Source of the DNA: Spirosoma lacussanchae
Lineage (GTDB): Bacteria > Bacteroidota > Bacteroidia > Cytophagales > Spirosomataceae
Assembly (NCBI RefSeq): GCF_005870035.1
Contig: NZ_SWJG01000001.1
Span: 1,351,639-1,415,638 of the forward strand
Reading direction: 5' to 3'
DNA: 64,000 nt
Shown: positions 1 to 64,000 of the stretch, piece by piece
Layout: each line of letters opens with the position of its first letter
Position numbering within the stretch: the stretch's first letter is position 1
Notes under the pieces: generated by a model
The model's database searches: none
What the model was told of the DNA's origin: nothing
What the model saw: the letters and a program-made list of their open reading frames with translations, nothing else
Made by a program: the position numbers and the translations under genes

Positions 1-574
1 CGGTCGCGAACGCCTGCCGGAACCAGTCGAGCCGAAACGTCTGTGGCGTCTGCACGAGCCGGACACTGGCCCGGTCAATTGCCCGGCTCATGCCGTCGGT
101 CCCGACAATCCGAACGGAATCCTTGGCCGGTACGCAGGTCACCGCCGAGCCCAGGCGGGCAGCCGTCTCGAAGCTGCTGCGAATGATGTCGGGTGCAATG
201 AATGGCCGAACCCCATCGTGTACCGCCACAACGCCACCGTCGACCGACAGAGGAATGGCCTGCAGGCCGTTGCGCACCGACTGAAAGCGCGAGGCTCCGC
301 CGTCGATCAACCGCACCGGTGCCTGAAAGCCGTACTGCCCGCACAGCGACAACCAGGTCTGGCGTTCGCGGGCGGGCAGTACGAGTATGATCTGTTCGGC
401 GGGCAGTACCGCCAGAAACTGGTCCAGTGTATGTTGCAGGATCGGCTTGCCGTTCAGCAGCAGAAACTGCTTGGGTATGTCCGATTTCATCCGGCTACCG
501 CTGCCACCGGCAACGATAATGGCAAAATAGGCCGGGCTGGCCGGGGAGGAGGTCGGTTGGTCGTGGGTTGTCAT
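1..574 (-). CDS. ispD: IspD, 2-C-methyl-D-erythritol 4-phosphate cytidylyltransferase (3' end cut by window)
   Basis: This enzyme transfers CMP from CTP to methylerythritol phosphate, the third step of the MEP route to isoprenoids, in the cytoplasm. Reading the minus strand from the ATG at 574 gives 191 residues before the window edge. The nucleotide-binding loop VAGGSGSRMKSDIPKQF lies at about residues 21-37, VHDGVRPF near 113-120, and QTPQTFR near the end of the visible part, all IspD signatures. The family is usually 220-240 residues, so roughly 30-45 C-terminal residues lie outside. The gene starts 55 bases after queA on the same strand, so the two probably form one transcript. The assignment is firm; only the C terminus is unseen. 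Confidence 0.95.
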   Translation of the reverse strand, partial: MTTHDQPTSSPASPAYFAIIVAGGSGSRMKSDIPKQFLLLNGKPILQHTLDQFLAVLPAEQIILVLPARERQTWLSLCGQYGFQAPVRLIDGGASRFQSVRNGLQAIPLSVDGGVVAVHDGVRPFIAPDIIRSSFETAARLGSAVTCVPAKDSVRIVGTDGMSRAIDRASVRLVQTPQTFRLDWFRQAFAT

Positions 575-629
575 GCGAAGGATAAACTAACGCAAAACTA
601 CAAACGACAACCCACTATTGGGCGCGGGC

Positions 630-1673
630 TTACAGAATCAGCATTGCATCGCCATAGCTGAAGAAGCGGTACTTCTCCTTGATGGCTACCTGATACGCTT
701 CCTTGATCAGCTCATGACCGCCAAACGCGCTCGTCATCATGATCAGGATCGACTCGGGCAGGTGCAGGCTGGTCAGCAGCGAATTGGCAATTTTAAAATC
801 GTAAGGGGGGAAGATAAACTTATCCGTCCAGCCCTCTACCGGCTTCAGCCGACTATTGGCCGACACCGACGATTCGATGGCTTTGAGCGAGGTCGTACCC
901 ACCGCACAGACGCGTTTACCGCCATCGAGCGCGGTATTGACGATCTGGGCCGCATCGGCCGGAATCCGGTAATTCTCCGAATCGGTTTTGTGCTTGGTGA
1001 GGTCTTCTACGTCTACCTGACGGAACGTACCCAGACCAACGTGCAGGGTAATGGGCGCAAAGTGAATCCCTTTGATCTCCATCCGCTTCATCATGGCGCG
1101 GGTAAAGTGCAGACCGGCCGTGGGGGCCGCTACGGCGCCAACGTGCTGGGCAAAAACGGTCTGGTAATGATCCCGGTCGGCCAGTTCGGCTTCGCGCTGC
1201 ATCTCGCGCGGGATGGGGGTTTCGCCCAGTTCATCCACCGCTTTCATAAACTCCTCGTGGTTACCGTCGAACAGGAAACGGATCGTACGGCCGCGCGAGG
1301 TAGTATTGTCGATAACTTCTGCTACCAGGTCACTATCGCCGAAATACAGTTTGTTCCCAACGCGGATCTTACGGGCCGGATCGACCAGTACGTCCCAGAG
1401 TTTCATTTCGCGGTTCAGTTCCCGCAGCAGAAAGACCTCAATTTTAGCGCCGGTTTTCTCTTTGTTGCCATACAAACGCGCCGGAAACACTTTCGTGTTG
1501 TTGATGACCATTACATCGCCATCGGTGAAATAGCTGAGTATATCCGAAAACTGTTTATGCTCAATGGTTTTGGCTTTACGGTCAACAACCATCAACCGCG
1601 ATTCACCCCGCTCAACCGGGTATTTAGCAATGAGACTCTCGGGTAAATCAAACTTGAATTCGGATAATTTCAT
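630..1673 (-). CDS. queA: QueA, S-adenosylmethionine:tRNA ribosyltransferase-isomerase
   Basis: QueA moves the ribosyl part of S-adenosylmethionine onto 7-aminomethyl-7-deazaguanine in tRNA, making epoxyqueuosine on the way to queuosine at the wobble position. The 347-residue product has the family's normal length and begins [19 protein letters not shown], the expected N terminus. Internal signatures are [22 protein letters not shown] (about residues 62-83) and the substrate-site segment PTAGLHFT (about 184-191). It lies upstream of ispD on the same strand, 55 bases apart. A terminator-like hairpin upstream (1730-1764) separates it from the next minus-strand gene. Nothing in the frame is broken. 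Confidence 0.97.
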
Positions 1674-1729
1674 GATCTATCGGCACGAATAACAACAATC
1701 TTTTTTCTGTAAAGGGCGCAAAGATAGCG

Positions 1730-1764
1730 AAAAGCCCGGAAAATTGAGTATGTTCCGGGCTTTT
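1730..1764. terminator. Intrinsic terminator, probably for the small gene at 1786-2151
   Basis: Perfect 12-bp stem (AAAAGCCCGGAA at 1730-1741, its complement at 1753-1764) with an 11-base loop. On the minus strand the right half of the stem runs into TTTT, giving a classic rho-independent shape just after the stop of the 1786-2151 gene. On the plus strand it ends in TTTTTT, so it could work both ways. It lies 57 bases upstream of queA and so separates the two transcripts. Confidence 0.85.
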
Positions 1765-1785
1765 TTCTTGCAAATATGACAAAAA

Positions 1786-2151
1786 TCAATTATCGCCGAC
1801 GGGCAAACCATCCATTGGCTGCACCGCGCCGTCGGTGTTGACGCCCGCGCGGTCCGATACGTTGAACTTGGCCATCAGTTCCGACGAGGCTTCGTTGGAG
1901 TAGGTGCCCTGAGCCGATACAAAGACGCCTTTCATACCATTGGCAGCCGTGATGGCGTATAGCGTCATCTCATCGCCGGGGTCCGACGTGCCCTCGAACC
2001 GGTGGAACTCGTCTACGTTGAACTCATCGCTTTTGAGTTTGGTCTCGGTGCTTTTCTCTTCCAGATAATCGCTTTTCGGGCCGAATTCGTGGGTATAGCC
2101 GCGTTCGCGCAGGGCTTCCATGGCTTCGGTTAAGGTGGTGAAATGATTCAT
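1786..2151 (-). CDS. Small conserved Bacteroidota protein of unknown function
   Basis: A 121-residue soluble protein with no signal peptide. From memory, short Bacteroidota proteins with the pattern RGYTHEF...LKSDEFNVDEFHRFEGTSDPGDE...YAI appear in databases under the name phosphoribosylpyrophosphate synthetase. That name looks like a propagated error: the protein is about a third of the enzyme's size and lacks its PRPP-binding motif. The sequence is acidic and well-formed throughout, with a conserved-looking core at residues 40-85, so I take it as a real gene. It is divergent from the beta-propeller gene at 2253 and followed by a strong terminator. Function is unknown. Confidence 0.8.
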   Translation of the reverse strand: MNHFTTLTEAMEALRERGYTHEFGPKSDYLEEKSTETKLKSDEFNVDEFHRFEGTSDPGDEMTLYAITAANGMKGVFVSAQGTYSNEASSELMAKFNVSDRAGVNTDGAVQPMDGLPVGDN

Positions 2152-2252
2152 GACGTTGGTAGTATTACGTTTCTAGTGTAAACCCAAAACAAAACGGATA
2201 GTTTTTTGCTACTTTATGGAATCCGTTGCCTCATCGAGTAAATCATTCGCCT

Positions 2253-3242
2253 ATGTTCCGGTATCTGCTACGCCTTCCCGTTCTTTTCCTGGCCGGTATG
2301 TGGGCCTGCAACACGCCCGACAGCGAGTTCAATGCGGCCGTGTTTCCCGAACGAATTGCGTTCCAGGCCGACCGGCTTTATCCCGAAGGTATTACCTATT
2401 CGCCCGTTCTCGACCGGTTTCTGGTCAGCTCCATCACGCAGGGCAAGGTAGGTACCGTTGACCTTACCGGGCGGTATGCCGACTTCCTCACCGACACCCG
2501 GCTCATCAGCGGCATCGGCCTGAAAATTCGCGGCAACCTGCTATACGTCTGCAACGCCGATCAGGGGGTATCAACCAAAAGCACTGTCCAGACCACCCTC
2601 AGAACGGCCGGGCTGCTGGTGTTTAACCTCACGACCCGCGCCCGAGTGCAGACCATCCGGCTCGACTCGCTGCTGCCGGGCGTTCGTCATTTTGCCAACG
2701 ATCTGGCTTTCGATCCGCAGGGGAACGCCTACATCACCGATTCGTTTGCGCCGGTGATCTACCGCGTTACGCCTGATTATAAGCCCAGTATTTTTATCAA
2801 CAGCCCCCTGTTTGCCGGGGCGCAGGGGGTCAACCTGAACGGTATCGTTTACCACCCCGGCGGTTACCTGATCGTGGTGAAATCGAACGAAGGCAAACTG
2901 TTTAAGGTCAGTGTGGCCAATCCGAATATCATCACCGAAATTACGGGTGTAACCGTAGCGGGGGGCGATGGCCTGACGCTGCTGGACAATGAGCTGTACG
3001 TCGTGAACGAAGGGCAAAAGGTATCCCGGCTGAGAAGCACCGACGACTGGAAAACCGCCACCCTCGTCAGCGCAGATACTACTGGCTACGAGCAGGCCAC
3101 CACCAGCGTAGCCGTGGGGAGTCGGATCTATACCCTCAACGCCCGCATCGGTGAACTAAGCGCAGCGGCCGGCAACCCCGCCCAGCTCCAGGCCCGCGAC
3201 TATAGCATCCAGCAGTTTCGGCCGGCCGTTCCCACTCCGTAA
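2253..3242 (+). CDS. Beta-propeller lipoprotein (SMP-30/gluconolactonase-like), copy 1
   Basis: About 329 residues from the ATG at 2253. A longer reading from a TTG at 2226 is possible but would put extra residues before the hydrophobic signal MFRYLLRLPVLFLAGMWAC. The Cys after MWA is a likely lipidation site, so the protein is probably anchored in the envelope. The body has repeated strands typical of six-bladed propellers: YPEGITYSPVLDRFLVSSITQGKVGTVDL, GVRHFANDLAFDPQGNAYITDSFAPVIYRV, and a late GDGLTLLDNELYVVNEG. These resemble SMP-30/gluconolactonase sugar-lactone hydrolases, but the substrate cannot be read from sequence. The next gene, 99 bases downstream, is a clear paralogue. Confidence 0.85.
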   Translation: MFRYLLRLPVLFLAGMWACNTPDSEFNAAVFPERIAFQADRLYPEGITYSPVLDRFLVSSITQGKVGTVDLTGRYADFLTDTRLISGIGLKIRGNLLYVCNADQGVSTKSTVQTTLRTAGLLVFNLTTRARVQTIRLDSLLPGVRHFANDLAFDPQGNAYITDSFAPVIYRVTPDYKPSIFINSPLFAGAQGVNLNGIVYHPGGYLIVVKSNEGKLFKVSVANPNIITEITGVTVAGGDGLTLLDNELYVVNEGQKVSRLRSTDDWKTATLVSADTTGYEQATTSVAVGSRIYTLNARIGELSAAAGNPAQLQARDYSIQQFRPAVPTP

Positions 3243-3341
3243 TATTAGAGAAACAAAGTGACTTGACAGGTACTTACGGGAAAGGGCGTGCCGATTGGTC
3301 GTCTTGTTCTATATGTTTTATCTATTGTCTAGTCCTGCGTT

Positions 3342-4331
3342 ATGAAAACATCGTGTATAGTCTCCGGCGTTCTGCTGGCCGCATCTGCCTGCCTGACGGG
3401 CTGCGAAGATCACCGCGACAGTCCCAATGCCGTTTTCCCGGATCGGATCGAGTTTACGGCCGCCCGCCAGTACCCCGAAGGAATTGCGTACTCCGCGCAG
3501 CTGGATCGGTTCATCATTACGTCGATCACCCAGGGGAAAATCGGCACCGTGTCGACAACGGGCGTGTATGAAGACCTGCTCACGGACCCGGCCCTCGTTA
3601 GCGGCATCGGGGTGAAGGTGGGCAGTGGCCGGATTCTGGTCTGCAATGGCGATCAGGGTGTCTCGGTCAAGAGCAAACCCGAAACCGCTTTTCAGCTGGC
3701 CGAACTGCTGGTGTTCGATCTGACTACCCGCCAGCTTACCAACCGCGTCGACCTGGACAACCTGCTGCCGGGCGTTCGTCATTTTGCCAACGATCTGGCG
3801 GTCGATCCGCAGAACAACGTCTACGTAACGGATTCGTTTGCCCCCGTCATTTATAAAGTAGCGCCCGACGGAACCCCCTCTATTCTGGTGAACGACACCC
3901 GCCTGGGCGCGCCCATGGGCATGTTTGGCATGAACGGCATCATTTACCACCCCGGCGGCTACCTGATTGCCGTAAAAACCAGCGAAGGCAAACTCTTCAA
4001 GATCGATCTCAACAACGGCAACGCCATCACCGAAGTGGGCGGACTGACCCTGCAGGGGGGAGACGGCATTACCCTCGTGGGGACGACCGATCTCTATATC
4101 GTGACCAATAGCGGCAGTCAGGTATCCCTGGTTCGCAGCACCGACAATTTCGCCACGGCCAGCCTAGTCCGAAACGACACGAACGGCTATGCGCAGGCTA
4201 CCACCAACGTGCTGGTGAACAACAGTATTTTTACCCTCAACGCCCGGATCGGTGAGGTAGGCGCAGCGGCCATGGCCATGAACCCGGCCCAGCTGCAAAG
4301 CAACCAGTACAGCATTCAGAAATTCCGATAA
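3342..4331 (+). CDS. Beta-propeller lipoprotein (SMP-30/gluconolactonase-like), copy 2
   Basis: A 329-residue paralogue of the preceding gene. It has a cleaner lipoprotein signal: MKTSCIVSGVLLAASACLTGC, with LTGC as lipobox. Shared blocks in the same order include YPEGIAYSAQLDRFIITSIT, GVRHFANDLAVDPQNNVYVT, GIIYHPGGYLIAVK and FTLNARIGEVGAAA near the C terminus. Copy 2 carries a few extra residues in the middle (TRLGAPMGMFGMNG) where copy 1 has AGAQGVNLNG. It was probably made by tandem duplication and then diverged. Like copy 1 it is expected to be surface- or periplasm-facing. A perfect 23-bp hairpin follows the stop codon. Confidence 0.87.
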   Translation: MKTSCIVSGVLLAASACLTGCEDHRDSPNAVFPDRIEFTAARQYPEGIAYSAQLDRFIITSITQGKIGTVSTTGVYEDLLTDPALVSGIGVKVGSGRILVCNGDQGVSVKSKPETAFQLAELLVFDLTTRQLTNRVDLDNLLPGVRHFANDLAVDPQNNVYVTDSFAPVIYKVAPDGTPSILVNDTRLGAPMGMFGMNGIIYHPGGYLIAVKTSEGKLFKIDLNNGNAITEVGGLTLQGGDGITLVGTTDLYIVTNSGSQVSLVRSTDNFATASLVRNDTNGYAQATTNVLVNNSIFTLNARIGEVGAAAMAMNPAQLQSNQYSIQKFR

Positions 4332-4346
4332 AGCCAGTGTCCGAAA

Positions 4347-4402
4347 AGTACGAACGGTCGGTTCGGGCGCCTATCTGCACGCCCGAACCGACCGTTCGTA
4401 CT
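4347..4402. terminator. Long bidirectional terminator hairpin between convergent genes
   Basis: Perfect 23-bp inverted repeat, arms 4347-4369 and 4380-4402, with a 10-base loop. It occupies almost the whole gap between the plus-strand gene ending at 4331 and the minus-strand gene ending at 4417. On the minus strand it is followed by TTTTCGG, so it best fits termination of the DUF1080 gene; on the plus strand there is no U tract. A 23-bp perfect stem is unusually long for a bacterial terminator. Confidence 0.8.
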
Positions 4403-4416
4403 GAAAAGGGAGCCGA

Positions 4417-5061
4417 TCAGTCGGGCAGCACCCGGATCATAATGTCTTTGTAGAGCACCTTGCTTTTGGGGTCATGGCCCTGCAGCGCCACGGTGCCGCT
4501 GCTGAGCCGGCGGGTCGCGTTATCGCCGGTGCGTTCGGCATTGTCGGGTTCGGTATACTCGTTGATAACTTTGCCGTTGATGCGAACGGTCACTTTTTTA
4601 CCCTCGACCGTAATCTGTTCGGTATACCATTCGTCATCTTTCACGAAGGTTTCTTTCACATCCTGAAAGGAGTACACGCTGCCGGTCTTTCGCCAGTCGG
4701 TATGGGTCTGGTTCACCTGGATTTCGTAGCCTTTGACGGGCCAGCCGGTATCCTGGTAGGTGGTATGGATAAACATGCCGGAGTTGGCACCGGGCATCGT
4801 TTTCACCTGCGCTTTCCACTCGAAGTTTTTGAACGAATGATTGTTGACGGGCCCGTCGTAGAACAGGTGCGCCCGTGGGCCGAAGACCACAATGGCCCCA
4901 TCCTGTACGCTGAAGGTGGTCGGGTTTTCGGCAGCCCGCCAGCCGGTGAGGGTTTTCCCATCGAAGAGGCTGGTCCAGCCATTGGCCTGTTGGGTGGTTT
5001 TATTGCCGGAGCAGCCCGCCAGCACGACCGCTGTAGCCAGCGCAATAAGGTATGATTTCAT
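4417..5061 (-). CDS. DUF1080 / 3-keto-disaccharide hydrolase-like lipoprotein
   Basis: A 214-residue lipoprotein from the ATG at 5061 (MKSYLIALATAVVLAGC, lipobox LAGC); an ATG three codons earlier, at 5070, is the alternative. The mature part opens with GWTSLFDGKTLTGWRA, the hallmark of the DUF1080 (PF06439) fold, a concanavalin-like beta-jelly roll. It continues with NFEWKAQVKTMPGANSGMFIHT and the late pair VTVRINGKVINEYTEPD and GTVALQGHDPKSKVLYKDIMIRVLP, also family-typical. Members related to this have been described as 3-keto-glycoside hydrolases; whether this one is active cannot be told. It stands alone beside the trailer end of the CRISPR array. Confidence 0.9.
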   Translation of the reverse strand: MKSYLIALATAVVLAGCSGNKTTQQANGWTSLFDGKTLTGWRAAENPTTFSVQDGAIVVFGPRAHLFYDGPVNNHSFKNFEWKAQVKTMPGANSGMFIHTTYQDTGWPVKGYEIQVNQTHTDWRKTGSVYSFQDVKETFVKDDEWYTEQITVEGKKVTVRINGKVINEYTEPDNAERTGDNATRRLSSGTVALQGHDPKSKVLYKDIMIRVLPD

Positions 5062-5159
5062 AGTTAGCATCAGGCATTATGGAATACCTTCATCAACTAA
5101 AGAACGAACCTCCCAAATCCTAACGGACCAACCGAACAACTCAACCAACTTCCCCGCCG

Positions 5160-8100
5160 ATCCTAATTCCACTCAGGTACGATTAGAAGGTGGTGGTATT
5201 ACCTGCCGCAGGTAGGGTTCACATTATTTCAATTCCACTCAGGTACGATTAGAAGGTGAGCACGTAACCGATAGCCGATTTGATGGTGTCAAATTTCAAT
5301 TCCACTCAGGTACGATTAGAAGGGCCCATATCAGCCCTACTGATATACGATTCGCTGATTTCAATTCCACTCAGGTACGATTAGAAGGGTTTACCGACAA
5401 TGATTTATCGGTTTTATTCTTGATTTCAATTCCACTCAGGTACGATTAGAAGGGCTGAGGTGTGGATTTATTGTGTGCCTTGTTTACAGATTTCAATTCC
5501 ACTCAGGTACGATTAGAAGCGCAGGTCGGTCCCGTTCTTCCGCAGAAACAGACAGTATTTCAATTCCACTCAGGTACGATTAGAAGAACTACAGGAGCAA
5601 AACGAGCGGCTGCAAAGTGGTAATTTCAATTCCACTCAGGTACGATTAGAAGGCATATGTCGGGCCTGGCCATCGACATCGACTGCGAATTTCAATTCCA
5701 CTCAGGTACGATTAGAAGTGCAGCTGGCGCCCTTCAGTACAGGGTCGGTGATCATTTCAATTCCACTCAGGTACGATTAGAAGAACGGCGGCAAGGCTGA
5801 ACGCAGGGAAAGGCTGAATTTCAATTCCACTCAGGTACGATTAGAAGCCGAACTCGCGGCCCGTATCGCGCTGGTTGTTGAGATTTCAATTCCACTCAGG
5901 TACGATTAGAAGTATCGCGCACATCGTCGGCTAAGTCAGTCAGTACGTATTTCAATTCCACTCAGGTACGATTAGAAGCGCTGATGCAGCTACTGTTTGG
6001 CCGCTATGCCATATTTCAATTCCACTCAGGTACGATTAGAAGCGGAACCGCTGACACCCTGCGCCGGGCGCGTGCGGCATTTCAATTCCACTCAGGTACG
6101 ATTAGAAGCCGTCTGCTGGCCCATAATCAGCCCTGTTTCTGTGAATTTCAATTCCACTCAGGTACGATTAGAAGCATTAGAGGATTGCGTCTAGGAAGTC
6201 GAGGTTTACTATTTCAATTCCACTCAGGTACGATTAGAAGCGAGCTGCTGGCCGCGTTGCCGGTTAGTTTGCCGGAATTTCAATTCCACTCAGGTACGAT
6301 TAGAAGCATCCGCGAACGTGTTCACCGTTACGCGGCTGGTCATTTCAATTCCACTCAGGTACGATTAGAAGGCCGGACAGGTTATTAATAGCCCGAACGA
6401 ACGTTGTCATTTCAATTCCACTCAGGTACGATTAGAAGCAGGTTTTCCGTCAATCGGCCATACGCGATCACGTATTTCAATTCCACTCAGGTACGATTAG
6501 AAGACAAACCGAAGCTATGGCCCGGGCCGAAGTCGACATTTCAATTCCACTCAGGTACGATTAGAAGCCGGTTACCGAAGCCATGGCCCGGGCCGAAGTC
6601 GACATTTCAATTCCACTCAGGTACGATTAGAAGGATACGCTGAACCGGTTTCGAAACAAAGGCTACAATTTCAATTCCACTCAGGTACGATTAGAAGCGA
6701 GTCGGTACACCAGATGGTCGATGATTTTAAAACATTTCAATTCCACTCAGGTACGATTAGAAGGGTAATCTTGACAGGCACGAGCTAGCCGGGCCAGCCA
6801 ATTTCAATTCCACTCAGGTACGATTAGAAGTCAACACCTTCGCGTACTGTTCCTGCGCAAATGCATTTCAATTCCACTCAGGTACGATTAGAAGCCATCC
6901 TCCAGATTGTAGCGAACGTGGGTGTGTTATTTCAATTCCACTCAGGTACGATTAGAAGTCTTTCGCCCTACCTGTGTCAAGCCGGATTTGCCAATTTCAA
7001 TTCCACTCAGGTACGATTAGAAGGGGTAGGCCGATGGCGTCGCACTGCTCTTTCAGGAAATTTCAATTCCACTCAGGTACGATTAGAAGAGCGGTTGCAG
7101 GACAAAATCAGGGCGCTCGAAAAAATTTCAATTCCACTCAGGTACGATTAGAAGAGACTGGCGAACCCACCCCAACCGTTCCAGCCATTATTTCAATTCC
7201 ACTCAGGTACGATTAGAAGATCGTCTGGCGCTACCTCATCGACCCCGCAGCTTAGATTTCAATTCCACTCAGGTACGATTAGAAGTATCCGACACGATAG
7301 CCGCTATTGATTCATCCCGTTATTTCAATTCCACTCAGGTACGATTAGAAGACAAAGACCTTAGCACAGCCGTATCTAGCTACTTTATTTCAATTCCACT
7401 CAGGTACGATTAGAAGCGCTGTTCCGCTTCGAGTAGAGCCAACCGGCGTTATTTCAATTCCACTCAGGTACGATTAGAAGTTACTTTGGGGCCGTCGGGG
7501 ATGCGCTCCTGCAGCACATTTCAATTCCACTCAGGTACGATTAGAAGAAGGGACCGCCGACAGCCTGCGCCGGGCGCGCACGGCATTTCAATTCCACTCA
7601 GGTACGATTAGAAGTGGTGCGGTAGAGGTTGATCATTTTACGGTGGGTAATTTCAATTCCACTCAGGTACGATTAGAAGCCAGACCTCGCGCCGTTGATG
7701 CCTGTTGCTCGATGACATTTCAATTCCACTCAGGTACGATTAGAAGCCCGGACGGCATGGAGTAGCTACTTGCATTCAGGCGAATTTCAATTCCACTCAG
7801 GTACGATTAGAAGCCTTGCCCAGAACCACGAGCCGGAGTGTCGTACACTCGATTTCAATTCCACTCAGGTACGATTAGAAGTCGCGCAGCCCGCCCGTTA
7901 CGCGGTAGGCTACTGTCCATTTCAATTCCACTCAGGTACGATTAGAAGGGCGGATTCATTGCTACCCATTCGCAGGCGTCACAATTTCAATTCCACTCAG
8001 GTACGATTAGAAGACGGCTTTGATTGTTTCGCGTTGGGCATGGGTCTTGATTTCAATTCCACTCAGGTACGATTAGAAGTTTGCAATTCGGCGGGAATAA

Positions 8101-10325
8101 TGTCACGAAAAAAAATTTCAATTCCACTCAGGTACGATTAGAAGGTATCGGTTTATAGCCTGGCTCGTCCCTGAGCGTGAATTTCAATTCCACTCAGGTA
8201 CGATTAGAAGATCTCGGGAGATTCATTCCAATCCCGCCCCAAACTATTATTTCAATTCCACTCAGGTACGATTAGAAGCGCTAAGGTCTGCACTAAGCGC
8301 AAGCCAGCACGACGCATTTCAATTCCACTCAGGTACGATTAGAAGTTTGGCGACGCTTTTATGCTAACAGCCGCCGACCTGATTTCAATTCCACTCAGGT
8401 ACGATTAGAAGGCCTACCAGCAGGGCAGGGGAGGAACAAGCAACTGGATTTCAATTCCACTCAGGTACGATTAGAAGGTCGTGGCCAATTTACTAGCTAC
8501 TGCGCTGTTGACATTTCAATTCCACTCAGGTACGATTAGAAGGTAGTCGCGAGGTAGGTCCATGACCTCGCGCTTCGTCATTTCAATTCCACTCAGGTAC
8601 GATTAGAAGGGCGTTCATTCGTAGCGGTAATAATCCGGTCACCCAATTTCAATTCCACTCAGGTACGATTAGAAGTGGGGATAGGTTGGAGGTCGCGCAT
8701 GAGCGCAATCCATTTCAATTCCACTCAGGTACGATTAGAAGTCTGTGCTCATCAGGTAGGGCAGGCGAACCGCATCATCATTTCAATTCCACTCAGGTAC
8801 GATTAGAAGTGTTACGTGTGGTTAGCGACTAGGATTAATTCGATAATTTCAATTCCACTCAGGTACGATTAGAAGGCTGATATAGACCACTGGCTCAAAC
8901 GGGATGTCTGAATTTCAATTCCACTCAGGTACGATTAGAAGATACGCGTCCGGGTAGTCCTGACAGGCACGGGCCAACATTTCAATTCCACTCAGGTACG
9001 ATTAGAAGCCATTTGCCGCAGCAGATTTCGGGCTTAGTGAACGGATTTCAATTCCACTCAGGTACGATTAGAAGGGTGCGTAAGAATCCGGTTTAACTAC
9101 TCGCAGAATATATTTCAATTCCACTCAGGTACGATTAGAAGCCAGCCCGCACCCTCATGCACATAGACGTTCATGGCATTTCAATTCCACTCAGGTACGA
9201 TTAGAAGCCTAGTCCAGCGAAATCGGATGAACTAGGCAACGATTTCAATTCCACTCAGGTACGATTAGAAGCCAGGACCCGTTTGTACTGGCTGTCTTCA
9301 AGTCCATATTTCAATTCCACTCAGGTACGATTAGAAGCCCTGCAATACCTGATTGATTTGGCTGATGCGTATTATTTCAATTCCACTCAGGTACGATTAG
9401 AAGCTCGGGGCAGAATCGAAACTGGCTCAGGTTGTTCACGATTTCAATTCCACTCAGGTACGATTAGAAGCCTAAATACGACTTCTCACTCTCAACCCGC
9501 ACCCATTTCAATTCCACTCAGGTACGATTAGAAGATAACGTCAGCAATGACAACCATAGTGGGGACTTCGATTTCAATTCCACTCAGGTACGATTAGAAG
9601 CTGTCAGGGTCTTTAAGATTCTTTTTAATAATACGAATTTCAATTCCACTCAGGTACGATTAGAAGGCATCGAGCTACATTAACGGCGACGTAATTTCCA
9701 AATTTCAATTCCACTCAGGTACGATTAGAAGCAGGTCGGTCCCGACGATGCCCAATAGTTTACCCTCATTTCAATTCCACTCAGGTACGATTAGAAGACC
9801 AGTAGCAAAAGCAGGGCAATAGCTAGTTGTTTCATATTTCAATTCCACTCAGGTACGATTAGAAGTCGTTTAGAGGGTGTCGCATCTCACGCCATTGAGC
9901 TAATTTCAATTCCACTCAGGTACGATTAGAAGTCAGGTTCCGCACCTGTTGCCAGATGCCCGTTGGCTATTTCAATTCCACTCAGGTACGATTAGAAGGG
10001 CATCAGCCGGGACGGTATGGCTATACGCAGCGCCATTTCAATTCCACTCAGGTACGATTAGAAGAACGCAAGCCAGGACGACGCCGGACGCCGGTTATGC
10101 ATTTCAATTCCACTCAGGTACGATTAGAAGTCGACCCCTCATCTGATAACCTGCTGATAGTAGACATTTCAATTCCACTCAGGTACGATTAGAAGTGCCA
10201 GCCCCTTGCGCGTGGCAGTGCTGGACTTTAATTTCAATTCCACTCAGGTACGATTAGAAGCCCGGCCGGAAACTCGACGGGCTTGCCAGTCGCTAATTTC
10301 AATTCCACTCAGGTACGATTAGAAG
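5160..10325 (-). CRISPR. CRISPR array, type I-B class repeat, 79 repeats and 78 spacers
   Basis: Counting by eye gives 79 copies of a 30-base repeat, starting ATTTCAATTCC and ending CGATTAGAAG on the plus strand, with spacers of 34-38 bases. All internal copies look identical. The left-most copy (5160-5189) differs at three bases (5162-5164), as expected of the oldest, trailer-end repeat. On the minus strand the repeat ends ATTGAAAT, matching the 8-base crRNA handle of type I-B systems. I therefore infer transcription right to left, with the leader beside cas2. Several spacer pairs are related to each other (6504-6537 with 6568-6603; 6043-6078 with 7548-7584; 6764-6800 with 8942-8978; 8279-8315 with 10065-10100). 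The many apparent ORFs through the array, reading FNSTQVRLE or QFHSGTIRS, are translations of the repeat and not genes. Confidence 0.99.
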
Positions 10326-10347
10326 CCGTGAAATTATCACGAAAAAA

Positions 10348-10372
10348 GTGCCTTCAGGCTGTCCAAAGGCAC
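10348..10372 (-). terminator. Terminator-shaped hairpin inside the CRISPR leader
   Basis: Inverted repeat GTGCCTT (10348-10354) and AAGGCAC (10366-10372) with an 11-base loop. On the minus strand it runs directly into TTTTTT (10347-10342), 16 bases before the first repeat. This is an odd place for a terminator if the array is read from the leader. It may instead attenuate array transcription, block read-through from the cas operon, or serve integration. Confidence 0.6.
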
Positions 10373-10390
10373 GCTGACAATTAATTTTTT

Positions 10391-10442
10391 GGCCTAAAAA
10401 TCGTCGATCGCCATTACTACGAAAAAGTCCGGCGATCGACGA
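10391..10442 (-). terminator. Terminator of the cas operon
   Basis: Perfect 12-bp stem, TCGTCGATCGCC at 10401-10412 paired with 10431-10442, 18-base loop. On the minus strand it is followed by TTTTT (10400-10396). It lies about 100 bases beyond the cas2 stop codon and is best read as the rho-independent end of the cas transcript. Confidence 0.75.
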
Positions 10443-10538
10443 CGGTTCAGTATCAGGCTTTTATAGCCAAACGGTGCATTATTGCTTGTCTTTACAGCAT
10501 GTCAAAGAACAATTCTGGCCAGACCGACGACATTCTCC

Positions 10539-10802
10539 TTACAAAAAGTTATCCGTCGACTGCCGTTCTACACCCACGATTTCCTTGTCGAGCCACTTCT
10601 GATCCCGGTTTTTGAACAGAATCAGGCTATCCTCGTCTTCGCGCATAATCCGCCGGGCTTCATAAAGCAGTTCTTTTAGCTGTACCTCCGTCATTTCACC
10701 CTCGAAAACAGAATTCTGTATCCAGTTCAAATACCGCCGACAGAGCTTCAGCATTTTGCCGACCCGCTTCTGCCCCATGTCATACACCAGAATCACGTAC
10801 AT
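10539..10802 (-). CDS. cas2: Cas2, CRISPR adaptation protein
   Basis: Cas2 bridges two Cas1 dimers to form the integrase that inserts new spacers at the leader end. The product from the ATG at 10802 has 87 residues and starts MYVILVYDMG, the first ferredoxin-like strand with the conserved Asp. It continues with RRYLNWIQNSVFEGEMTEVQ and SLILFK. An in-frame ATG 18 codons further upstream (10856) would add residues unlike the family, so the later start is preferred. It is the last gene of the cas operon, 95 bases after cas1. That gap contains GATTGAGTG-type repeats also seen near 60.3 kb. Confidence 0.96.
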   Translation of the reverse strand: MYVILVYDMGQKRVGKMLKLCRRYLNWIQNSVFEGEMTEVQLKELLYEARRIMREDEDSLILFKNRDQKWLDKEIVGVERQSTDNFL

Positions 10803-10897
10803 GTTTTTATGGAGTGATTGAGTGGATAAGCGATTGAGTGAAAAGCTGCGCAACAAGTACGCACGCCATCACGCATTCGCTCATTCAAAAAATTAAC
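10803..10897. repeat. Intergenic GATTGAGTG-type repeat between cas1 and cas2
   Basis: The gap contains two near-tandem copies of GATTGAGTG (GTGATTGAGTGG and GCGATTGAGTGAA) followed about 40 bases later by a partly inverted copy, CGCTCATTCAA. The same words in the same arrangement occur at 60263-60347, between unrelated genes. This looks like a dispersed intergenic palindrome rather than part of the CRISPR system; it could fold between cas1 and cas2 in the mRNA. Confidence 0.5.
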
Positions 10898-11905
10898 TTA
10901 CCACCAGGCCTTGAATGGTTTGTACTCCTCGATCCCCAGCAAATGCTTCTGAAGCTTGTAACACTCCAGCTTAATCAGGTGTCGATAACTCACGCTCCGA
11001 CCCAGGGCCCGGTGTTTGATCGTTTCTTTCAGCGCTGCGTCGAACTCCTCCAGAAACCGCTTCCGGGCCGCTTCTTTCATGACGCAGCCGCCCACCTCGG
11101 CCCGAAAGTCTGACGCCTGGAGCTGCCGCTTGTTCACCATACGGAAAATGAGCCGGTCAACCAGAATTGGTTTGAAAATCTCGGCCATGTCCAGCGCCAG
11201 CGAATACCGGCGCGCGCCCGGCTCGTGCAGAAAGCTAATGGTCGGGTTCAGCTGTGTATGATAAATCATGCTCAGACAGGCGGTGTAGCAGAGCATATTG
11301 CCAAATGAAATCAGCGCGTTCAACTCGTTTTGGGGTGGGCGTTTGCTGCGACCATCCAGACAGAATGTTTCCCCCACAATGGCATCGAAGCAGCTATAAT
11401 ATGTCTGGCGAATGTTGCCTTCAATACCCATCAGCGTCGGTACGTCCGGGGCGGTCGGTACGCTTGCCAGCAGCTGCTCTACCGTGGTAACGGCCGCTTC
11501 CAGGTCTTTCTGCCGATTGTTGTAGTACTTCAACACCCGCAAAATGTTGCAGGCTGCCCCTTCTACAAACGTTCGGGCAATGGCGATCCGCTTTTTGGGC
11601 GACAAATAATAGCGGGTTTGCTCGACCTGCATTTTGCCCGCCAGCAGATACTCCCTCGGCATAAACGAACCGGTATAATGCTCGTAATAGTCGAAGAAGT
11701 GAACGGCGATGCCTTCCTTGCCCAGAAAGTTATAAAGGGCCGAGTTGGCGTCCAGACTGCCGAAGACATACAGGTCCGACACCTGCTCAACGGGCAGAAA
11801 GCGCGGCTGTCCTTCCTGGCCGGCTTCGTCTACCGGCGTAAACTTCAGCGTGTTGTCCTGCCGACTCATGCGGCCAGCGTTGAAGAGGTATTTGGTTTGT
11901 TTCAT
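10898..11905 (-). CDS. cas1: Cas1, CRISPR spacer integrase (type I-B)
   Basis: Cas1 is the metal-dependent integrase that, with Cas2, inserts spacers into the array. The 335-residue product has the N-terminal beta domain (RFLPVEQVSDLYVFGSLDANSALYNFLGKEGIAVHFFDYYEHYTGSFMPRE) and the helical catalytic domain. The usual acidic and histidine ligands appear as MGIEGNIRQTYY (Glu), FLHEPGARRYSLALDMAEIFKPILVDRLIF (His, then Asp and Glu). The C-terminal CYKLQKHLLGIEEYKPFKAWW is typical of Cas1b proteins. Length and motifs are complete. It lies between the kinase-like gene (48-base gap) and cas2. Confidence 0.97.
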   Translation of the reverse strand: MKQTKYLFNAGRMSRQDNTLKFTPVDEAGQEGQPRFLPVEQVSDLYVFGSLDANSALYNFLGKEGIAVHFFDYYEHYTGSFMPREYLLAGKMQVEQTRYYLSPKKRIAIARTFVEGAACNILRVLKYYNNRQKDLEAAVTTVEQLLASVPTAPDVPTLMGIEGNIRQTYYSCFDAIVGETFCLDGRSKRPPQNELNALISFGNMLCYTACLSMIYHTQLNPTISFLHEPGARRYSLALDMAEIFKPILVDRLIFRMVNKRQLQASDFRAEVGGCVMKEAARKRFLEEFDAALKETIKHRALGRSVSYRHLIKLECYKLQKHLLGIEEYKPFKAWW

Positions 11906-11953
11906 AAAGTTGATGTAGCGAAGAGGCAGAGACGAATACTGTTTTACGCGGCC

Positions 11954-12487
11954 TTATCCGTTCAAAAAATAATTCCGAAACTGTACCAGTTCGGTTTGTT
12001 CAACGTCCAGATATCTGGCAAAAATCCGCTCGCCTACCTGCTCTTTCAAGGCCGATATGCCTACATCGATCAGCCGTAGGCCGTGTTCGGTGAGCAGAAT
12101 ATTATCAAACGCCAGGCCGCCCAGATCAGAAAGCCCGGGCCGACGTCTCGGCTTTAAATCTTGATGAACAAACCCCGCCTGATGTAAGGCCGTCAAATCA
12201 TCGGCAAACACATCATACCATAATTCCCAACGTTCAATTTCGTAAGCCCGGTAGTCAAACGGACGAATACGCTCCATGACCAGCATTTCGGCCTGTAGTT
12301 CTTCACTATAATCGAGTCGGATAAACCTGACCACCAAATCATTAATTGTGTTGGCGAACTTCATCTTTTCGGCTTCTGAACCAATATCGGAGCGCGTATC
12401 ACTCGTAAAGAGCTTAGCTACTTCGGTTTCCGATACAGCAATGACCGCGTTGTTTGCACCAGCCGACAGTTGACGAGGATATTTCAT
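11954..12487 (-). CDS. Protein-kinase-fold protein embedded in the cas operon
   Basis: A 177-residue protein with a compact protein-kinase-like layout. It shows a candidate ATP lysine (VAKLF, Lys25), helix-C acid (GSEAEK, Glu38 or Glu40), a hinge-like EMLVMERI (67-74), catalytic loop HQDLKP (108-113), the loop Asn in FDNILL (129) and a DFG-like DVG (141-143). The glycine-rich loop is reduced to AGANNAV. An insert of about 15 residues separates HQDLKP from the Asn, unlike the HRDxxxxN spacing of standard kinases. I believe similar short kinase-like proteins occur elsewhere in Cytophagales genomes, but I know of no standard type I-B gene like this. It lies between cas4 (63-base gap) and cas1 (48-base gap), on the same strand. 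A role in adaptation, or plain passenger status, are both open. Confidence 0.75.
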   Translation of the reverse strand: MKYPRQLSAGANNAVIAVSETEVAKLFTSDTRSDIGSEAEKMKFANTINDLVVRFIRLDYSEELQAEMLVMERIRPFDYRAYEIERWELWYDVFADDLTALHQAGFVHQDLKPRRRPGLSDLGGLAFDNILLTEHGLRLIDVGISALKEQVGERIFARYLDVEQTELVQFRNYFLNG

Positions 12488-12550
12488 ACTGGGTAGAGAA
12501 CAGAACGAACAGCTGGGCGGTGGCTATTGCTCCGCTTCGGCTGTCCGATT

Positions 12551-13066
12551 TTATTGACTGGATTCTTCGACATAGCAGAAATCAAAGTAACTGCACGCCC
12601 GGCATTTCGATTTGCTGATCCGACCCGGACACTGCTCACTATCCACGATCCGTTCAATATCTCGAATCCACTCTTCCACTACCGGGATATCCTCGGCTTC
12701 GAGCCGGACGGTCTGTGTCTGCCGCGGCTTGGGGTACTCGATCAATCCGGTTGCTCCGTCGATGCCATTTTTACGGAGCAGATAAAGATAAAACTGTACC
12801 TGGGCTACGTGCGAATGCTCCAGCTTGTCCGACTTCTTGATCTCATGTACCACTTTGTCATACGGGTCGTAGAAATCGATCTTAGAGCCATCAATCGTGA
12901 TTTCGCGGTATCGTTCGGCGCGTTGGGGGTAGGCGTGTTCGTGAAGCTGTTTTCCTTCGGTCACCGCTTCGGACGTGTGTTCCATACGGATTTGGTGCGC
13001 GTGCAGCCACATCTTCCGGTGGCATAGGTGGTAATAGTTGATAAGAGTTGCGTTGGCGTGAGCCAT
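12551..13066 (-). CDS. cas4: Cas4, RecB-like nuclease with iron-sulfur cluster
   Basis: Cas4 trims and orients pre-spacers so that they are integrated with the right PAM-side end. The 171-residue product has the RecB-type nuclease core: GKQLHEHAY, DGSKIDFYDPYDK (metal Asp), HEIKKSDKLE (Glu-x-Lys), and VAQVQFYLYLL (Gln motif). The iron-sulfur cysteines are Cys15 in YYHLCHRKMW and the C-terminal group in CPGRISKSKCRACSYFDFC. All expected ligands are present. It starts 5 bases after cas3 ends, so it is translated with the interference genes. Confidence 0.96.
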   Translation of the reverse strand: MAHANATLINYYHLCHRKMWLHAHQIRMEHTSEAVTEGKQLHEHAYPQRAERYREITIDGSKIDFYDPYDKVVHEIKKSDKLEHSHVAQVQFYLYLLRKNGIDGATGLIEYPKPRQTQTVRLEAEDIPVVEEWIRDIERIVDSEQCPGRISKSKCRACSYFDFCYVEESSQ

Positions 13067-13071
13067 AGATT

Positions 13072-15348
13072 CTACAGGAAATGGAAATCAGGTGAACGCT
13101 CTATTCGTTGATAACCAACTCCTTTAGTATACTCAAGATTAGTTGCCACCAGCGTATTCTGCTTGTCTTCCAATTTGATTTGATGCTCTTTAGGGCACTC
13201 CCACGGATAAGCCTGCACCAAAAGCTGGCTGGCTTCAATGTACTTACCTTCCTTCCTTTTAGCTTCGAATTCAGACCTTAGATTTTCGCACAGAATATCA
13301 ATCTTTAGATTAGTCTTATCAATAACGTCCTCAACCCAATCTGCCCAATCACCCGCATGAAATGTGCTTTCAAAATTGACGATACGTTCGTGATTAAAAC
13401 CAATTTGGAAATTTCGCTCTTGTTCTTCGGTATAGCCCTTTTCATAGACTTCATCGCAGGCATCGACCAAATGTTGCTCAGATAGCTCTTGTCCATCCAG
13501 TTTCAACAGAACACGCCATGTTTCATCTACGATAGCTTGGTCGTATATCCGTTTAGTATTGCCAATGCTAAGTTCAAAAAGGTATATTTCGGATGGTTTT
13601 TTACGCTTGCCAGCTCGGTTGACTCGGCCAAATCGTTGAATTAGCGCGTCAATCGGAGCATTCTCAATAAACGCAACATCATAATCAATATCTAAACTAA
13701 CCTCTACGGCCTGTGTAGCAATTAATAATCGAGGACGCTCCTTTCTGTCGTCTGCAGTAATACTCTTTTCAATCTCTTTACGGTCTTTGCGATGAAATCC
13801 ACCGTGCAATAGTTTGGGATTAAATTTATCAAAGGTTTGACTCAGTTTCTGACAAGTACTAACGTTGTTGACAATAATCAGTACAGTTTTCTTTCCTTCC
13901 TCTAGTATCTGTGTAATCTGCTCAGTTGAATCAATAACTGTTTTCTTAGGTTGGCAAATCAATTTATGGCGAATACGTTTTAATATATCTGCATCGGCTG
14001 GATTACCTGGATTTGGGCGAAGAATTCTCGATGTATCACCATCAAACAGTTCATTGACAATTCGATCAAGTAGAAACTTGGGAATGGTTGCCGACATCAA
14101 CAGAATTTTAGCGTTGCAAAACCGCTTAAGCCACTTTAGCGTTGCCAGCATCATCCCTGTTAGGTGTGCATCGTACGTATGGAATTCGTCAATGATAAAC
14201 AGTGCGTTTTGGTAGTCGAATAGACTCATATCCCATCCTTTACCATGTAGCGCATGTTTCAATACCTGATGCAACGTAGCAACTTTGACAGGATAGAATA
14301 ATTCACGGGAAGCAGACCGTTTATTTCGAGCAATCTCTTCGCTTTGTTGAAAATTGTTCGTTTCATTGATTGCTTCCTCATAGAAAAAATCAAGGGCTTT
14401 GCTGTGAAGAGCTGTTACACGTTCTTTCCCATAAACGCCCTTAAGTCTACGTACCATAGCATTGATACTGGCAGTATACGGCAACAAGTAAAACAGTCTG
14501 GCATTTTCCGTCTGATTGGCATACACCCAACTTAATGCTGCTTCCGTTTTCCCCGAACCCGTTGGCGCGTGTAAAATAACGTCGCCTATATAACGCTGCA
14601 TCCGCTCCTGAAATGGTCGAAAAGGTACTCGAACGATTTTGTTTTTGTTGTTTAGGGTAGTGGGGTAAAAATCTGTCAACTCAAGTCGTTTCCATACTGG
14701 CAAATCGCTTTCTGTCTTTGCAGAACCGATATGATCAGCAGCCATCAGCAATCCACGCATACGAGCTAGTTGTAACCTATCTGTCGGCTGTGATTGCTGC
14801 TTATCATTCATTAGAAGAAATTGAATTTCATCCGAATAGGCGTCTTTAGGAGAAACATTATTTGTTATTGGTGAAACATCGTTGAAAAGCGTACCCCATG
14901 CCTTAACGATCTCTTCAGCATTCTTTACCAATTCAGGGTCGTCGGATAGATGACAGGCTAAATCAGCTCCTATCTCGTAAAGAGAAAGTTTCTTGAAACC
15001 ATCTGAAACGATCCCTTTGTGATGCGTAGCAATGGCAAATAATTCGTCAATAGGAAGATTCAAGAACTGCTCACAAAACCAAAGTGAGATGAGTTCGTGG
15101 CGAATACTTACAACCGTTGTTCCCTTTTTCAGATTCGCTTGAAAGCTCTTGTGCAATTTGCCGATGTCATGCCATACAGCACAACGAATAGCTTTTTTTA
15201 GCCACTTGTTACGCTCGTCTTCAGTAAAAGGCAACCGGTTAACTAATTCAATGCCCGCTCGAACTACCCGTCGCGTATGTTCCTCAAGCGTCATGCAGAG
15301 GGCAAACGTTAGGTCATCACTTTTGGCTTTGTAAACGCTGAAATCCAT
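13072..15348 (-). CDS. cas3: Cas3, HD nuclease-helicase
   Basis: Cas3 is recruited by Cascade to the R-loop and unwinds and degrades the invading DNA. The 758-residue protein carries an N-terminal HD nuclease (His24; His60-Asp61 in AVWHDIGKLHKSF; further His in ATHHKG). A superfamily-2 helicase follows: Walker A APTGSGKTEAAL at about 261-272, DEFHTYD for motif II, MSATIP for motif III, ATQAVEVSLDIDYD and QRFGRVNRAGK for motifs V and VI. All catalytic motifs look intact. It sits 6 bases after cas5 and 5 bases before cas4. Base composition from here to cas8 is clearly more A/T-rich than the surrounding chromosome. Confidence 0.96.
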   Translation of the reverse strand: MDFSVYKAKSDDLTFALCMTLEEHTRRVVRAGIELVNRLPFTEDERNKWLKKAIRCAVWHDIGKLHKSFQANLKKGTTVVSIRHELISLWFCEQFLNLPIDELFAIATHHKGIVSDGFKKLSLYEIGADLACHLSDDPELVKNAEEIVKAWGTLFNDVSPITNNVSPKDAYSDEIQFLLMNDKQQSQPTDRLQLARMRGLLMAADHIGSAKTESDLPVWKRLELTDFYPTTLNNKNKIVRVPFRPFQERMQRYIGDVILHAPTGSGKTEAALSWVYANQTENARLFYLLPYTASINAMVRRLKGVYGKERVTALHSKALDFFYEEAINETNNFQQSEEIARNKRSASRELFYPVKVATLHQVLKHALHGKGWDMSLFDYQNALFIIDEFHTYDAHLTGMMLATLKWLKRFCNAKILLMSATIPKFLLDRIVNELFDGDTSRILRPNPGNPADADILKRIRHKLICQPKKTVIDSTEQITQILEEGKKTVLIIVNNVSTCQKLSQTFDKFNPKLLHGGFHRKDRKEIEKSITADDRKERPRLLIATQAVEVSLDIDYDVAFIENAPIDALIQRFGRVNRAGKRKKPSEIYLFELSIGNTKRIYDQAIVDETWRVLLKLDGQELSEQHLVDACDEVYEKGYTEEQERNFQIGFNHERIVNFESTFHAGDWADWVEDVIDKTNLKIDILCENLRSEFEAKRKEGKYIEASQLLVQAYPWECPKEHQIKLEDKQNTLVATNLEYTKGVGYQRIERSPDFHFL

Positions 15349-15354
15349 TTTAAA

Positions 15355-16059
15355 TCATTGCCAGTTGTGTAGATAGAAACTTTTGCCTTCGTTGGTTCTG
15401 AACAGATTACCGATTGATATTTCTTGACCAGTACCTGCTGCCAGATTAATGAAAACACGCGGATTGATCGGCTTTCGACCTGCCCCCACTCGCGTGTATT
15501 CTTCGTAAGCGTCGGCTAGTTGCACTAGCTGCCCGGCCACCTGCATACCTGGTGTAAATGGTAAAGCGCATCCACTAATTTTTGCCTGCGTAACAGCCTC
15601 AACTGCGACAACTCGAACCGATTCAAATCGGATTCGTAGTAAGTCCTGTGAGCGTCCCAATGCAGGTGTTCCAACTGGATAGCGGAAATAATCAATCCAA
15701 TCTGTGCGATTTAGCCAGAGAGTCAAACAAGGTTGAAGATCTCCCGTCGAGTCAGTTGCCGCTACTACATGAAACTCCCGCTTGTATGCATCCGTCCCTT
15801 TGGCGTGTGGCTTTACGTTACGGCCATCAAACTCTAACCGCTGGCGGGTTTCTAAGTCATTAGCTTCTGTTACGTATTGATAATGAAATCCAAACTGTAC
15901 TTCATCATGTGTTACAATACGTCCCAAACAGCAACCGATCAACCCCAATAGCGACGAGTAAGAAGGTACCGTCATGCAAAGCGCATTTCCTGAAAGGACA
16001 AATGGCAAACGTGGGGTTGCTGTCCATCCATCAAATTGAACTTCCAGCACTTCATTCAT
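15355..16059 (-). CDS. cas5: Cas5, Cascade subunit
   Basis: Cas5 caps the 5' handle of the crRNA in Cascade. The 234-residue product begins MNEVLEVQFDGWTATPRLPF, the usual first RAMP strand. It goes on to PSYSSLLGLIGCCLGRIVTHDEVQFGFHYQYV, the typical helix that packs on the crRNA handle. Its start overlaps the end of cas7 by 8 bases, so the two are probably translationally coupled. No Cas6-like catalytic role is expected since a separate cas6 exists. Subtype looks like the Cas5 of the Cst1/Cst2 branch of type I-B, from order and partners. Confidence 0.9.
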   Translation of the reverse strand: MNEVLEVQFDGWTATPRLPFVLSGNALCMTVPSYSSLLGLIGCCLGRIVTHDEVQFGFHYQYVTEANDLETRQRLEFDGRNVKPHAKGTDAYKREFHVVAATDSTGDLQPCLTLWLNRTDWIDYFRYPVGTPALGRSQDLLRIRFESVRVVAVEAVTQAKISGCALPFTPGMQVAGQLVQLADAYEEYTRVGAGRKPINPRVFINLAAGTGQEISIGNLFRTNEGKSFYLHNWQ

Positions 16060-17149
16060 TGGATGTTGTAGTCAAGTGAGCTTTTATAAAATCCTGAGCA
16101 ACGCTTACAGGCGAGCCAACAACAATCGTGGAATTGTTTGAGAGAGCTTTAACCTCAGCTTCATTCTGTAGATACCCTTCCCGTATACCAATATAGACGG
16201 GTGTTGCCAGTTTGTTTTGGTAATCGTCAATGATCTGTTTCAGAGCGTTTATTTTCAAAGAAGGCATTTCGCCAGAACCCTCAAACAGATTATTAAAGAC
16301 TGGATTTGCACATTCAAGTCCAGCCAAAATCAACACTTTGGGGCTTACATCTGCACCGAATGCAGCTTGCTTTGCGCCACCCCGTAAAAAAGCCAAGCCA
16401 CGTAGCAAACCAGCCGCACGCTCTTTGCGTGAATGTTCCGCATTTTGTAGCGTGAAGCGTTTGAATGTTCCTTTTGCACCTAAAGGTTTATAGGTTAACT
16501 GATCTGCATATTGCTTAACCGTCTCAGAGGCCAATTCCTGTTTACTACCCAAGTTGTCAAATTGCCCAAGCCGGTAGTATTCGAGATTGAAGAATCCCTC
16601 AAGATGAGCCGCATAAAATTGCGTTGAGTACGGCAATGGTGTATTTTCTTTGAGATGCACAAAACCCTCATCAACGTTTAACGTCCGCTTACCACGAATA
16701 CCCTTTAAGACAGAGCATTTAAACGGCGATGTCCGCTGAACACTTTCCGCTTTAGTTTTTGCAGGTGCTTCATCTTCATCCTCTTCATCACCCGCTCCTG
16801 ATTTATCATTTCCCCCACTACGCATATAGCCGAATAAATCATCTTCCGGAAAAGCAATTGGATCAAGCTGTGTAGAAATTTTATTAGTGGTTCCTTTTTT
16901 TGAAACGCCGATCGCCTGCAATTCGCTGGGTGTCCAGTTATTTTCCTCATTTGAAGTGTTTCGGAGCCATCTTCTCCATGCCTGAGCCGACACGTAAGGC
17001 ACTTTTTCACGGCGGCCATTCACCATTTCTTCAAATACTTTTGGGACTACTTTGTTGCGGTCTTCGCCTGCGCCTAAACCTGCCCCATTTAAAAAAGCGG
17101 CCGTACCATCGATGACCAACGCACCGGTAATGTTGTTAAGAGTTGCCAT
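16052..17149 (-). CDS. cas7: Cas7 (Cst2/DevR-like), Cascade backbone subunit
   Basis: Cas7 polymerises along the crRNA spacer to form the Cascade backbone. The 365-residue product has the opening ITGALVIDGTAAFLNGAGLGAGEDRNKV and the strongly conserved YVSAQAWRRWLR (about 52-63) of the Cst2/DevR group. A low-complexity acidic stretch (about residues 111-136, including DEEDEDEAPAKTKAE) lies between FGYMRS and the next conserved block RTSPFKCSVLKG. It may be a disordered loop in the thumb region. It starts 1 base after the cas8 stop and overlaps cas5 by 8 bases. Confidence 0.93.
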   Translation of the reverse strand: MATLNNITGALVIDGTAAFLNGAGLGAGEDRNKVVPKVFEEMVNGRREKVPYVSAQAWRRWLRNTSNEENNWTPSELQAIGVSKKGTTNKISTQLDPIAFPEDDLFGYMRSGGNDKSGAGDEEDEDEAPAKTKAESVQRTSPFKCSVLKGIRGKRTLNVDEGFVHLKENTPLPYSTQFYAAHLEGFFNLEYYRLGQFDNLGSKQELASETVKQYADQLTYKPLGAKGTFKRFTLQNAEHSRKERAAGLLRGLAFLRGGAKQAAFGADVSPKVLILAGLECANPVFNNLFEGSGEMPSLKINALKQIIDDYQNKLATPVYIGIREGYLQNEAEVKALSNNSTIVVGSPVSVAQDFIKAHLTTTSNE

Positions 17150-17150
17150 A

Positions 17151-19145
17151 CTAAACTGTTGTTAAAGAAAGCAATGATTGATGATAGAATTGATTTAAAA
17201 GGTACTCAATAGCAAATCGGGTAAACGATGGGTTGTATTTGCCCATATAGTCGTACAAAAGTTTTTCAGGAGGAATCGAGGGGGCAAACGGTTGTTCCAG
17301 CTCCTTTTCCAGCTCAGTCATACTTTCACTAACGGAATCTATCCATTGAGCAATTTGAAAGCTTTCCCGACGCATAGGAACCAGCACATGCTGACGAAAT
17401 TTTTCTTCATCCAATCTTCCTTTATTCCGTCCATCACGATAGTAATGGATGTATTCGTCGACGAATTGTCGGAAGTTTTTAATGTAATAACTCTGCTCAA
17501 CGCTGGGCTTAGGAAGCAGCTCTGTCGGTTGAAATACTAACCGAGGGGTCGGCTCATTGCGGTAATAGTTTAGATATATCCGCAGAATATCCCGCAGCCC
17601 ATAAGCGTTTTGGCGATTTTCTGAGTCGAACAATAATGAATAAACTGTTTCAAACTCATATAACCGGCTGCTTTCTCGAATTAATAAGGGTAACGGATTG
17701 CCTTCTTGATAACGGGTTCCTAACCAACGACTGCTGTAGCTACGCTTGTCTTCACCCATCAAATGAAAGAACAGATTAATCGACTGACCGATAGGCGAGC
17801 TTGCTATATCTGGAACAGGAGGCATTGTTACGTCGTCATCAGCAGACAGCGTTAGATAATAGAAATGCACCATCCGATACATACGACTAATGGTACCGTC
17901 TACAGGAATTCTTTCAGGATTATTGAGAACTGAAATATGATGCGCCCAATGCCATTCTTTGCGACTTGCTGCTCCTACCATAGATTCAAAAACCATACTT
18001 TTGTACAGGGCATAATCGCTGTTAGGAGCGTCCGATTTTTCTAAAAACTTATATTGAGCTTTACTCCACTCCCCTTTACCCAACAGATGAGCGATGTATT
18101 TGGCATATTCTAACTTATCCTCATTTCCGACAAGACGTTGGTATTCTTCATAGAATCGAATAGAAACGCCATCTGAATTTTTGTTGGGGTAAAGCCCATA
18201 GAAGTCAATATTCCCCTCAAGGCATTCCAGGAAGTCTGACTGAATTTTTGGATTCTTTAGAATCCCTTCCAGCGTTGGCCGTAGCGAAGGATTTCTGTAC
18301 AGCTTGAGCAGCTTAACGATTAGTTGGTTTGGGATGCGGTCAATTTCACAACTCGCTCCGGTACCTGAATTGGTAAAACTCCAAAGATTAATAGCAGTAG
18401 TTTTATCGGCTTGTTCTTTAAAAGCGACAATATCTAAAATGTCAAGAATGTAATTTCCTTTTGAAAAGTCTTTTACATTATCTACTACCGCGTTAGCAGA
18501 TACGGTTCCTATTTTATCTTTAATATGGGCGGCATATTTAGCTATCAGTATTCTCGATAATTCATAATTAGATGAGTCAACTAGCAGAATACCACCTTTA
18601 TAAAGCACCGCAGACAAGGGCAGGAACTGCATAATAGCCAAACAAATAGGGTGAACGGTAAGCGCATATTTGGCTTGTGGTAATGCCTGTGCGTCAGAGC
18701 CTAACCCACCCAACAACGGAAACCAACAACGATTGACGGTTTTATCTTTGCCGTTAATCTTGCTGACTGGATAGCCTACCTTACGGAGCGTCTGTTCATA
18801 GAAAGCATCAAACGTTGTTTTGAACTTCAAGCCCGACAACTCGCAAGTATATGGACCCTCGCCCTCCACATTTTCTAGAATACCAGAAATGAGTTGGTTG
18901 TAGATGGCTTCGCCAAACTCCTTATCGTTGAATAGCGGCCCATTTTTAGAGAAGAGCATCGTATAGCTCTTGAGTCGCTTATTCAAACGTATGAGTGTAT
19001 GTAAACCATCACTGTACGGATTCCTGAATAGTTTAAGCAATGTATCGGCATCAACTGTACTAATATGTTGATTAGTTAGGGCTTCGATGGTTTGTAGCGC
19101 GTTATTGAGCATAGCGCTGCCTGTGTAATCCTTAAATATTGTCAT
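17151..19145 (-). CDS. cas8b: Cas8 (Cst1/Cas8b-like), large Cascade subunit
   Basis: Cas8 is the large Cascade subunit that reads the PAM and recruits Cas3. The 664-residue protein is recognised mainly by size and place: first of the cas8-cas7-cas5-cas3 run, one base before cas7. Its N terminus, DYTGSAMLNNALQTIEAL, fits the opening I associate with Cst1 proteins. The segment CELSGLKFKTT...RCWFPLLGG may be a remnant of the zinc-binding site seen in that group. Large subunits diverge fast, so the subtype label is the least certain part. Composition is A/T-rich like cas3, cas5 and cas7. Confidence 0.85.
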   Translation of the reverse strand: MTIFKDYTGSAMLNNALQTIEALTNQHISTVDADTLLKLFRNPYSDGLHTLIRLNKRLKSYTMLFSKNGPLFNDKEFGEAIYNQLISGILENVEGEGPYTCELSGLKFKTTFDAFYEQTLRKVGYPVSKINGKDKTVNRCWFPLLGGLGSDAQALPQAKYALTVHPICLAIMQFLPLSAVLYKGGILLVDSSNYELSRILIAKYAAHIKDKIGTVSANAVVDNVKDFSKGNYILDILDIVAFKEQADKTTAINLWSFTNSGTGASCEIDRIPNQLIVKLLKLYRNPSLRPTLEGILKNPKIQSDFLECLEGNIDFYGLYPNKNSDGVSIRFYEEYQRLVGNEDKLEYAKYIAHLLGKGEWSKAQYKFLEKSDAPNSDYALYKSMVFESMVGAASRKEWHWAHHISVLNNPERIPVDGTISRMYRMVHFYYLTLSADDDVTMPPVPDIASSPIGQSINLFFHLMGEDKRSYSSRWLGTRYQEGNPLPLLIRESSRLYEFETVYSLLFDSENRQNAYGLRDILRIYLNYYRNEPTPRLVFQPTELLPKPSVEQSYYIKNFRQFVDEYIHYYRDGRNKGRLDEEKFRQHVLVPMRRESFQIAQWIDSVSESMTELEKELEQPFAPSIPPEKLLYDYMGKYNPSFTRFAIEYLLNQFYHQSLLSLTTV

Positions 19146-19199
19146 TTCATTGCTAAGTGCTTATTTTGAAATTCATCATAATTCTGTAGTAACAATATC

Positions 19200-19382
19200 A
19201 TGGCATCGACAATTAAAAAAACGGAGCGGAAACTGCCACCTAATCACCCCCTTAGCCGTAAGTTTGACACAGCCGAAGAAGGGGCAAAGGCAAAAGCCGA
19301 TTATGTGATGAATACAGTTTTGAAGGATTTCGACTGGAATGCCTTCATGGCGACGAAACAAAATCAGACACCCCAGAAGTAG
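19200..19382 (+). CDS. Small ORF on the opposite strand between cas8 and cas6
   Basis: A 60-codon ORF (starts MASTIKKTERKLPPNHPLSR, ends MATKQNQTPQK) that runs against the cas operon in the only large gap within it (19146-19344) and overlaps the 3' end of cas6 by 38 bases. The product is charged, with an NHPLSRKFDTAEEGAKAKADYVMN centre, and reads like a real small protein rather than a shadow; the opposing frame is poorer. I do not recognise the family. It has no strong ribosome-binding site, which is common in this phylum. It could be a cargo gene, a small regulator, or non-coding. Confidence 0.5.
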   Translation: MASTIKKTERKLPPNHPLSRKFDTAEEGAKAKADYVMNTVLKDFDWNAFMATKQNQTPQK

Positions 19383-20208
19383 GTTTGGTTTCTGTAAGTC
19401 CCACACACCCGAATCCTTCCGCGTTATACCGCCCTACACCGGCCAGTACGGCCATTTCCAGCAATTCCTTGGGGCCGTTTAGCTCGAACTGGAAGCCGTA
19501 GTAGCCGCGCACTTTGGTTTCTTCTCGCGCACCTTCTTTAATCGTGACTAATCTTGATTTGGGCTGGGCCGCTTGCCGCCCCGGATTGGGCAGCAGTCGG
19601 TAGGTGAGCGGAGCCGGTTCCGGTTCGTAATCCGTCAGGTCGCCTGTCGATAGAGCCGCTTGTACGCTGGCATGCTTAGCCAGTAGATTCGACACCAGCA
19701 GGGGGCCAAACTGCTCGTCGGCCGGGTGGAGGTACTGATCCATGCCCCGCTCATCTTTTTCCGCAATCACTACCGGCGAAAGCGTCCGTAACCGAACCGT
19801 ATCGCTTGTTATCTCCACCGGTACGGCCTCTACCCGCTCAATGATAAACTCAGCCCGGTGCCGGGGCGTGGCAATCACACAGCGCTGGTCCTGAAACAGC
19901 CCTATGATAAAATCCTGAGCGGCTTTGTCGACGTAGAAGCTAACGATCCACTCGATATGGGGTGAGTTGACCCACATACCGCCCGCGCGTACGTCCAGGC
20001 GGGCATTGGGCATGATCAGGTCCGAAAAGGTGAACAGCTTGAATCGTCGGGTACTCGAATACGTATATCCCTGGTTGTGCAGAAAATGCGCATACTGCTC
20101 ATCGGCTTCGGCCAGTACGGCGTAGATGAACGCACTGAGCCGATATGCGTAATTGAACGGAACCAGGGTTTGCCGGGCAGTAGGGCGGAGAACGAGTCGA
20201 AACTGCAT
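19345..20208 (-). CDS. cas6: Cas6, pre-crRNA endoribonuclease
   Basis: Cas6 cuts the long array transcript within each repeat, leaving the 8-base 5' handle. The 287-residue protein has tandem ferredoxin-like RAMP folds. YAYRLSAFIYAVLAEADEQYAHFLHNQGY near residues 20-48 contains the usual catalytic-histidine region (His44 in LHNQGY is a candidate). The C-terminal glycine-rich loop is AGVGRYNAEGFGCVGL. Length is normal. It is the first gene of the cas operon, 199 bases before cas8, and divergent from the WYL regulator. Its composition is G/C-rich like the host, unlike cas8-cas3. Confidence 0.94.
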   Translation of the reverse strand: MQFRLVLRPTARQTLVPFNYAYRLSAFIYAVLAEADEQYAHFLHNQGYTYSSTRRFKLFTFSDLIMPNARLDVRAGGMWVNSPHIEWIVSFYVDKAAQDFIIGLFQDQRCVIATPRHRAEFIIERVEAVPVEITSDTVRLRTLSPVVIAEKDERGMDQYLHPADEQFGPLLVSNLLAKHASVQAALSTGDLTDYEPEPAPLTYRLLPNPGRQAAQPKSRLVTIKEGAREETKVRGYYGFQFELNGPKELLEMAVLAGVGRYNAEGFGCVGLTETKPTSGVSDFVSSP

Positions 20209-20387
20209 GGTGGTGGATAGAAATCACATCGACTGAGTAAACGGTTAACCCGGCACTGAATCAATGATTAGATTTACATGTCTGTAATGTTATGCCTTTG
20301 CTGTACCAGTTACAAGCTCATGTTAGTAAGCGGTTCAAAGGTCTTGTAGCATCGGGCAATCTATCTGCACGAAACTATTTTTTTTCC
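20209..20387. promoter_or_regulatory. Divergent promoter region of cas6 operon and WYL regulator
   Basis: This gap separates cas6 (minus strand) from the preferred start of the WYL regulator (plus strand). It is more A/T-rich than its flanks and should hold both promoters and any WYL operator. Visible details are a palindromic ACATGT followed by CTGTAATGTTATG around 20276-20293 and an A/T run just before the ATG at 20388. No convincing long inverted repeat was found. Confidence 0.55.
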
Positions 20388-21383
20388 ATGCCAATCGTAA
20401 AAAATCGTCTTGACCGACTTCAGAAGATCAATGACCGACTCAACCGCTGGGGCGGCCGACCAGTATCCAGGCAGGAGCTGATGCGGCTGTGTGGCGTCTC
20501 GGAGCGCACCCTGAAAGAAGATCTGCAATTCATGCGCGAGGAGTACAACGCCCCCATTGTGTACCGGCGCAGCGAGGGCGGCTATTGCTACGAAACGCCT
20601 TTCGATATGGCTATTCAGCTGCCGTTCAGCAACGACGAACTGGCTGCGCTCGAAACGGCGGTGGCTACGCTGAATCAGTTTAAGGAACTGGCTATGTTTC
20701 GCGATCTGGAAGGCCTGGTCGACAAGCTGGAGAAGGCGGTGCGGTTCCGGTTTTCGGGCTCGGCCGATTACCGGCAGTACCTGCATTTCGAGTCGGTGCC
20801 CTACAGTCGGGGAAGTGAGTATGTCGCTCTCTTGTTACAGGCAATCCGGAATAAAACGATGGTGACGTTCAGTCATCAGAAGTTCGACGCCCCGGCGCCG
20901 AGTCCCCATCGGGTAGTTCCGTACCTGGTCAAAGAGCACCGGAACCGCTGGTACCTGGTTGGGTATCAGGTCGATTATGGGCTGTTGCGGGTGTTTGGGC
21001 TGGATCGGATCGTGGCCGGGAGTCTGGTCGTAACGGAAACCGCACCGGATACGGTTATCCCCAATTTCGATGCCGACGGGTATTTTCGGCACTCGCTGGG
21101 GGTAGCGGTATACGAAGACAAGGAGCCGGAAGCGGTGGTGCTGTCGTTCAGTCCGCAGCAGGGGCGTTATTTCCGGGCGCAGCCGTTTTTTCCGTTTACC
21201 GAAGACGATGTGTTGTGCGACACCGAGTCTGAGTGTCGCATCCGGCTCCGAATAATTATCAACAAAGAACTGGTGTACGAACTGGCGCGACTGGGTCCGA
21301 CGGTAAAGGTTCTTTCGCCCCCTCATCTGGTGGTACAGCTAAAAACCTACCTGCAGCAATCACTCCAGCAATACGCCGAATAA
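20388..21383 (+). CDS. WYL-domain transcriptional regulator, likely regulator of the cas operon
   Basis: A 331-residue regulator from the ATG at 20388 (MPIVKNRLDRLQKINDRL). An ATG at 20292 would add 32 residues that do not look like the family. The N-terminal winged helix-turn-helix (about 1-60) includes RPVSRQELMRLCGVSERTLKEDLQFM. The central WYL domain includes HRVVPYLVKEHRNRWYLVGYQVDYGLLRVFGLDRI, followed by a WCX-type C-terminal domain. WYL proteins sense nucleotides or nucleic-acid fragments and several regulate CRISPR loci. Being divergent from cas6 makes control of this operon the obvious inference, though untested. Confidence 0.88.
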   Translation: MPIVKNRLDRLQKINDRLNRWGGRPVSRQELMRLCGVSERTLKEDLQFMREEYNAPIVYRRSEGGYCYETPFDMAIQLPFSNDELAALETAVATLNQFKELAMFRDLEGLVDKLEKAVRFRFSGSADYRQYLHFESVPYSRGSEYVALLLQAIRNKTMVTFSHQKFDAPAPSPHRVVPYLVKEHRNRWYLVGYQVDYGLLRVFGLDRIVAGSLVVTETAPDTVIPNFDADGYFRHSLGVAVYEDKEPEAVVLSFSPQQGRYFRAQPFFPFTEDDVLCDTESECRIRLRIIINKELVYELARLGPTVKVLSPPHLVVQLKTYLQQSLQQYAE

Positions 21384-21403
21384 CCCCTGCGGGGGGGCAG
21401 GGG
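21384..21403 (+). terminator. GC-rich hairpin after the WYL gene
   Basis: CCCCTGC (21384-21390) pairs with GCAGGGG (21397-21403) around a six-G loop, starting at the base after the WYL stop codon. There is no U tract, so termination is likely but not certain. Confidence 0.5.
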
Positions 21404-21456
21404 TACGCGGTATACGGCCTGGCATAACTCTCGGCCGTTGCGGGGGTTAATGAAGC

Positions 21457-22020
21457 ATGAAAGAGCGAATCATTACGGAGACCCGGCAGCTGTTCAACCA
21501 GTTCGGGGTGAAATCCATCCGGCTGGAGGATATAGCCCAGCAGTTGGGTATCTCTAAAAAGACGGTGTATCAGTATTTCGGCAGCAAGGAAGACCTCGTG
21601 AGGCAGATACTGGAGAGCCAGCTGAACGAGAGCCTGCACGAAGCCAACGCCATTCATGATCAGGTGACCAACCCAATGGCGAGCGCGCTGCTGATCTGGG
21701 ATCGGCTCATTCAGTACAAACAGACCGTAAACCCGAACCTGCTGCGCGACATCCAGCGGCATTACCCGACGATCTGGACCTACTTTCAGTCGTTCCGGAC
21801 CGAATACATCAATACCATTCTGCTGGCCAACCTGCGGGCGGGGGTCGGGCAGGGGCTGTACCGCACCGACCTGGACGAGACGACCATGGCCTGGCTGTGG
21901 CTCGAACAAAGTCAGTGGGATGTGCCCCATGCCGGCGCCGAACTGTCCATCAAGCACCACTTCGTGCGGGGACTGCTGACCCAGACCGGGCTGGCCCTGT
22001 ACGAACGGCACCGACTGTAA
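21457..22020 (+). CDS. TetR/AcrR-family transcriptional regulator
   Basis: A 187-residue TetR-type repressor. The N-terminal DNA-binding domain reads MKERIITETRQLFNQFGVKSIRLEDIAQQLGISKKTVYQYFGSKEDLVRQIL, with the classic helix-turn-helix at about 24-45. The C-terminal ligand domain is helical and unremarkable. It is convergent with the RND efflux operon, separated only by a shared hairpin, so a role in that operon is plausible but less direct than that of the adjacent marR gene. Confidence 0.9.
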   Translation: MKERIITETRQLFNQFGVKSIRLEDIAQQLGISKKTVYQYFGSKEDLVRQILESQLNESLHEANAIHDQVTNPMASALLIWDRLIQYKQTVNPNLLRDIQRHYPTIWTYFQSFRTEYINTILLANLRAGVGQGLYRTDLDETTMAWLWLEQSQWDVPHAGAELSIKHHFVRGLLTQTGLALYERHRL

Positions 22021-22023
22021 ATA

Positions 22024-22053
22024 CAGAAGGCCTGCCGCTCGGCAGGCCTTCTG
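22024..22053. terminator. Shared hairpin between TetR gene and RND pump gene
   Basis: Perfect 13-bp stem, arms 22024-22036 and 22041-22053, with a four-base GCTC loop. It fills most of the 38-base gap between two convergent genes. No U tract on either side, but the stem is strong and placed as a bidirectional terminator. Confidence 0.75.
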
Positions 22054-22058
22054 GTCGA

Positions 22059-25000
22059 TTACTCCATGGCTTTGGCGACTTCCAGCTCCTGGGGTTTTTT
22101 CGGGATGACTTTCTTCTTCGTGAACCGGGCCATGATCCGGTCAACGACCAGATACATTGATGGTACCACGAGCAGGGTCAGGATCAGCGACGAGGTCAGC
22201 CCCCCGATGATGACCCAGGCCATCCCGTTCTTGGTTTCGGCACCGGCACCACTGGCCAGCGCAATAGGTAGCATACCCAGAATCATGGCCAGGGTTGTCA
22301 TCAGAATCGGGCGAAGCCGCTCTTTACCCGCTTCGATCAGGGCGTCGATGACGTCGTGCCCTTCGGCCTTCAGCTGGTTGGCAAAGTCAACGATCAGGAT
22401 GGCGTTCTTGGCCACCAGACCGAGCAGCATAATCATCCCCACAATCGAGAATACCGTCAGGCTTTCCATGGTCAGCGCCAGCGCCAGCAGGGCACCGACC
22501 AGCGCCACCGGTATCGAGAAAAGGACCACAAACGGGTAAACAACGCTTTCGTACAGGGCTACCATGATGAAGTATACCAGCAGAATGGCAATCATCAGCG
22601 CCAGACCCAGACTACCGAAGGCGTCGGACTGCTGCTGCAGCTGCCCCAGGTACTGGATGCTTACGCCCTCGGGTAGGGTCTGTTGCGCCATTTTGGCCTG
22701 AATGTCGGCCCCCACCGTACCCACCGGACGGCCCACTACCTGGGCGTTGATGGTGATGGACGACAGCCGGTCGATGCGCTCCAGGACGCTTTCGCCTACC
22801 TGCTCCTGAACGGTGGCAAACTGCGACAGCTCGAAGGTGTTGCCCTGGTTGTTGACAAACGTCAGCCGGCTTACGTCCTGCGCCTGGGTCCGGTCAAACT
22901 GGTCGAGGCTGACCAGGATGTCGTACTCGTTCCCGTTCTGCTTGAACTTCGACTGATCGTTACCCCGGAAGGCGTTTTGCAGCGCGATACCAACATCCGA
23001 TGCGTTGATACCCAGCTGGGCCATTCGCTCGCGGTTCAGGTTGACCGTTACTTCGGGCTTCGGATCTTTCACCGAATATTTCACGTCCTGCGTACCGGGT
23101 ACCGAGGTGGTGACCTGTTTAACAATTTCAGCTGCCTGGCGGATGTTGGCCAGGTTGGTGCCTTTGACGGCAATCATGATCGGTGCCTGCGAGGCTCCTA
23201 CAATACCGACCGGACTGACCGTTACTTTAACCCCCGGAATCTGCCCGACTTCCCGCTTCAGCATCTGCCCGAAGGCTTCGGTCGAGAGCGTCCGCTGTTT
23301 CTTGTCGACCAGCTTCACGTTGATGTCGGCAAGGTTGCTGTTGGAGGCCGTGGCCAGGCCGTTGCTGCTGTAGCCCACGTTGGTGAACACGTTGGTCACT
23401 TCGGGGTGCTTCATGATGATCTGCTCGGCCCGCTGCGCCACGGCGTTGGTCTGGTAGATGGAGGCCGTTGGCGTCAGCTCGACCTGTACGCTCATTTCGG
23501 CCTGGTCGCTCTGCGGCATGAACGCACCGCCAATGAAACCGGCCGGGACCAGCGCAATCGAGCCAACCAGCAGCGCAATGACGCCCAGGAAGACGTACCG
23601 TTTGTGGCCCAGTACCCACACCAGGATGCGGCCGTAGGCACTGGTGAGCCGGTCGAGGAAGCGCTCGAAGCCCAGGTTGAGGCTACCCCACAGGGACTTG
23701 GGGTTCAGCACTTCGATTTTGCCGAAGCGCGACGCCAGCAGGGGCGTCAGGGTGAACGACACCAGCAGACTCATCAGGGTAGAGAACACGACCACCAGCG
23801 CAAACTCGCGCAGAATGTTCCCGATCAGGCCACCGGTCATAGCCAGCGGTACGAATACCACCACGTCGACCAGGGTAATGGCCAGCGCCGTAAAGCCGAT
23901 CTCGCTCCGGCCGTCGAGGGCCGCCTGTCGTTTGTCTTTCCCCATTTCGAGGTGTCGGTTAATATTTTCCAGCACCACAATGGAGTCATCGACCAGGATA
24001 CCGACCACCAGCGAGAGGGCCATCAGCGTCATCAGGTTCAGCGAGAAGCCCATGATGTACATCAGCGCAAAGGTCGGGATCATGGACGACGGCAGCGCCA
24101 CCAGGACGAACAGCGCCGAGCGGAAACTGTGCAGGAACAGCAGCATCACCAGCGATACGATCAGCACCGCCAGCCCCATGTCCTCAACAACCGCGTGGGC
24201 CGATGCCAGGGTATAAATCGACTGGTCCGATGCGATGTTGAACTTGAGCCCTACTTTGCTGTACTGCTTTTCCAGCTGCGCAATTTTAACCTGCGCCTGC
24301 TGGCTCACCGATACGGCGTTGGCGTCTGACTGCTTCTGAATCTGCAAACCGATGGAAGGCCGGGCGTTGATGTGGTTGATGGCCGTCGGTTTGGTCGTAG
24401 CGTCAACGACTTCGGCTACGTCTTTCAGCAGCACCTGGCTGCCGTCATTGCGCTGGGCTATGATCAGGTCGCGCAGGCGCTTCACCGTTTGTACCGACGC
24501 GTCGAAGCGAATCGAGTACTGCGACTGCCGGGTTTCGAGCTGACCCGCCGGGTAGCTGGCGTTGGCTGCGTTGATGGCCTGGGACACCTGACCGATCGAG
24601 AGGCCGTAGCCGCGCAGCTTTTCGGTGTTGACGTTGACCTGGATTTCGCGTTCGTTGCCGCCGATGACGTTGACCTGACCCACCCCGGCCACGTTCGAGA
24701 GCTGGGGTTTAATGTCGTTGTCGATCAGGTCGTAAAGGGCCGTCGGCGACATATCGGCCGTAACGCCCATTCGCAGTACGGGAATCTCGTCGGTCGAGAA
24801 TTTATTCAGGATGGGGCGGTCGGCCTGGTCGGGCAGGAGGTTGATAATCTGCTCGATCTTGCGCTGGGCGTCCTGCTGGGCCAGGGTGGTGTTGACCCCG
24901 TTCTTGAGCTGGATAACCACGCTCGACGCGCCTTCCTGCGAGGTTGAAGTCATCCGGTCGAGGCCTTCCAGCGCCGACAGGGCTTCTTCAATCCGCTTGG

Positions 25001-25190
25001 TTACGTTGGTTTCTACTTCGTCGGCCGAGGCTCCCCGGTAGGTCGTTACCACGCTGATGACGTTGGCTTCGAACTTGGGCAGCAGGTTGTAGGAAAGCTG
25101 CTGGTAACTAAGGGCACCGAACAGGATCAGGACCGTAAAAATGGTCGTTACCAGCAGGGGCCGTTTAACCGCTATTTCAGATACAGACAT
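22059..25190 (-). CDS. RND multidrug efflux pump, inner-membrane permease (AcrB/HAE1 type)
   Basis: A 1043-residue inner-membrane pump that drives substrate export with the proton gradient. It starts ISEIAVKRPLLVTTIFTVLILFGALSYQQL (first membrane helix), then has two large periplasmic loops and twelve membrane helices. The proton relay is seen as VVGILVDDSIVVLENINRHLE (Asp-Asp in TM4) and GLVAKNAILIVDFANQL (Lys in TM10). Length is normal for the HAE1 branch. It follows the adaptor gene by 12 bases in an operon marR-tolC-like-adaptor-pump. Substrate range cannot be read from sequence. Confidence 0.95.
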   Translation of the reverse strand: MSVSEIAVKRPLLVTTIFTVLILFGALSYQQLSYNLLPKFEANVISVVTTYRGASADEVETNVTKRIEEALSALEGLDRMTSTSQEGASSVVIQLKNGVNTTLAQQDAQRKIEQIINLLPDQADRPILNKFSTDEIPVLRMGVTADMSPTALYDLIDNDIKPQLSNVAGVGQVNVIGGNEREIQVNVNTEKLRGYGLSIGQVSQAINAANASYPAGQLETRQSQYSIRFDASVQTVKRLRDLIIAQRNDGSQVLLKDVAEVVDATTKPTAINHINARPSIGLQIQKQSDANAVSVSQQAQVKIAQLEKQYSKVGLKFNIASDQSIYTLASAHAVVEDMGLAVLIVSLVMLLFLHSFRSALFVLVALPSSMIPTFALMYIMGFSLNLMTLMALSLVVGILVDDSIVVLENINRHLEMGKDKRQAALDGRSEIGFTALAITLVDVVVFVPLAMTGGLIGNILREFALVVVFSTLMSLLVSFTLTPLLASRFGKIEVLNPKSLWGSLNLGFERFLDRLTSAYGRILVWVLGHKRYVFLGVIALLVGSIALVPAGFIGGAFMPQSDQAEMSVQVELTPTASIYQTNAVAQRAEQIIMKHPEVTNVFTNVGYSSNGLATASNSNLADINVKLVDKKQRTLSTEAFGQMLKREVGQIPGVKVTVSPVGIVGASQAPIMIAVKGTNLANIRQAAEIVKQVTTSVPGTQDVKYSVKDPKPEVTVNLNRERMAQLGINASDVGIALQNAFRGNDQSKFKQNGNEYDILVSLDQFDRTQAQDVSRLTFVNNQGNTFELSQFATVQEQVGESVLERIDRLSSITINAQVVGRPVGTVGADIQAKMAQQTLPEGVSIQYLGQLQQQSDAFGSLGLALMIAILLVYFIMVALYESVVYPFVVLFSIPVALVGALLALALTMESLTVFSIVGMIMLLGLVAKNAILIVDFANQLKAEGHDVIDALIEAGKERLRPILMTTLAMILGMLPIALASGAGAETKNGMAWVIIGGLTSSLILTLLVVPSMYLVVDRIMARFTKKKVIPKKPQELEVAKAME

Positions 25191-25202
25191 GAGAGCTGTT
25201 GG

Positions 25203-26258
25203 TTATTGGGTGATTTGGACCGGCTTGCCGTCGCTGAGGTTCAGCTGGCCCGTCGTAACTACCTGCTCGCCGGCGTTGAGGCCGCTGAGTACTTCGATGG
25301 TGTCGCCAAAGTCGCGACCTACCTGGATGGTGCGCCGAACGGCTTTGTTACCGGCAACGACGTAGACGTAGGGGTTCTTGATACTTTCGACCAGCGCCGA
25401 CCGCGGAATCTGCAGGGCTTTCTGCGCCGATTTCTGCGAGAAGTCAACATTAACGAACGTACCGGCTTTCAGGCTACCGGCCTGGTCGATGGTAATCTCG
25501 ACCGGGTAGTTGTGCTCTTCGGTGCCCTGCGGAGCGATGTACGAAATACGACCCCTAAAGGTCCGGCCCGGGAACACATCGGCCGAGACGTTGACGGCCT
25601 GTCCTTCGCGCAGCTGATATACGTCGCTTTCGTTGACGGGTACCTGCACTTTCAGCCGGGCTACGTCCAGCACGCGTCCCAATACTTTACCAACCGTGAT
25701 GTACTCGCCGGGTTCGATGTCTTTCTGGACAATACGACCCCCGATGGGCGATTTCACGTTGGCATCGGCGATCTGTTTTTTGATCTGCTCGGCCTGGTTA
25801 ACGGCGTTTTCGTAGTTGTATTTGGTTTCGTTCACCTGAATTTCGGTGGTAGCGTTACCGGCCAGCAGGGTGTTATACCGCGTCACGTCTTTCTTCAGCC
25901 GGTCAATAGAAAGTTGGGTTGCCTCCAGCGAGAGCTCCTTGAGCCGGTTGTCGAACTGAACCAGGGTGGCACCTTCGCGTACCGACGAACCCAGGTTGAA
26001 ATTGACTTTGGTGACTTTACCGGCCGTGGTGGCAATGATGTCGGCCTCCTTGTACGGAATCAGGTTGCCCGTTTTAACGAGTTGCTGGCTAACGGTACCT
26101 TCGGCAACCGGCGCTACGGTAACCGGAATGGCCACGTTGGTCAGGACCGCAGGCTTTTTCTGCTCGTCGATCTTCTTTTTGTTGGAAGCCAGACGGAAGC
26201 CAATCAGACCGGTTATGGCGAGTATGGCTGCGACGACGATGAGCGTTGTCTTTTTCAT
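25203..26258 (-). CDS. RND efflux periplasmic adaptor (membrane fusion protein)
   Basis: A 351-residue adaptor that joins the RND pump to the outer-membrane channel. An N-terminal membrane anchor (TTLIVVAAILAITGLIGFRLA) is followed by the lipoyl-like domain (EADIIATTAGKVTKVNFNLGSSVREGATLVQFD) and an alpha-hairpin. The beta-barrel region includes LKVQVPVNESDVYQLREGQAVNVSADVFPGRTFRGRISYIAP. The C terminus EVLSGLNAGEQVVTTGQLNLSDGKPVQI is typical. It lies 23 bases after the TolC-like gene and 12 before the pump. All parts are present. Confidence 0.94.
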   Translation of the reverse strand: MKKTTLIVVAAILAITGLIGFRLASNKKKIDEQKKPAVLTNVAIPVTVAPVAEGTVSQQLVKTGNLIPYKEADIIATTAGKVTKVNFNLGSSVREGATLVQFDNRLKELSLEATQLSIDRLKKDVTRYNTLLAGNATTEIQVNETKYNYENAVNQAEQIKKQIADANVKSPIGGRIVQKDIEPGEYITVGKVLGRVLDVARLKVQVPVNESDVYQLREGQAVNVSADVFPGRTFRGRISYIAPQGTEEHNYPVEITIDQAGSLKAGTFVNVDFSQKSAQKALQIPRSALVESIKNPYVYVVAGNKAVRRTIQVGRDFGDTIEVLSGLNAGEQVVTTGQLNLSDGKPVQITQ

Positions 26259-26281
26259 GATCTATAAATCGGTTGTATTGC

Positions 26282-27637
26282 TCAGAGTTGGTTGTAAAAG
26301 CTTAGGAGACTCCCCTGCGATTGTTCGAGATCGAGCCGGGCCTGGTACAGATTGATCAGCGAGTTGATGTAGTTGGTCCGGGCCTCGCGGTACGAATTGT
26401 CGGCGTTGATGAGGTCGGTTAGCAGTTTGGTGCCCTGTTTGTATTGCAGGGTGGTAATGTTGTAGACCTCCTGCGCCAGCTTTACGTTGCGATCGTCGTT
26501 CTGCAGGCTCACCTGGGCCCGCTGAATCTGCGACTGGGCGTTGTTGAACTGAAGCCGGTAGGCCGATACGTTCAGTTTCTGTTGCTCTTCCTGGGTCAGT
26601 AGGGTGAGCCGTTGCTGCTTCAGCTGCGCGTCCCGCTGAAATCCGTCGAAAATGGGGATGTTCAGCCGTAGTCCGAAGCTGCCGAAGCCAACGAAGTTGC
26701 TGAAAATACGATCGAGCGTCTGCGCGCCGAGGTTCACCGTGCCGTAGTTGGCTGTCAGGCTCAGCGTGGGCAGATACCCGGCTTTGATCCGCTGATATTG
26801 CAGACTCTGAAGGGCCAGGTTGGTTTCGGCCTGCTGAAACGACACCAGCCGACTAGCGTCGAACTGCCCCTGGTCAATGGTGGGCAACTGCGTCAGCAGG
26901 GTCGAGTCCGATAGCACCAGATTCTGCTCCTGCGGCATACCCATCTGGTATTTGAGCCGGTTCAGCGCCAGGTTAAGATCGTTCTCGGCCAGTGTCAGCT
27001 GCGATTGGGTGCTGTTGTAGCTAACCTCCGTACGGGTATAATCAACGGGCTGAATCACCCCGTTGTCGCGCTGGAGCTTCAGGATGTTGAGTACCTGCTG
27101 GGTCCGTTCCAGGTTGTCGCGAAGCAGCGCGATCTGCTGCTGGGCCACAAACACCTGGTAGTAGTTGCTGGTAATGTTATAAATCACATCTTCCTGCGTC
27201 TGTCGGGTATTCAGGGCGGCCAGCTGCTGGTTCGGCTTATTGGCTTTAATACCCAGCAGCAGCGATTTGTCGAACAAAGTCTGGCTGGCCTGCGCCGTCA
27301 GGTTGGTCTGGTACTTCTGTCCGATGATGAACACCCGCGGTTCGGGACCGAACACCCCCGCCGGAACGACGCTCTGTTGTAGCTTGACGTTGTTGATGGT
27401 TGTTCCTGTCGCACTGACCTGGGGTAGGTATTGCCCCAGCGCCTGCCGCGCCTGCTGATCGGCGGTTTCTACCTGATACTGCGCCAGCCGAACGCTGCCA
27501 AAATTCTTTAGTCCGTAGTCGATACAGTCTTTCAGCCGAAAACCGCCCGGGGCGGGGGGCTGGGGTTGCGTCTGAGCCCATCCGGTCAGGGAGGTGCCGA
27601 GCGCAAAAACTAAGCAAAGTGCAATTAATCGTTTCAT
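26282..27637 (-). CDS. TolC-family outer-membrane efflux channel
   Basis: A 451-residue outer-membrane channel for the RND system. A signal peptide (MKRLIALCLVFALGTSLTGWAQ) precedes two OEP repeats with long heptad-rich helices, for example QALGQYLPQVSATGTTINNVKLQQS and QQIALLRDNLERTQQVLNILKLQRDNGVIQPVDYTRTEVSYNSTQSQL. The second repeat shows LNIPIFDGFQRDAQLKQQRL and YKQGTKLLTDLINADNSYREAR. It is the first structural gene after marR, whose gap carries a strong inverted repeat, a likely operator. Confidence 0.93.
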   Translation of the reverse strand: MKRLIALCLVFALGTSLTGWAQTQPQPPAPGGFRLKDCIDYGLKNFGSVRLAQYQVETADQQARQALGQYLPQVSATGTTINNVKLQQSVVPAGVFGPEPRVFIIGQKYQTNLTAQASQTLFDKSLLLGIKANKPNQQLAALNTRQTQEDVIYNITSNYYQVFVAQQQIALLRDNLERTQQVLNILKLQRDNGVIQPVDYTRTEVSYNSTQSQLTLAENDLNLALNRLKYQMGMPQEQNLVLSDSTLLTQLPTIDQGQFDASRLVSFQQAETNLALQSLQYQRIKAGYLPTLSLTANYGTVNLGAQTLDRIFSNFVGFGSFGLRLNIPIFDGFQRDAQLKQQRLTLLTQEEQQKLNVSAYRLQFNNAQSQIQRAQVSLQNDDRNVKLAQEVYNITTLQYKQGTKLLTDLINADNSYREARTNYINSLINLYQARLDLEQSQGSLLSFYNQL

Positions 27638-27646
27638 AAATCCAGA

Positions 27647-27677
27647 AGTTGACGTATCTACTGTAGATATGTCAACT
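27647..27677. promoter_or_regulatory. Inverted repeat, probable MarR operator upstream of the tolC-like gene
   Basis: Left arm AGTTGACGTATCTA (27647-27660) and right arm TAGATATGTCAACT (27664-27677) are complementary at 13 of 14 positions around a 3-base centre. It lies in the 55-base gap between marR and the tolC-like gene, 10 bases upstream of the latter. A similar word, GTTGATATAAC on the minus strand, lies upstream of marR itself. Confidence 0.65.
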
Positions 27678-27692
27678 AATTAAGCAAAAAAA

Positions 27693-28169
27693 TTATTTTT
27701 CCAGTAGGGTGGCGATCTTCATCACGGTTTTGAGGAACGAATCGCGTTCATCAGCAGTCAGCTGGCTCATCACTTCGTGGTCAATGGTTTCGGTTGTTTT
27801 CAGGGCCTGCTCGATCACCATCTTGCCGACGGGCGTCAGGCGGATCATGTTCTTGCGCCGGTCGTCGCTATCTGGTACAACCCGGAGGTAACCGTCTCGT
27901 TCTAAGGTCCGTACCGAGCGCTGTATGCCCGATTTGTCCTTCTGGAGAAAGTTGGCGATCTCCTGTTGCGACAGTAGCTCCTCACCGGCAAAGTAGACAA
28001 CAAACAGGACCGGGAACTGTTCGATCTGGATCGTAAACCCCAATCGTGCCAGTTCGCGGTTGGCCCGGCGTGCCATCAGGTGACCTACATGACTGATCAC
28101 AAAAATGGCCTGGGTACCCATGCGTTCTGCAAACCTGGTCTGTAGCTCTCGTTCTTTAATCACTGTCAT
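27693..28169 (-). CDS. MarR-family transcriptional regulator of the efflux operon
   Basis: A 158-residue winged-helix regulator. The wing region is plain: LSQQEIANFLQKDKSGIQRSVRTLERDGYLRVVPDSDDRRKNMIRLTPVG (about residues 66-115), with the DDRRK signature. It is the first gene of the efflux operon, 55 bases upstream of the tolC-like gene. Inverted repeats on both sides (27647-27677 and 28187-28202) suggest that it represses its own operon, as MarR proteins commonly do. The inducing ligand is unknown. Confidence 0.92.
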   Translation of the reverse strand: MTVIKERELQTRFAERMGTQAIFVISHVGHLMARRANRELARLGFTIQIEQFPVLFVVYFAGEELLSQQEIANFLQKDKSGIQRSVRTLERDGYLRVVPDSDDRRKNMIRLTPVGKMVIEQALKTTETIDHEVMSQLTADERDSFLKTVMKIATLLEK

Positions 28170-28186
28170 GCCGCAAAAGTAAAGTA

Positions 28187-28202
28187 GGTTGTTATATCAA
28201 CC
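28187..28202. promoter_or_regulatory. Short inverted repeat upstream of marR
   Basis: GGTTG (28187-28191) and CAACC (28198-28202) flank TTATAT, 18 bases upstream of the marR start. The minus-strand reading GGTTGATATAACAACC shares GTTGA-ATAT with the larger repeat at 27647-27677, so it may be a second MarR site. Confidence 0.45.
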
Positions 28203-28478
28203 AAATCGCTAGCTAAAAAGTGTCCTATTTTTTAAGATACTATTCGTTGTTAGACGACTGACGTTCAACGGCACCCGAGGAGGGAAGTCGGCCAGGCGTT
28301 ACAGGGTGTAGGTCTGTCCGTCGAACCAATAAAAGACGGGAACCGGCCTAGCTTCTCGCTTCAGCTGAATACGGGTCCTGGTCAGTACTGATTAACAAGG
28401 AGCATTGAGTCCATAAATAGGTGATGGCAAAGGCTTATTTTGCCAGTCCGTTTTCGTTCACTAACCTGGTTAAGTAAT
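28203..28478. other. Gap between marR and the lasso-type cyclase
   Basis: No gene is supported here. The gap should hold the promoter of the cyclase gene. Two tiny reading frames were checked as possible lasso precursors and set aside: a 17-codon plus-strand ORF (28424-28477) ending next to the cyclase start, and a 30-codon minus-strand frame without a proper start (28299-28391) ending in PVFYWFDGQTYTL. The latter may be the remnant of a lost gene. Confidence 0.5.
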
Positions 28479-30431
28479 ATGGGCGGAATCGCTGGAATAA
28501 TCCGGTTTGATGGACGGCCTGTCGATTTGTCCGACATGGCTGCCATTGAAACCCTGTTGGTGCATAGAGGCACGGTAAAACGTTATTCCCACAAACAAGG
28601 TACCTTGTTTGCATTTAACAGCACCCTGACTGTTGATATAAATGCGGGTATGTATGCCGTTGCCGATACTGCTGATTTTTCACAGCCCGGCGCCAACAAT
28701 TCCCTGGTTGACAACTACCTGCAGCGTGGATTTTCGTCATTCAATCAACTGAACGCCGATTTTGCGATAGCCTTATGGGACGACCGTCGGCAGACGCTTG
28801 TCTGTGCCCGAGATTTGCTGGGCGTTAAACCGTTGTATTATGTGCATCGACCCGGTTCGTTTTGCGCATTTGCTACGGAGATCAAGGCGCTGCTCGCCAT
28901 CGGGGAGGTCATCGTCAAACCGAATCGCCACAAATACAGAGAGTACCTGACCTGGGCAACGGCCTATGTACCGTACCGCGCAGAAACCTTCTACGAAGCC
29001 ATATACAGCGTTCTGCCCGGCCATTATCTTCAGCTGACCAGTAGCCACAGCCGGGTTGGGGCTTACTGGAAACCAGATCTCAGCCGGGTGAGCGGACTGA
29101 CAGAAGCCGCTGATTACGCCACCTTATTCCGCGACGATTTTACGCGGGCTATCGACAGCCGAATGGGGAATAAAAGCCGTGTAGGCTCCCAGTTGAGTGG
29201 GGGTCTGGATTCATCATCGGTTAGCTGCGTGGCCCAGCAGCTGCTCCTGGTGCAGGATCGTCCTTCTTTACATACGTTTACCATTGATACGGGGCTGGCC
29301 TCAACGGACGAATCGACGTATGTGCAGGCCGTTGTCGAAAAATGGAAACCGGTGCACCATACCGTACAGCCCGTACCCGATGTGCTTGCCTCTATCCTGG
29401 AAATCAATCGCCTTTTTGATCGGCCAGAGCAGTTTATCCTGCCATCCAGTTTTCATCTCAGTGTTTCGGTAAAAGCCCGCTTGGTCGGTTGTGACAGCAT
29501 CCTCACGGGCCACGACGGTGACAGTGTCATCACCACGGGATTTGATTATCTGGATCAGTTGATCGATCAGGAGGACTGGGAGGGGGTGCAACAGGCCTGT
29601 CGGCAAAGGATCAGCCAGCCCGGCCAGAATCTGACGCATGTCAGTCCTAAGTGGCTCAGTTTGAGCGAACGGGAAAAGTTTGAAACCTATGTTCTGTACA
29701 CGGTTGGTGCCGAAGTTGTCAGGCGATTCAAACACAGGCCGTTCCTGACGTTTCTGCGTACGCTGGTTGCGCAGCAGCAACGATTCGAGTTGTCTACAGC
29801 TTCGATGCTGACCTACTGCATACAGCGTATTCGCGACAAAATAACGCATAGTGCTCTGATTGACAGTGCGTTTACGCCGGTATTTCAGCAGTTGTCGGCC
29901 CCGTTGTCAACGTCAGCTACCGAGGGCCTGAGCGCCTGCCTGTCAGCGGAACATCCCGTTCCTCTCATTCGGATCATCAATGCGACAAATGTGCTATGTA
30001 ATGAGCAATTAGAGCATATAGGCGCCTATTACGGCCACCAGTATGCATGTCCTTTCTTTGACAAACGGGTTGTTGAAGTGGGGCTGGCAACCCCGGCCTG
30101 GGTGAACTTCGATCAGGGGCGTGGCCGTGGACTGATTCGTCAGGGTCTGCAAACCGTATTACCCCCGGCCATCAGCAACCGGCTTACGAAGACTAACTTC
30201 GTTGAATATGGTAATCTGACTGCACAGCAACTTTATCAGGCCACTCGGGAGCAAATCGCATCACCCAGTCACGAAATCTGGGAAATAATAGACCGATCGG
30301 TATTTAACGAGATCGTTACCATCGTATGTAATGGTCGAATACCAATCCAGAAAAAAACGCGTTACAACTGGCTATTGAGCCGAATTATTTACCTCTCTCT
30401 CTGGCTGTCTGCACTACCCAAAAGGAGTTGA
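28479..30431 (+). CDS. Asparagine-synthetase-like protein, lasso-peptide cyclase type
   Basis: A 650-residue protein from the ATG at 28479 (MGGIAGIIRF). It has an N-terminal glutaminase-like domain and a C-terminal synthetase domain with the PP-loop SQLSGGLDSSSVSC (about residues 238-251). Position 2 is Gly instead of the catalytic Cys of glutamine-dependent AsnB, so it cannot use glutamine in the usual way. Lasso cyclases (McjC type) adenylate a side-chain carboxylate and close the macrolactam ring without ammonia, which fits. The B2, HprK-like and nucleotidyltransferase genes converge on it from the other strand, 33 bases away. A non-lasso asparagine synthetase homologue is the alternative. 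Confidence 0.82.
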   Translation: MGGIAGIIRFDGRPVDLSDMAAIETLLVHRGTVKRYSHKQGTLFAFNSTLTVDINAGMYAVADTADFSQPGANNSLVDNYLQRGFSSFNQLNADFAIALWDDRRQTLVCARDLLGVKPLYYVHRPGSFCAFATEIKALLAIGEVIVKPNRHKYREYLTWATAYVPYRAETFYEAIYSVLPGHYLQLTSSHSRVGAYWKPDLSRVSGLTEAADYATLFRDDFTRAIDSRMGNKSRVGSQLSGGLDSSSVSCVAQQLLLVQDRPSLHTFTIDTGLASTDESTYVQAVVEKWKPVHHTVQPVPDVLASILEINRLFDRPEQFILPSSFHLSVSVKARLVGCDSILTGHDGDSVITTGFDYLDQLIDQEDWEGVQQACRQRISQPGQNLTHVSPKWLSLSEREKFETYVLYTVGAEVVRRFKHRPFLTFLRTLVAQQQRFELSTASMLTYCIQRIRDKITHSALIDSAFTPVFQQLSAPLSTSATEGLSACLSAEHPVPLIRIINATNVLCNEQLEHIGAYYGHQYACPFFDKRVVEVGLATPAWVNFDQGRGRGLIRQGLQTVLPPAISNRLTKTNFVEYGNLTAQQLYQATREQIASPSHEIWEIIDRSVFNEIVTIVCNGRIPIQKKTRYNWLLSRIIYLSLWLSALPKRS

Positions 30432-30464
30432 AGCCGTTGGCAGTATCAGTGATTGGCTGTTTGG

Positions 30465-31613
30465 CTAGCGGGCGCGCATCAAGGAAAGAAAGACCCGCAC
30501 CATAGCTGTAAGAAAGCCCCATCGCTTAGGAATGAAAAACGAATGGCTGTCGATGGTGATGACTGTAGATCGAAACATAAAACTACGGGTGTAGTGCCCA
30601 TAAACGTTCAATTTATCAATCAACGCCACCTTTGTAGAGGCAAAATCGACGAGCAGTGTTCTGAACAGGGCCGGCTGTTCGTTTTCCCACCTTTTTTCAC
30701 GAATTTCGGTCAGCCTGGCCAGGTTGTACATATCCATCTGCTGTTGAACCTCGGCCATTACCGGAAATTCCCAGATAGCCTGACACCAGTACAGGCCGGT
30801 GAAAAAAATACGTTCCAGTTGATGTTGCTCTACTTTTTTCAGCAGCCACTCCCAGTTGAGATCCTGTCGATGAAGCAGAAAATACAGGTCATTTATGTAG
30901 CCAATACGTTCCCAGGAATTATTGACTCCGTGGTGAAGAACTAACAGAATGACCTGATTCTCGATGATGAGATCGGGAGTCGAGCGGAAATCGCTTACCT
31001 CAAACTCACCGATTTCTCTTAACAGCGAGTTGACCCGCCAGTGTAGATCAATATCGAAGCGGCTGGTGTCGAAGTAGGGTTTGAATAAACTGATCTCGCT
31101 CAGCTCGTCCCAGATCACACCGGCCGGATGTTCTAAATAAGGTTTGTGTTTATCGCCGATCCGGTAGCCGTCTGGCGACAGGATGTCGATCACCCGCTGA
31201 ACGTCTTTTTGGTCGACCAGAATGTCCATATCGCCAATTGGGCGCAGGCCACGTTCGGGATAGCTGTGTTCTGCCAGGTAAATTCCTTTGAATGGGATGT
31301 ACCCGATTGCCTGTTTGTCGAGCACGGCCGCTATTCGATGATACTCCTGAAGTTTGATCAGGTTATCGGTAGTACGATGCAGACATTCCTGACGCAGGCT
31401 TGCCCTAAAAGCATCAGGCACGGACGGAACCTCGTTGAGGGCGTGATACAAAAAAGGGGTGAGCCGGTGGTAGTTAGCCAGGGTAAGAAGCCGGTCCCAG
31501 TCTGGTGTGTATCGCTCCAGCAGCGATACTATGGATTCGTTTCGTCTGGTCGATGGATTCCATGAGCAGGCCATGAGCAGAAGAGTGATCTCGGTCGAGT
31601 GGCGCGATTTCAT
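30465..31613 (-). CDS. Nucleotidyltransferase-family protein (PF14907-like) of the lasso-type cluster
   Basis: A 382-residue protein resembling the uncharacterised nucleotidyltransferase family seen beside lasso and related peptide clusters. The core reads GYIPFKGIYLAEHSYPERGLRPIGDMDILVDQKDVQRVIDIL (about 98-139), where GDMDILV is the catalytic Gly-x-Asp-x-Asp of the fold. Further on is SRFDIDLHWRVN. It follows the HprK-like kinase by one base, on the same strand, so it is in one operon with B2. The product may nucleotidylate or otherwise decorate the peptide; this is inference from context. Confidence 0.78.
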   Translation of the reverse strand: MKSRHSTEITLLLMACSWNPSTRRNESIVSLLERYTPDWDRLLTLANYHRLTPFLYHALNEVPSVPDAFRASLRQECLHRTTDNLIKLQEYHRIAAVLDKQAIGYIPFKGIYLAEHSYPERGLRPIGDMDILVDQKDVQRVIDILSPDGYRIGDKHKPYLEHPAGVIWDELSEISLFKPYFDTSRFDIDLHWRVNSLLREIGEFEVSDFRSTPDLIIENQVILLVLHHGVNNSWERIGYINDLYFLLHRQDLNWEWLLKKVEQHQLERIFFTGLYWCQAIWEFPVMAEVQQQMDMYNLARLTEIREKRWENEQPALFRTLLVDFASTKVALIDKLNVYGHYTRSFMFRSTVITIDSHSFFIPKRWGFLTAMVRVFLSLMRAR

Positions 31614-31614
31614 G

Positions 31615-32532
31615 TCAATGTGTAGCGTTCAGGCGATCTACAAACGAATACAAATCGGTAAAGGTAGCGGGGCGGCTCATACGGAAAAGGGGGGTAGTTC
31701 GTGCAATGGACACACTTTGCTCGAAGCATTTTTTTAGTTCAAGGCCATGCAGAAGGGCATCGGGTAGCGGAAAATGATGGAGTAATTCGACGGGAACCTG
31801 GCTGCTGGGAACGGGAGTCGTTATACTGCCTGGTGTGTTCGGAGGCAGCAGCACCACTACTTGTTTTAACGGTACGGGTTCTTCGTCGAATGGAAACGAT
31901 TCATGCCACGAGAATTTGTTTACCCCCTCCCGTACGGGTGTCATGGAATCCAGGGGTAAGGCTAGTCCGTCTACGCTGTTTTGCCAGATTTTTACCTGCG
32001 AAAAAGCGGGAATCAGCGTATGATCGCCCCCCGGGTCTGGTCGAATACAAACCATATCATCACTGATGACCCCAGCCCCTTTGGCGGCAAAAGCAGCAAC
32101 GGTGGTGGATTTGCCCGCTCCCGGTTCTCCCAGAAATACAACCCCGTCGTGGCCAATGCGAACAGCGCTGCCGTGTAGCAGGAAGTACCCCTTCTGGAAC
32201 AGAATGAGGCCTAGTGCTTCGCTGAGCGTAAAGAGAGCGAGTACCTGGTCATCGGCCTGAGCCGAATCTACAATCAGCTCGTTGCCGTGGCGGGCTATAA
32301 ACGTAATGAGTGGGGGCCAGTCCAGCCAAAGATGATGTTGGTCCGTTTGGGCGAATTGGGCATGCAGGCCCGCCCGCCAGGCTTTCGAGGGTACCATAGG
32401 TGGCTTTGTCGGCAGTTGACCGTACCTGATCGTTAGATCGACAAAAGCCGTAGCTGCTCTTTCGGGAAGAGGGGGGAGCCGGAAATCGGACGAGATCGAT
32501 AGCCCATAGGCTCTGTAAAAATAGGGCATCAC
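31615..32532 (-). CDS. HprK-like kinase of the lasso-type cluster
   Basis: A 305-residue protein with the HPr-kinase-type P-loop GVVFLGEPGAGKSTTVAAFAAKGAGVISDDMVCI (about residues 130-165). In lasso clusters such kinases phosphorylate the C-terminal serine of the precursor (the paeninodin type). It lacks the long N-terminal domain of true HPr kinase, and no PTS gene is nearby. The start overlaps the end of the B2 gene by 4 bases (ATGA type), showing tight coupling. Substrate here is inferred. Confidence 0.82.
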   Translation of the reverse strand: MMPYFYRAYGLSISSDFRLPPLPERAATAFVDLTIRYGQLPTKPPMVPSKAWRAGLHAQFAQTDQHHLWLDWPPLITFIARHGNELIVDSAQADDQVLALFTLSEALGLILFQKGYFLLHGSAVRIGHDGVVFLGEPGAGKSTTVAAFAAKGAGVISDDMVCIRPDPGGDHTLIPAFSQVKIWQNSVDGLALPLDSMTPVREGVNKFSWHESFPFDEEPVPLKQVVVLLPPNTPGSITTPVPSSQVPVELLHHFPLPDALLHGLELKKCFEQSVSIARTTPLFRMSRPATFTDLYSFVDRLNATH

Positions 32533-32978
32533 GTCCAGGCTAAAATTGGCTCGAACTGCAAGTTGGGTTGCTCACCGAGTATGATTACCGACTGGTAGGT
32601 TACCCAGGCGTGGGCAGAAAACCCGTCGGCGGTATTGCTGCGTACGCCAATGTGAACCTGAATATGAGGTTGTTTTTTCAGCAGCCATTTCGCAGCAAGC
32701 GCCTGAACCAGACAGGTGAACCCAAGCGGAATGTGCCTGCTGAGGACATTTACCGCCCACACCCGTTTGTTCATAGTGGTCATGGGGATTCCTCGTTTCG
32801 AGGTATGGGAAGCTGGGGCCGATCGGGGCGTGATAAACCAGCTTACTGGAAACAGCAGGATCAGTACCTTAACGAGAATCAGTACCGCGAGTACATACAT
32901 AAACAGTAGTTTCTCGGTCCAGCGCAGCGAGCTGATGGTGGCGTATCTAAGCCGTAGTTTCGATAAGGTTTTCATCAA
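32529..32978 (-). CDS. Lasso-peptide biosynthesis B2 protein (transglutaminase-like protease)
   Basis: A 149-residue protein of the McjB C-terminal type that cuts the leader from the lasso precursor. A membrane-spanning stretch (EKLLFMYVLAVLILVKVLILLFPVSWF, about 22-48) is followed by the protease core. VNVLSRHIPLGFTCLVQALAAKWLLKKQ carries the catalytic Cys, and GFSAHAWVTYQSVIILGE carries the His. Size fits the stand-alone B2 proteins of split systems, which need a separate B1 (RRE) partner. It overlaps the upstream 106-residue ORF by 32 bases and the HprK-like gene by 4. Confidence 0.88.
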   Translation of the reverse strand: MMKTLSKLRLRYATISSLRWTEKLLFMYVLAVLILVKVLILLFPVSWFITPRSAPASHTSKRGIPMTTMNKRVWAVNVLSRHIPLGFTCLVQALAAKWLLKKQPHIQVHIGVRSNTADGFSAHAWVTYQSVIILGEQPNLQFEPILAWT

Positions 32979-33267
32979 ATAGATTACCTATGAAAAGCAA
33001 TGGTTCCTGCTGACAGATAAATTCGTCTACGTCAAACTCACTGGTCTTTGATTTTTTGAACAGATAGTATTTGTCGGGTAATAGGGACCAGATAAACCCG
33101 CCAGCTCCATTCAATTCATGCTGATTCCTTTTTTGCAATTCAGCACAATCGTATCTGTATCCAGCACCGAAGAGAACTGATCTTGCAATGCGTGTAATAG
33201 ATAATGGTAAGTGAATGGTAATCACGGGTTTTTTGAACGCCAATACAAGAGGATATATGATTTTCAC
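32947..33267 (-). CDS. Unrecognised gene at the head of the lasso-type operon (GTG start)
   Basis: A 106-residue ORF starting with GTG at 33267, after an in-frame TAG two codons upstream. Its 3' end overlaps the B2 start by 32 bases, so it is probably translated with it. Segments are KIIYPLVLAFKKPVITIHLPLSITRIARSVLFGAG (hydrophobic, possibly amphipathic) and a polar C-terminal part DKYYLFKKSKTSEFDVDEFICQQEP. I cannot match it to a B1/RRE protein, nor does it look like a precursor. By position it could fill the B1 role, or be degenerate. It lies 181 bases beyond the tRNA-Asp terminator. Confidence 0.6.
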   Translation of the reverse strand: MKIIYPLVLAFKKPVITIHLPLSITRIARSVLFGAGYRYDCAELQKRNQHELNGAGGFIWSLLPDKYYLFKKSKTSEFDVDEFICQQEPLLFIGNLFDENLIETTA

Positions 33268-33447
33268 TAACTAGTTGCCGTTTTTACGCCTGACTGTAGC
33301 CCGACACTACCCAGGCCAAAGCGGTTTGCTCTCTCTGCGGGGGACTAATCCAGGTTGAAGCAGGGAAGGCTGGCGCTCAAGGTCACGTTTTTGGATGCCC
33401 GGTGGTGGGGAGGAGGCCCATATAAAAATGCTTTGTCCCAAGGGAAC

Positions 33448-33480
33448 AAAAAAAAGTCCTGACTCTTTCGAATCAGGACT
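33448..33480 (-). terminator. Terminator of tRNA-Asp
   Basis: On the minus strand an 8-bp stem (AGTCCTGA, right arm 33473-33480, left arm 33455-33462) with a 10-base loop runs into eight T residues (33455-33448). It starts 5 bases after the tRNA CCA end and is a textbook rho-independent terminator. Confidence 0.92.
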
Positions 33481-33484
33481 TAGC

Positions 33485-33561
33485 TGGCGGTCCGGACGGG
33501 GCTCGAACCCGCGACCCCCTGCGTGACAGGCAGGTATTCTAACCAACTGAACTACCGAACC
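33485..33561 (-). tRNA. tRNA-Asp (anticodon GTC), CCA encoded
   Basis: The minus strand folds as a 74-base tRNA plus an encoded CCA (33485-33487). The acceptor stem is GGTTCGG with CCGGACC, discriminator G. The D arm contains AGTTGGTTAGAAT, the anticodon loop CTGTCAC gives GTC at 33525-33527, and the T arm contains GGTTCGAGCC. All stems pair. A strong terminator follows, so it is a single-gene transcript. Confidence 0.97.
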
Positions 33562-33811
33562 ATTTTCGATGAAGGGGCGACCGTTGTCGTTTTCCTTTAT
33601 CGTGGCACAAAAGTAGGGGCTTTTGGTGTTATACACAAGAGGGCTCCTAAAAAAACTTGACGGAGTTGATCAGGATGCCGATTTACTGGCTGACTATCAG
33701 TTTGGTTTCTGCTAAAAATTTTTTTCTGTTGCCAGCTCCTCTTCACAGTTTGTTAACCGGCAAAGGTTGCAAAGACCAGTTGCAGGTAGTACATTTATCC
33801 TAATAACCCAA

Positions 33812-34360
33812 ATGGCCATGCTCACGTCAGAATCGTACGTCGAATTAGTGAACCGGGGATACAGCCGGTCTCAGCAGGACGGAAGCCGGCCTTATCCCGT
33901 TGCCTGTTATGAAGTTTTTCTGCTCAGTCAGGCGCAGCAACGGGCAAAAAACAAAGAAGCGGCTCTGTTCAGGCAGCTGGCCGACATCTTTGACTGGGAC
34001 CTGCCCCGCCGGAAACGCAACGCTTACCTGCGGAAACTACAGAACGGTCATACCCTCGTGCTGACTGATTTGTCCAAAACAATTCTGTGGACGAGTCAGA
34101 ATTTTCTGGCCATGACCGGCTACGCTCATACCGAAGCCCTCGGCCGGACTCCCAAAATGCTTCAGGGACCGGATACCGACGTGCATACCCTGCAGCAGGT
34201 GCGCGATTCGCTCGACCGGGCCGACTCGGTAGAAGCTGATCTGCTCAATTACCGGAAGAACGGAGAACCGTATATCTGCCGGGTGCATATTGACCCTCTC
34301 TACAATAATCAGAACGAGCTGACGCACTTTCTGGCGGTAGAGAGCGAAGTAGCGGCCTAG
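33812..34360 (+). CDS. PAS-domain protein, LOV-like but without the photoactive cysteine
   Basis: A 182-residue cytoplasmic protein from the ATG at 33812 (an ATG two codons later is possible; a TTG at 33767 less likely). The N-terminal third is helical. The C-terminal PAS domain contains HTLVLTDLSKTILWTSQNFLAMTGYAHTEALGRTPKMLQGPDTD, then LLNYRKNGEPYICRVHIDPLYNNQNELTHFLAVESEV. The GRTPKMLQG segment corresponds to the LOV signature GRNCRFLQG, with Pro where the flavin-binding Cys should be. A LOV photocycle is therefore not expected. No output domain is attached, so it must act through a partner. Confidence 0.85.
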   Translation: MAMLTSESYVELVNRGYSRSQQDGSRPYPVACYEVFLLSQAQQRAKNKEAALFRQLADIFDWDLPRRKRNAYLRKLQNGHTLVLTDLSKTILWTSQNFLAMTGYAHTEALGRTPKMLQGPDTDVHTLQQVRDSLDRADSVEADLLNYRKNGEPYICRVHIDPLYNNQNELTHFLAVESEVAA

Positions 34361-34423
34361 CCCGGCAACGACAGAGCGCACCCATACCGTCAGTCAGGCA
34401 AGCGGTAGGTAAATCGATATATG

Positions 34424-34470
34424 AAACAGCCCGGTCCTTTTGCTATAGACAGCGAAGGGCCGGGCTGTTT
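34424..34470. terminator. Bidirectional terminator between PAS gene and acidic small gene
   Basis: A 16-bp stem with one G-U pair (arms 34424-34439 and 34455-34470, 15-base loop) between convergent genes. The plus-strand arm ends in TTT and the minus-strand arm ends in TTT, so both directions have a short U run. Confidence 0.8.
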
Positions 34471-34487
34471 CGTTGAAGGGCGTGCAT

Positions 34488-34676
34488 CTAATCCGAGTCG
34501 TCGAGTTCGTTGGCGTCGTCGGGCGTCATTTTCTCGGCGTCGTTGGCCTGTAGGGCCTGCTGAGTTTCCGGGCGCGTGGCCGATGAACTGATGTCGGTAT
34601 CGCCGGGATTTTGCGGGTTAGGGCGGTCCAGGTCGGTCTCGCTGACCTGCGCCGGGGCGTCGGCTCGTTCTTTCAT
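34488..34676 (-). CDS. Small acidic, probably disordered protein
   Basis: A 62-residue ORF, rich in Asp, Pro, Gln, Asn and Thr, with no hydrophobic core (ends EKMTPDDANELDDSD). A strong terminator follows its stop codon and it has its own gap upstream, so I favour a real gene. Such short acidic proteins are common in the phylum but I do not recognise a function. Confidence 0.6.
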   Translation of the reverse strand: MKERADAPAQVSETDLDRPNPQNPGDTDISSSATRPETQQALQANDAEKMTPDDANELDDSD

Positions 34677-34804
34677 AGCGTTTCGTGGTTTTGGTTTACT
34701 GGCAGAACGGCCTCCCTGCCGAAATGTTTACCGCTCAGGCAGGTTTCGGTTTTTTCAAAACTATTGGCCGATTATTTGCAGTTATTACTGTACATACTGC
34801 TGCT

Positions 34805-35830
34805 ATGAAACGTTTTTTGATTGTCTTTCGCTGGTCTTTACTTGTCCTTTTGTTGCTGGTAGTTGGCACCTTATCAGTTGCCTGGTTTGTTGATTTCCGG
34901 CAGTCTGATGAGGAACTGGCCGCCGAATTTCAGGAACAGCGCATTCGTCCAACGGTACACCGGTACCAGATCGATACCCCCGATGGCGTACCCCGAACCA
35001 TTCGGTTTATGGAAACACCCGCCCGGGCCGACCGGTCAGACACCGTTGCAAAACCGGTGGTTCTGTTTGTACATGGCGCCCCAAGTTCGTTGTCATTTTT
35101 CAACGCTTTCTTTAAAGACACCCTGCTGCTCAACCGCGCTCAGCTGGTAGCGGTCGACCGGCCGGGCTATGGCTATTCTGACTTTGGCCGGGTCGAAACG
35201 TCGGTAGTGCGGCAGGCTGAATTGCTGCAACCGCTCATCGATCGATACCGCAATGCCTCGTATCTGATGATTGTGGGCTCGTCGTACGGCGGGTCGGTAT
35301 CGGCGCGGCTGGCGATGAACAACCCCGGCCTGGTCGATCATGTGGTGTTCGTATCATCGGCGCTGGGGCCCGGGCTGGAGCGAACCTACCCAATCAGCTA
35401 CCTGGCCGATAGTCCGCTCATTCGCTGGTGCGTACCGACGCTGCTGCGGCTGGCCAACGATGAAAAGCTGGCTCACCAGCGCGCGCTCGAAGCCATCCTG
35501 CCCGACTGGTCCCGAATCCGGGCCAGCATCACGATGCTGCACGGTCAGCGCGACGAACTGGTTTATCCGACAAACGTAGATTTTGCGCAGAAGAAGCTGG
35601 TTAACGCCCGGGTCAAGCAGTTCCTGCTGCCCGAGAACCGGCACGATATCGTGTTCAACAAGCGCGAATACATGACCGAAATCCTGCTCGACATCCTGAC
35701 CCGGCGCGATGTGAAAGAAGCCGTTAAGGCCAAATCGATGGTGGGGAAAGCCGGGGATGTCCCTAAGCCAAAAACCGCGGGTGAAGCCGGGATGCTGACC
35801 ACCCTGGCTCCGGTAGCCTCACAGCACTAG
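34805..35830 (+). CDS. Alpha/beta-fold hydrolase, membrane-anchored
   Basis: A 341-residue hydrolase from the ATG at 34805; in-frame codons back to 34685 are not coding-like. One N-terminal membrane helix (FLIVFRWSLLVLLLLVVGTLSVAWFV) anchors a periplasm-facing domain. Catalytic parts visible: oxyanion segment LFVHGAPSSLSFF, nucleophile elbow VGSSYGGSVSA (Gly-x-Ser-x-Gly), acid in MLHGQRDELVYP, and histidine in ENRHDIVF. The substrate is unknown. Its last 12 bases overlap the end of the convergent UbiA-like gene. Confidence 0.88.
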   Translation: MKRFLIVFRWSLLVLLLLVVGTLSVAWFVDFRQSDEELAAEFQEQRIRPTVHRYQIDTPDGVPRTIRFMETPARADRSDTVAKPVVLFVHGAPSSLSFFNAFFKDTLLLNRAQLVAVDRPGYGYSDFGRVETSVVRQAELLQPLIDRYRNASYLMIVGSSYGGSVSARLAMNNPGLVDHVVFVSSALGPGLERTYPISYLADSPLIRWCVPTLLRLANDEKLAHQRALEAILPDWSRIRASITMLHGQRDELVYPTNVDFAQKKLVNARVKQFLLPENRHDIVFNKREYMTEILLDILTRRDVKEAVKAKSMVGKAGDVPKPKTAGEAGMLTTLAPVASQH

Positions 35831-36646
35831 AGCTGGCATCCAGAATACGCCGTCGCCCAGCCAGCGGTACCGCTCGTTGCGTAGAAAATAAGCCGGATAC
35901 CGCTGGATGCCGTACAGCACCACGCTCATCAGCGCCAGAATCAGCGCCGACCGCTGGGCAAACCGGTCGTCGGTCGAGAAACACACCACGAACCCGGTCA
36001 CAACAATACCAAAGGTCAGCCAGCGCAGCAGGGTATCGCAGCGGGCCGCGCCCAGCACGGTAACCAGCGATGATTCGGGCCGGGCCGTGCCTTCGCGCTG
36101 TTCCATCACATCGAACAGCAGCAGATTCTGCAGAGCGATACCCAGAAACATACCAAACTCGGCCAGTTCGATACCGCGAACGGTGGGCCGCTGCGCCCAG
36201 ACGCTGCCCCAGATGCCGACGGAGTACAGCACCGCAATCATTGGCTCTTTCAGATACAGGGCCGGGTGCCCCGCTGGAAGCCGGTACACCGCCAGCACAT
36301 AAGCCGCACACACGCCCCCCAGCACTATTCCAAACTTGACTACCGGAGCGGGCAGAAAGAACGTCAGGATCAGGGCCAGCCCCGCCGACCCCGCCACCAC
36401 GCGCCAGAGCAGCGGGGCGTACTGCTGATGAAAGCGGTGCCGGGGCGTTGTGGGTTGCGTGGGCTTCTGGATGTCGAGCAGCCGGTCTGTTGCATAGATG
36501 ATAAACACCACCAGCGCCAGCACGATCGGTGTGGCCCAGTGAACGGGATCGACATCGGAAAGGCGGGCGGCCATTCGGTTCGACAGGACGGCCCCCATCA
36601 CGACGGGGAAACTCAGGTAATAGGCGTTGCGGATAGGTGTAATCAA
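35819..36646 (-). CDS. Multi-pass membrane protein, probably UbiA-prenyltransferase superfamily
   Basis: A 275-residue protein with about eight or nine hydrophobic helices. YATDRLLDIQKPTQPTT (about 51-67) resembles the first Asp-rich motif of UbiA enzymes, in weakened form. LLLFDVMEQREGTARPESSLVTVLGAARCD (about 175-204) stands where the second motif is expected. These enzymes move prenyl chains to aromatic acceptors or related lipids. The motifs are not canonical, so the family call is moderate and the substrate unknown. It lies 33 bases downstream of the MOSC gene on the same strand and may share its transcript. Confidence 0.6.
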   Translation of the reverse strand: MITPIRNAYYLSFPVVMGAVLSNRMAARLSDVDPVHWATPIVLALVVFIIYATDRLLDIQKPTQPTTPRHRFHQQYAPLLWRVVAGSAGLALILTFFLPAPVVKFGIVLGGVCAAYVLAVYRLPAGHPALYLKEPMIAVLYSVGIWGSVWAQRPTVRGIELAEFGMFLGIALQNLLLFDVMEQREGTARPESSLVTVLGAARCDTLLRWLTFGIVVTGFVVCFSTDDRFAQRSALILALMSVVLYGIQRYPAYFLRNERYRWLGDGVFWMPALVL

Positions 36647-36679
36647 AACAGGCAGTAGTCAGTAGCCAGTAAACAGATT

Positions 36680-37579
36680 TCAGGCGGTCAGGTTTTCAGA
36701 TGACGACAGGGGTGCGGGAGCGGCCAGCCAGGGTGTTGTACGGTTTGTTACCTCAACGGCCTGACCCACGCTTAGTTGCGCCGATGAGCGAGGCCCGTCA
36801 GTCGCTGCGAGTACATTCTGACCGAACAGAATTTTATGTTTCCACTGGCGGAAGGTGCTCAGGGTCCGGAGGGGTTCTTTGCCGGTTTCGCCGGTAGCGG
36901 GGTCGATGGTGGTCAGCACGCAGCGGGCGCAGGGCTTCACGCCGTAGAAGTCCAGTTCACCAACCCGGAACTGGCTCCAGCTGTCTTCGTCGTACGGCCC
37001 GCTACCGCTTACCACGATGTTGGGGCGAAACCGCTGCATAGTTACCGGCTCCGGCAGCCGCCGGTTCAGCTCGTCGAGGGAAGCCTGCCCGATGAGCAGA
37101 TACGGGTAACCGTCGGCAAAGCTAACGGCGGGCAGCTGACCGGCTTCATCGGGGCGGGCGTAGCCGGGTTCCACAGACCGGTGGGTAGTGTCGGGCATGT
37201 AGACCAGCCGACACGGTTTGCCCAGCGCGTTGGTGAACCAGCGGTCGGCTTCGTCGCTGACGGCCAGGGCGGGCACATCCTCGCTGTCCCAGATCGTTAC
37301 TGGCAGCGGAACCAGGGTGTCGGGCAAGGGCGTAAGCGGTAGTTCGAGCACCTGGTCGGGGCGCTGGCGGTGCCAGATCAGCAGCTGGTCGTTGCGGAGC
37401 GCGACGTCGATCAGCGCCATGTGGTGGTTCGATCGCTGGGTGATGAACAGACCGTGGGTATCGACCAGCATGAACCGCCGGTCGTACTGAAAGCCTCTGG
37501 GCGTAACGATCGCTTCCTGAACGGCGATGCCGCCAAGCGATTTGATGGGGTACAGATACAGCGCTGAAATCGTTGGCAT
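36680..37579 (-). CDS. MOSC-domain protein (molybdenum-cofactor sulfurase-like)
   Basis: A 299-residue protein with an N-terminal MOSC beta-barrel (MPTISALYLYPIKSLGGIAVQEAIVTPRGFQYDRRFMLVDTHGLFITQR) and a C-terminal MOSC domain. The latter contains MQRFRPNIVVSGSGPYDEDSW and KPCARCVLTTIDPATGE; the Cys in CARC is the conserved one. Related proteins (YcbX, mARC) handle molybdenum-cofactor sulfur chemistry or reduce N-hydroxylated compounds. No iron-sulfur domain is attached. It is 63 bases downstream of tsaD on the same strand. Confidence 0.9.
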   Translation of the reverse strand: MPTISALYLYPIKSLGGIAVQEAIVTPRGFQYDRRFMLVDTHGLFITQRSNHHMALIDVALRNDQLLIWHRQRPDQVLELPLTPLPDTLVPLPVTIWDSEDVPALAVSDEADRWFTNALGKPCRLVYMPDTTHRSVEPGYARPDEAGQLPAVSFADGYPYLLIGQASLDELNRRLPEPVTMQRFRPNIVVSGSGPYDEDSWSQFRVGELDFYGVKPCARCVLTTIDPATGETGKEPLRTLSTFRQWKHKILFGQNVLAATDGPRSSAQLSVGQAVEVTNRTTPWLAAPAPLSSSENLTA

Positions 37580-37642
37580 AGAAGGCGGTAGTTAGTCGAT
37601 ACGCAATCGGGACGCCAGCACGAACCGATCCATGACGGCTGG

Positions 37643-38641
37643 CTAGACGTGTAGCCTTGGCAGGGGGCTGATGGTCTGGTCGGCAAAAGCACCTGCTTCG
37701 TACTTGAACTGGGCAGCCATGGCAATCATGGCCGCATTGTCGGTACAGTACTCGAAGCGCGGAATATAAACCGTCCAGCCCTGCTCATCGCCCAGCTGCG
37801 TCAGCGCCGACCGAAGGCCGCTATTGGCCGATACGCCCCCGGCAATGGCGATGTGCCGAATGCCCGTTTCGCGAACCGCCCGTTTCAGCTTGGTCAGCAG
37901 CATCTGGATCAGCGTATGCTGAATACTGGCGCAAATATCGGGGAGGTTTTGCTGAATAAAATCAGGATTTGTCTTCGTATTGTCGCGCAGAAAATACAGA
38001 ATGGCCGTTTTGATGCCGCTGAACGAATAGTCGAGCCCCGGCATTTCGCCGAGCGGAAACCGGAACGCCAGCGGGTTACCGGCTTTGGCATAGCGATCGA
38101 TAAGCGGCCCGCCGGGATAGGGCAGGCCTAACAACTTGGCCGACTTGTCGAAGGCTTCGCCCACCGCATCGTCCTGCGTTTGGCCAATTACGGTCATGCT
38201 GAGCGGCCCGTCGATGCGCACCAGCTGGGTATGTCCCCCGCTAACGGTCAGGCACAGAAAGGGAAACGGCGGCCGGGGTTCTTCGATAAAATGAGCCAGC
38301 ACATGCGCCTGCATGTGGTTGACGTCAATCAGCGGAATGTTGAGACCCAGTGCCAGGGCCTTGGCAAAGGAAGCCCCGACCAGTAGCGACCCCAGCAAAC
38401 CCGGCCCCCGGGTAAACGCTACCGCCGACAGGTCAGTTTTCGCTATATTTGCGTCGAGCAAGGCCCGTTCTACTACCGGCATAATGTGCTGCTGATGCGC
38501 CCGCGAGGCCAGTTCAGGCACCACACCCCCATATTGCTCGTGAATTAACTGCGTCGCAATAATGTTTGAGAGAAGATGACCGTTGGATAGGACAGCCGCC
38601 GATGTTTCATCGCAGGACGATTCAATTGCCAGTATATTCAC
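37643..38641 (-). CDS. tsaD: TsaD, tRNA N6-threonylcarbamoyladenosine transferase subunit
   Basis: TsaD transfers threonylcarbamoyl from its adenylate to A37 of tRNAs that read ANN codons. I choose the GTG at 38641, giving 332 residues beginning NILAIESSCDETSAAV after the initiator. An ATG at 38710 would prepend 23 atypical residues. Signatures are DVNHMQAHVLAHF (metal-binding HxxxH), LTVSGGHTQLV, PYPGGPLIDR, and IAGGVSANSGLR near the C terminus. Length and motifs are complete. It is divergent from tamB. This is an essential gene in most bacteria. Confidence 0.96.
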   Translation of the reverse strand: MNILAIESSCDETSAAVLSNGHLLSNIIATQLIHEQYGGVVPELASRAHQQHIMPVVERALLDANIAKTDLSAVAFTRGPGLLGSLLVGASFAKALALGLNIPLIDVNHMQAHVLAHFIEEPRPPFPFLCLTVSGGHTQLVRIDGPLSMTVIGQTQDDAVGEAFDKSAKLLGLPYPGGPLIDRYAKAGNPLAFRFPLGEMPGLDYSFSGIKTAILYFLRDNTKTNPDFIQQNLPDICASIQHTLIQMLLTKLKRAVRETGIRHIAIAGGVSANSGLRSALTQLGDEQGWTVYIPRFEYCTDNAAMIAMAAQFKYEAGAFADQTISPLPRLHV

Positions 38642-38771
38642 CGTAAAAACAAAAGGATAATGTTTTCTGTAGCTTGTATAAGGAAAGTCGCGGCTAAACC
38701 GTTCCCTCAAAAAGACGTCTAACGCATAGCTTTTCCCGCATACACTACCCGATCAGGCATTTCCGGACCGA

Positions 38772-41700
38772 ATGCGTCAGTTTCTCGTCATATTTCTCAA
38801 GACACTTCTCTATCTGTTCCTGACGGCGATAGGGTTGCTGGTTGGCGTTATACTGGGGCTTCAGATTCCGGCCGTGCAAACCCGGCTGGCGCAGGAGGGC
38901 GCCACCTACCTGTCCGACAAACTTAAGTTTCCCGTTACCGTCGGGGGCGTATCGGTCAAGTGGTTCGACTCCATCACCCTCGAAGATGTCAGCATCCGCG
39001 ATCTGCAGAACCGGCCCATGATCCGGGTAGGGCGGCTGGATGCCAACTACAACCTCCGTAACCTGATCGACTCGTCGGCGCATAACCTGCATCTGGACGA
39101 GGTGGTGCTCTACCGCCCCAATGTGCAGATGATCAAGAACCCGGCCAACGGCGATACCAATCTGGACGATTTCATCGCGCGCATCGAAGAGCTGACGTCC
39201 GACCCCACTAAACCCAGCATCCCAAACCAGAACGTGCCGTTCACGGTGGCCCGGGTCACCCTGGCCGATGGGTCCTATACGCTCTACGACCCGCGCGAGC
39301 CGCTGCTCAACAATCCGAACCGCTTCGATTACGATCACTTCACGATTCAGCACATCAACGCCGATGTCAGCAATCTGCTCATTCTGGGCGATACCGTGGC
39401 GCTCGATATCAAGGGCCTGTCGGGCGTCGATCGTGACTCGCGGCTGAAGATCCGGCAGCTGGATACCAAACTTCTGTACTGCAACACCAAGCTGGAACTG
39501 GCGCAGCTGTACGCGCACATTGGTAATTCGATTATCCGCAACGAACTGGTTTTTCAGTACAAAAAACCGTCGGCATTCGGGCATTTCAACAGCCAGGTGA
39601 CCATGCGCGCTAATTTCCGCAACAGCCAGGTGCGGTCTAAAGACCTGGGCTTTTTCTCCGATTACCTGCGCGGCCTGGAGGAAACCTGGCTGCTTTCGGG
39701 TCAGTTTAAAGGGACCGTGGAGGATTTCCGCCTGAGCCGGACCGACCTGCGGTTTGGCGCGGGGGGCCGGAGCCGGCTGGCGGGCGATCTGGCCTGGAAA
39801 GGACTGCCCGATATTGACCGGACCACGGTGGCCTTTGCCTTTACGCCCTCGGTGGTGAACATGGCCGACATCCGACAGTATTACCCCGACCCGGCTTTTA
39901 ACCAGACTGTACAGAAGCTCGGAACCGTAGCCTTCAACGCCACCTTTGCGGGGGCCTTCGATGACTTTAAAACCAAAGGGGATTTCCGCACGGCGCTGGG
40001 CCAGGTGACGGGCGATCTGGCGCTGAAGCTCGGCAACCAGGCCGACCCGACTACCTACGTCGCCAATCTGAAAGCAACTGCGCTGAACCTCGGTCAGCTC
40101 ATCGACCAGCCTGAGCAGTTCGGCCTGCTCGACGGCGAAGGGCGCATCATAGGGCGTGGTACCGACCTGGCCCGGGCCAGCGTCGATGTCGATGCCCGGC
40201 TGGCCCGTTTCGGCTGGCAGCGCTACGAGTACCGGAATCTGACCCTGCGCGGCAATCTGCAAAAGGCATTTTTTCACGGGCAGCTGGGACTGAATGATCC
40301 TAACGCAGTACTGGCCGTGGATGGCGAGTTTGACATGCAGGGCGCTCGCAATCGGTTCGATCTGCACGGCACCGTGAAGAAGGCTGACCTGCGGGCACTG
40401 GGCTATCTGAGCGACTCCCTGGTGGTACAGGCCGATCTGGATGTGCAGCTGACGGGAAATAAGCTCGATGATCTGGTCGGGAGCATCGCCCTGCAGAACG
40501 CTGAACTGAGCCTGAACCGGCGCAACCTGAGCGTAGGTACGCTGACGTTGCAATCGACGGTTGAGCGGACTAGCGCACCAGCCGCGCTGCCCGGTCGCGA
40601 TTCGGTCAGCAACCAGCGCTATTTCGACCTGGACTCGGAGTTTCTGACGGCCCGGCTGCAGGGGGCGTTCCAGCTTCAGCACACATTCGACGATCTGACC
40701 CGGCTGGCACGCGAATACCAGCTCTATTTTGAGGGCGATGCTGCCGGGATGAAAACCTACTACGAGCAGAAGCGACTGCGCGCCCGCCGGTCGGGTCAGG
40801 CTGCTGCGTCGCGCTACGGCGTCGATTTTCAGTTTACGGCCAAAGACACCCGGCCGCTGCTGACGTTTCTGGCGCCAACCTACCATGTTGCGTCGGCTTC
40901 GCGGCTCGAAGGTCGGTTTACGGTCGACAGCCTGTCGTTTCTGACAGCTACGCTCAAAACGGATTCTATGCGGCTCGGCTCGCTGGCGTTTGGCCGGAGC
41001 GAACTCGACCTGACCAGCTCCAAATACACCTACGATCAGGCCGTGCTGGCCTCGGCGGTCCTGAGTTCAGACCGGCAGACGTTTAGCTCGCTGCTGCCCA
41101 CCCAGCAGCTGCAGGCCGAAGCCTCGTGGGACGTCGATCATATCGAGTTCACGAGCAGTATCGAGCAGGTCGGCAGTACCAACCGGGCTAACCTGAACGG
41201 CGAGCTGCGGTTCAAAGGCGATGCCATCGACCTGACCTTCCGCCCGTCGCGACTGCGCGTACTCAACGGCGACTGGGTACTGAATCCGGCCAGCCTGATC
41301 CGGAAGGTGGGCGATGAATACACCCTCCGCAACGTGTCGGTGCAGAATCAGGATCAGCTTATCCGCGTATCGGGTCAGATTTCGCCCGACACCACCCAGC
41401 ATCTCGACATGGTGGCTCAGAACTTCCGGCTGGCGTCGCTCAATCCGGTCCTGCTTACCAGCCTTGGCGGGATTCTCAACGGTAGCCTGTCGCTGCGTGA
41501 CATCTACGAAACTCCCATTGTTGAGAGCGAGCTGGCTGTCAATGCCCTCTCGTACGATAACGCCCTGATTGGCGACGTACATGGGCGGCTGGCCTGGGAT
41601 CAGTCGGCCCAGCGGCTCAACGTCAACGCCGACGTTAACCGCAACGGAGCCAGTGTGCTGACCCTGACGGGGAACTACACGCCCCAGCAGAAAGCCAGTC

Positions 41701-43454
41701 CGCTGGCCCTCAGCGCCAGTGTGAACGAGGCCGACCTGCACGTACTGGAAGCGTTTACGACCGGTCTCTTCTCCAACCTGGGCGGTACGGCCAGTGGTAA
41801 AATTGCCGTTACGGGTCAGCCATCGGCACCCGTTTTCAAGGGAGAGCTGGCCGTAAAAGGGGGCCGGGGGCGCTTCGACTACCTTAAAACTGACTTTACC
41901 TTCGACGATGTCATCTATTTCGGGGAGAACGAGATTATTACCCGCCGACTGACCCTGCGCGACACCGACGGCAATACCGCTCAGCTGCGAGGTGGGGTGT
42001 ATCACGACGGATTTCGGTATTTTACCCTGGGATTCGATGCCGATTTCAAGAACTTTAAAATTCTGAATACGACGGCCAAAGACAACGACCTGTTCTACGG
42101 CCAGGCCATTGTGACGGGCAAGGCCGAACTCTACGGACCGCTCAATAATCTCACCATCCGGGCCAACGCGACCAGTAATAAAGGCACGCGCATTTTTATT
42201 CCGCTCGACGGGGCTACATCGGTCGCGTCAGATGATCGGATTCGGTTCGTGAACCGGAGCGCGCTGACGGCTGGTCAGCCTGCCAGACCCACCGACGCCA
42301 CACCAGCTTCGGGCGACGTTGACCTGTCGCGGATTCAGATGGACTTTAACTTCGACATTACACCCGACGCGTATTGCGAAATTCAGCTGGACCGGCAAAC
42401 GGGCGACATCATCAAAGCCTACGGCCAGGGTCGGCTTGGCATGAAAGTCGATACCGAAGGCGACTTCACCATGACGGGCAGCTACGAGATCCAGAAAGGT
42501 GATTATACGTTCACCTTCCAGAATGTGATCAACAAACGATTCCAGATACAGCCCAACAGCCGGATCACCTGGACGGGCGATCCCTACGGCGCCCTGCTCG
42601 ACGTAACGGCGGCTTATACCCAGTATACCTCGCTGGCTCCGCTGCTGGCAGTAAACGGCACTACAAACCGAACCGCCGATCAGTCGCGCCGGTACCCGGT
42701 CGATCTGCTCATCAAACTGAACGGCGAGCTGGGGGCCCCCGCCATCAGCTACGACCTCGACGTGAAGGAATACCCGGCGTCGTCGGATTTCCGGCAGGCG
42801 GTGACCAGCTTCGAGTCGCGGTTGCAGAGCAACGAGCAGGAACTGACCCGGCAGGTCAGCAGTGTTCTCCTGTTCAACCAGCTGTTGCCCGAAGGTACGA
42901 GCCTCTTCGATCAGAATCAGGTCAACTCAGGCGTGGCCAACAGCGTGAGCGAGCTGCTCTCTAACCAGATCAGCCGACTGGCCTCCAACCTGGACGAAAA
43001 CCTGGATGTGGGGGTATCGTTTGGCGGGTTCACGGGCTTCGGTACGCAGCAGAACGAAAACCTGCTCAACAATCTGCAACTCCGGTTCTCGTATCGGCTC
43101 CTGAACGACCGGCTCCGGATCAGCCGCGACGGTGGGTTTACGTATGGCCAGAGCCAGTACAACGCGGCCAGCCTGCTCGGTGAGTGGACACTCGAGTACT
43201 TCATTACGTCTGATGGCCGATTGCGCGCCAAGATGTATAACCGCAATCAGCAGAGCATACTGGGGCAGGGGAGTATCAACAGCACCATTACCACGGGTGG
43301 TGGACTGAGCGTACTCTATACCCGCTCGTTCAACCGGCTCTTCAACGTCCGGCGGCCAACGCCCGGCATACAGTCGATCCCGCCCGCCCCCAGCGAGCCG
43401 TCCCCCACGGCGCCCAGCTCCATCACCACCTTCACAAGCCGGGGCGCTTTCTAG
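38772..43454 (+). CDS. tamB: TamB-like giant translocation and lipid-transport protein
   Basis: A 1560-residue envelope protein. An N-terminal membrane anchor (FLVIFLKTLLYLFLTAIGLLVGVILGL) precedes a very long stretch of beta-strand repeats, typical of AsmA/TamB proteins that form a hydrophobic groove between membranes. The C-terminal TamB (DUF490) domain is seen from about residue 1150. It includes GSYEIQKGDYTFTFQNVINKRFQIQPNSRITWTGDPYGALLDVTAAY and SVSELLSNQISRLASNLDENLDVGVSFGG. Such proteins move phospholipids and assist outer-membrane protein assembly. The Ser/Pro-rich tail (SIPPAPSEPSPTAPSSITTF) is lineage-specific. It is divergent from tsaD. Confidence 0.93.
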   Translation: MRQFLVIFLKTLLYLFLTAIGLLVGVILGLQIPAVQTRLAQEGATYLSDKLKFPVTVGGVSVKWFDSITLEDVSIRDLQNRPMIRVGRLDANYNLRNLIDSSAHNLHLDEVVLYRPNVQMIKNPANGDTNLDDFIARIEELTSDPTKPSIPNQNVPFTVARVTLADGSYTLYDPREPLLNNPNRFDYDHFTIQHINADVSNLLILGDTVALDIKGLSGVDRDSRLKIRQLDTKLLYCNTKLELAQLYAHIGNSIIRNELVFQYKKPSAFGHFNSQVTMRANFRNSQVRSKDLGFFSDYLRGLEETWLLSGQFKGTVEDFRLSRTDLRFGAGGRSRLAGDLAWKGLPDIDRTTVAFAFTPSVVNMADIRQYYPDPAFNQTVQKLGTVAFNATFAGAFDDFKTKGDFRTALGQVTGDLALKLGNQADPTTYVANLKATALNLGQLIDQPEQFGLLDGEGRIIGRGTDLARASVDVDARLARFGWQRYEYRNLTLRGNLQKAFFHGQLGLNDPNAVLAVDGEFDMQGARNRFDLHGTVKKADLRALGYLSDSLVVQADLDVQLTGNKLDDLVGSIALQNAELSLNRRNLSVGTLTLQSTVERTSAPAALPGRDSVSNQRYFDLDSEFLTARLQGAFQLQHTFDDLTRLAREYQLYFEGDAAGMKTYYEQKRLRARRSGQAAASRYGVDFQFTAKDTRPLLTFLAPTYHVASASRLEGRFTVDSLSFLTATLKTDSMRLGSLAFGRSELDLTSSKYTYDQAVLASAVLSSDRQTFSSLLPTQQLQAEASWDVDHIEFTSSIEQVGSTNRANLNGELRFKGDAIDLTFRPSRLRVLNGDWVLNPASLIRKVGDEYTLRNVSVQNQDQLIRVSGQISPDTTQHLDMVAQNFRLASLNPVLLTSLGGILNGSLSLRDIYETPIVESELAVNALSYDNALIGDVHGRLAWDQSAQRLNVNADVNRNGASVLTLTGNYTPQQKASPLALSASVNEADLHVLEAFTTGLFSNLGGTASGKIAVTGQPSAPVFKGELAVKGGRGRFDYLKTDFTFDDVIYFGENEIITRRLTLRDTDGNTAQLRGGVYHDGFRYFTLGFDADFKNFKILNTTAKDNDLFYGQAIVTGKAELYGPLNNLTIRANATSNKGTRIFIPLDGATSVASDDRIRFVNRSALTAGQPARPTDATPASGDVDLSRIQMDFNFDITPDAYCEIQLDRQTGDIIKAYGQGRLGMKVDTEGDFTMTGSYEIQKGDYTFTFQNVINKRFQIQPNSRITWTGDPYGALLDVTAAYTQYTSLAPLLAVNGTTNRTADQSRRYPVDLLIKLNGELGAPAISYDLDVKEYPASSDFRQAVTSFESRLQSNEQELTRQVSSVLLFNQLLPEGTSLFDQNQVNSGVANSVSELLSNQISRLASNLDENLDVGVSFGGFTGFGTQQNENLLNNLQLRFSYRLLNDRLRISRDGGFTYGQSQYNAASLLGEWTLEYFITSDGRLRAKMYNRNQQSILGQGSINSTITTGGGLSVLYTRSFNRLFNVRRPTPGIQSIPPAPSEPSPTAPSSITTFTSRGAF

Positions 43455-43466
43455 CCGGCCGGAAAC

Positions 43467-44243
43467 TTATTCGCCCAGCCAGGCTCTGAACTCACCGGCT
43501 TTGTCGCGACTGATAAAAATTGCTTCGTCGACAGGAAGTTTGAGGTCCAGTTTCAGCCGACCGTTGAAGTGGATATGCACCCGCTGGATAACCTGCGCAT
43601 GCAGGATAAACTGCCGGTTCGCTCGGAAAAATAAGTTCGGGTTGAGTCGGCTTTCGAGTTCATCGAGGGTGTAATCCATGAGCAGCGCGCGCTGATCCCA
43701 GGTGTGTACGAACGTGAGCCGCTCGCGGGTCGAAAAATAAGCCATCTCGGCCACATCGACCGGCAGCAGCCGCGATCCCTGTTTAAGCAAAAACCGGTCG
43801 CGGTAATCGGGCTGGGCAGTCGGTTCGGGGCGCAGGCTAGCGATCAGCTCACGCAGGTCGGTGCTGGCGCGAGCCGCCCCGAAGAGCCGCTGCATGTCGC
43901 GGAATTTCTCCAGGCTCCGGCGCAGGGCTGTTTCGTCAATGGGTTTCAGCAGGTAATCGACGCTATGCACCTGGAAAGCCCGGAGGGCGAAGGCATCGTA
44001 AGCCGTCGTAAAAATGACCGGACATCGTACCTCGACCTGGTCGAAAATCTCGAAGCTTTGCCCGTCAACCAGCTCAATGTCGGCCAGTAACAGATCGGGC
44101 TGCGGGTGCGTCTGAAACCACTGGGTCGCGCCGACCACGCTGTCGAGTACGGCAAGCACGCTGATGGCGGCATCGAAGTCCTGAATCATGGTCCGGAGCT
44201 GCCGGGCGGCCAGTGGCTCATCTTCAATAATCAGTACGTTCAT
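43467..44243 (-). CDS. LytTR-family response regulator
   Basis: A 258-residue response regulator. The receiver domain has the acidic pair in IIEDEPLAARQL, the phosphorylated Asp in PDLLLADIELVDG (about residue 55), TTAYDAFALRAF, and Lys in YLLKPID. The C-terminal LytTR DNA-binding domain runs from about 150, with RFLLKQGSRLLPVDVAEMAYFSTRERLTFVHTWDQR and RANRQFILHAQVIQRVHIHFNGRL. It lies 7 bases after its cognate kinase gene and is the last gene of a five-gene operon. Confidence 0.95.
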   Translation of the reverse strand: MNVLIIEDEPLAARQLRTMIQDFDAAISVLAVLDSVVGATQWFQTHPQPDLLLADIELVDGQSFEIFDQVEVRCPVIFTTAYDAFALRAFQVHSVDYLLKPIDETALRRSLEKFRDMQRLFGAARASTDLRELIASLRPEPTAQPDYRDRFLLKQGSRLLPVDVAEMAYFSTRERLTFVHTWDQRALLMDYTLDELESRLNPNLFFRANRQFILHAQVIQRVHIHFNGRLKLDLKLPVDEAIFISRDKAGEFRAWLGE

Positions 44244-44250
44244 AGGCTGG

Positions 44251-45294
44251 TCAGGGGGTCTGGACAGGCTTCATAAGGGGGACTTTTACGGCGAAGGTGG
44301 CTGCGTTTTCGTGAATTTCCACGTCGGGCTGGTTGAGCAGCCGGTACTTCTGACTGATGGTCAGCAACCCTTTTTTGTCCGACGCCACATCGGAACGGGG
44401 CCGGCGCTGCAGGTTATTTTCGACGACCAGAAACGCTTCGTCCTGATCGTAAATCCGGATCGTGAGGGGCTGGGTTGCGCTGACGACATTGTGCTTCACG
44501 GTATTCTCGACCAGGAGCTGCAGGGTCAGCGGGGGCAGTCGGTAGTGGCGATAGGCCGGATTGATGGCAACGTGGAGCTGCAGGCCATCTTCGAAGCGGG
44601 TCTTGAGCAGGTTGATGTAAGCATGCGTAAAGGCCAGCTCACTCTCCAGCGAAACCAGGAGCTGGTCGTTGCTTTGCAGCAGATAACGGTACACCTGCGC
44701 CAGATCACCGATGAACTGCATCGCTTTCGGATTTTCGTTGGCCTTCACCAGCGCCTGCAGGGTGTTCAGGCTGTTGAACAGGAAATGCGGCTGCACCTGG
44801 CTGCGGAGCGAGCTGAGCTGCATTTCGAGCTGCGCGCGCTGTAGCTCTTCGGCCTCCCGCTTGGTACGAAGCCACTGCCTGAAAAAGTAGCGCGATTCAT
44901 AGATCGATACAATAATTGCCAGATTGAACAGGCCGATGCCGAGCATGAACGGAATATCGCCGGTATCCCAGTCCGGTTGGTTCGCGAAGACCCAGTAGCG
45001 GGCCAGCATAATGCGGGCGCCGACCAGCAGGGCTGTTACGGGCAAGCCGACCAGGCCCAGCCAGATCAGCCGTTGCCGGGTGCGCTCCAGGCCCGCGTAT
45101 CGGCGCTGGGCCTGTATAACCAGCCACCGAACCGTAAACCAGGTCATGTACAGCGTTACGATCCCGTACGGCACAAACCGCCAGGGACTCACGGTAGCGT
45201 GTACCAGCGTAGAGAGATTAAAGAATACGGTGGCTACCGCCCAGAGAATGAGCGGTCCGGCCAGTCGCAGGGTCTTATCGTTTAGTCCGTTCAT
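44251..45294 (-). CDS. LytS/YehU-type sensor histidine kinase
   Basis: A 347-residue membrane kinase with about four N-terminal membrane helices and no periplasmic sensor domain. The phospho-acceptor segment is LRSQVQPHFLFNSLNTLQALV (about 214-234, His in QPHFLFN) of the His_kinase family. It is followed by an ATPase domain with LTLQLLVENTVKHNV (N box) and GLLTISQKYRLL. It pairs with the LytTR regulator 7 bases downstream. The upstream neighbours (membrane protein, serine hydrolase, outer-membrane protein) may supply its signal. Confidence 0.94.
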   Translation of the reverse strand: MNGLNDKTLRLAGPLILWAVATVFFNLSTLVHATVSPWRFVPYGIVTLYMTWFTVRWLVIQAQRRYAGLERTRQRLIWLGLVGLPVTALLVGARIMLARYWVFANQPDWDTGDIPFMLGIGLFNLAIIVSIYESRYFFRQWLRTKREAEELQRAQLEMQLSSLRSQVQPHFLFNSLNTLQALVKANENPKAMQFIGDLAQVYRYLLQSNDQLLVSLESELAFTHAYINLLKTRFEDGLQLHVAINPAYRHYRLPPLTLQLLVENTVKHNVVSATQPLTIRIYDQDEAFLVVENNLQRRPRSDVASDKKGLLTISQKYRLLNQPDVEIHENAATFAVKVPLMKPVQTP

Positions 45295-45302
45295 GGTTCG
45301 TT

Positions 45303-45995
45303 TTATAACCTCAGCTCAACCCACAGCCCAAACCCGACGTGCCAGAGCGCATAATGCCCCAGCCGGATCATGAGCCCGGCCAGAAATCCATACTTTCTGA
45401 AAAAATAGGCCTGCAACAGATTCATCAGATACCCACTGGCAAAACTATACGCGATCAGGGCCGGTGAGTCGGTGATGAGCTGCTCCAGCGGTTCAACCAA
45501 TGACGAGAGGCCCGCCAGTAGCCAGAACAGGCCCGTATGCCGGGGATTGGTAAGCGCGTACCGGCCAACCAGCCACATCAGAACCGGAATGGGCAGGAGC
45601 CGGTACAGAACGTCGACATACAGCGCGCCCGAGCCGTACAGCAGTATCGAATAGGGAAATGGTTGCATGAAGAACAGGAGTGCGGTAACCGGTTCGGGAT
45701 GGATGACCCCCACAAAAACCAGTACATCGGCCAGTGCGAAGAGAAACCCGATGGCCAGAGGTCGACCCAGGCGCTGCCAGTTGGTGACGCGCGGATCGAG
45801 CAGGTCGGCGAAGCCCGTGCGGGGCGCCAGCCAGACGCCCACCGTGCCGAGGGCTACCAGCCCGACGCTATCCCAGCCAAACTGCCGGAGGTTCGCTACG
45901 CCCTGGCTATCGAGGTAGCGGCCCAGCCCGACCGTAATCAGGCAGAAGCCAATCAAACCGGCGTAGATCTGAAGCGATGAGCGGGATGCTGTCAT
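45303..45995 (-). CDS. Multi-pass membrane protein, function not recognised
   Basis: A 230-residue protein with about six to seven hydrophobic segments. ASGYLMNLLQAYFFRKYGFLAGLMIRLGHYALWHVGFGLW near the C terminus loosely recalls the last helices of CPBP-type membrane proteases (Arg, then His), and SSLVEPLEQL could be the acidic helix. But the EExxxR motif is not clearly present, so I do not assign the family. It overlaps the serine hydrolase gene by 4 bases and precedes lytS by 8, so it is tied to both. Confidence 0.75.
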   Translation of the reverse strand: MTASRSSLQIYAGLIGFCLITVGLGRYLDSQGVANLRQFGWDSVGLVALGTVGVWLAPRTGFADLLDPRVTNWQRLGRPLAIGFLFALADVLVFVGVIHPEPVTALLFFMQPFPYSILLYGSGALYVDVLYRLLPIPVLMWLVGRYALTNPRHTGLFWLLAGLSSLVEPLEQLITDSPALIAYSFASGYLMNLLQAYFFRKYGFLAGLMIRLGHYALWHVGFGLWVELRL

Positions 45996-47137
45996 TTCAT
46001 GAGTCGGTCCATAAGCCGTTTGTCGGAGCCGTTGCCGTTGTTTTTATACAAGACAAATACGCCCCGATTGTGGGGAAAGTAAAGCAGGTTGGCTTCGATA
46101 CCCACCGAGCCGCCGTTATGGCCGTAGGCCAGTCCCAGTCCGGTTTTCCAGTGTTCTACGCCCAGCCCATACTCGCAGTCGCCGTTGGGACAGCTGGGGA
46201 GCCGGGTGTGATTGAGCATCTCCGTCAGCCAGGCGTCGCTGAGCAGTTTACCACCAAAAAGCGCTTCGGCAAACGTAGCCAGGTCGGCCGCTGTCGAGAT
46301 GATCCCGCCGTCGGCTTCGCCATCGCTGTCGGCCCGATCCCAGTGGCTGACATCGAACAGGCGTCCATCGCCGTAGAGGTCGGCATAGCCACGCACCAGC
46401 TGGCTATCGTCCCGCACCTCAATATAGGTGTCGTTGAGCGCGAGTGGTTTGAAAATCCAGTCGTTTAGTACGCTTTGGAGGGGTTTGCCGGTTTGCTGCT
46501 CCAACAGTTTTCCCAGCAGCCAGTAGTTGGCATTGCTGTAGCGCCAGCCGGTTCCTGGCGTGAAGTGCAGCGGTTTCCCGTATACATAGGTGTCCAGTAA
46601 CTGATCGGTGGTCAGGCTGAACCGTTCCGGCGCGTTATCGACGATGCGGAGCTGATACCGGATGCTTTCGTTGGGTGGATCGGTGAGGCCACTCGTATGC
46701 GACAGCAGGTGCCGCAGGGTGATCTGGTCGGCCTGCGGAATACGACCAGCGGTATGCGGCAGCAGGGTCGCCAGCCGGTCGTCGAGCCGGAGTTTGCCCT
46801 GCTCCGCCAGTTTCAGAACCGCTACGGCTACAAACATCTTGGTGATACTCCCAACCCGGAACTGGCCACAAGGCTGTATGTCGGTCTGGTGTTCCAGATT
46901 GGCTTTGCCGACGGCACCGATCCAGCGTGGTTCGCCCGGTTTTTGAATGAGCAGGATGCTACCCGGCGCAACCGACTGCTGCCGGTACTGCTGTAGTTCG
47001 GTCAGGTAAGTCTGGTGGCGCGGATGCCGGGCGTAGGCCGACAGGCCGCAGGGAAGAGGGGTGGGTTGTGGAACGGCCAGGGGCTCGCAGCCCATGAGCA
47101 GGCCCAGCAGAGCAGGCCAGTAAGCAGATAAGTTCAT
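45992..47137 (-). CDS. Serine hydrolase, class C beta-lactamase/DD-peptidase fold, lipoprotein
   Basis: A 381-residue enzyme. The N terminus MNLSAYWPALLGLLMGC suggests a lipoprotein (LMGC). Catalytic motifs: Ser-x-x-Lys in VGSITKMFVAVAVLKLAEQG (about residues 92-111), Tyr-x-Asn in WRYSNANYWLLG, and His-x-Gly in YGHNGGSVGIEANLLYF. These belong to the beta-lactamase family (PF00144), which includes DD-carboxypeptidases and esterases; resistance function is not implied. It sits 18 bases after the outer-membrane protein gene and overlaps the next membrane gene by 4. Confidence 0.9.
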   Translation of the reverse strand: MNLSAYWPALLGLLMGCEPLAVPQPTPLPCGLSAYARHPRHQTYLTELQQYRQQSVAPGSILLIQKPGEPRWIGAVGKANLEHQTDIQPCGQFRVGSITKMFVAVAVLKLAEQGKLRLDDRLATLLPHTAGRIPQADQITLRHLLSHTSGLTDPPNESIRYQLRIVDNAPERFSLTTDQLLDTYVYGKPLHFTPGTGWRYSNANYWLLGKLLEQQTGKPLQSVLNDWIFKPLALNDTYIEVRDDSQLVRGYADLYGDGRLFDVSHWDRADSDGEADGGIISTAADLATFAEALFGGKLLSDAWLTEMLNHTRLPSCPNGDCEYGLGVEHWKTGLGLAYGHNGGSVGIEANLLYFPHNRGVFVLYKNNGNGSDKRLMDRLMK

Positions 47138-47155
47138 GATCGGGATGAGGATGGG

Positions 47156-47758
47156 TTACGGATTGACCGGAAATCGGGTGCCTATGTGCAGGGCTGAGTG
47201 GGGCAGCACCGGAATGCCCCGGTTGCTGAAGGGCGTTTCGACGAAGGCTTCGTAGCGGGTAAATAGGGTGACCGGCATCGTTGTCTGCCGCCCGAACTGG
47301 TAGCCGACCCCCGCGCTGACCGAAGGCATGGCGCGCAGCATCCAGCGGGACGCCGGCCTGAAATCCCCGGTTTCGGTTCGTTCGTATCGACGGAGCTGCT
47401 GCGATAGTCCCAGCGCGCCCAGGCCAACAAAACCTTCGGCAAAGAAGCCACCTATGAATTTGCGGTACCCTAGTTCGGTATTCAGGTACAGGCCGCTTTG
47501 CAGGCCCCGATGGTGGTAAAAGCCGACATTCAGCGTCTGAATTAGCTGCGAACCCGGCCGGTTGCGGTAATAAAACTCTGTGCCAATGCGAACGCCAAGG
47601 TTAGGTCGGCGCAAAAAACCTTTAAAAGTGGGCAGGCTAACCGACTCGGAGAAGAGCGAGATCGTCAGAGGGCGGGCTGGTGGACGGATGGGATCGTTCT
47701 GGGCGAGGGCGATCTGAGCGGAGAGCATTGCCAGGGCCAGAGTGTGTCTGATAGTCAT
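47156..47758 (-). CDS. Outer-membrane beta-barrel protein
   Basis: A 200-residue secreted protein with signal peptide MTIRHTLALAMLSAQIALAQ. The rest alternates in short strands with aromatic girdles (GVRIGTEFYYRN, TLNVGFYHHRGLQSGLYLNTELGYRKFIGGFFAEGFVGLGAL, PVTLFTRYEAFVETPF), fitting a small porin-like barrel of about eight strands. It is the first gene of the five-gene operon that ends in the LytTR regulator. Function is unknown. Confidence 0.8.
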   Translation of the reverse strand: MTIRHTLALAMLSAQIALAQNDPIRPPARPLTISLFSESVSLPTFKGFLRRPNLGVRIGTEFYYRNRPGSQLIQTLNVGFYHHRGLQSGLYLNTELGYRKFIGGFFAEGFVGLGALGLSQQLRRYERTETGDFRPASRWMLRAMPSVSAGVGYQFGRQTTMPVTLFTRYEAFVETPFSNRGIPVLPHSALHIGTRFPVNP

Positions 47759-47787
47759 TGTCTTTGTTGGTTACGGAGCAAAATTAA

Positions 47788-47815
47788 ACCCCGGCTTACC
47801 GAAGCAGACCGGGGT
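47788..47815 (-). terminator. Terminator after the secreted protein gene at 47888
   Basis: Stem ACCCCGG/CCGGGGT (47788-47794 and 47809-47815) with a 14-base loop. On the minus strand it is followed by TTAATTTTG. It separates the 47888-48304 gene from the operon that starts at 47758. Confidence 0.65.
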
Positions 47816-47887
47816 AGGTATGAAGGGCTCGTAAAGCGTACTGAGTCGTCTGAAAGAGCGCCCGAGCCGTAGGGGCTGACCAACAAC

Positions 47888-48304
47888 TTAGTTCAGACTG
47901 ACCGACCGAACGGGCTTTTCGGCTTTAGGCGTAATCAGTTTAAAGTCATACTGATCTTCCGTGTTTTTGCTGGAGATACGAACGCTATAAGCGCCGTCTT
48001 CCAGATCGGCCACGTTGAATCGGAGCCGGAATATTTCTCCTTTCTTCCCGATCGTCTGATGAGCCAGCACCCGGCCGCTTTCGTCGGCAATGAACACACG
48101 CACCAGCTGGCCAGCAGGTTTCTCCACGTTTACGTTAATGACTTCCCCCGAAGGTGACGAGTACAGACGGTGACGAACAGCGGTTTTAACCAGGTGGTCG
48201 TCGGTCGGTTTGGCTTCGGCCGCACTGGCCGTAAGGGCAATCAGCCCACAGAATGAACCTAGCAGAAGCAGGCCCAGCAGAATTGATTTGACTACAGTTT
48301 TCAT
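47888..48304 (-). CDS. Secreted beta-sandwich protein
   Basis: A 138-residue exported protein. The signal peptide is MKTVVKSILLGLLLLGSFCGLIALTASAAEA, followed by one small beta domain: GEVINVNVEKPAGQLVRVFIADESGRVLAHQTIGKKGEIFRLRFNVADLEDGAYSVRISS. The pattern resembles the C-terminal sorting-type or DUF3244-type domains of Bacteroidota, but here it is the whole mature protein and ends in a basic tail (KPVRSVSLN). No enzyme motif. It is a single gene followed by a hairpin. Confidence 0.8.
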   Translation of the reverse strand: MKTVVKSILLGLLLLGSFCGLIALTASAAEAKPTDDHLVKTAVRHRLYSSPSGEVINVNVEKPAGQLVRVFIADESGRVLAHQTIGKKGEIFRLRFNVADLEDGAYSVRISSKNTEDQYDFKLITPKAEKPVRSVSLN

Positions 48305-48445
48305 GTTGTGTTCAGTAGTTTCTGGTTGTTGTTTAATTTGAACACAACAAAGGTATGGCGACCTAAATCGCTACAGAATAGGGGGTTATATGAAGTGCGT
48401 AAAAGCCGTTCTGAACGGATGAATTGCCCGTATGAAGCGTGCCGA

Positions 48446-49561
48446 TCAGGCAATGACCTGACCGTGGGTTTGCCGCATAACCGTGCGCAGGGCCGGTTTG
48501 AACGCGCCAAAAGCCCGGATTCCCGCTTCGGTCAGCCAGGGTCGGCCAAACAGTTTCTGCACGGTGCGGCCGACCCACAAACGCCGGGCAAACTGCGCTG
48601 ACCAGGCCTGCTGGTAGTGACGCTCCAGCGCCGGGCGACTGAGTTGATTACGCAGAAAAGCGTCAGACAACTCACTGACGAGTTTGGCCCCATGAATGGC
48701 CATGGCCATGCCGTTACCGCAGAGGGGCGTTATCAGCCCGGCCGAGTCGCCTGCCATCAGCAGATGCTGGTCAACCGCCTGTTTGGGCGCGAACGAAATT
48801 TCGTTGATCACTTCGGGTTTGGCGTACAGGAACGTGGCCCGGTCGAAAACGGCTTTCAGGTGCGGGTTCTGATGAAGCACCGCCCGCTCCATAGCCGGAA
48901 TGTTGCCGTACCGGCGCAGGTTGGCGCGGGTGGTGAGGTAGCAGACGCAGTACCCATCGTTTTCAATGGCCGACATACCGCAGTAGCCATCCGAAAAGTT
49001 GTGCAGCGCAATAACGTCGGTGGGTAGATCGATCCGGACGTGGTATTTCACCCCGATGTAAGGTGAAGGTTGGTGCATGAAGGGTCGGTCTAGGGTTTTG
49101 TCGAGCCGCGACCGTTTGCCAAAGGCGCCGATAACGAGCCGGCCTGACAGGGTCTGTCCGTGGCTGAAGGTAACGGTGAACACATCGTCCTGAAACGACA
49201 CGTCCTCGACCGACTGGCCCAACAGGAATGTTACCCCGGCGGCTCGCGCCCGCTGAAAGAGTTCGTAGTCGAGCGTATAGCGGCTGATTCCGAAACCGCC
49301 CAGATCGAGCGGACTGCTGAGCAGCCGACCCGAGGGCGACGAAATCTCGAAACGCCGGATGTCGGCCGCGCCCAGTCCCGCCAGATCAATGCCCAGCGAT
49401 TCGACGTAGGCCCTGACTTCGTTGGAGACGTATTCGCCACAAACCCGGTGAAACGGGTACGTTTTTCGTTCGATCAGCGTGACGGTATGGCCCGCCCGCG
49501 CCAGTTCCAGTGCGCTGACCAAACCGGCGAGTCCTCCGCCTGCTACGATAACATCCTGCAT
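48446..49561 (-). CDS. FAD-dependent reductase, geranylgeranyl-reductase family
   Basis: A 371-residue flavoprotein from the ATG at 49561 (MQDVIVAGGGLAGLVSALELARAGHTVTLIERKTYPFHRVCGEYVSNE), so the dinucleotide-binding fold starts at the N terminus. Codons further upstream to 49678 overlap the divergent promoter and are unlikely. A second FAD motif is HLLMAGDSAGLITPLCGNGMAMAIHGAKL. This family includes geranylgeranyl reductases and flavin halogenase/hydroxylase relatives. The Cys-Gly-Glu after the first motif is typical. It is divergent from the GH13-like gene, with 60 bases between the starts. Confidence 0.88.
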   Translation of the reverse strand: MQDVIVAGGGLAGLVSALELARAGHTVTLIERKTYPFHRVCGEYVSNEVRAYVESLGIDLAGLGAADIRRFEISSPSGRLLSSPLDLGGFGISRYTLDYELFQRARAAGVTFLLGQSVEDVSFQDDVFTVTFSHGQTLSGRLVIGAFGKRSRLDKTLDRPFMHQPSPYIGVKYHVRIDLPTDVIALHNFSDGYCGMSAIENDGYCVCYLTTRANLRRYGNIPAMERAVLHQNPHLKAVFDRATFLYAKPEVINEISFAPKQAVDQHLLMAGDSAGLITPLCGNGMAMAIHGAKLVSELSDAFLRNQLSRPALERHYQQAWSAQFARRLWVGRTVQKLFGRPWLTEAGIRAFGAFKPALRTVMRQTHGQVIA

Positions 49562-49587
49562 ACTAAGCATGACAAACAAAGCTGACA

Positions 49588-49617
49588 TTTGGTTTTGTGA
49601 AAACCGTTTTACATTTG
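49588..49617 (+). promoter_or_regulatory. Bacteroidota-type promoter of the GH13-like gene
   Basis: TTTG at 49588-49591 and TACATTTG at 49610-49617, 18 bases apart, match the -33/-7 elements known for this phylum (TTTG and TAnnTTTG). The -7 element ends 4 bases before the ATG at 49622, so the transcript should start at or next to the start codon, giving a leaderless or near-leaderless mRNA. Confidence 0.6.
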
Positions 49618-49621
49618 CCCC

Positions 49622-51607
49622 ATGCCTACAACCCTCAACGAACTGATAGCCGACTGGCAACAACAGCATGCCACCCACACCGACGCCTACCTGTCGGGCC
49701 GATCGTCATTCATACCCGGTTTGTTACCCCAGACCGCCGTTCAGTTTTCGGTCTATCAGACCCTGGATCTGCTGCACAAACGGCTGGGTACCGACCTGCT
49801 GCGTCGGGCGCTCGACCCGGCCGAAACCATTCCCAGCCCCGTAGCCCGGGAAACCGACGGGGGCTGGCTGAAACAGAGCAACATGGTTGGCGTAAACGTC
49901 CGCACAATCGGTTCGTTCTGGAAAACGGTGCAGTATACCCTAACCCTGCCCGCCTGCCACGACAGTATCCACCTGCTGCCGATCTGGGAGCCGGGCGTGG
50001 TCGGGAGCCTGTACGGCATGGTCAGCTGGCAGATCAACCCGGAATTTTTCGACACCGACCTGGCTCAGTACGTTCCCGCTCTTAATACGGTAGAGAAGCA
50101 GCTGAAGGCCGTTATTAACCTTCTCCATGCCACGGGGCGCACGGTGGGGATGGACGTTATTCCGCATACCGACCGGTTTTCGGAGATGGTACTGACCCAC
50201 CCGTCGCTGTTCGAGTGGGTACATCGCGATAAGGCGCGTATCGTTGATCATACCAGCCACGTGTACCGCTACGTGGAAGAAGCCATCTGGCAGTTTTTGC
50301 GGTTTCAGGGAGCCGCTGACGGTTCCCCACTCAATTTTTCCAAAGATACTTTCTTTGCCTCGAACCGGTCCGACGGACCCCATCTGCTGCTGACCGATGA
50401 GCAGCGGGTGCGGATGCTGTTTGGTAATCCGGCCGATTATGGCGGGCGCCTGAACCGCCGACTGGCGCTGATTCGGCATCTGGTCGCGCAGGGGTACGAA
50501 ACCCTGCCCATGACCATGGGACCGCCGTACCGGGGGTTGCATATCGACCCAATCGATTTCGTAATCGATGACTTCGGGCAGCGCTGGTACCAGTACGCAT
50601 TCGATCGGCCGCAGCAGATGTCCAGAGTGTTTGGGCCGCTGGCCCGGTACCGCTTCTACGAGTCGAAAGACAACAACGAAAAATGGGAACTCGACTTCAA
50701 CCGGCCCAACTATGCCGCCTGGGATTACATCTGCCGACGCGTGCACGATTGCCAGCGAACCTATAACTTCGATTTCATGCGGGGCGACATGGCCCATGTG
50801 CAGATGCGGCCGGACGGCGTCCCCGACATGATCGGGCATTATTACGACCCCCTCCGGTCCATCAAACGCTACGTTCGCGGCAACGGCGTTGCGTATTTCG
50901 GGTTCTTCGCAGAAACGTTCCTGGCTCCGCCCGATGTGATGGGCTACGGGGACGAACTCGACCACCTCGATGCCATCGAAGCCGACTCGACCCTGGGCGA
51001 TCTTCAGTCGCTGGTTGTTGGGTCCGATGAATTCGTACGGCAGTTTACCCTCTACGATCAATACCGCCAGGTGCGCCGGTTTGCGCCGAATTTTACGGTG
51101 ATGACCGCTGACAAGGACGACCCACGCTTCGATGAATTTTACCGGACCGGCAATCTGTTCCGCTACTTTACGGCACTGTTTCTGACCGATTGGCCGAGTT
51201 ATACGGGGCTGGGTTTTGAAGTGCGTAATCAGCACGACGAGCGCGGAGCCAACGAAGAATATACCAAGCTGTACGTGTTTCGGATCGAGGATGACCGCGA
51301 AACCGACAAGGTGACACACGGTCCGTTTGTCTGGGGCGAAAATGCCAATCAGTTTGTTATCATCACCCGCATTCGTCAGGTTGCCGAGCAAATCTGGCCC
51401 GATATTGAGAAGAAACCGACCCGCTGGCTCACTTCGCCCGCCGACCAGCAAGGCTATCTGGCCTGGACACATGCCGAAGAGAGTGGTTATATCTTTGCGG
51501 CCAGCATGACCGGAGCGTTGCCAGCTACCGTTGCTGGCACAGAAAACGGTGAAGTCATTTTTGACGAAGCCGGCTGCCGGGTCTGGCGGCTTGAAGTGGG
51601 CGAATAG
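49622..51607 (+). CDS. Alpha-amylase-like (GH13 clan) glycoside hydrolase
   Basis: A 661-residue cytoplasmic protein (no signal peptide) with a TIM-barrel catalytic core. Landmarks in order: VGMDVIPHTDRFSEM (beta-3, about 174-188), NFDFMRGDMAHVQMRP (Arg-x-Asp nucleophile, about 379-394), VAYFGFFAETFLAPPDVMGYGDELDHLDA (Glu acid-base, about 426-454), and LTDWPSYTGLGFEVRNQHDERGANEEYTKLYVF at the barrel's end. The large N-terminal part is unlike common amylases. Substrate is unknown: a storage glucan or oligosaccharide is likely. The radical SAM gene follows by 47 bases. Confidence 0.8.
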   Translation: MPTTLNELIADWQQQHATHTDAYLSGRSSFIPGLLPQTAVQFSVYQTLDLLHKRLGTDLLRRALDPAETIPSPVARETDGGWLKQSNMVGVNVRTIGSFWKTVQYTLTLPACHDSIHLLPIWEPGVVGSLYGMVSWQINPEFFDTDLAQYVPALNTVEKQLKAVINLLHATGRTVGMDVIPHTDRFSEMVLTHPSLFEWVHRDKARIVDHTSHVYRYVEEAIWQFLRFQGAADGSPLNFSKDTFFASNRSDGPHLLLTDEQRVRMLFGNPADYGGRLNRRLALIRHLVAQGYETLPMTMGPPYRGLHIDPIDFVIDDFGQRWYQYAFDRPQQMSRVFGPLARYRFYESKDNNEKWELDFNRPNYAAWDYICRRVHDCQRTYNFDFMRGDMAHVQMRPDGVPDMIGHYYDPLRSIKRYVRGNGVAYFGFFAETFLAPPDVMGYGDELDHLDAIEADSTLGDLQSLVVGSDEFVRQFTLYDQYRQVRRFAPNFTVMTADKDDPRFDEFYRTGNLFRYFTALFLTDWPSYTGLGFEVRNQHDERGANEEYTKLYVFRIEDDRETDKVTHGPFVWGENANQFVIITRIRQVAEQIWPDIEKKPTRWLTSPADQQGYLAWTHAEESGYIFAASMTGALPATVAGTENGEVIFDEAGCRVWRLEVGE

Positions 51608-51654
51608 CCGGGAGAATGGTGGGTTAAGAACCGTTCAGGACGTACCTTTACCTC

Positions 51655-52680
51655 ATGAATCGTAATATACTCGACGGTCTTAATTTTGCTTCCAAGCTGA
51701 CGCCCAAACGCGTAGCCAATGCGCTGAAGGTGGTGTCGAGTTATTACCGATCGCGGCAAACGGGGCAGTCAGTGCATCGGGGGTTGCCTATGTCGGTATC
51801 GTTTGAGCCCACTACCTCCTGCAACCTGCGCTGCCCCGAATGCCCCAGCGGCCTGCGGTCCTTCACACGGCCTACGGGTATGCTCGGTGAAGATTTGTAC
51901 AAACGAACGATCGATGAGCTCCACGAAACGCTGTTGTATCTGATTTTCTATTTTCAGGGTGAGCCGTATCTGCATCCGCAGTTTCTGGAGCTGGTCCGAT
52001 ACGCTACCGACCGGAACATCTACACGGCTACCAGCACCAACGCTCACTACCTGACCGACGCGAACGCCCGTAAAACGGTAGAGTCGGGTCTGGATCGGCT
52101 GATTATCAGCATAGATGGTACAACCCAGGAGGTATACCAGCAGTATCGGGTGGGCGGCCGGCTGGAGAAAGTACTCGAAGGCACGAAGAATATTCTGCGC
52201 TGGAAGAAAGAGCTGAAGTCCCGCACGCCCCATGTCGTATTCCAGTTTCTGGTTGTGAAGCCCAACCAGCACCAGATTGCGGAGGTGAAGAAGCTGGCCC
52301 GCGAGCTGGGCGTTGACGAAGTAGGGCTTAAAACCGCGCAGATTTACGACTACGAACAGGGGTCGGACTTGATTCCGACGCTGGATCAGTACAGCCGGTA
52401 TGCGGCACAGGCCGACGGAACGTACCGCATCAAGAACGGTTTTGGCGACCATTGCTGGAAGATGTGGCATTCCTGCGTCATCACCTGGGATGGTCTGGTA
52501 GTACCCTGCTGCTTCGATAAAGACGCGCACCACCGGCTGGGCGATCTGCAAACCGAATCGTTTGCCAATCTCTGGCATGGTCCGGCTTACCACGACTTCC
52601 GGCAAACGCTGCTCCGGTCGCGCTCCGACATCGAGATGTGCCGCAACTGCACCGAAGGCACAAAGGTCTGGGCCGATTAG
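51655..52680 (+). CDS. Radical SAM/SPASM-domain protein
   Basis: A 341-residue radical-SAM enzyme. The cluster-binding CxxxCxxC is in FEPTTSCNLRCPECPSGLRSF (about residues 45-65), followed by FQGEPYLHP. The C-terminal SPASM-type cysteines are in CWKMWHSCVITWDGLVVPCCFDKDAHHRLGDL and MCRNCTEG. Such enzymes modify peptides or small molecules by radical chemistry. No peptide precursor gene is apparent nearby, so the substrate is open. A TACCTTTA element just before the ATG (51643-51650) may be a promoter -7 box. A hairpin follows at 52733-52777. Confidence 0.9.
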   Translation: MNRNILDGLNFASKLTPKRVANALKVVSSYYRSRQTGQSVHRGLPMSVSFEPTTSCNLRCPECPSGLRSFTRPTGMLGEDLYKRTIDELHETLLYLIFYFQGEPYLHPQFLELVRYATDRNIYTATSTNAHYLTDANARKTVESGLDRLIISIDGTTQEVYQQYRVGGRLEKVLEGTKNILRWKKELKSRTPHVVFQFLVVKPNQHQIAEVKKLARELGVDEVGLKTAQIYDYEQGSDLIPTLDQYSRYAAQADGTYRIKNGFGDHCWKMWHSCVITWDGLVVPCCFDKDAHHRLGDLQTESFANLWHGPAYHDFRQTLLRSRSDIEMCRNCTEGTKVWAD

Positions 52681-52732
52681 GCCGCAGTTACGCAGTCAAG
52701 GCAATGCATTAGCCGCCACCTGCCAGCCCAGC

Positions 52733-52777
52733 GCCGTAGGTGCGTATGATAGGATATGCTCATACCGAACCTACGGC
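52733..52777. terminator. Hairpin between the radical SAM gene and the rhamnosidase gene
   Basis: Outer stem GCCGTAGGT/ACCTACGGC (52733-52741 and 52769-52777) continued by an inner stem GTATGA/TCATAC (52744-52749 and 52760-52765). It lies between convergent genes and is best read as a shared terminator; there is no U tract. Confidence 0.65.
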
Positions 52778-52796
52778 ACCTGCAGCACCGGATGGG

Positions 52797-55544
52797 CTAT
52801 TTCTCGGGATAGGTGAATGTGTACTCACCCGATCCGATTTCCATGGCCAGCGACCCTTTGTCGGGCGTAATGTTTCGACAGTCGGGAACCTGGGCCAGCG
52901 GTTTGCCACTTTCGGTAACGCTACCGGCTTCGGCACGGGGTAGCCGGATCAGGGCTGTCGTGTTGGCCGGTACCCTGATCCGAACCACCAGCTGGCCGTC
53001 TTTCCGTTCCCAGCCCGACTCGATGTCGCCGTAGGGACTCTTCATAGCCGCTTTGGCAAACGTCAGCCGGTCGGTCGGCTGTGGCTGAACCCGGATTTGC
53101 TTGTAACCCGGCTGGCCAAGTTCGATACCCGCCACAACGCGGTACATCCAGTCGCCGATGGCGCCGTAGGCATAGTGGTTGAACGAGTTCATGCCTTCAT
53201 CCTGAAAAGTGCTGTCGGGTTTGATACCGTCCCAGCGCTCCCAGATCGTTGTTGCCCCCATCCGAACGGGATACAGCCAGGAAGGATAGGTTTCCTGCAG
53301 CAGCAGATCATAGCCCACATCGGTAAACCCATTGTCCGACAGAACGTGGCAGAGATAGGGCGTACCCAGGAAGCCGGTCGAGAGGTGGTTTTTGCGGCTC
53401 CTGATGTCGTTGACGAGATGTTGAGTTGCCAGCGGACGCAGCTCGTCGGCCAGCAGGTTAAAGTTCAGCGCCAGCACATAGGCCGTTTGCGAGTCCGATG
53501 CGATACGACCCGAGGGCGTAACGTACTCGCGCTGAAAGGTAGCTTTGATCGACTCGAACAGGTCGCCATACTGCCGGGCGTCGTCGGTTTTGCCCAGCAC
53601 TGTCGCGGCCTTACGGAGCAGATCGGTCGAGTAGGCATAGAACGCGGTCGCGATCATATCGCCATTGGTATAACCGTCGGGTTCGGTATGACTGTACATG
53701 TGTGGTTTGTAGAACAGCCAGTCGCCGAAGACGCTGCCGCTTTTCCAGATGTTGGTAGCCCCGGCTTTCTTCCGGATGTAGTCGACGTACGCTTTCATGC
53801 TGGGGTACTGGGTTTCGAGCAGCCGCCGGTCGCCATAGAGGTTATACATGGTCCAGGGGCCAATGGTGGCGATGTCGCCCCAGCCCGCCGAGGTGGCTAC
53901 GTCGCGGTTGCCCGTCTTCGGATCGACCCGGCTCAGGATGTCGGGTACCACAAAAGGTACGGCCCCTTCGGCACTCTGATCGGCGGCCACGTCGGCCAGC
54001 CAGCGGGTAAACAGAGCCGCCACCCCCCGGTTGAATCCCGCCGTGCGGCAAAAGGCCTGCGCATCGCCGGTCCAGCCGAGTCGCTCGTCGCGCTGCGGAC
54101 AGTCGGTCGGTACGTCGACAAAGTTGCCTTTCTGCCCCCATTCGATATTGCGTTGCAGCTGATTGATCAGCGCGCTGGAGCACTCGAACCGGCCCGTAGG
54201 GGGCATGTCGGTATGGATCACGACGCCGGTCAGGTGCTCCGGTTTCAGCTCGCCCGGGAAACCGTCAACGGCTACGTACCGGAATCCCATGAAGGTGAAG
54301 TGAGGCTCATAGACTTCGTTGCCGCTGCCGCTGAGGGTGTAGGTCAGCTCCTGTTTGGCCTGGCGCAGGTTGGTGGTATAAAACTCGCCTTTCTTGTCGA
54401 GCACTTCGGCATGGCGGATGCGTACCGTTGTGCCGGCCGGTCCGCTCACCCGCAACCGTATCCAGCCGGTCATGTTCTGGCCGAAGTCGGCTACCAGCGT
54501 GCCCGACGGCGTCCGGAAAATACGCTGGGGTTTCAGCTCTTCCTGCCGCCGGACGGGCTCACTAACGGTAGCCCGCAGGTTGGTAAGCGGGTAGCTGGCG
54601 ACGCGCACCGCCGACCAGTCAGTCCCTCCCGCACCTGCGCCCGGTGCATCCCAGCCTGCCCGGCTCAGGCGGGCGTCGTAGGTCTCGCCGTCGTACAGTT
54701 CCGATTGCCGGATGGGGCCGTTGGTGCTGTACTGCCAGCTGCCATCAGTGCCGATCACGTCGGTGGTGCCATCGGTATACCGGATCACCAGCTGAGCCAG
54801 TAATCCAAGCCGGTTGCCGTAATACTTGGCGTTGTTCGTAAACCCGATCACGCCGGCATACCAGCCTTCGCCAACCTGAGCCCCAACCACGTTGGCACCG
54901 ACCCGGAGCTGGCTGGTTATGTCGTACACCTGATACTGAAGCCGTTTGGAATAAACCGTCCAGCCCGGGGCCAGCAGTTCATCGCTAACGCGCTGACCGT
55001 TCAGCCGGAGTTCGTACATGCCGTGGGCGGTAGCGTAGGCGCGGGCCGACGCTACCTTCCTGGTGATCGAAAACGGCTTCCGGAGCATGATGGCCGGGGC
55101 TCCTGTTTTAACGGTATCGGCAGGCTCGATCCAGGTGGCCCGCCAGTCGGCAGCAGACAGCAGCCCCATTTCCCAGTACGCGGCTGGGCTCCACGAACCC
55201 ACTTTGCCGGTCTGGTCGTAGGCGCGTACCCGCCAGTAGACCCGCTGCCCCGAGCGCAGGGCCGGTCCCTCGTAGGGAAGGAGTACTGAAGCATCGGACG
55301 GTATCTTGCCCGAGTCCCAGCCTAGTTTTTTGAAGGTTGGCGCGTCCGATGTCTGGATTTGATACGCGGTTTGGCGTAGGTTGCGTCCGGTACCGGTCAG
55401 CTGCCAGCTCAGGCGGGGCTTCGTCTCGTCGAGGCCCAGCGGATTGGTGCGGTGTTCGCAGGTTAACGCCACAGGGCTGAGCTGGGCGTGAACGGGCGAA
55501 TAAAGCCATAAACTAAGTAAAACAAGTAACACAGCAGGTCTCAT
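52797..55544 (-). CDS. Alpha-L-rhamnosidase, GH78 family, exported
   Basis: A 915-residue secreted enzyme that removes terminal L-rhamnose from glycans or flavonoid glycosides. The signal peptide is MRPAVLLVLLSLWLYSPVHA. An Ig-like domain (LSPVALTCEHRTNPLGLDETKPRLSWQL) and carbohydrate-binding modules precede the (alpha/alpha)6 catalytic domain. The GH78 active-site signature is FVDVPTDCPQRDERLGWTGDAQAFCRTAGFN (about 481-511), with NHYAYGAIGDWMYRVVAGIE near the C terminus. Length is normal. It is divergent from the GntR-type regulator of the rhamnose genes, so it is probably induced together with them. Confidence 0.95.
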   Translation of the reverse strand: MRPAVLLVLLSLWLYSPVHAQLSPVALTCEHRTNPLGLDETKPRLSWQLTGTGRNLRQTAYQIQTSDAPTFKKLGWDSGKIPSDASVLLPYEGPALRSGQRVYWRVRAYDQTGKVGSWSPAAYWEMGLLSAADWRATWIEPADTVKTGAPAIMLRKPFSITRKVASARAYATAHGMYELRLNGQRVSDELLAPGWTVYSKRLQYQVYDITSQLRVGANVVGAQVGEGWYAGVIGFTNNAKYYGNRLGLLAQLVIRYTDGTTDVIGTDGSWQYSTNGPIRQSELYDGETYDARLSRAGWDAPGAGAGGTDWSAVRVASYPLTNLRATVSEPVRRQEELKPQRIFRTPSGTLVADFGQNMTGWIRLRVSGPAGTTVRIRHAEVLDKKGEFYTTNLRQAKQELTYTLSGSGNEVYEPHFTFMGFRYVAVDGFPGELKPEHLTGVVIHTDMPPTGRFECSSALINQLQRNIEWGQKGNFVDVPTDCPQRDERLGWTGDAQAFCRTAGFNRGVAALFTRWLADVAADQSAEGAVPFVVPDILSRVDPKTGNRDVATSAGWGDIATIGPWTMYNLYGDRRLLETQYPSMKAYVDYIRKKAGATNIWKSGSVFGDWLFYKPHMYSHTEPDGYTNGDMIATAFYAYSTDLLRKAATVLGKTDDARQYGDLFESIKATFQREYVTPSGRIASDSQTAYVLALNFNLLADELRPLATQHLVNDIRSRKNHLSTGFLGTPYLCHVLSDNGFTDVGYDLLLQETYPSWLYPVRMGATTIWERWDGIKPDSTFQDEGMNSFNHYAYGAIGDWMYRVVAGIELGQPGYKQIRVQPQPTDRLTFAKAAMKSPYGDIESGWERKDGQLVVRIRVPANTTALIRLPRAEAGSVTESGKPLAQVPDCRNITPDKGSLAMEIGSGEYTFTYPEK

Positions 55545-55620
55545 AAGTACGTAAAGTCAATCGTTTACAGATCGGTAGCAGTCGGGCCAAAGGTGTGGGG
55601 CTGTTGCCGGTCAACTTACC

Positions 55621-55662
55621 TACTCATTCCTATAAAAACCAAACTTTTTGTTGGAATGAGTA
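55621..55662. promoter_or_regulatory. Inverted repeat, candidate operator of the rhamnose regulator
   Basis: TACTCATTCC (55621-55630) and GGAATGAGTA (55653-55662) form a perfect 10-bp inverted repeat separated by 22 bases, about three helical turns between half-site centres. It lies in the divergent promoter region of the rhamnosidase and regulator genes. One of the two possible start codons of the regulator (55656) is inside the right arm. Confidence 0.6.
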
Positions 55663-56696
55663 AATTTATCGCCATGAATACCGCATCGCTTATCCGGATC
55701 AACGACCAGTCGAGTACCCCAAAATACCAGCAGATCTATGAATCGGTAGTCGAAGGCATCGAGCATGGCGACAGTCGGCCGGGCGATAAGCTGCCGTCGA
55801 TCCACGAGATCAGCGCCGAGTTCAACGTGGCCAAGCGCACCGTTGAGCGGGCCTACGATCGGCTGAAAGAACAGGAAATCATTGTGGCCGTAAAGGGGAA
55901 AGGCTATTACATCAACCACTCGCCGGTGGGGCGTAATCTGAAAATATTCCTGCTGTTCAATAAGTTAAGTGCTCACAAGAAGATTATCTACGATTCGTTC
56001 GTAGAGACCGTCGGGCCCGACGTTACCATCGACTTTTACATTTACAACAACGACTTCCGACTGTTCAAAGCCTTGCTCGAGAAAGAAGGCGCCCGGCATA
56101 CGCATTATGTCATCATCGGCCATTTTTTCAACGGCGACGAACAGGCCCGGCAGCTTATCGATCAGTTGCCCAGGCATAAATTGCTGGTGCTCGACAAACA
56201 TATTGACGGGCTATCGGGTCAGTATGCCGCCGTGGTGCAGAATTTCGAGAAAGACCTCATGCAGGCACTGACCGAAGCCCTGCCGCTGCTGCGTAAGTAC
56301 AGGACGCTGAACCTGCTGTTTCCGGCCCAGAGTTACCACCCGCGCGCTATCCTGAACGGTTTTTACCGGTTCTGTTACGAACATGACTTTACGGCCCATG
56401 TCATCCATGATATTGATAGCGAAGTTATTACGGGTGGAAATGCCTATATCAACATCATGGAAGATGATCTGGTCACGCTGATCAAGAAAATAAAGGCTAC
56501 CTCGTATTCGGTAGGGCAGGAGGTCGGTATTCTTTCGTATAACGAAACGCCCCTGAAAGAAATCCTGCTGGATGGTATCACCGTGATGTCTACTGATTTT
56601 GCGCAGATGGGCCGCACAGCCGCCCAGCTAATTCTGGAGAACAGCTGCCGTCAGGTCGAGAACCCGTTTCAGCTCATTGTTCGTCAGTCGCTGTAA
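55656..56696 (+). CDS. GntR-type regulator with sugar-binding domain, rhamnose operon
   Basis: A 346-residue regulator; ATG at 55656 or, six codons later, at 55674. The N-terminal GntR helix-turn-helix (about 15-80) reads YQQIYESVVEGIEHGDSRPGDKLPSIHEISAEFNVAKRTVERAYDRLKEQEIIVAVKGKGYYI. The rest is a periplasmic-binding-protein/LacI-type fold (KKIIYDSFVETVGPDVTIDFYIYN..., ILSYNETPLKEILLDGITVMSTDF), which should bind the inducer. It heads the rhamnose catabolic genes and is divergent from the rhamnosidase. Regulation of both sides by a rhamnose-pathway intermediate is inferred. Confidence 0.9.
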   Translation: MSKFIAMNTASLIRINDQSSTPKYQQIYESVVEGIEHGDSRPGDKLPSIHEISAEFNVAKRTVERAYDRLKEQEIIVAVKGKGYYINHSPVGRNLKIFLLFNKLSAHKKIIYDSFVETVGPDVTIDFYIYNNDFRLFKALLEKEGARHTHYVIIGHFFNGDEQARQLIDQLPRHKLLVLDKHIDGLSGQYAAVVQNFEKDLMQALTEALPLLRKYRTLNLLFPAQSYHPRAILNGFYRFCYEHDFTAHVIHDIDSEVITGGNAYINIMEDDLVTLIKKIKATSYSVGQEVGILSYNETPLKEILLDGITVMSTDFAQMGRTAAQLILENSCRQVENPFQLIVRQSL

Positions 56697-56819
56697 AGGA
56701 ATACCCGCTCCGCTGAGGTTGTCCGAAGAGCCCGGCCTGGTTTGTCGGGTCAGTAGGCATGTATAGGAAAGTGACCCCGCCCGAACCCAGCTACTTTGTC
56801 GGGCCAACTTATTGAACCC

Positions 56820-58949
56820 ATGATTGCAACCCCGAATACATTTCGACACGTCAGTTACCTCTGGGATGAGACCAGGGCCGCTCAGTTCGATGCGTTACCC
56901 CAGCCCGACCGGGAAGTGGCGCTGCTCATTTATCGCTCTAACCTGCTGGGTGCCGACCTGCGGCTGACCAACTACGGCGGAGGGAACACCTCCTGCAAAG
57001 CCATGGCTCCCGACCCGCTGACCGGCCAGTCGACGGAGGTAATGTGGGTGAAAGGGTCGGGGGGCGACATCGGCACGCTGAAGAAAAGCGGGCTGGCGGC
57101 TCTGTATATGGATCGGCTCCATGCCCTGAAAACGATATATCGGGGATTGGCACATGAAGATGAGATGGTTGAGCTGTTCAACCACTGTATCTACGACCTG
57201 GCGTCGAAAGCACCGTCGATTGATACGCCCCTGCACGCTTTTCTGCCTTTCAAACACATCGATCACCTTCACCCCGACGCGGCCATTGCCATTGCGGCCG
57301 CAGCCGACGGACGAGCCATCACCCAGGAGCTGTTTAACGGCGAAATCGGCTGGGTCGACTGGCAGCGTCCGGGGTTTGATCTGGGGCTGAAACTGGTGGC
57401 CTGCGTAGCCGAAAACCCGAATCTGCGCGGCATCATGCTGGGATCGCATGGCCTGTTCACCTGGGGCGATACGGCCTACGAAAGTTATGTCAATACGCTC
57501 GAAATCATCGAGCGTTGTGCTAACTACCTGGAGGAGAAAAGTACCAAACCTGCTTTTGGCGGGGCGGCTCGTGAGTCACTGCCTGCCGATCAGCGTCAGC
57601 AGCAGGCGGCTCAGCTCGCTCCGTTGCTGCGGGGACTGTGCTCGGCCGAACGCCCCATGGTGGGGCACTTTACCGACGATGAGCGGGTGATGACGTTCAT
57701 CAACTCGACCGATCTGGCCCGGCTGGCGCCGATGGGAACCAGCTGCCCCGACCATTTTCTGCGGACCAAGATCAAGCCGCTGGTGCTGGAAGCAGTCGAA
57801 TCGTTATCGCAGCGCCCGGCCGATGACCTCCGTACCTACCTGACCGATCAGTTTGAGCAGTACCGCGCCGATTATACCGCCTACTACGAAGCCTGCAAAC
57901 ACCCCGACAGCCCGGCCATTCGTGACCGGAACCCGGTGGTGATTCTGCTACCGGGGGTAGGTATGTTCACCTTTGCCAAAGACAAGCAGACGGCTCGGGT
58001 GGCGGCCGAATTTTACATCAACGCCATCAACGTGATGCGGGGCGCGGAGGCCATCTCGTCGTACACCTCGCTGCCCCGGCAGGAAGCGTTTAACATCGAA
58101 TACTGGTTGCTGGAAGAAGCCAAGCTGCAGCGGATGCCGAAGCCCAGACCGCTAACGGGCCGGGTAGCGCTGATTACGGGCAGTGCGGGCGGTATCGGAA
58201 AAGCCATTGCCAAACGCTTTGCCGACGAGGGAGCCTGCGTGGTGCTGAACGATAACGATGCCGACCGGCTGGCCGGTGCCGACGCCGAGTTCAGGAACCA
58301 GTACGGTCGCGACACCCACGCCCAGGCCCTTCTGGACGTTACGGTAGCGGCCACGATCCGCGGTGCCTTCGATACCGCCAGCCTGGCGTTTGGGGGCGTC
58401 GATATCGTGGTCAACTGCGCCGGCATCTCCATCTCCAAACCCATTGAAGAACACACGGAGAAAGACTGGGATCTGCTGTACGACATACTCGTTAAAGGGC
58501 AGTTTCTGGTTACGCAGGCCGGGGTCGACATCATGCGTAAGCAGGGCATCGGGGGCGACGTGCTGAACATCGTCTCGAAAAATGCGCTGGTATCGGGTCC
58601 CAATAACGCAGGCTACGGATCGGCCAAAGCGGCCCAGCTGCACCTGAGTCGACTGAACGCGGCCGAGCTGGGCAAAGATCATATCCGGGTGAACGTAGTC
58701 AATCCGGATGCGGTCATCGCCGACAGTAAAATATGGGCCGGGGCCTGGGCCGAGGGACGCGCCAAAGCCTATGGCGTACCGGTCGAAGAGTTGCCCGCCT
58801 ATTACGCCAAACGAACCCTGCTCAACGAAATTATCCTGCCCGACGATATTGCCAATGCGTGTTTCGCCTTCGTGGGGGGGCTGCTCAATAAATCGACCGG
58901 CAACGTGCTGAATGTAGACGGTGGTGTTGCCATGGCTTTTGTTCGGTAA
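56820..58949 (+). CDS. Bifunctional rhamnulose-1-phosphate aldolase / short-chain dehydrogenase
   Basis: A 709-residue fusion from the ATG at 56820. The N-terminal class II aldolase domain (about 1-430) contains LRLTNYGGGNTSCKAM, FLPFKHIDHLHPDAAIAIAA (metal histidines) and GSHGLFTWGDTAYES. It should split rhamnulose 1-phosphate into dihydroxyacetone phosphate and L-lactaldehyde. The C-terminal SDR domain (about 445-709) has the cofactor motif ALITGSAGGIGKAIAKRF, VNCAGIS, and Tyr-x-x-x-Lys in GYGSAKAAQ; it should act on lactaldehyde. Domain fusion lets the aldehyde pass directly. The isomerase gene follows by 27 bases. Confidence 0.93.
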   Translation: MIATPNTFRHVSYLWDETRAAQFDALPQPDREVALLIYRSNLLGADLRLTNYGGGNTSCKAMAPDPLTGQSTEVMWVKGSGGDIGTLKKSGLAALYMDRLHALKTIYRGLAHEDEMVELFNHCIYDLASKAPSIDTPLHAFLPFKHIDHLHPDAAIAIAAAADGRAITQELFNGEIGWVDWQRPGFDLGLKLVACVAENPNLRGIMLGSHGLFTWGDTAYESYVNTLEIIERCANYLEEKSTKPAFGGAARESLPADQRQQQAAQLAPLLRGLCSAERPMVGHFTDDERVMTFINSTDLARLAPMGTSCPDHFLRTKIKPLVLEAVESLSQRPADDLRTYLTDQFEQYRADYTAYYEACKHPDSPAIRDRNPVVILLPGVGMFTFAKDKQTARVAAEFYINAINVMRGAEAISSYTSLPRQEAFNIEYWLLEEAKLQRMPKPRPLTGRVALITGSAGGIGKAIAKRFADEGACVVLNDNDADRLAGADAEFRNQYGRDTHAQALLDVTVAATIRGAFDTASLAFGGVDIVVNCAGISISKPIEEHTEKDWDLLYDILVKGQFLVTQAGVDIMRKQGIGGDVLNIVSKNALVSGPNNAGYGSAKAAQLHLSRLNAAELGKDHIRVNVVNPDAVIADSKIWAGAWAEGRAKAYGVPVEELPAYYAKRTLLNEIILPDDIANACFAFVGGLLNKSTGNVLNVDGGVAMAFVR

Positions 58950-58976
58950 ACCAGTAACCGATTATTCCTGAACCCT

Positions 58977-60251
58977 ATGAACCTTGAATCGTTTCAACTC
59001 GCCGATCATAACCAGCGGCTGCTCGATGCCCACCGGCGAAAACTGGCCTACTGGACCGATGCCGTAGCCGATGCGGAGCGGGTTATCCAGAAACTTATCG
59101 ATTTTCAGATCGCTATTCCGAGCTGGGCGCTGGGTACGGGCGGTACGCGCTTCGGGCGGTTCGGGGGTGGGGGCGAACCCCGTACCCTCGACGAGAAAAT
59201 GGCCGATGTGGGTTTGCTGCACGCGCTCAACCGGGCCAGTGGGGCTATTTCGCTGCATATACCGTGGGATATTCCGCAGGATGCCGAAGCCACCCGCCAA
59301 ACGGCGGCCCACTACGGACTGCGCTTTGATGCGGTCAACTCCAATACGTTTCAGGACCAGCCAGATCAGGCGCTGAGCTACAAATTCGGGTCGCTGCAAC
59401 ACGTCGACCCGGCGGTGCGTCGGCAGGCTATCGAACATAACATCGAGGTGATCCGACACGGTGTGGCGCTGGGGTCGAAGGCGCTGACAGTCTGGCTGTC
59501 GGACGGGTCGTGTTTTCCGGGGCAGCTAAACTTCCGTAAGGCGTTCTCCCGAACGCTGGAGAGCCTTCAGGAAATCTACGCGGCCCTGCCTGCTGACTGG
59601 AAGCTGTTTGTGGAGTATAAAGCGTTTGAGCCGAATTTTTATTCGATGACCGTTGGCGACTGGGGCAGCAGTTTCCTCTACGCCAGCAAACTCGGTCCGC
59701 AAGCCTACACCCTGGTCGACCTGGGCCATCACCTGCCCAACGCCAACATCGAACAGATTGTGGCTACGCTGCTCATGGAAGAAAAACTGGGTGGCTTCCA
59801 CTTCAACGACTCTAAATACGGCGACGACGACCTGACGGCGGGGAGCATCAAACCGTACCAGCTGTTCCTGATCTTCAACGAACTCGTTGATGGGATGGAC
59901 GCTCGGGATATGAACCACGCTACCGATCTGGGCTGGATGATCGATGCCAGTCATAACGTGAAAGACCCGCTCGAAGATCTGCTTCAGAGCGTAGAGGCCA
60001 TTCAGATTGCCTATGCGCAGGCCCTGCTCGTTGATCGGACGGCTCTCGAAGAAGCGCGTGAAGCCAACGATGTGGTCCGGGCGCAGGAGATTCTGCAGGA
60101 CGCATTCCGGACCGATGTGCGCCCCATCGTGGCCGAAGCCCGGCTCCGGGCGGGCGGGGCGCTGCAACCGCTAAACCTGTACCGTAGCCTCGACACCCGC
60201 ACTCATCTCATCCGCGAACGCGGCCTCAAAACCGTAGCTACGGGACTCTAG
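58977..60251 (+). CDS. L-rhamnose isomerase (RhaI type)
   Basis: A 424-residue sugar isomerase of the Pseudomonas-stutzeri-like branch, converting L-rhamnose to L-rhamnulose. Key parts: IPSWALGTGGTRFGRFGGGGEPR near the N terminus, LFVEYKAFEPNFYSMTVGDWGSS (metal Glu), TLVDLGHHLPNANIEQIVA (Asp/His), GGFHFNDSKYGDDDLTAGS (His, Asp), and ATDLGWMIDASHNVKDPLED. These are the xylose-isomerase-fold metal ligands. Length fits. It sits between the aldolase fusion and the kinase and completes the pathway. Confidence 0.93.
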   Translation: MNLESFQLADHNQRLLDAHRRKLAYWTDAVADAERVIQKLIDFQIAIPSWALGTGGTRFGRFGGGGEPRTLDEKMADVGLLHALNRASGAISLHIPWDIPQDAEATRQTAAHYGLRFDAVNSNTFQDQPDQALSYKFGSLQHVDPAVRRQAIEHNIEVIRHGVALGSKALTVWLSDGSCFPGQLNFRKAFSRTLESLQEIYAALPADWKLFVEYKAFEPNFYSMTVGDWGSSFLYASKLGPQAYTLVDLGHHLPNANIEQIVATLLMEEKLGGFHFNDSKYGDDDLTAGSIKPYQLFLIFNELVDGMDARDMNHATDLGWMIDASHNVKDPLEDLLQSVEAIQIAYAQALLVDRTALEEAREANDVVRAQEILQDAFRTDVRPIVAEARLRAGGALQPLNLYRSLDTRTHLIRERGLKTVATGL

Positions 60252-60262
60252 CAAGGGTAAAT

Positions 60263-60347
60263 TAGTGATTGAGTGATTGAGCGGTTAATGCAACGCGTAT
60301 GAAGAGTCGTCACTCAGCCACAAATCATTCAATCACTAACTCACTCC
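60263..60347. repeat. Intergenic GATTGAGTG-type palindromic repeat
   Basis: AGTGATTGAGTGATTGAGCG (60263-60282) carries tandem GTGATTGA units. An inverted counterpart (TCATTCAATCAC at 60325-60336, then TAACTCACTCC) ends next to the kinase ATG at 60348. The same words occur between cas1 and cas2 (10803-10897). In the mRNA this would form a stem just before the kinase gene. Confidence 0.55.
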
Positions 60348-61772
60348 ATGAATAAGACGCCGGTTGTTGCCGTATTCGACGTGGGAAAGACGAACAAGAA
60401 GCTGTTCCTGTTCGATCGGCAGTATGCAGTCGTTTGGGAGCGGACAGAGCGGTTCGACGAAGCAACGGACGACGACGGCGACCCCTGCGAAGACCTCGAC
60501 CACCTGGGGCGCTGGCTGAAAACGGCACTGGCGGAGGTGCTGGCTTTCCCCCAGTTTGAAGTGCAGGCCGTAAACTTCTCCGCCTATGGAGCCAGCTACG
60601 TCTATATCGGAGCTGACGGGAAACCGGCGGGTTGCCTCTATAACTACCTCAAAACGCTGCCCGATCCGATAAAAAAGCAGTTTTATGAGCAATATGGCCC
60701 CCCGGATGAGCTGTCGGTGCAGACGGCCTCGCCAGCCCTCGGCAGCCTGAACGTAGGGCTGATGCTATACCGGGTCAAATACGATAAGCCCGCCCTGTAT
60801 GCCCGGATTCGCTACGCTCTTCACCTGCCCCAGTACCTGAGCTATCTGGTAACCGGCCAGCCCCGGGCCGACCTGACCAGCCTGGGCTGTCATACGCTCT
60901 TGTGGGATTTCCGGCAGCAGCGTTACCACGACTGGGTCATTCAGGAAAAGCTGGACCAGATTCAGGCCCCCATCGTAACGGCCGATGCGGTGAGCCGGGT
61001 AGACCGGGGCGATGCCGCGCTGTATGTCGGCATGGGGCTGCACGACTCGTCGGCGGCTCTTATTCCGTACCTGGCCAGCTTTGACGAACCGTTTGTGCTG
61101 ATCTCGACCGGCACCTGGTGTATCAGCCTGAATCCTTTTAATACCGATCCGCTGACGGCCGAAGAGTTGCAGTACGACTGTCTGTGCTACCTGACATACC
61201 AGGGGCAACCCGTAAAAGCGTCACGCCTGTTTGCCGGCCACGAACACGAACAGCAGGTTTGCCGGCTGGCCGATCACTTCGGGGTAGCGACCGACACCTA
61301 CAGGCGGGTCGCATACGATCCTGCCCTGATCCGGCAGTTGCAGACCGACCCGTTGCCCACACGCCAACCCCAATCCGGCACCCGGCCGCAGGTGTCGATG
61401 AACCCAACCTCCTTTGCCGACCGGGATCTGACGCTATTCCCCACCTATGAGCTGGCTTACCATCAGCTCATGCTCGACATCGTGGCCCAGCAGCTGATAT
61501 CGACCGAACTGGTGCTGCATCAGCGGCCAGGTAATCGACCGCCCGTTCGTCGACTGTTTGTCGACGGCGGGTTCAGCCACAACTCGATCTACATGGGGTT
61601 GCTGGCCGAAGCCTTTCCGCGGGTTGAGGTGTGGGCCGCGTCGGTAGCGCAGGCTACCGCGCTGGGGGCTGCCCTGGCTATTCATCCGCATTGGAACCCG
61701 CAGCCTATCCCAACCAACCTGATTGCGCTCAAACGCTGCTGGCCGGGCGCATCCGTGAGTGGATTGGTGTAA
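60348..61772 (+). CDS. rhaB: Rhamnulokinase-like FGGY carbohydrate kinase
   Basis: A 474-residue sugar kinase expected to phosphorylate L-rhamnulose. The N-terminal phosphate loop is VVAVFDVGKTNKKLFLFD, and the hinge region has GLHDSSAALIPYLASFDEPFVLISTGTWC, the second ATP-site block of the FGGY family. The C-terminal RRLFVDGGFSHNSIYMGLLAEAFPRVEVWAASVAQATALGAAL is typical. The start follows a palindromic repeat. Its position between isomerase and transporter makes rhamnulose the likely substrate. Confidence 0.88.
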   Translation: MNKTPVVAVFDVGKTNKKLFLFDRQYAVVWERTERFDEATDDDGDPCEDLDHLGRWLKTALAEVLAFPQFEVQAVNFSAYGASYVYIGADGKPAGCLYNYLKTLPDPIKKQFYEQYGPPDELSVQTASPALGSLNVGLMLYRVKYDKPALYARIRYALHLPQYLSYLVTGQPRADLTSLGCHTLLWDFRQQRYHDWVIQEKLDQIQAPIVTADAVSRVDRGDAALYVGMGLHDSSAALIPYLASFDEPFVLISTGTWCISLNPFNTDPLTAEELQYDCLCYLTYQGQPVKASRLFAGHEHEQQVCRLADHFGVATDTYRRVAYDPALIRQLQTDPLPTRQPQSGTRPQVSMNPTSFADRDLTLFPTYELAYHQLMLDIVAQQLISTELVLHQRPGNRPPVRRLFVDGGFSHNSIYMGLLAEAFPRVEVWAASVAQATALGAALAIHPHWNPQPIPTNLIALKRCWPGASVSGLV

Positions 61773-61903
61773 TATCGGAGATGCGCTGCTCGACATAAAT
61801 CAATTTTTTGGCCGAAAACTGCTATTTGGTAGGAGTGTGTAGGTAAGTTCGGTATGGCCAGCGTCTTTCTTTTGCTGATCATCTATTATCAGTCACTGGC
61901 ACT

Positions 61904-62938
61904 ATGGCGGTTATTTGGGGAGTTGTTCTGCACGCACTCGGCGGGTTTGCTTCGGGAAGTTTCTATTTACCATACAAACGCGTACAGGGGTGGGCCTGGG
62001 AAAGCTACTGGCTCGTTGGCGGGCTGTTCTCCTGGCTGATTGCCCCCTGGGTGCTGGGGTTGCTCACCGTGCCGAACCTGTTGCAGGTACTGCAGGAGAC
62101 CGATTCCGGAACGCTGTTCTGGACCTATTTCTGGGGCGTACTCTGGGGGTTTGGCGGACTAACCTTCGGCCTCGCCATGCGCTACCTGGGTCTCTCGCTT
62201 GGTATGGCGGTGGTGCTGGGCCTGTGTGCCGTGTTCGGTACGCTGGTGCCGCCGATCTGGGGGGGGCAGTTTGCCGGTCTGATCAACACCACCTCCGGCC
62301 AGGTAATCGTGCTGGGGCTGGCGGTATGTGTAGTCGGAATCAGCATTTGTGGTGTAGCGGGTATGATGAAAGAAAAATCGCAGCCCGAAGCCGAGAAGAA
62401 AGCGGCCATTGCCGAGTTCGATCTGCGCAAAGGCTTTCTGGTTGCGGTATTTTCCGGTGTGATGAGCGCCTGTTTCTCGTTCGGTTTAACGGCCGGGCAG
62501 TCCATCGCCGAACGGGCCGTCCGCTACGGAGCCGATCCGCTCTATATGAACAACGCAGCCCTGGTGATTATTCTGCTCGGTGGCCTGACGACCAACGCCG
62601 TCTGGACGATCTACCTCAACTTTCGAAACCAGACTTTTTCTGATTACACCAACCTGTCGGCTCCCATTCTGCGAAATATCCTCTTCTGCGCCATGGCCGG
62701 GGTTACCTGGTACTTCCAGTTCTTCTTCTATGGTATGGGCGACAGCCAGATGGGGGAGTACCGCTTTTCGGGCTGGACACTTCATATGGCCTTTATCATC
62801 GCCTTCAGCAGTCTGTGGGGCCTGTACCTGCACGAGTGGCGCGGAGCCAATCAATCGACCCTGCGAACTATCAAGCTGGGTATACTGACGGTTGTGCTGT
62901 CGTCCGTTATTGTGGGTATCGGCAATTACCTAGCCTGA
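61904..62938 (+). CDS. rhaT: L-rhamnose/proton symporter, RhaT family
   Basis: A 344-residue membrane transporter with about ten helices. The N terminus, LGGFASGSFYLPYKRVQGWAWESYWLVGGLFSWLIAPW, is characteristic of RhaT. Later segments are GLTFGLAMRYLGLSLGMAVVLGLCAVFGTLVPPIW and the cytoplasmic loop MMKEKSQPEAEKKAAIAEFDLRKG. It should import L-rhamnose with protons across the inner membrane. The gap to the kinase is 131 bases, so it may also have its own promoter. Confidence 0.93.
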   Translation: MAVIWGVVLHALGGFASGSFYLPYKRVQGWAWESYWLVGGLFSWLIAPWVLGLLTVPNLLQVLQETDSGTLFWTYFWGVLWGFGGLTFGLAMRYLGLSLGMAVVLGLCAVFGTLVPPIWGGQFAGLINTTSGQVIVLGLAVCVVGISICGVAGMMKEKSQPEAEKKAAIAEFDLRKGFLVAVFSGVMSACFSFGLTAGQSIAERAVRYGADPLYMNNAALVIILLGGLTTNAVWTIYLNFRNQTFSDYTNLSAPILRNILFCAMAGVTWYFQFFFYGMGDSQMGEYRFSGWTLHMAFIIAFSSLWGLYLHEWRGANQSTLRTIKLGILTVVLSSVIVGIGNYLA

Positions 62939-63127
62939 TGAAAATCAGGCGTCTACAACGAGTCGGTGCAGCGCGATAGCGAATAGGAAAATTATTACTC
63001 CCTAAAACCGATAGACTATTTCATAACAACTTGTTTATCAAATTTTTAGCATGTTGTTTGGATTTTTAAAATTGGTATTTCACCTTTGCCTACCAATCTA
63101 CAAGATCCTAAGCGGCACGCTCCTGTT

Positions 63128-63217
63128 ATGAAAGCTCCAGTTGCTTTGTATACCGGTTTACCTCACGCACAGAAACCACTCCCGGCTCTGCTGTGTATGC
63201 GAATGTGCTGTTGTTGA
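63128..63217 (+). CDS. Tiny ORF ending in three cysteines, possible leader peptide
   Basis: A 29-codon ORF: MKAPVALYTGLPHAQ then KPLPALLCMRMCCC and stop. The polycysteine end resembles short cysteine-rich upstream ORFs that in other bacteria sense cysteine supply by ribosome stalling. It lies about 200 bases before the next gene. Being this short, it could be chance; the run of four cysteines in the last seven codons is what makes it worth listing. Confidence 0.4.
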   Translation: MKAPVALYTGLPHAQKPLPALLCMRMCCC

Positions 63218-63335
63218 ACAGGTCTTCCTCACGTTACCCTAACTAACCCATTTTCTGCAACCCGTCTCGTCGGCTACCCGATACAGGCCGGTTGCTTCCA
63301 AGCCAGCTGCAACCTGGCATCAACGTAAACTATAT

Positions 63336-63358
63336 TATCCTATAATATCTATAGGATA
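63336..63358. promoter_or_regulatory. Inverted repeat upstream of the fatty-acid-hydroxylase gene
   Basis: TATCCTATA (63336-63344) and TATAGGATA (63350-63358) are perfect complements around 5 bases, about 60 bases before the ATG at 63420. It could be an operator or overlap the promoter; no regulator is adjacent. Confidence 0.45.
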
Positions 63359-63419
63359 TAAGTACAAATAAGATCATTAACCAGGCTGATTAAGCCAGAA
63401 ACGATAGTCAGATTACAGT

Positions 63420-64000
63420 ATGGAAATCAATTGGCTAGCATTTGCGGTTCCGTTTTTTCTCCTGCTCATGGGACTGGAGTACCTCGTGAGCCGCTGGCAG
63501 CGTAAAGACTACTTTACGTTCAGCAGCTCGGTGGCCAATCTTAACGTGGGGATCATTGAGCGGCTACTGGACAGTTTTACCGTTGGGGCCTTTTATTTCG
63601 TCTACGATTCGCTGCATCGGCACTACGCCCTGTTCGATATACAGCCCGGCCTCTGGACCTGGATTGTTCTTTTTCTGGCTACGGATTTTGTCTGGTACTG
63701 GTATCACCGGCTGGCGCACGAGATCAACCTGTTCTGGGCCGCTCATATCGTACATCACCAGAGCGATGAGTTCAACTATACCGTGTCGGCCCGGATCACT
63801 GTTTTTCAGGCCATCCTGCGAACCGGGTTCTGGTCGGTGCTGCCCATCGTAGGCTTTCCGGCCGAGATGATTACAAGTTTGCTGTTGCTGCACGGCCTGT
63901 ATCCTTTCTTTATTCATACGCGTACCATCGGTAAATTGGGCTGGCTGGAATACGTGCTCGTAACTCCCTCTCACCACCGCGTTCACCACGCCAGCAATCC
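63420..64000 (+). CDS. Fatty acid hydroxylase / sterol desaturase family protein (3' end cut by window)
   Basis: The first 193 codons of a membrane di-iron enzyme, from the ATG at 63420 (MEINWLAFAVPFFLLLMGLEYL). Histidine boxes: WYWYHRLAHEINLFWAAHIVHHQSDEFN (HxxxH then HxxHH) and SHHRVHHASN at the window edge, as in the fatty acid hydroxylase superfamily (PF04116). Several hydrophobic segments lie between. Such enzymes hydroxylate or desaturate lipids or carotenoids. The missing part should hold the last His box. A long leader precedes it. Confidence 0.92.
   Translation, partial: MEINWLAFAVPFFLLLMGLEYLVSRWQRKDYFTFSSSVANLNVGIIERLLDSFTVGAFYFVYDSLHRHYALFDIQPGLWTWIVLFLATDFVWYWYHRLAHEINLFWAAHIVHHQSDEFNYTVSARITVFQAILRTGFWSVLPIVGFPAEMITSLLLLHGLYPFFIHTRTIGKLGWLEYVLVTPSHHRVHHASN

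Follow-up and report, generated by a model that had tools for sequence, protein, structure and literature searches.

Genes from outside the cas set have been tied to CRISPR adaptation modules before, and the matching passages of the survey by Altae-Tran et al. 2023 (PMC10910872) name RNaseH, DNA polymerases and transmembrane proteins in this role. Kinases near CRISPR loci also appear in those passages, but only alongside vWA systems, and none is named there for adaptation modules. The gene described here, kin, resembles the surveyed genes in being an unrelated gene tied to a cas adaptation module, and differs from them in that its product is kinase-like.

In the window, by which we mean the whole 64,000-nucleotide stretch of Spirosoma lacussanchae DNA that was analysed, kin lies in a complete type I-B operon of the order cas6-cas8b-cas7b-cas5b-cas3-cas4-kin-cas1-cas2, followed by a long CRISPR array:

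5164..10340 (ends approximate), no strand assigned: CRISPR array, in which a crude scan gave a run of 79 evenly spaced seed repeats
10539..10856, minus strand: cas2, open reading frame as listed; the Cas2 match starts at residue 19, giving a coding part of about 10539-10802
10898..11905, minus strand: cas1 (Cas1b), TIGR03641 at 442.6 bits against a cut-off of 304.1
11954..12487, minus strand: kin, ATG-start open reading frame for a compact kinase-like protein of 177 aa, probably a cargo gene of the cas4-cas1 gap
11950..12680, minus strand: patch of raised identity to genome G009, by identity per 60-nt bin, covering the 3′ part of cas4 and kin
12551..13066, minus strand: cas4 (Cas4b), Pfam Cas_Cas4 at 2.9e-48 and PADLOC Cas4b at 2.8e-64
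13072..15348, minus strand: cas3 (Cas3b), PADLOC Cas3b at 3.7e-218
15355..16059, minus strand: cas5b, PADLOC Cas5b at 1.6e-77
16052..17149, minus strand: cas7b, PADLOC Cas7b at 3.7e-35
17151..19145, minus strand: cas8b, PADLOC Cas8b at 5.7e-178
19345..20208, minus strand: cas6, PADLOC Cas6b at 4.2e-72

A first, sequence-only reading had placed the gene between cas4 and cas1 of a type I-B operon, on the same strand and with short gaps, and this is borne out: kin is 63 nt from upstream cas4 and 48 nt from downstream cas1, and cas6, cas8b, cas7b, cas5b, cas3, cas4b, cas1b and cas2b were all verified around it. No Rfam match was found in 10300-13200 of the window. The same reading had offered three roles for the protein, namely phosphorylation of Cas1, Cas2 or Cas4, modification of a nucleotide, or a passenger's existence; the last is the best supported by the comparisons below and the others less so. 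We put at roughly 70% the probability that kin codes for a compact phosphotransferase of kinase fold, probably active and with a job outside CRISPR, and that the gene is carried as exchangeable cargo in the I-B adaptation cassette.

The kinase residues K25, H108-Q109-D110, N129 and D141-V142-G143 are all present in the intact 177-aa open reading frame. Among 95 distinct kin sequences, K25 (91/91), E38 (91/91), N129 (93/93) and D141 (94/94) are invariant in the aligned rows with a residue there, as is Gly143 where present. The Gln of HQD is found in the window copy only, the position being Arg in 86 of the 92 aligned rows with a residue there, and the catalytic Asp of the HRD motif is kept in the window and in 86/92 rows, replaced otherwise by Glu, Ser or Tyr (once each) or His (three times). 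The six members without this Asp (Ser in Rhabdobacter L009/L050, Glu in L005/L028, His in Runella L037, L052 and L080, Tyr in L053) still keep Lys25, Asn129 and Asp141. Measured against the canonical HRDLKPxN spacing, the catalytic loop of the family is about 9 residues longer; the insert that had been remarked on before the Asn is therefore real but mostly a family trait, and only a further 5-residue insertion sets the window protein and its nearest relative apart. This insertion is in frame at 12120-12165 of the window (kin codons ~110-122), is shared by the window and G009, and in the window sits, by eye, in a small inverted repeat, AAAGCC...GGGCTTT. Other Arg-containing insertions, of 5 to 6 residues, are seen in the kin genes of L011 and L016. 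L021 (G020) and L024 (G004) represent a divergent paralogue: identity is 36-40%, F-N-D replaces H-R-D and the catalytic loop is longer.

When one genome per species was scanned, 114 relatives turned up; the best 80 share 60-95% identity with the window protein. The gene is present in 23 of 99 related genomes and in 54 of the 390 genomes of an order sample, and the phylum, where given on the kin tree, is Bacteroidota, plus one Ignavibacteriota; the tree holds 87 of the 95 distinct proteins, with L041 cut to its last 171 residues and the fragments L020, L022, L023, L035, L083, L090, L092 and L101 left off. Five genomes of the order sample gave two kin matches, which in three are pieces of a broken or split copy, and in 11 of the 54 kin genomes every copy is partial or interrupted, in some cases at the end of a contig. 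Mean column identity is 74% in a full-length alignment of 53 members (the window protein and 52 of the 80 best-relative loci), and dN/dS is 0.02-0.15 in 9 of 15 hand-picked pairs, dS being saturated in the other 6; on this family-wide full-length conservation and low dN/dS a chance open reading frame was rejected. No model of the family's own was found in Pfam, NCBIfam or PADLOC, and no kin copies in the plasmid, phage and viral contig collections searched. Among the matches listed, the titles and abstract starts of the open-licence PMC literature did not contain the kin family, in a scope that also covered GxxExxY and genes inserted in I-B operons.

Profile similarity of kin to kinases is weak. 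The window protein scores 15.7 bits (E 0.01) against Pfam Pkinase (PF00069), below the gathering cut-off of 31.7 bits; at E up to 0.1, 49 of the 53 members match, the best at 1.3e-4. NCBIfam gives weak PrkT and Bud32 matches, and PDB sequence searches gave nothing significant (best E 0.43 and 0.063). The AlphaFold model (pLDDT 83.9, pTM 0.59) shows the strands of the N-lobe, helix C, a long helix preceding the catalytic loop, the catalytic strands and one long terminal helix. After DVG it consists of a short helix (148-151) and a long helix (153-176) and then ends, short of a full C-lobe. The best PDB matches of the model in Foldseek are CK2 kinases (E 2.5e-5, probability 1.00, query TM-score only ~0.3). 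The possibility that the fold would turn out not to be that of a kinase was thus not borne out by AlphaFold and Foldseek. Alignment and predicted structure together point to a compact kinase-like protein that lacks the activation segment and lower C-lobe, is probably active and has a longer catalytic loop, and that would act by phosphate transfer.

Among described kinases, the eukaryotic-type family (PF00069) shares with kin a VAIK-type Lys, helix-C Glu, H-x-D, Asn and D-x-G in this order, and the predicted kin fold matches CK2 and other kinases. Kin differs in being only 177 aa long, in ending about 35 residues past DVG with one long helix, in lacking the activation segment/APE and helices F-I, and in its extended loop. 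Bud32/KEOPS (TIGR03724) is likewise small and gives a weak match of 20.6 bits, but this is far under the 125-bit cut-off and the kin catalytic loop is longer. Likeness to the RIO/APH-like small kinases extends, at E up to 0.1, to APH matches in 15 and RIO1 matches in 2 of the 53 members. The PD-T4-6 defence kinases of PADLOC are stand-alone kinase genes, as kin is a stand-alone gene, and their profiles are weakly similar to it, with a best E of 2e-6 in the family; however, the window protein reaches only 0.0036 (15 bits, residues 92-114 only), and the four models that match it are 292-415 positions long compared with 177 aa.

This last similarity raises the question of whether kin is a single-gene anti-phage kinase of the abortive-infection type, placed by selection beside another defence system. 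With E up to 0.1 allowed, 52 of the 53 members resemble PD-T4-6 (2.1e-6 for the best), the occurrence of kin is patchy (54/390), and 56 PADLOC profiles were hit near stand-alone kin genes compared with 15 beyond 7 kb, a count of profiles rather than proteins in two sets of 94 proteins, each hand-picked from random draws of 110 (from 205 near and 190 far genes). The larger number of profiles near kin makes a defence role possible. However, the PD-T4-6 scores seem to reflect a general likeness to kinases, and the neighbours of stand-alone kin are mixed, with many metabolic and housekeeping families; no shared functional partner was found in this diverse set. We consider a dedicated anti-phage kinase unlikely.

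How kin relates to CRISPR is seen best from its genomic neighbourhoods. Cas neighbours of 105 fetched kin loci (several fetched twice) were sought by tblastn with the window's nine proteins (I-B Cas), and kin was found beside I-B cas genes at 9 distinct places, a count that may miss distant cas types, since the queries came from the window only, and some cas links, since L001-L025 reach only about 1.5 kb past kin in either direction and short contigs are common among the MAGs. The kin gene of L018 was not recovered by the ORF caller, and of all 105 loci only L026 and L027 showed arrays in a crude repeat scan. Kin occupies the cas4-cas1 interval in the window and four other genomes of the genus (G009, G032, G004 and, as a remnant, G030), and the cas3-cas4 interval in Arsenicibacter (L027), Rhabdobacter (L009/L050), genome G045 (L012) and one Saprospiraceae MAG (L084), four lineages in which the kin stop is only 3-6 nt ahead of the cas4 start. 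All 9 places have kin on the same strand, in the cas3/cas4/cas1 stretch, and the cas label changes at least four times on the kin tree, gains and losses together. The two operon positions make more than one entry into cas operons likely, and the recurrent placement and 3-6 nt spacing, being more than random placement would give, are hardly due to chance. The homologue count proposed with the sequence-only reading thus has a double outcome: the relatives are mostly away from CRISPR loci, which that reading had held against itself, yet the window is not the sole insertion, linkage being found in a minority of members but in several lineages and at two positions. Among the 390 genomes of the order sample, 54 have kin, 76 have cas1b, 15 have both and 4 have them adjacent. 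Kin does not clearly follow cas1b, occurring in 15/76 genomes with it compared with 39/314 without (p 0.14), or, leaving out the four adjacent cases, in 11/72 compared with 39/314 (p 0.56). An exclusive CRISPR gene was rejected for kin on its location mostly away from cas genes and its poor co-occurrence with cas1b.

Within the genus, 20 cas1b genes exceed the cut-off and 13 are close relatives of the window's. Comparison of these related I-B loci at the same place, a check suggested from the start, shows that the contents of the cas4-cas1 gap vary: intact kin in four (window, G009, G032, G004), a kin remnant in one (G030), a GxxExxY gene in five (G034, G003, G029, G027, G012) and no gene, over 26-69 nt, in three (G023, G018, G022). 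The G034 GxxExxY copy matches Pfam PDDEXK_3, and the other four are 75-86% identical to it. In the "empty" gap of G018 (L111, ~1420-1489) we noted by eye a gene-less inverted repeat, GAAAGAGCGAAA ... TTTCGCTCTTT, like a cargo-less flank. Trees of Cas1 and Cas4 were built with Arsenicibacter and a Fibrella locus included; on them the kin label changes 5 times compared with shuffled means of 3.9 and 3.8, and is thus unclustered. Three pairs of sisters on the Cas1 tree differ in gap content: G004 with kin and G027 with GxxExxY (99/96), G030 with the remnant and G003 with GxxExxY (98/98), and G032 with kin and G034 with GxxExxY (92/84). Only G004/G027 recurs on the Cas4 tree. The DNA of this pair is 95.8% identical in cas4, 93.9% in cas1 and 95.8% in cas2, whereas the 1 kb before cas4 is just 45% alike; the cas genes of the other two pairs are more distant, at 72-89%. 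Similar cas4, cas1 and cas2 behind unlike upstream DNA indicates that the adaptation cassette is not tied to one effector module but combines with different ones. The window and G009 show the same: their cas4, kin, cas1 and cas2 proteins are 83-100% identical, and cas3, cas5 and cas7 only 28-40%.

The window and G009 also differ from gene to gene in divergence, with dS of 0.059 for kin, 0.40 for cas1 and 0.88 for cas4. Identity per 60-nt bin is 95-100% over the 3′ part of cas4 and kin, and 87-100%, mostly ~91%, over cas1, consistent with a recent local exchange of the 11950..12680 patch. Kin has a w of 0.47 between these genomes, with about 11 nonsynonymous and 7 synonymous changes, and is not distinct from neutral (p 0.17); cas1 has a w of 0.036.

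These comparisons bear on the idea that kin is an accessory regulator of adaptation, repeatedly co-opted from a genomic pool, that phosphorylates Cas1, Cas2 or Cas4, or else a prespacer or nucleotide. The repeated changes of the cas label on the kin tree, the common strand and stretch of all 9 cas-adjacent copies and the tight spacing to cas4 in four lineages are the chief evidence for such a regulator. However, close cassettes do without kin or have GxxExxY instead, the family is mostly unlinked, the constraint on window kin relative to G009 is weak beside that on cas1, and kin is found without cas genes in S. validum. On balance we regard a regulatory role in adaptation as quite unlikely.

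Cargo in this gap is not confined to kin or to the genus. We fetched 80 cas1b loci, made up of 76 of 83 order-sample places (leaving out the window's own, G017, G341, two of G023, and one each of G273 and G030) and four loci from the genus cas1b scan (L212-L215) that were added on purpose, all four with an insert. The cas4-cas1 gap is enlarged (more than 300 nt or an extra open reading frame) in 20 of the 77 loci with both genes, 18 of them with a same-strand gene; enlarged cas1-cas2 gaps number 3/78, and labelled effector gaps 1/41. Relative to the effector gaps, Fisher p values are 0.0009 for 20/77 and 0.003 for 18/77, to be read with the non-independence of the loci and with effector gaps labelled in only 41 pairs and judged by the open-reading-frame criterion only. 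Without the four purposely added loci, 16/73 gaps are enlarged and 14/73 have a same-strand gene (p 0.01). The automatic count for the cas3-cas4 interval (37/69) was left unused because many loci have effector genes there. In the enlarged gaps of L189 and L192 no same-strand gene was recognised that lies entirely within the gap, the gap gene of L196 is a 177-aa open reading frame that starts inside cas4 and is four-helix-bundle-like by eye, and the gap of L177, which holds a kin remnant, is 298 nt long and falls outside the 20.

By Pfam, the extra gap genes include PRiA4_ORF3, 23S-IVP four-helix-bundle (PF05635), AAA_14/DUF4143 and GxxExxY (PF13366) families; others resemble what we take to be REP-associated transposases and DUF559 and DUF1016 proteins, and one REP-associated-transposase-like protein has no Pfam match at E 0.01. 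The GxxExxY, 23S-IVP, PRiA4_ORF3 and AAA_14 genes fill the same I-B operon gaps as kin but belong to Pfam families distinct from it. The five genus GxxExxY copies differ further in having, by eye, AACAGGATT-type repeats in both flanks, whereas kin flanks have none above control. In the gaps of L173, L186, L213, L214 and L215 the GxxExxY flanks carry inverted arrays of the short AACAGGATT-type repeat, which suggests a palindromic-repeat-based mobile unit. Elsewhere in these operons, L159, L164 and L184 have a conserved 475-aa protein before cas4, and L184 also has a 121-aa open reading frame resembling the start of that protein. The variety of gap genes can also be read as a regulatory dock in Bacteroidota I-B operons, at which swappable small enzymes of a mobile cassette would each tune spacer capture, kin by phosphorylating Cas1, Cas2, Cas4 or the prespacer. 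If so, a kinase, a PD-(D/E)XK protein, a four-helix-bundle protein and an ATPase would be interchangeable, and we find this very unlikely.

Kin persists without a cas system in S. validum (G008, L028). There an intact kin gene, with Glu replacing the HRD Asp, lies between folA and another gene, and a Cas1b model found no match in the genome at E 0.001. On one side, 56 nt correspond to the end of cas4 (87.5% identical); on the other, 51 nt correspond to the start of cas1 (78%), with the start codon lost and a stop inside. In G031 only some 115 nt, without kin, separate the same two flanking genes; in the other 28 of the 29 genus loci examined, the second flanking gene is not within the available 1.5 kb. 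Either kin moved together with bits of cas flank or the cas locus was lost around it. A transposon-like unit with flanking repeats was rejected for kin: no inverted or tandem repeats beyond control were found in its flanks, and the best ungapped inverted-repeat score averages 8.46 for kin and 8.35 for control (83 and 224 pairs, 200-nt flanks). L096 has a 33-nt inverted repeat with a score of 27; one control scores 28. Decay of window kin into an inactive relic of an ordinary kinase, to which its HQD, 5-residue insertion, w of 0.47 and the 11 of 54 genomes with only partial or interrupted copies might point, is the least likely reading, given the intact open reading frame and the retention of K25, E38, D110, N129 and D141.

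Relatives that are mostly elsewhere and sister gaps that hold an unrelated gene or nothing make kin most likely a passenger, and its existence without cas genes in S. validum agrees with this. The cas4-cas1-cas2 half of these I-B operons tolerates single-gene insertions and behaves as a cassette found with different effector modules, and its cas4-cas1 gap is filled alternately by kin, GxxExxY, other small genes or nothing. Cargo would be exchanged by recombination in the flanking cas sequence, and the substrate of kin would be a general cellular one. Several observations weigh against a passenger: the cas link recurs, with kin 3-6 nt from cas4 in the four cas3-cas4 lineages; S. validum could represent a whole cas locus decayed in place; just one of the three mixed-cargo sister pairs is ~95% identical; and the PADLOC enrichment near stand-alone kin leans toward a defence role.

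A kinase that controls CRISPR adaptation is a tempting reading of this locus, and it is now replaced by a testable evolutionary picture. The kin family is compact, with an extended catalytic loop and an invariant active site, and is small enough for quick biochemistry. The new point is the exchangeable-cargo behavior of the I-B adaptation cassette: in its inner gap single genes would land and be swapped. Searches for new CRISPR genes that rely on guilt by association would turn up cargo of this kind as false positives.
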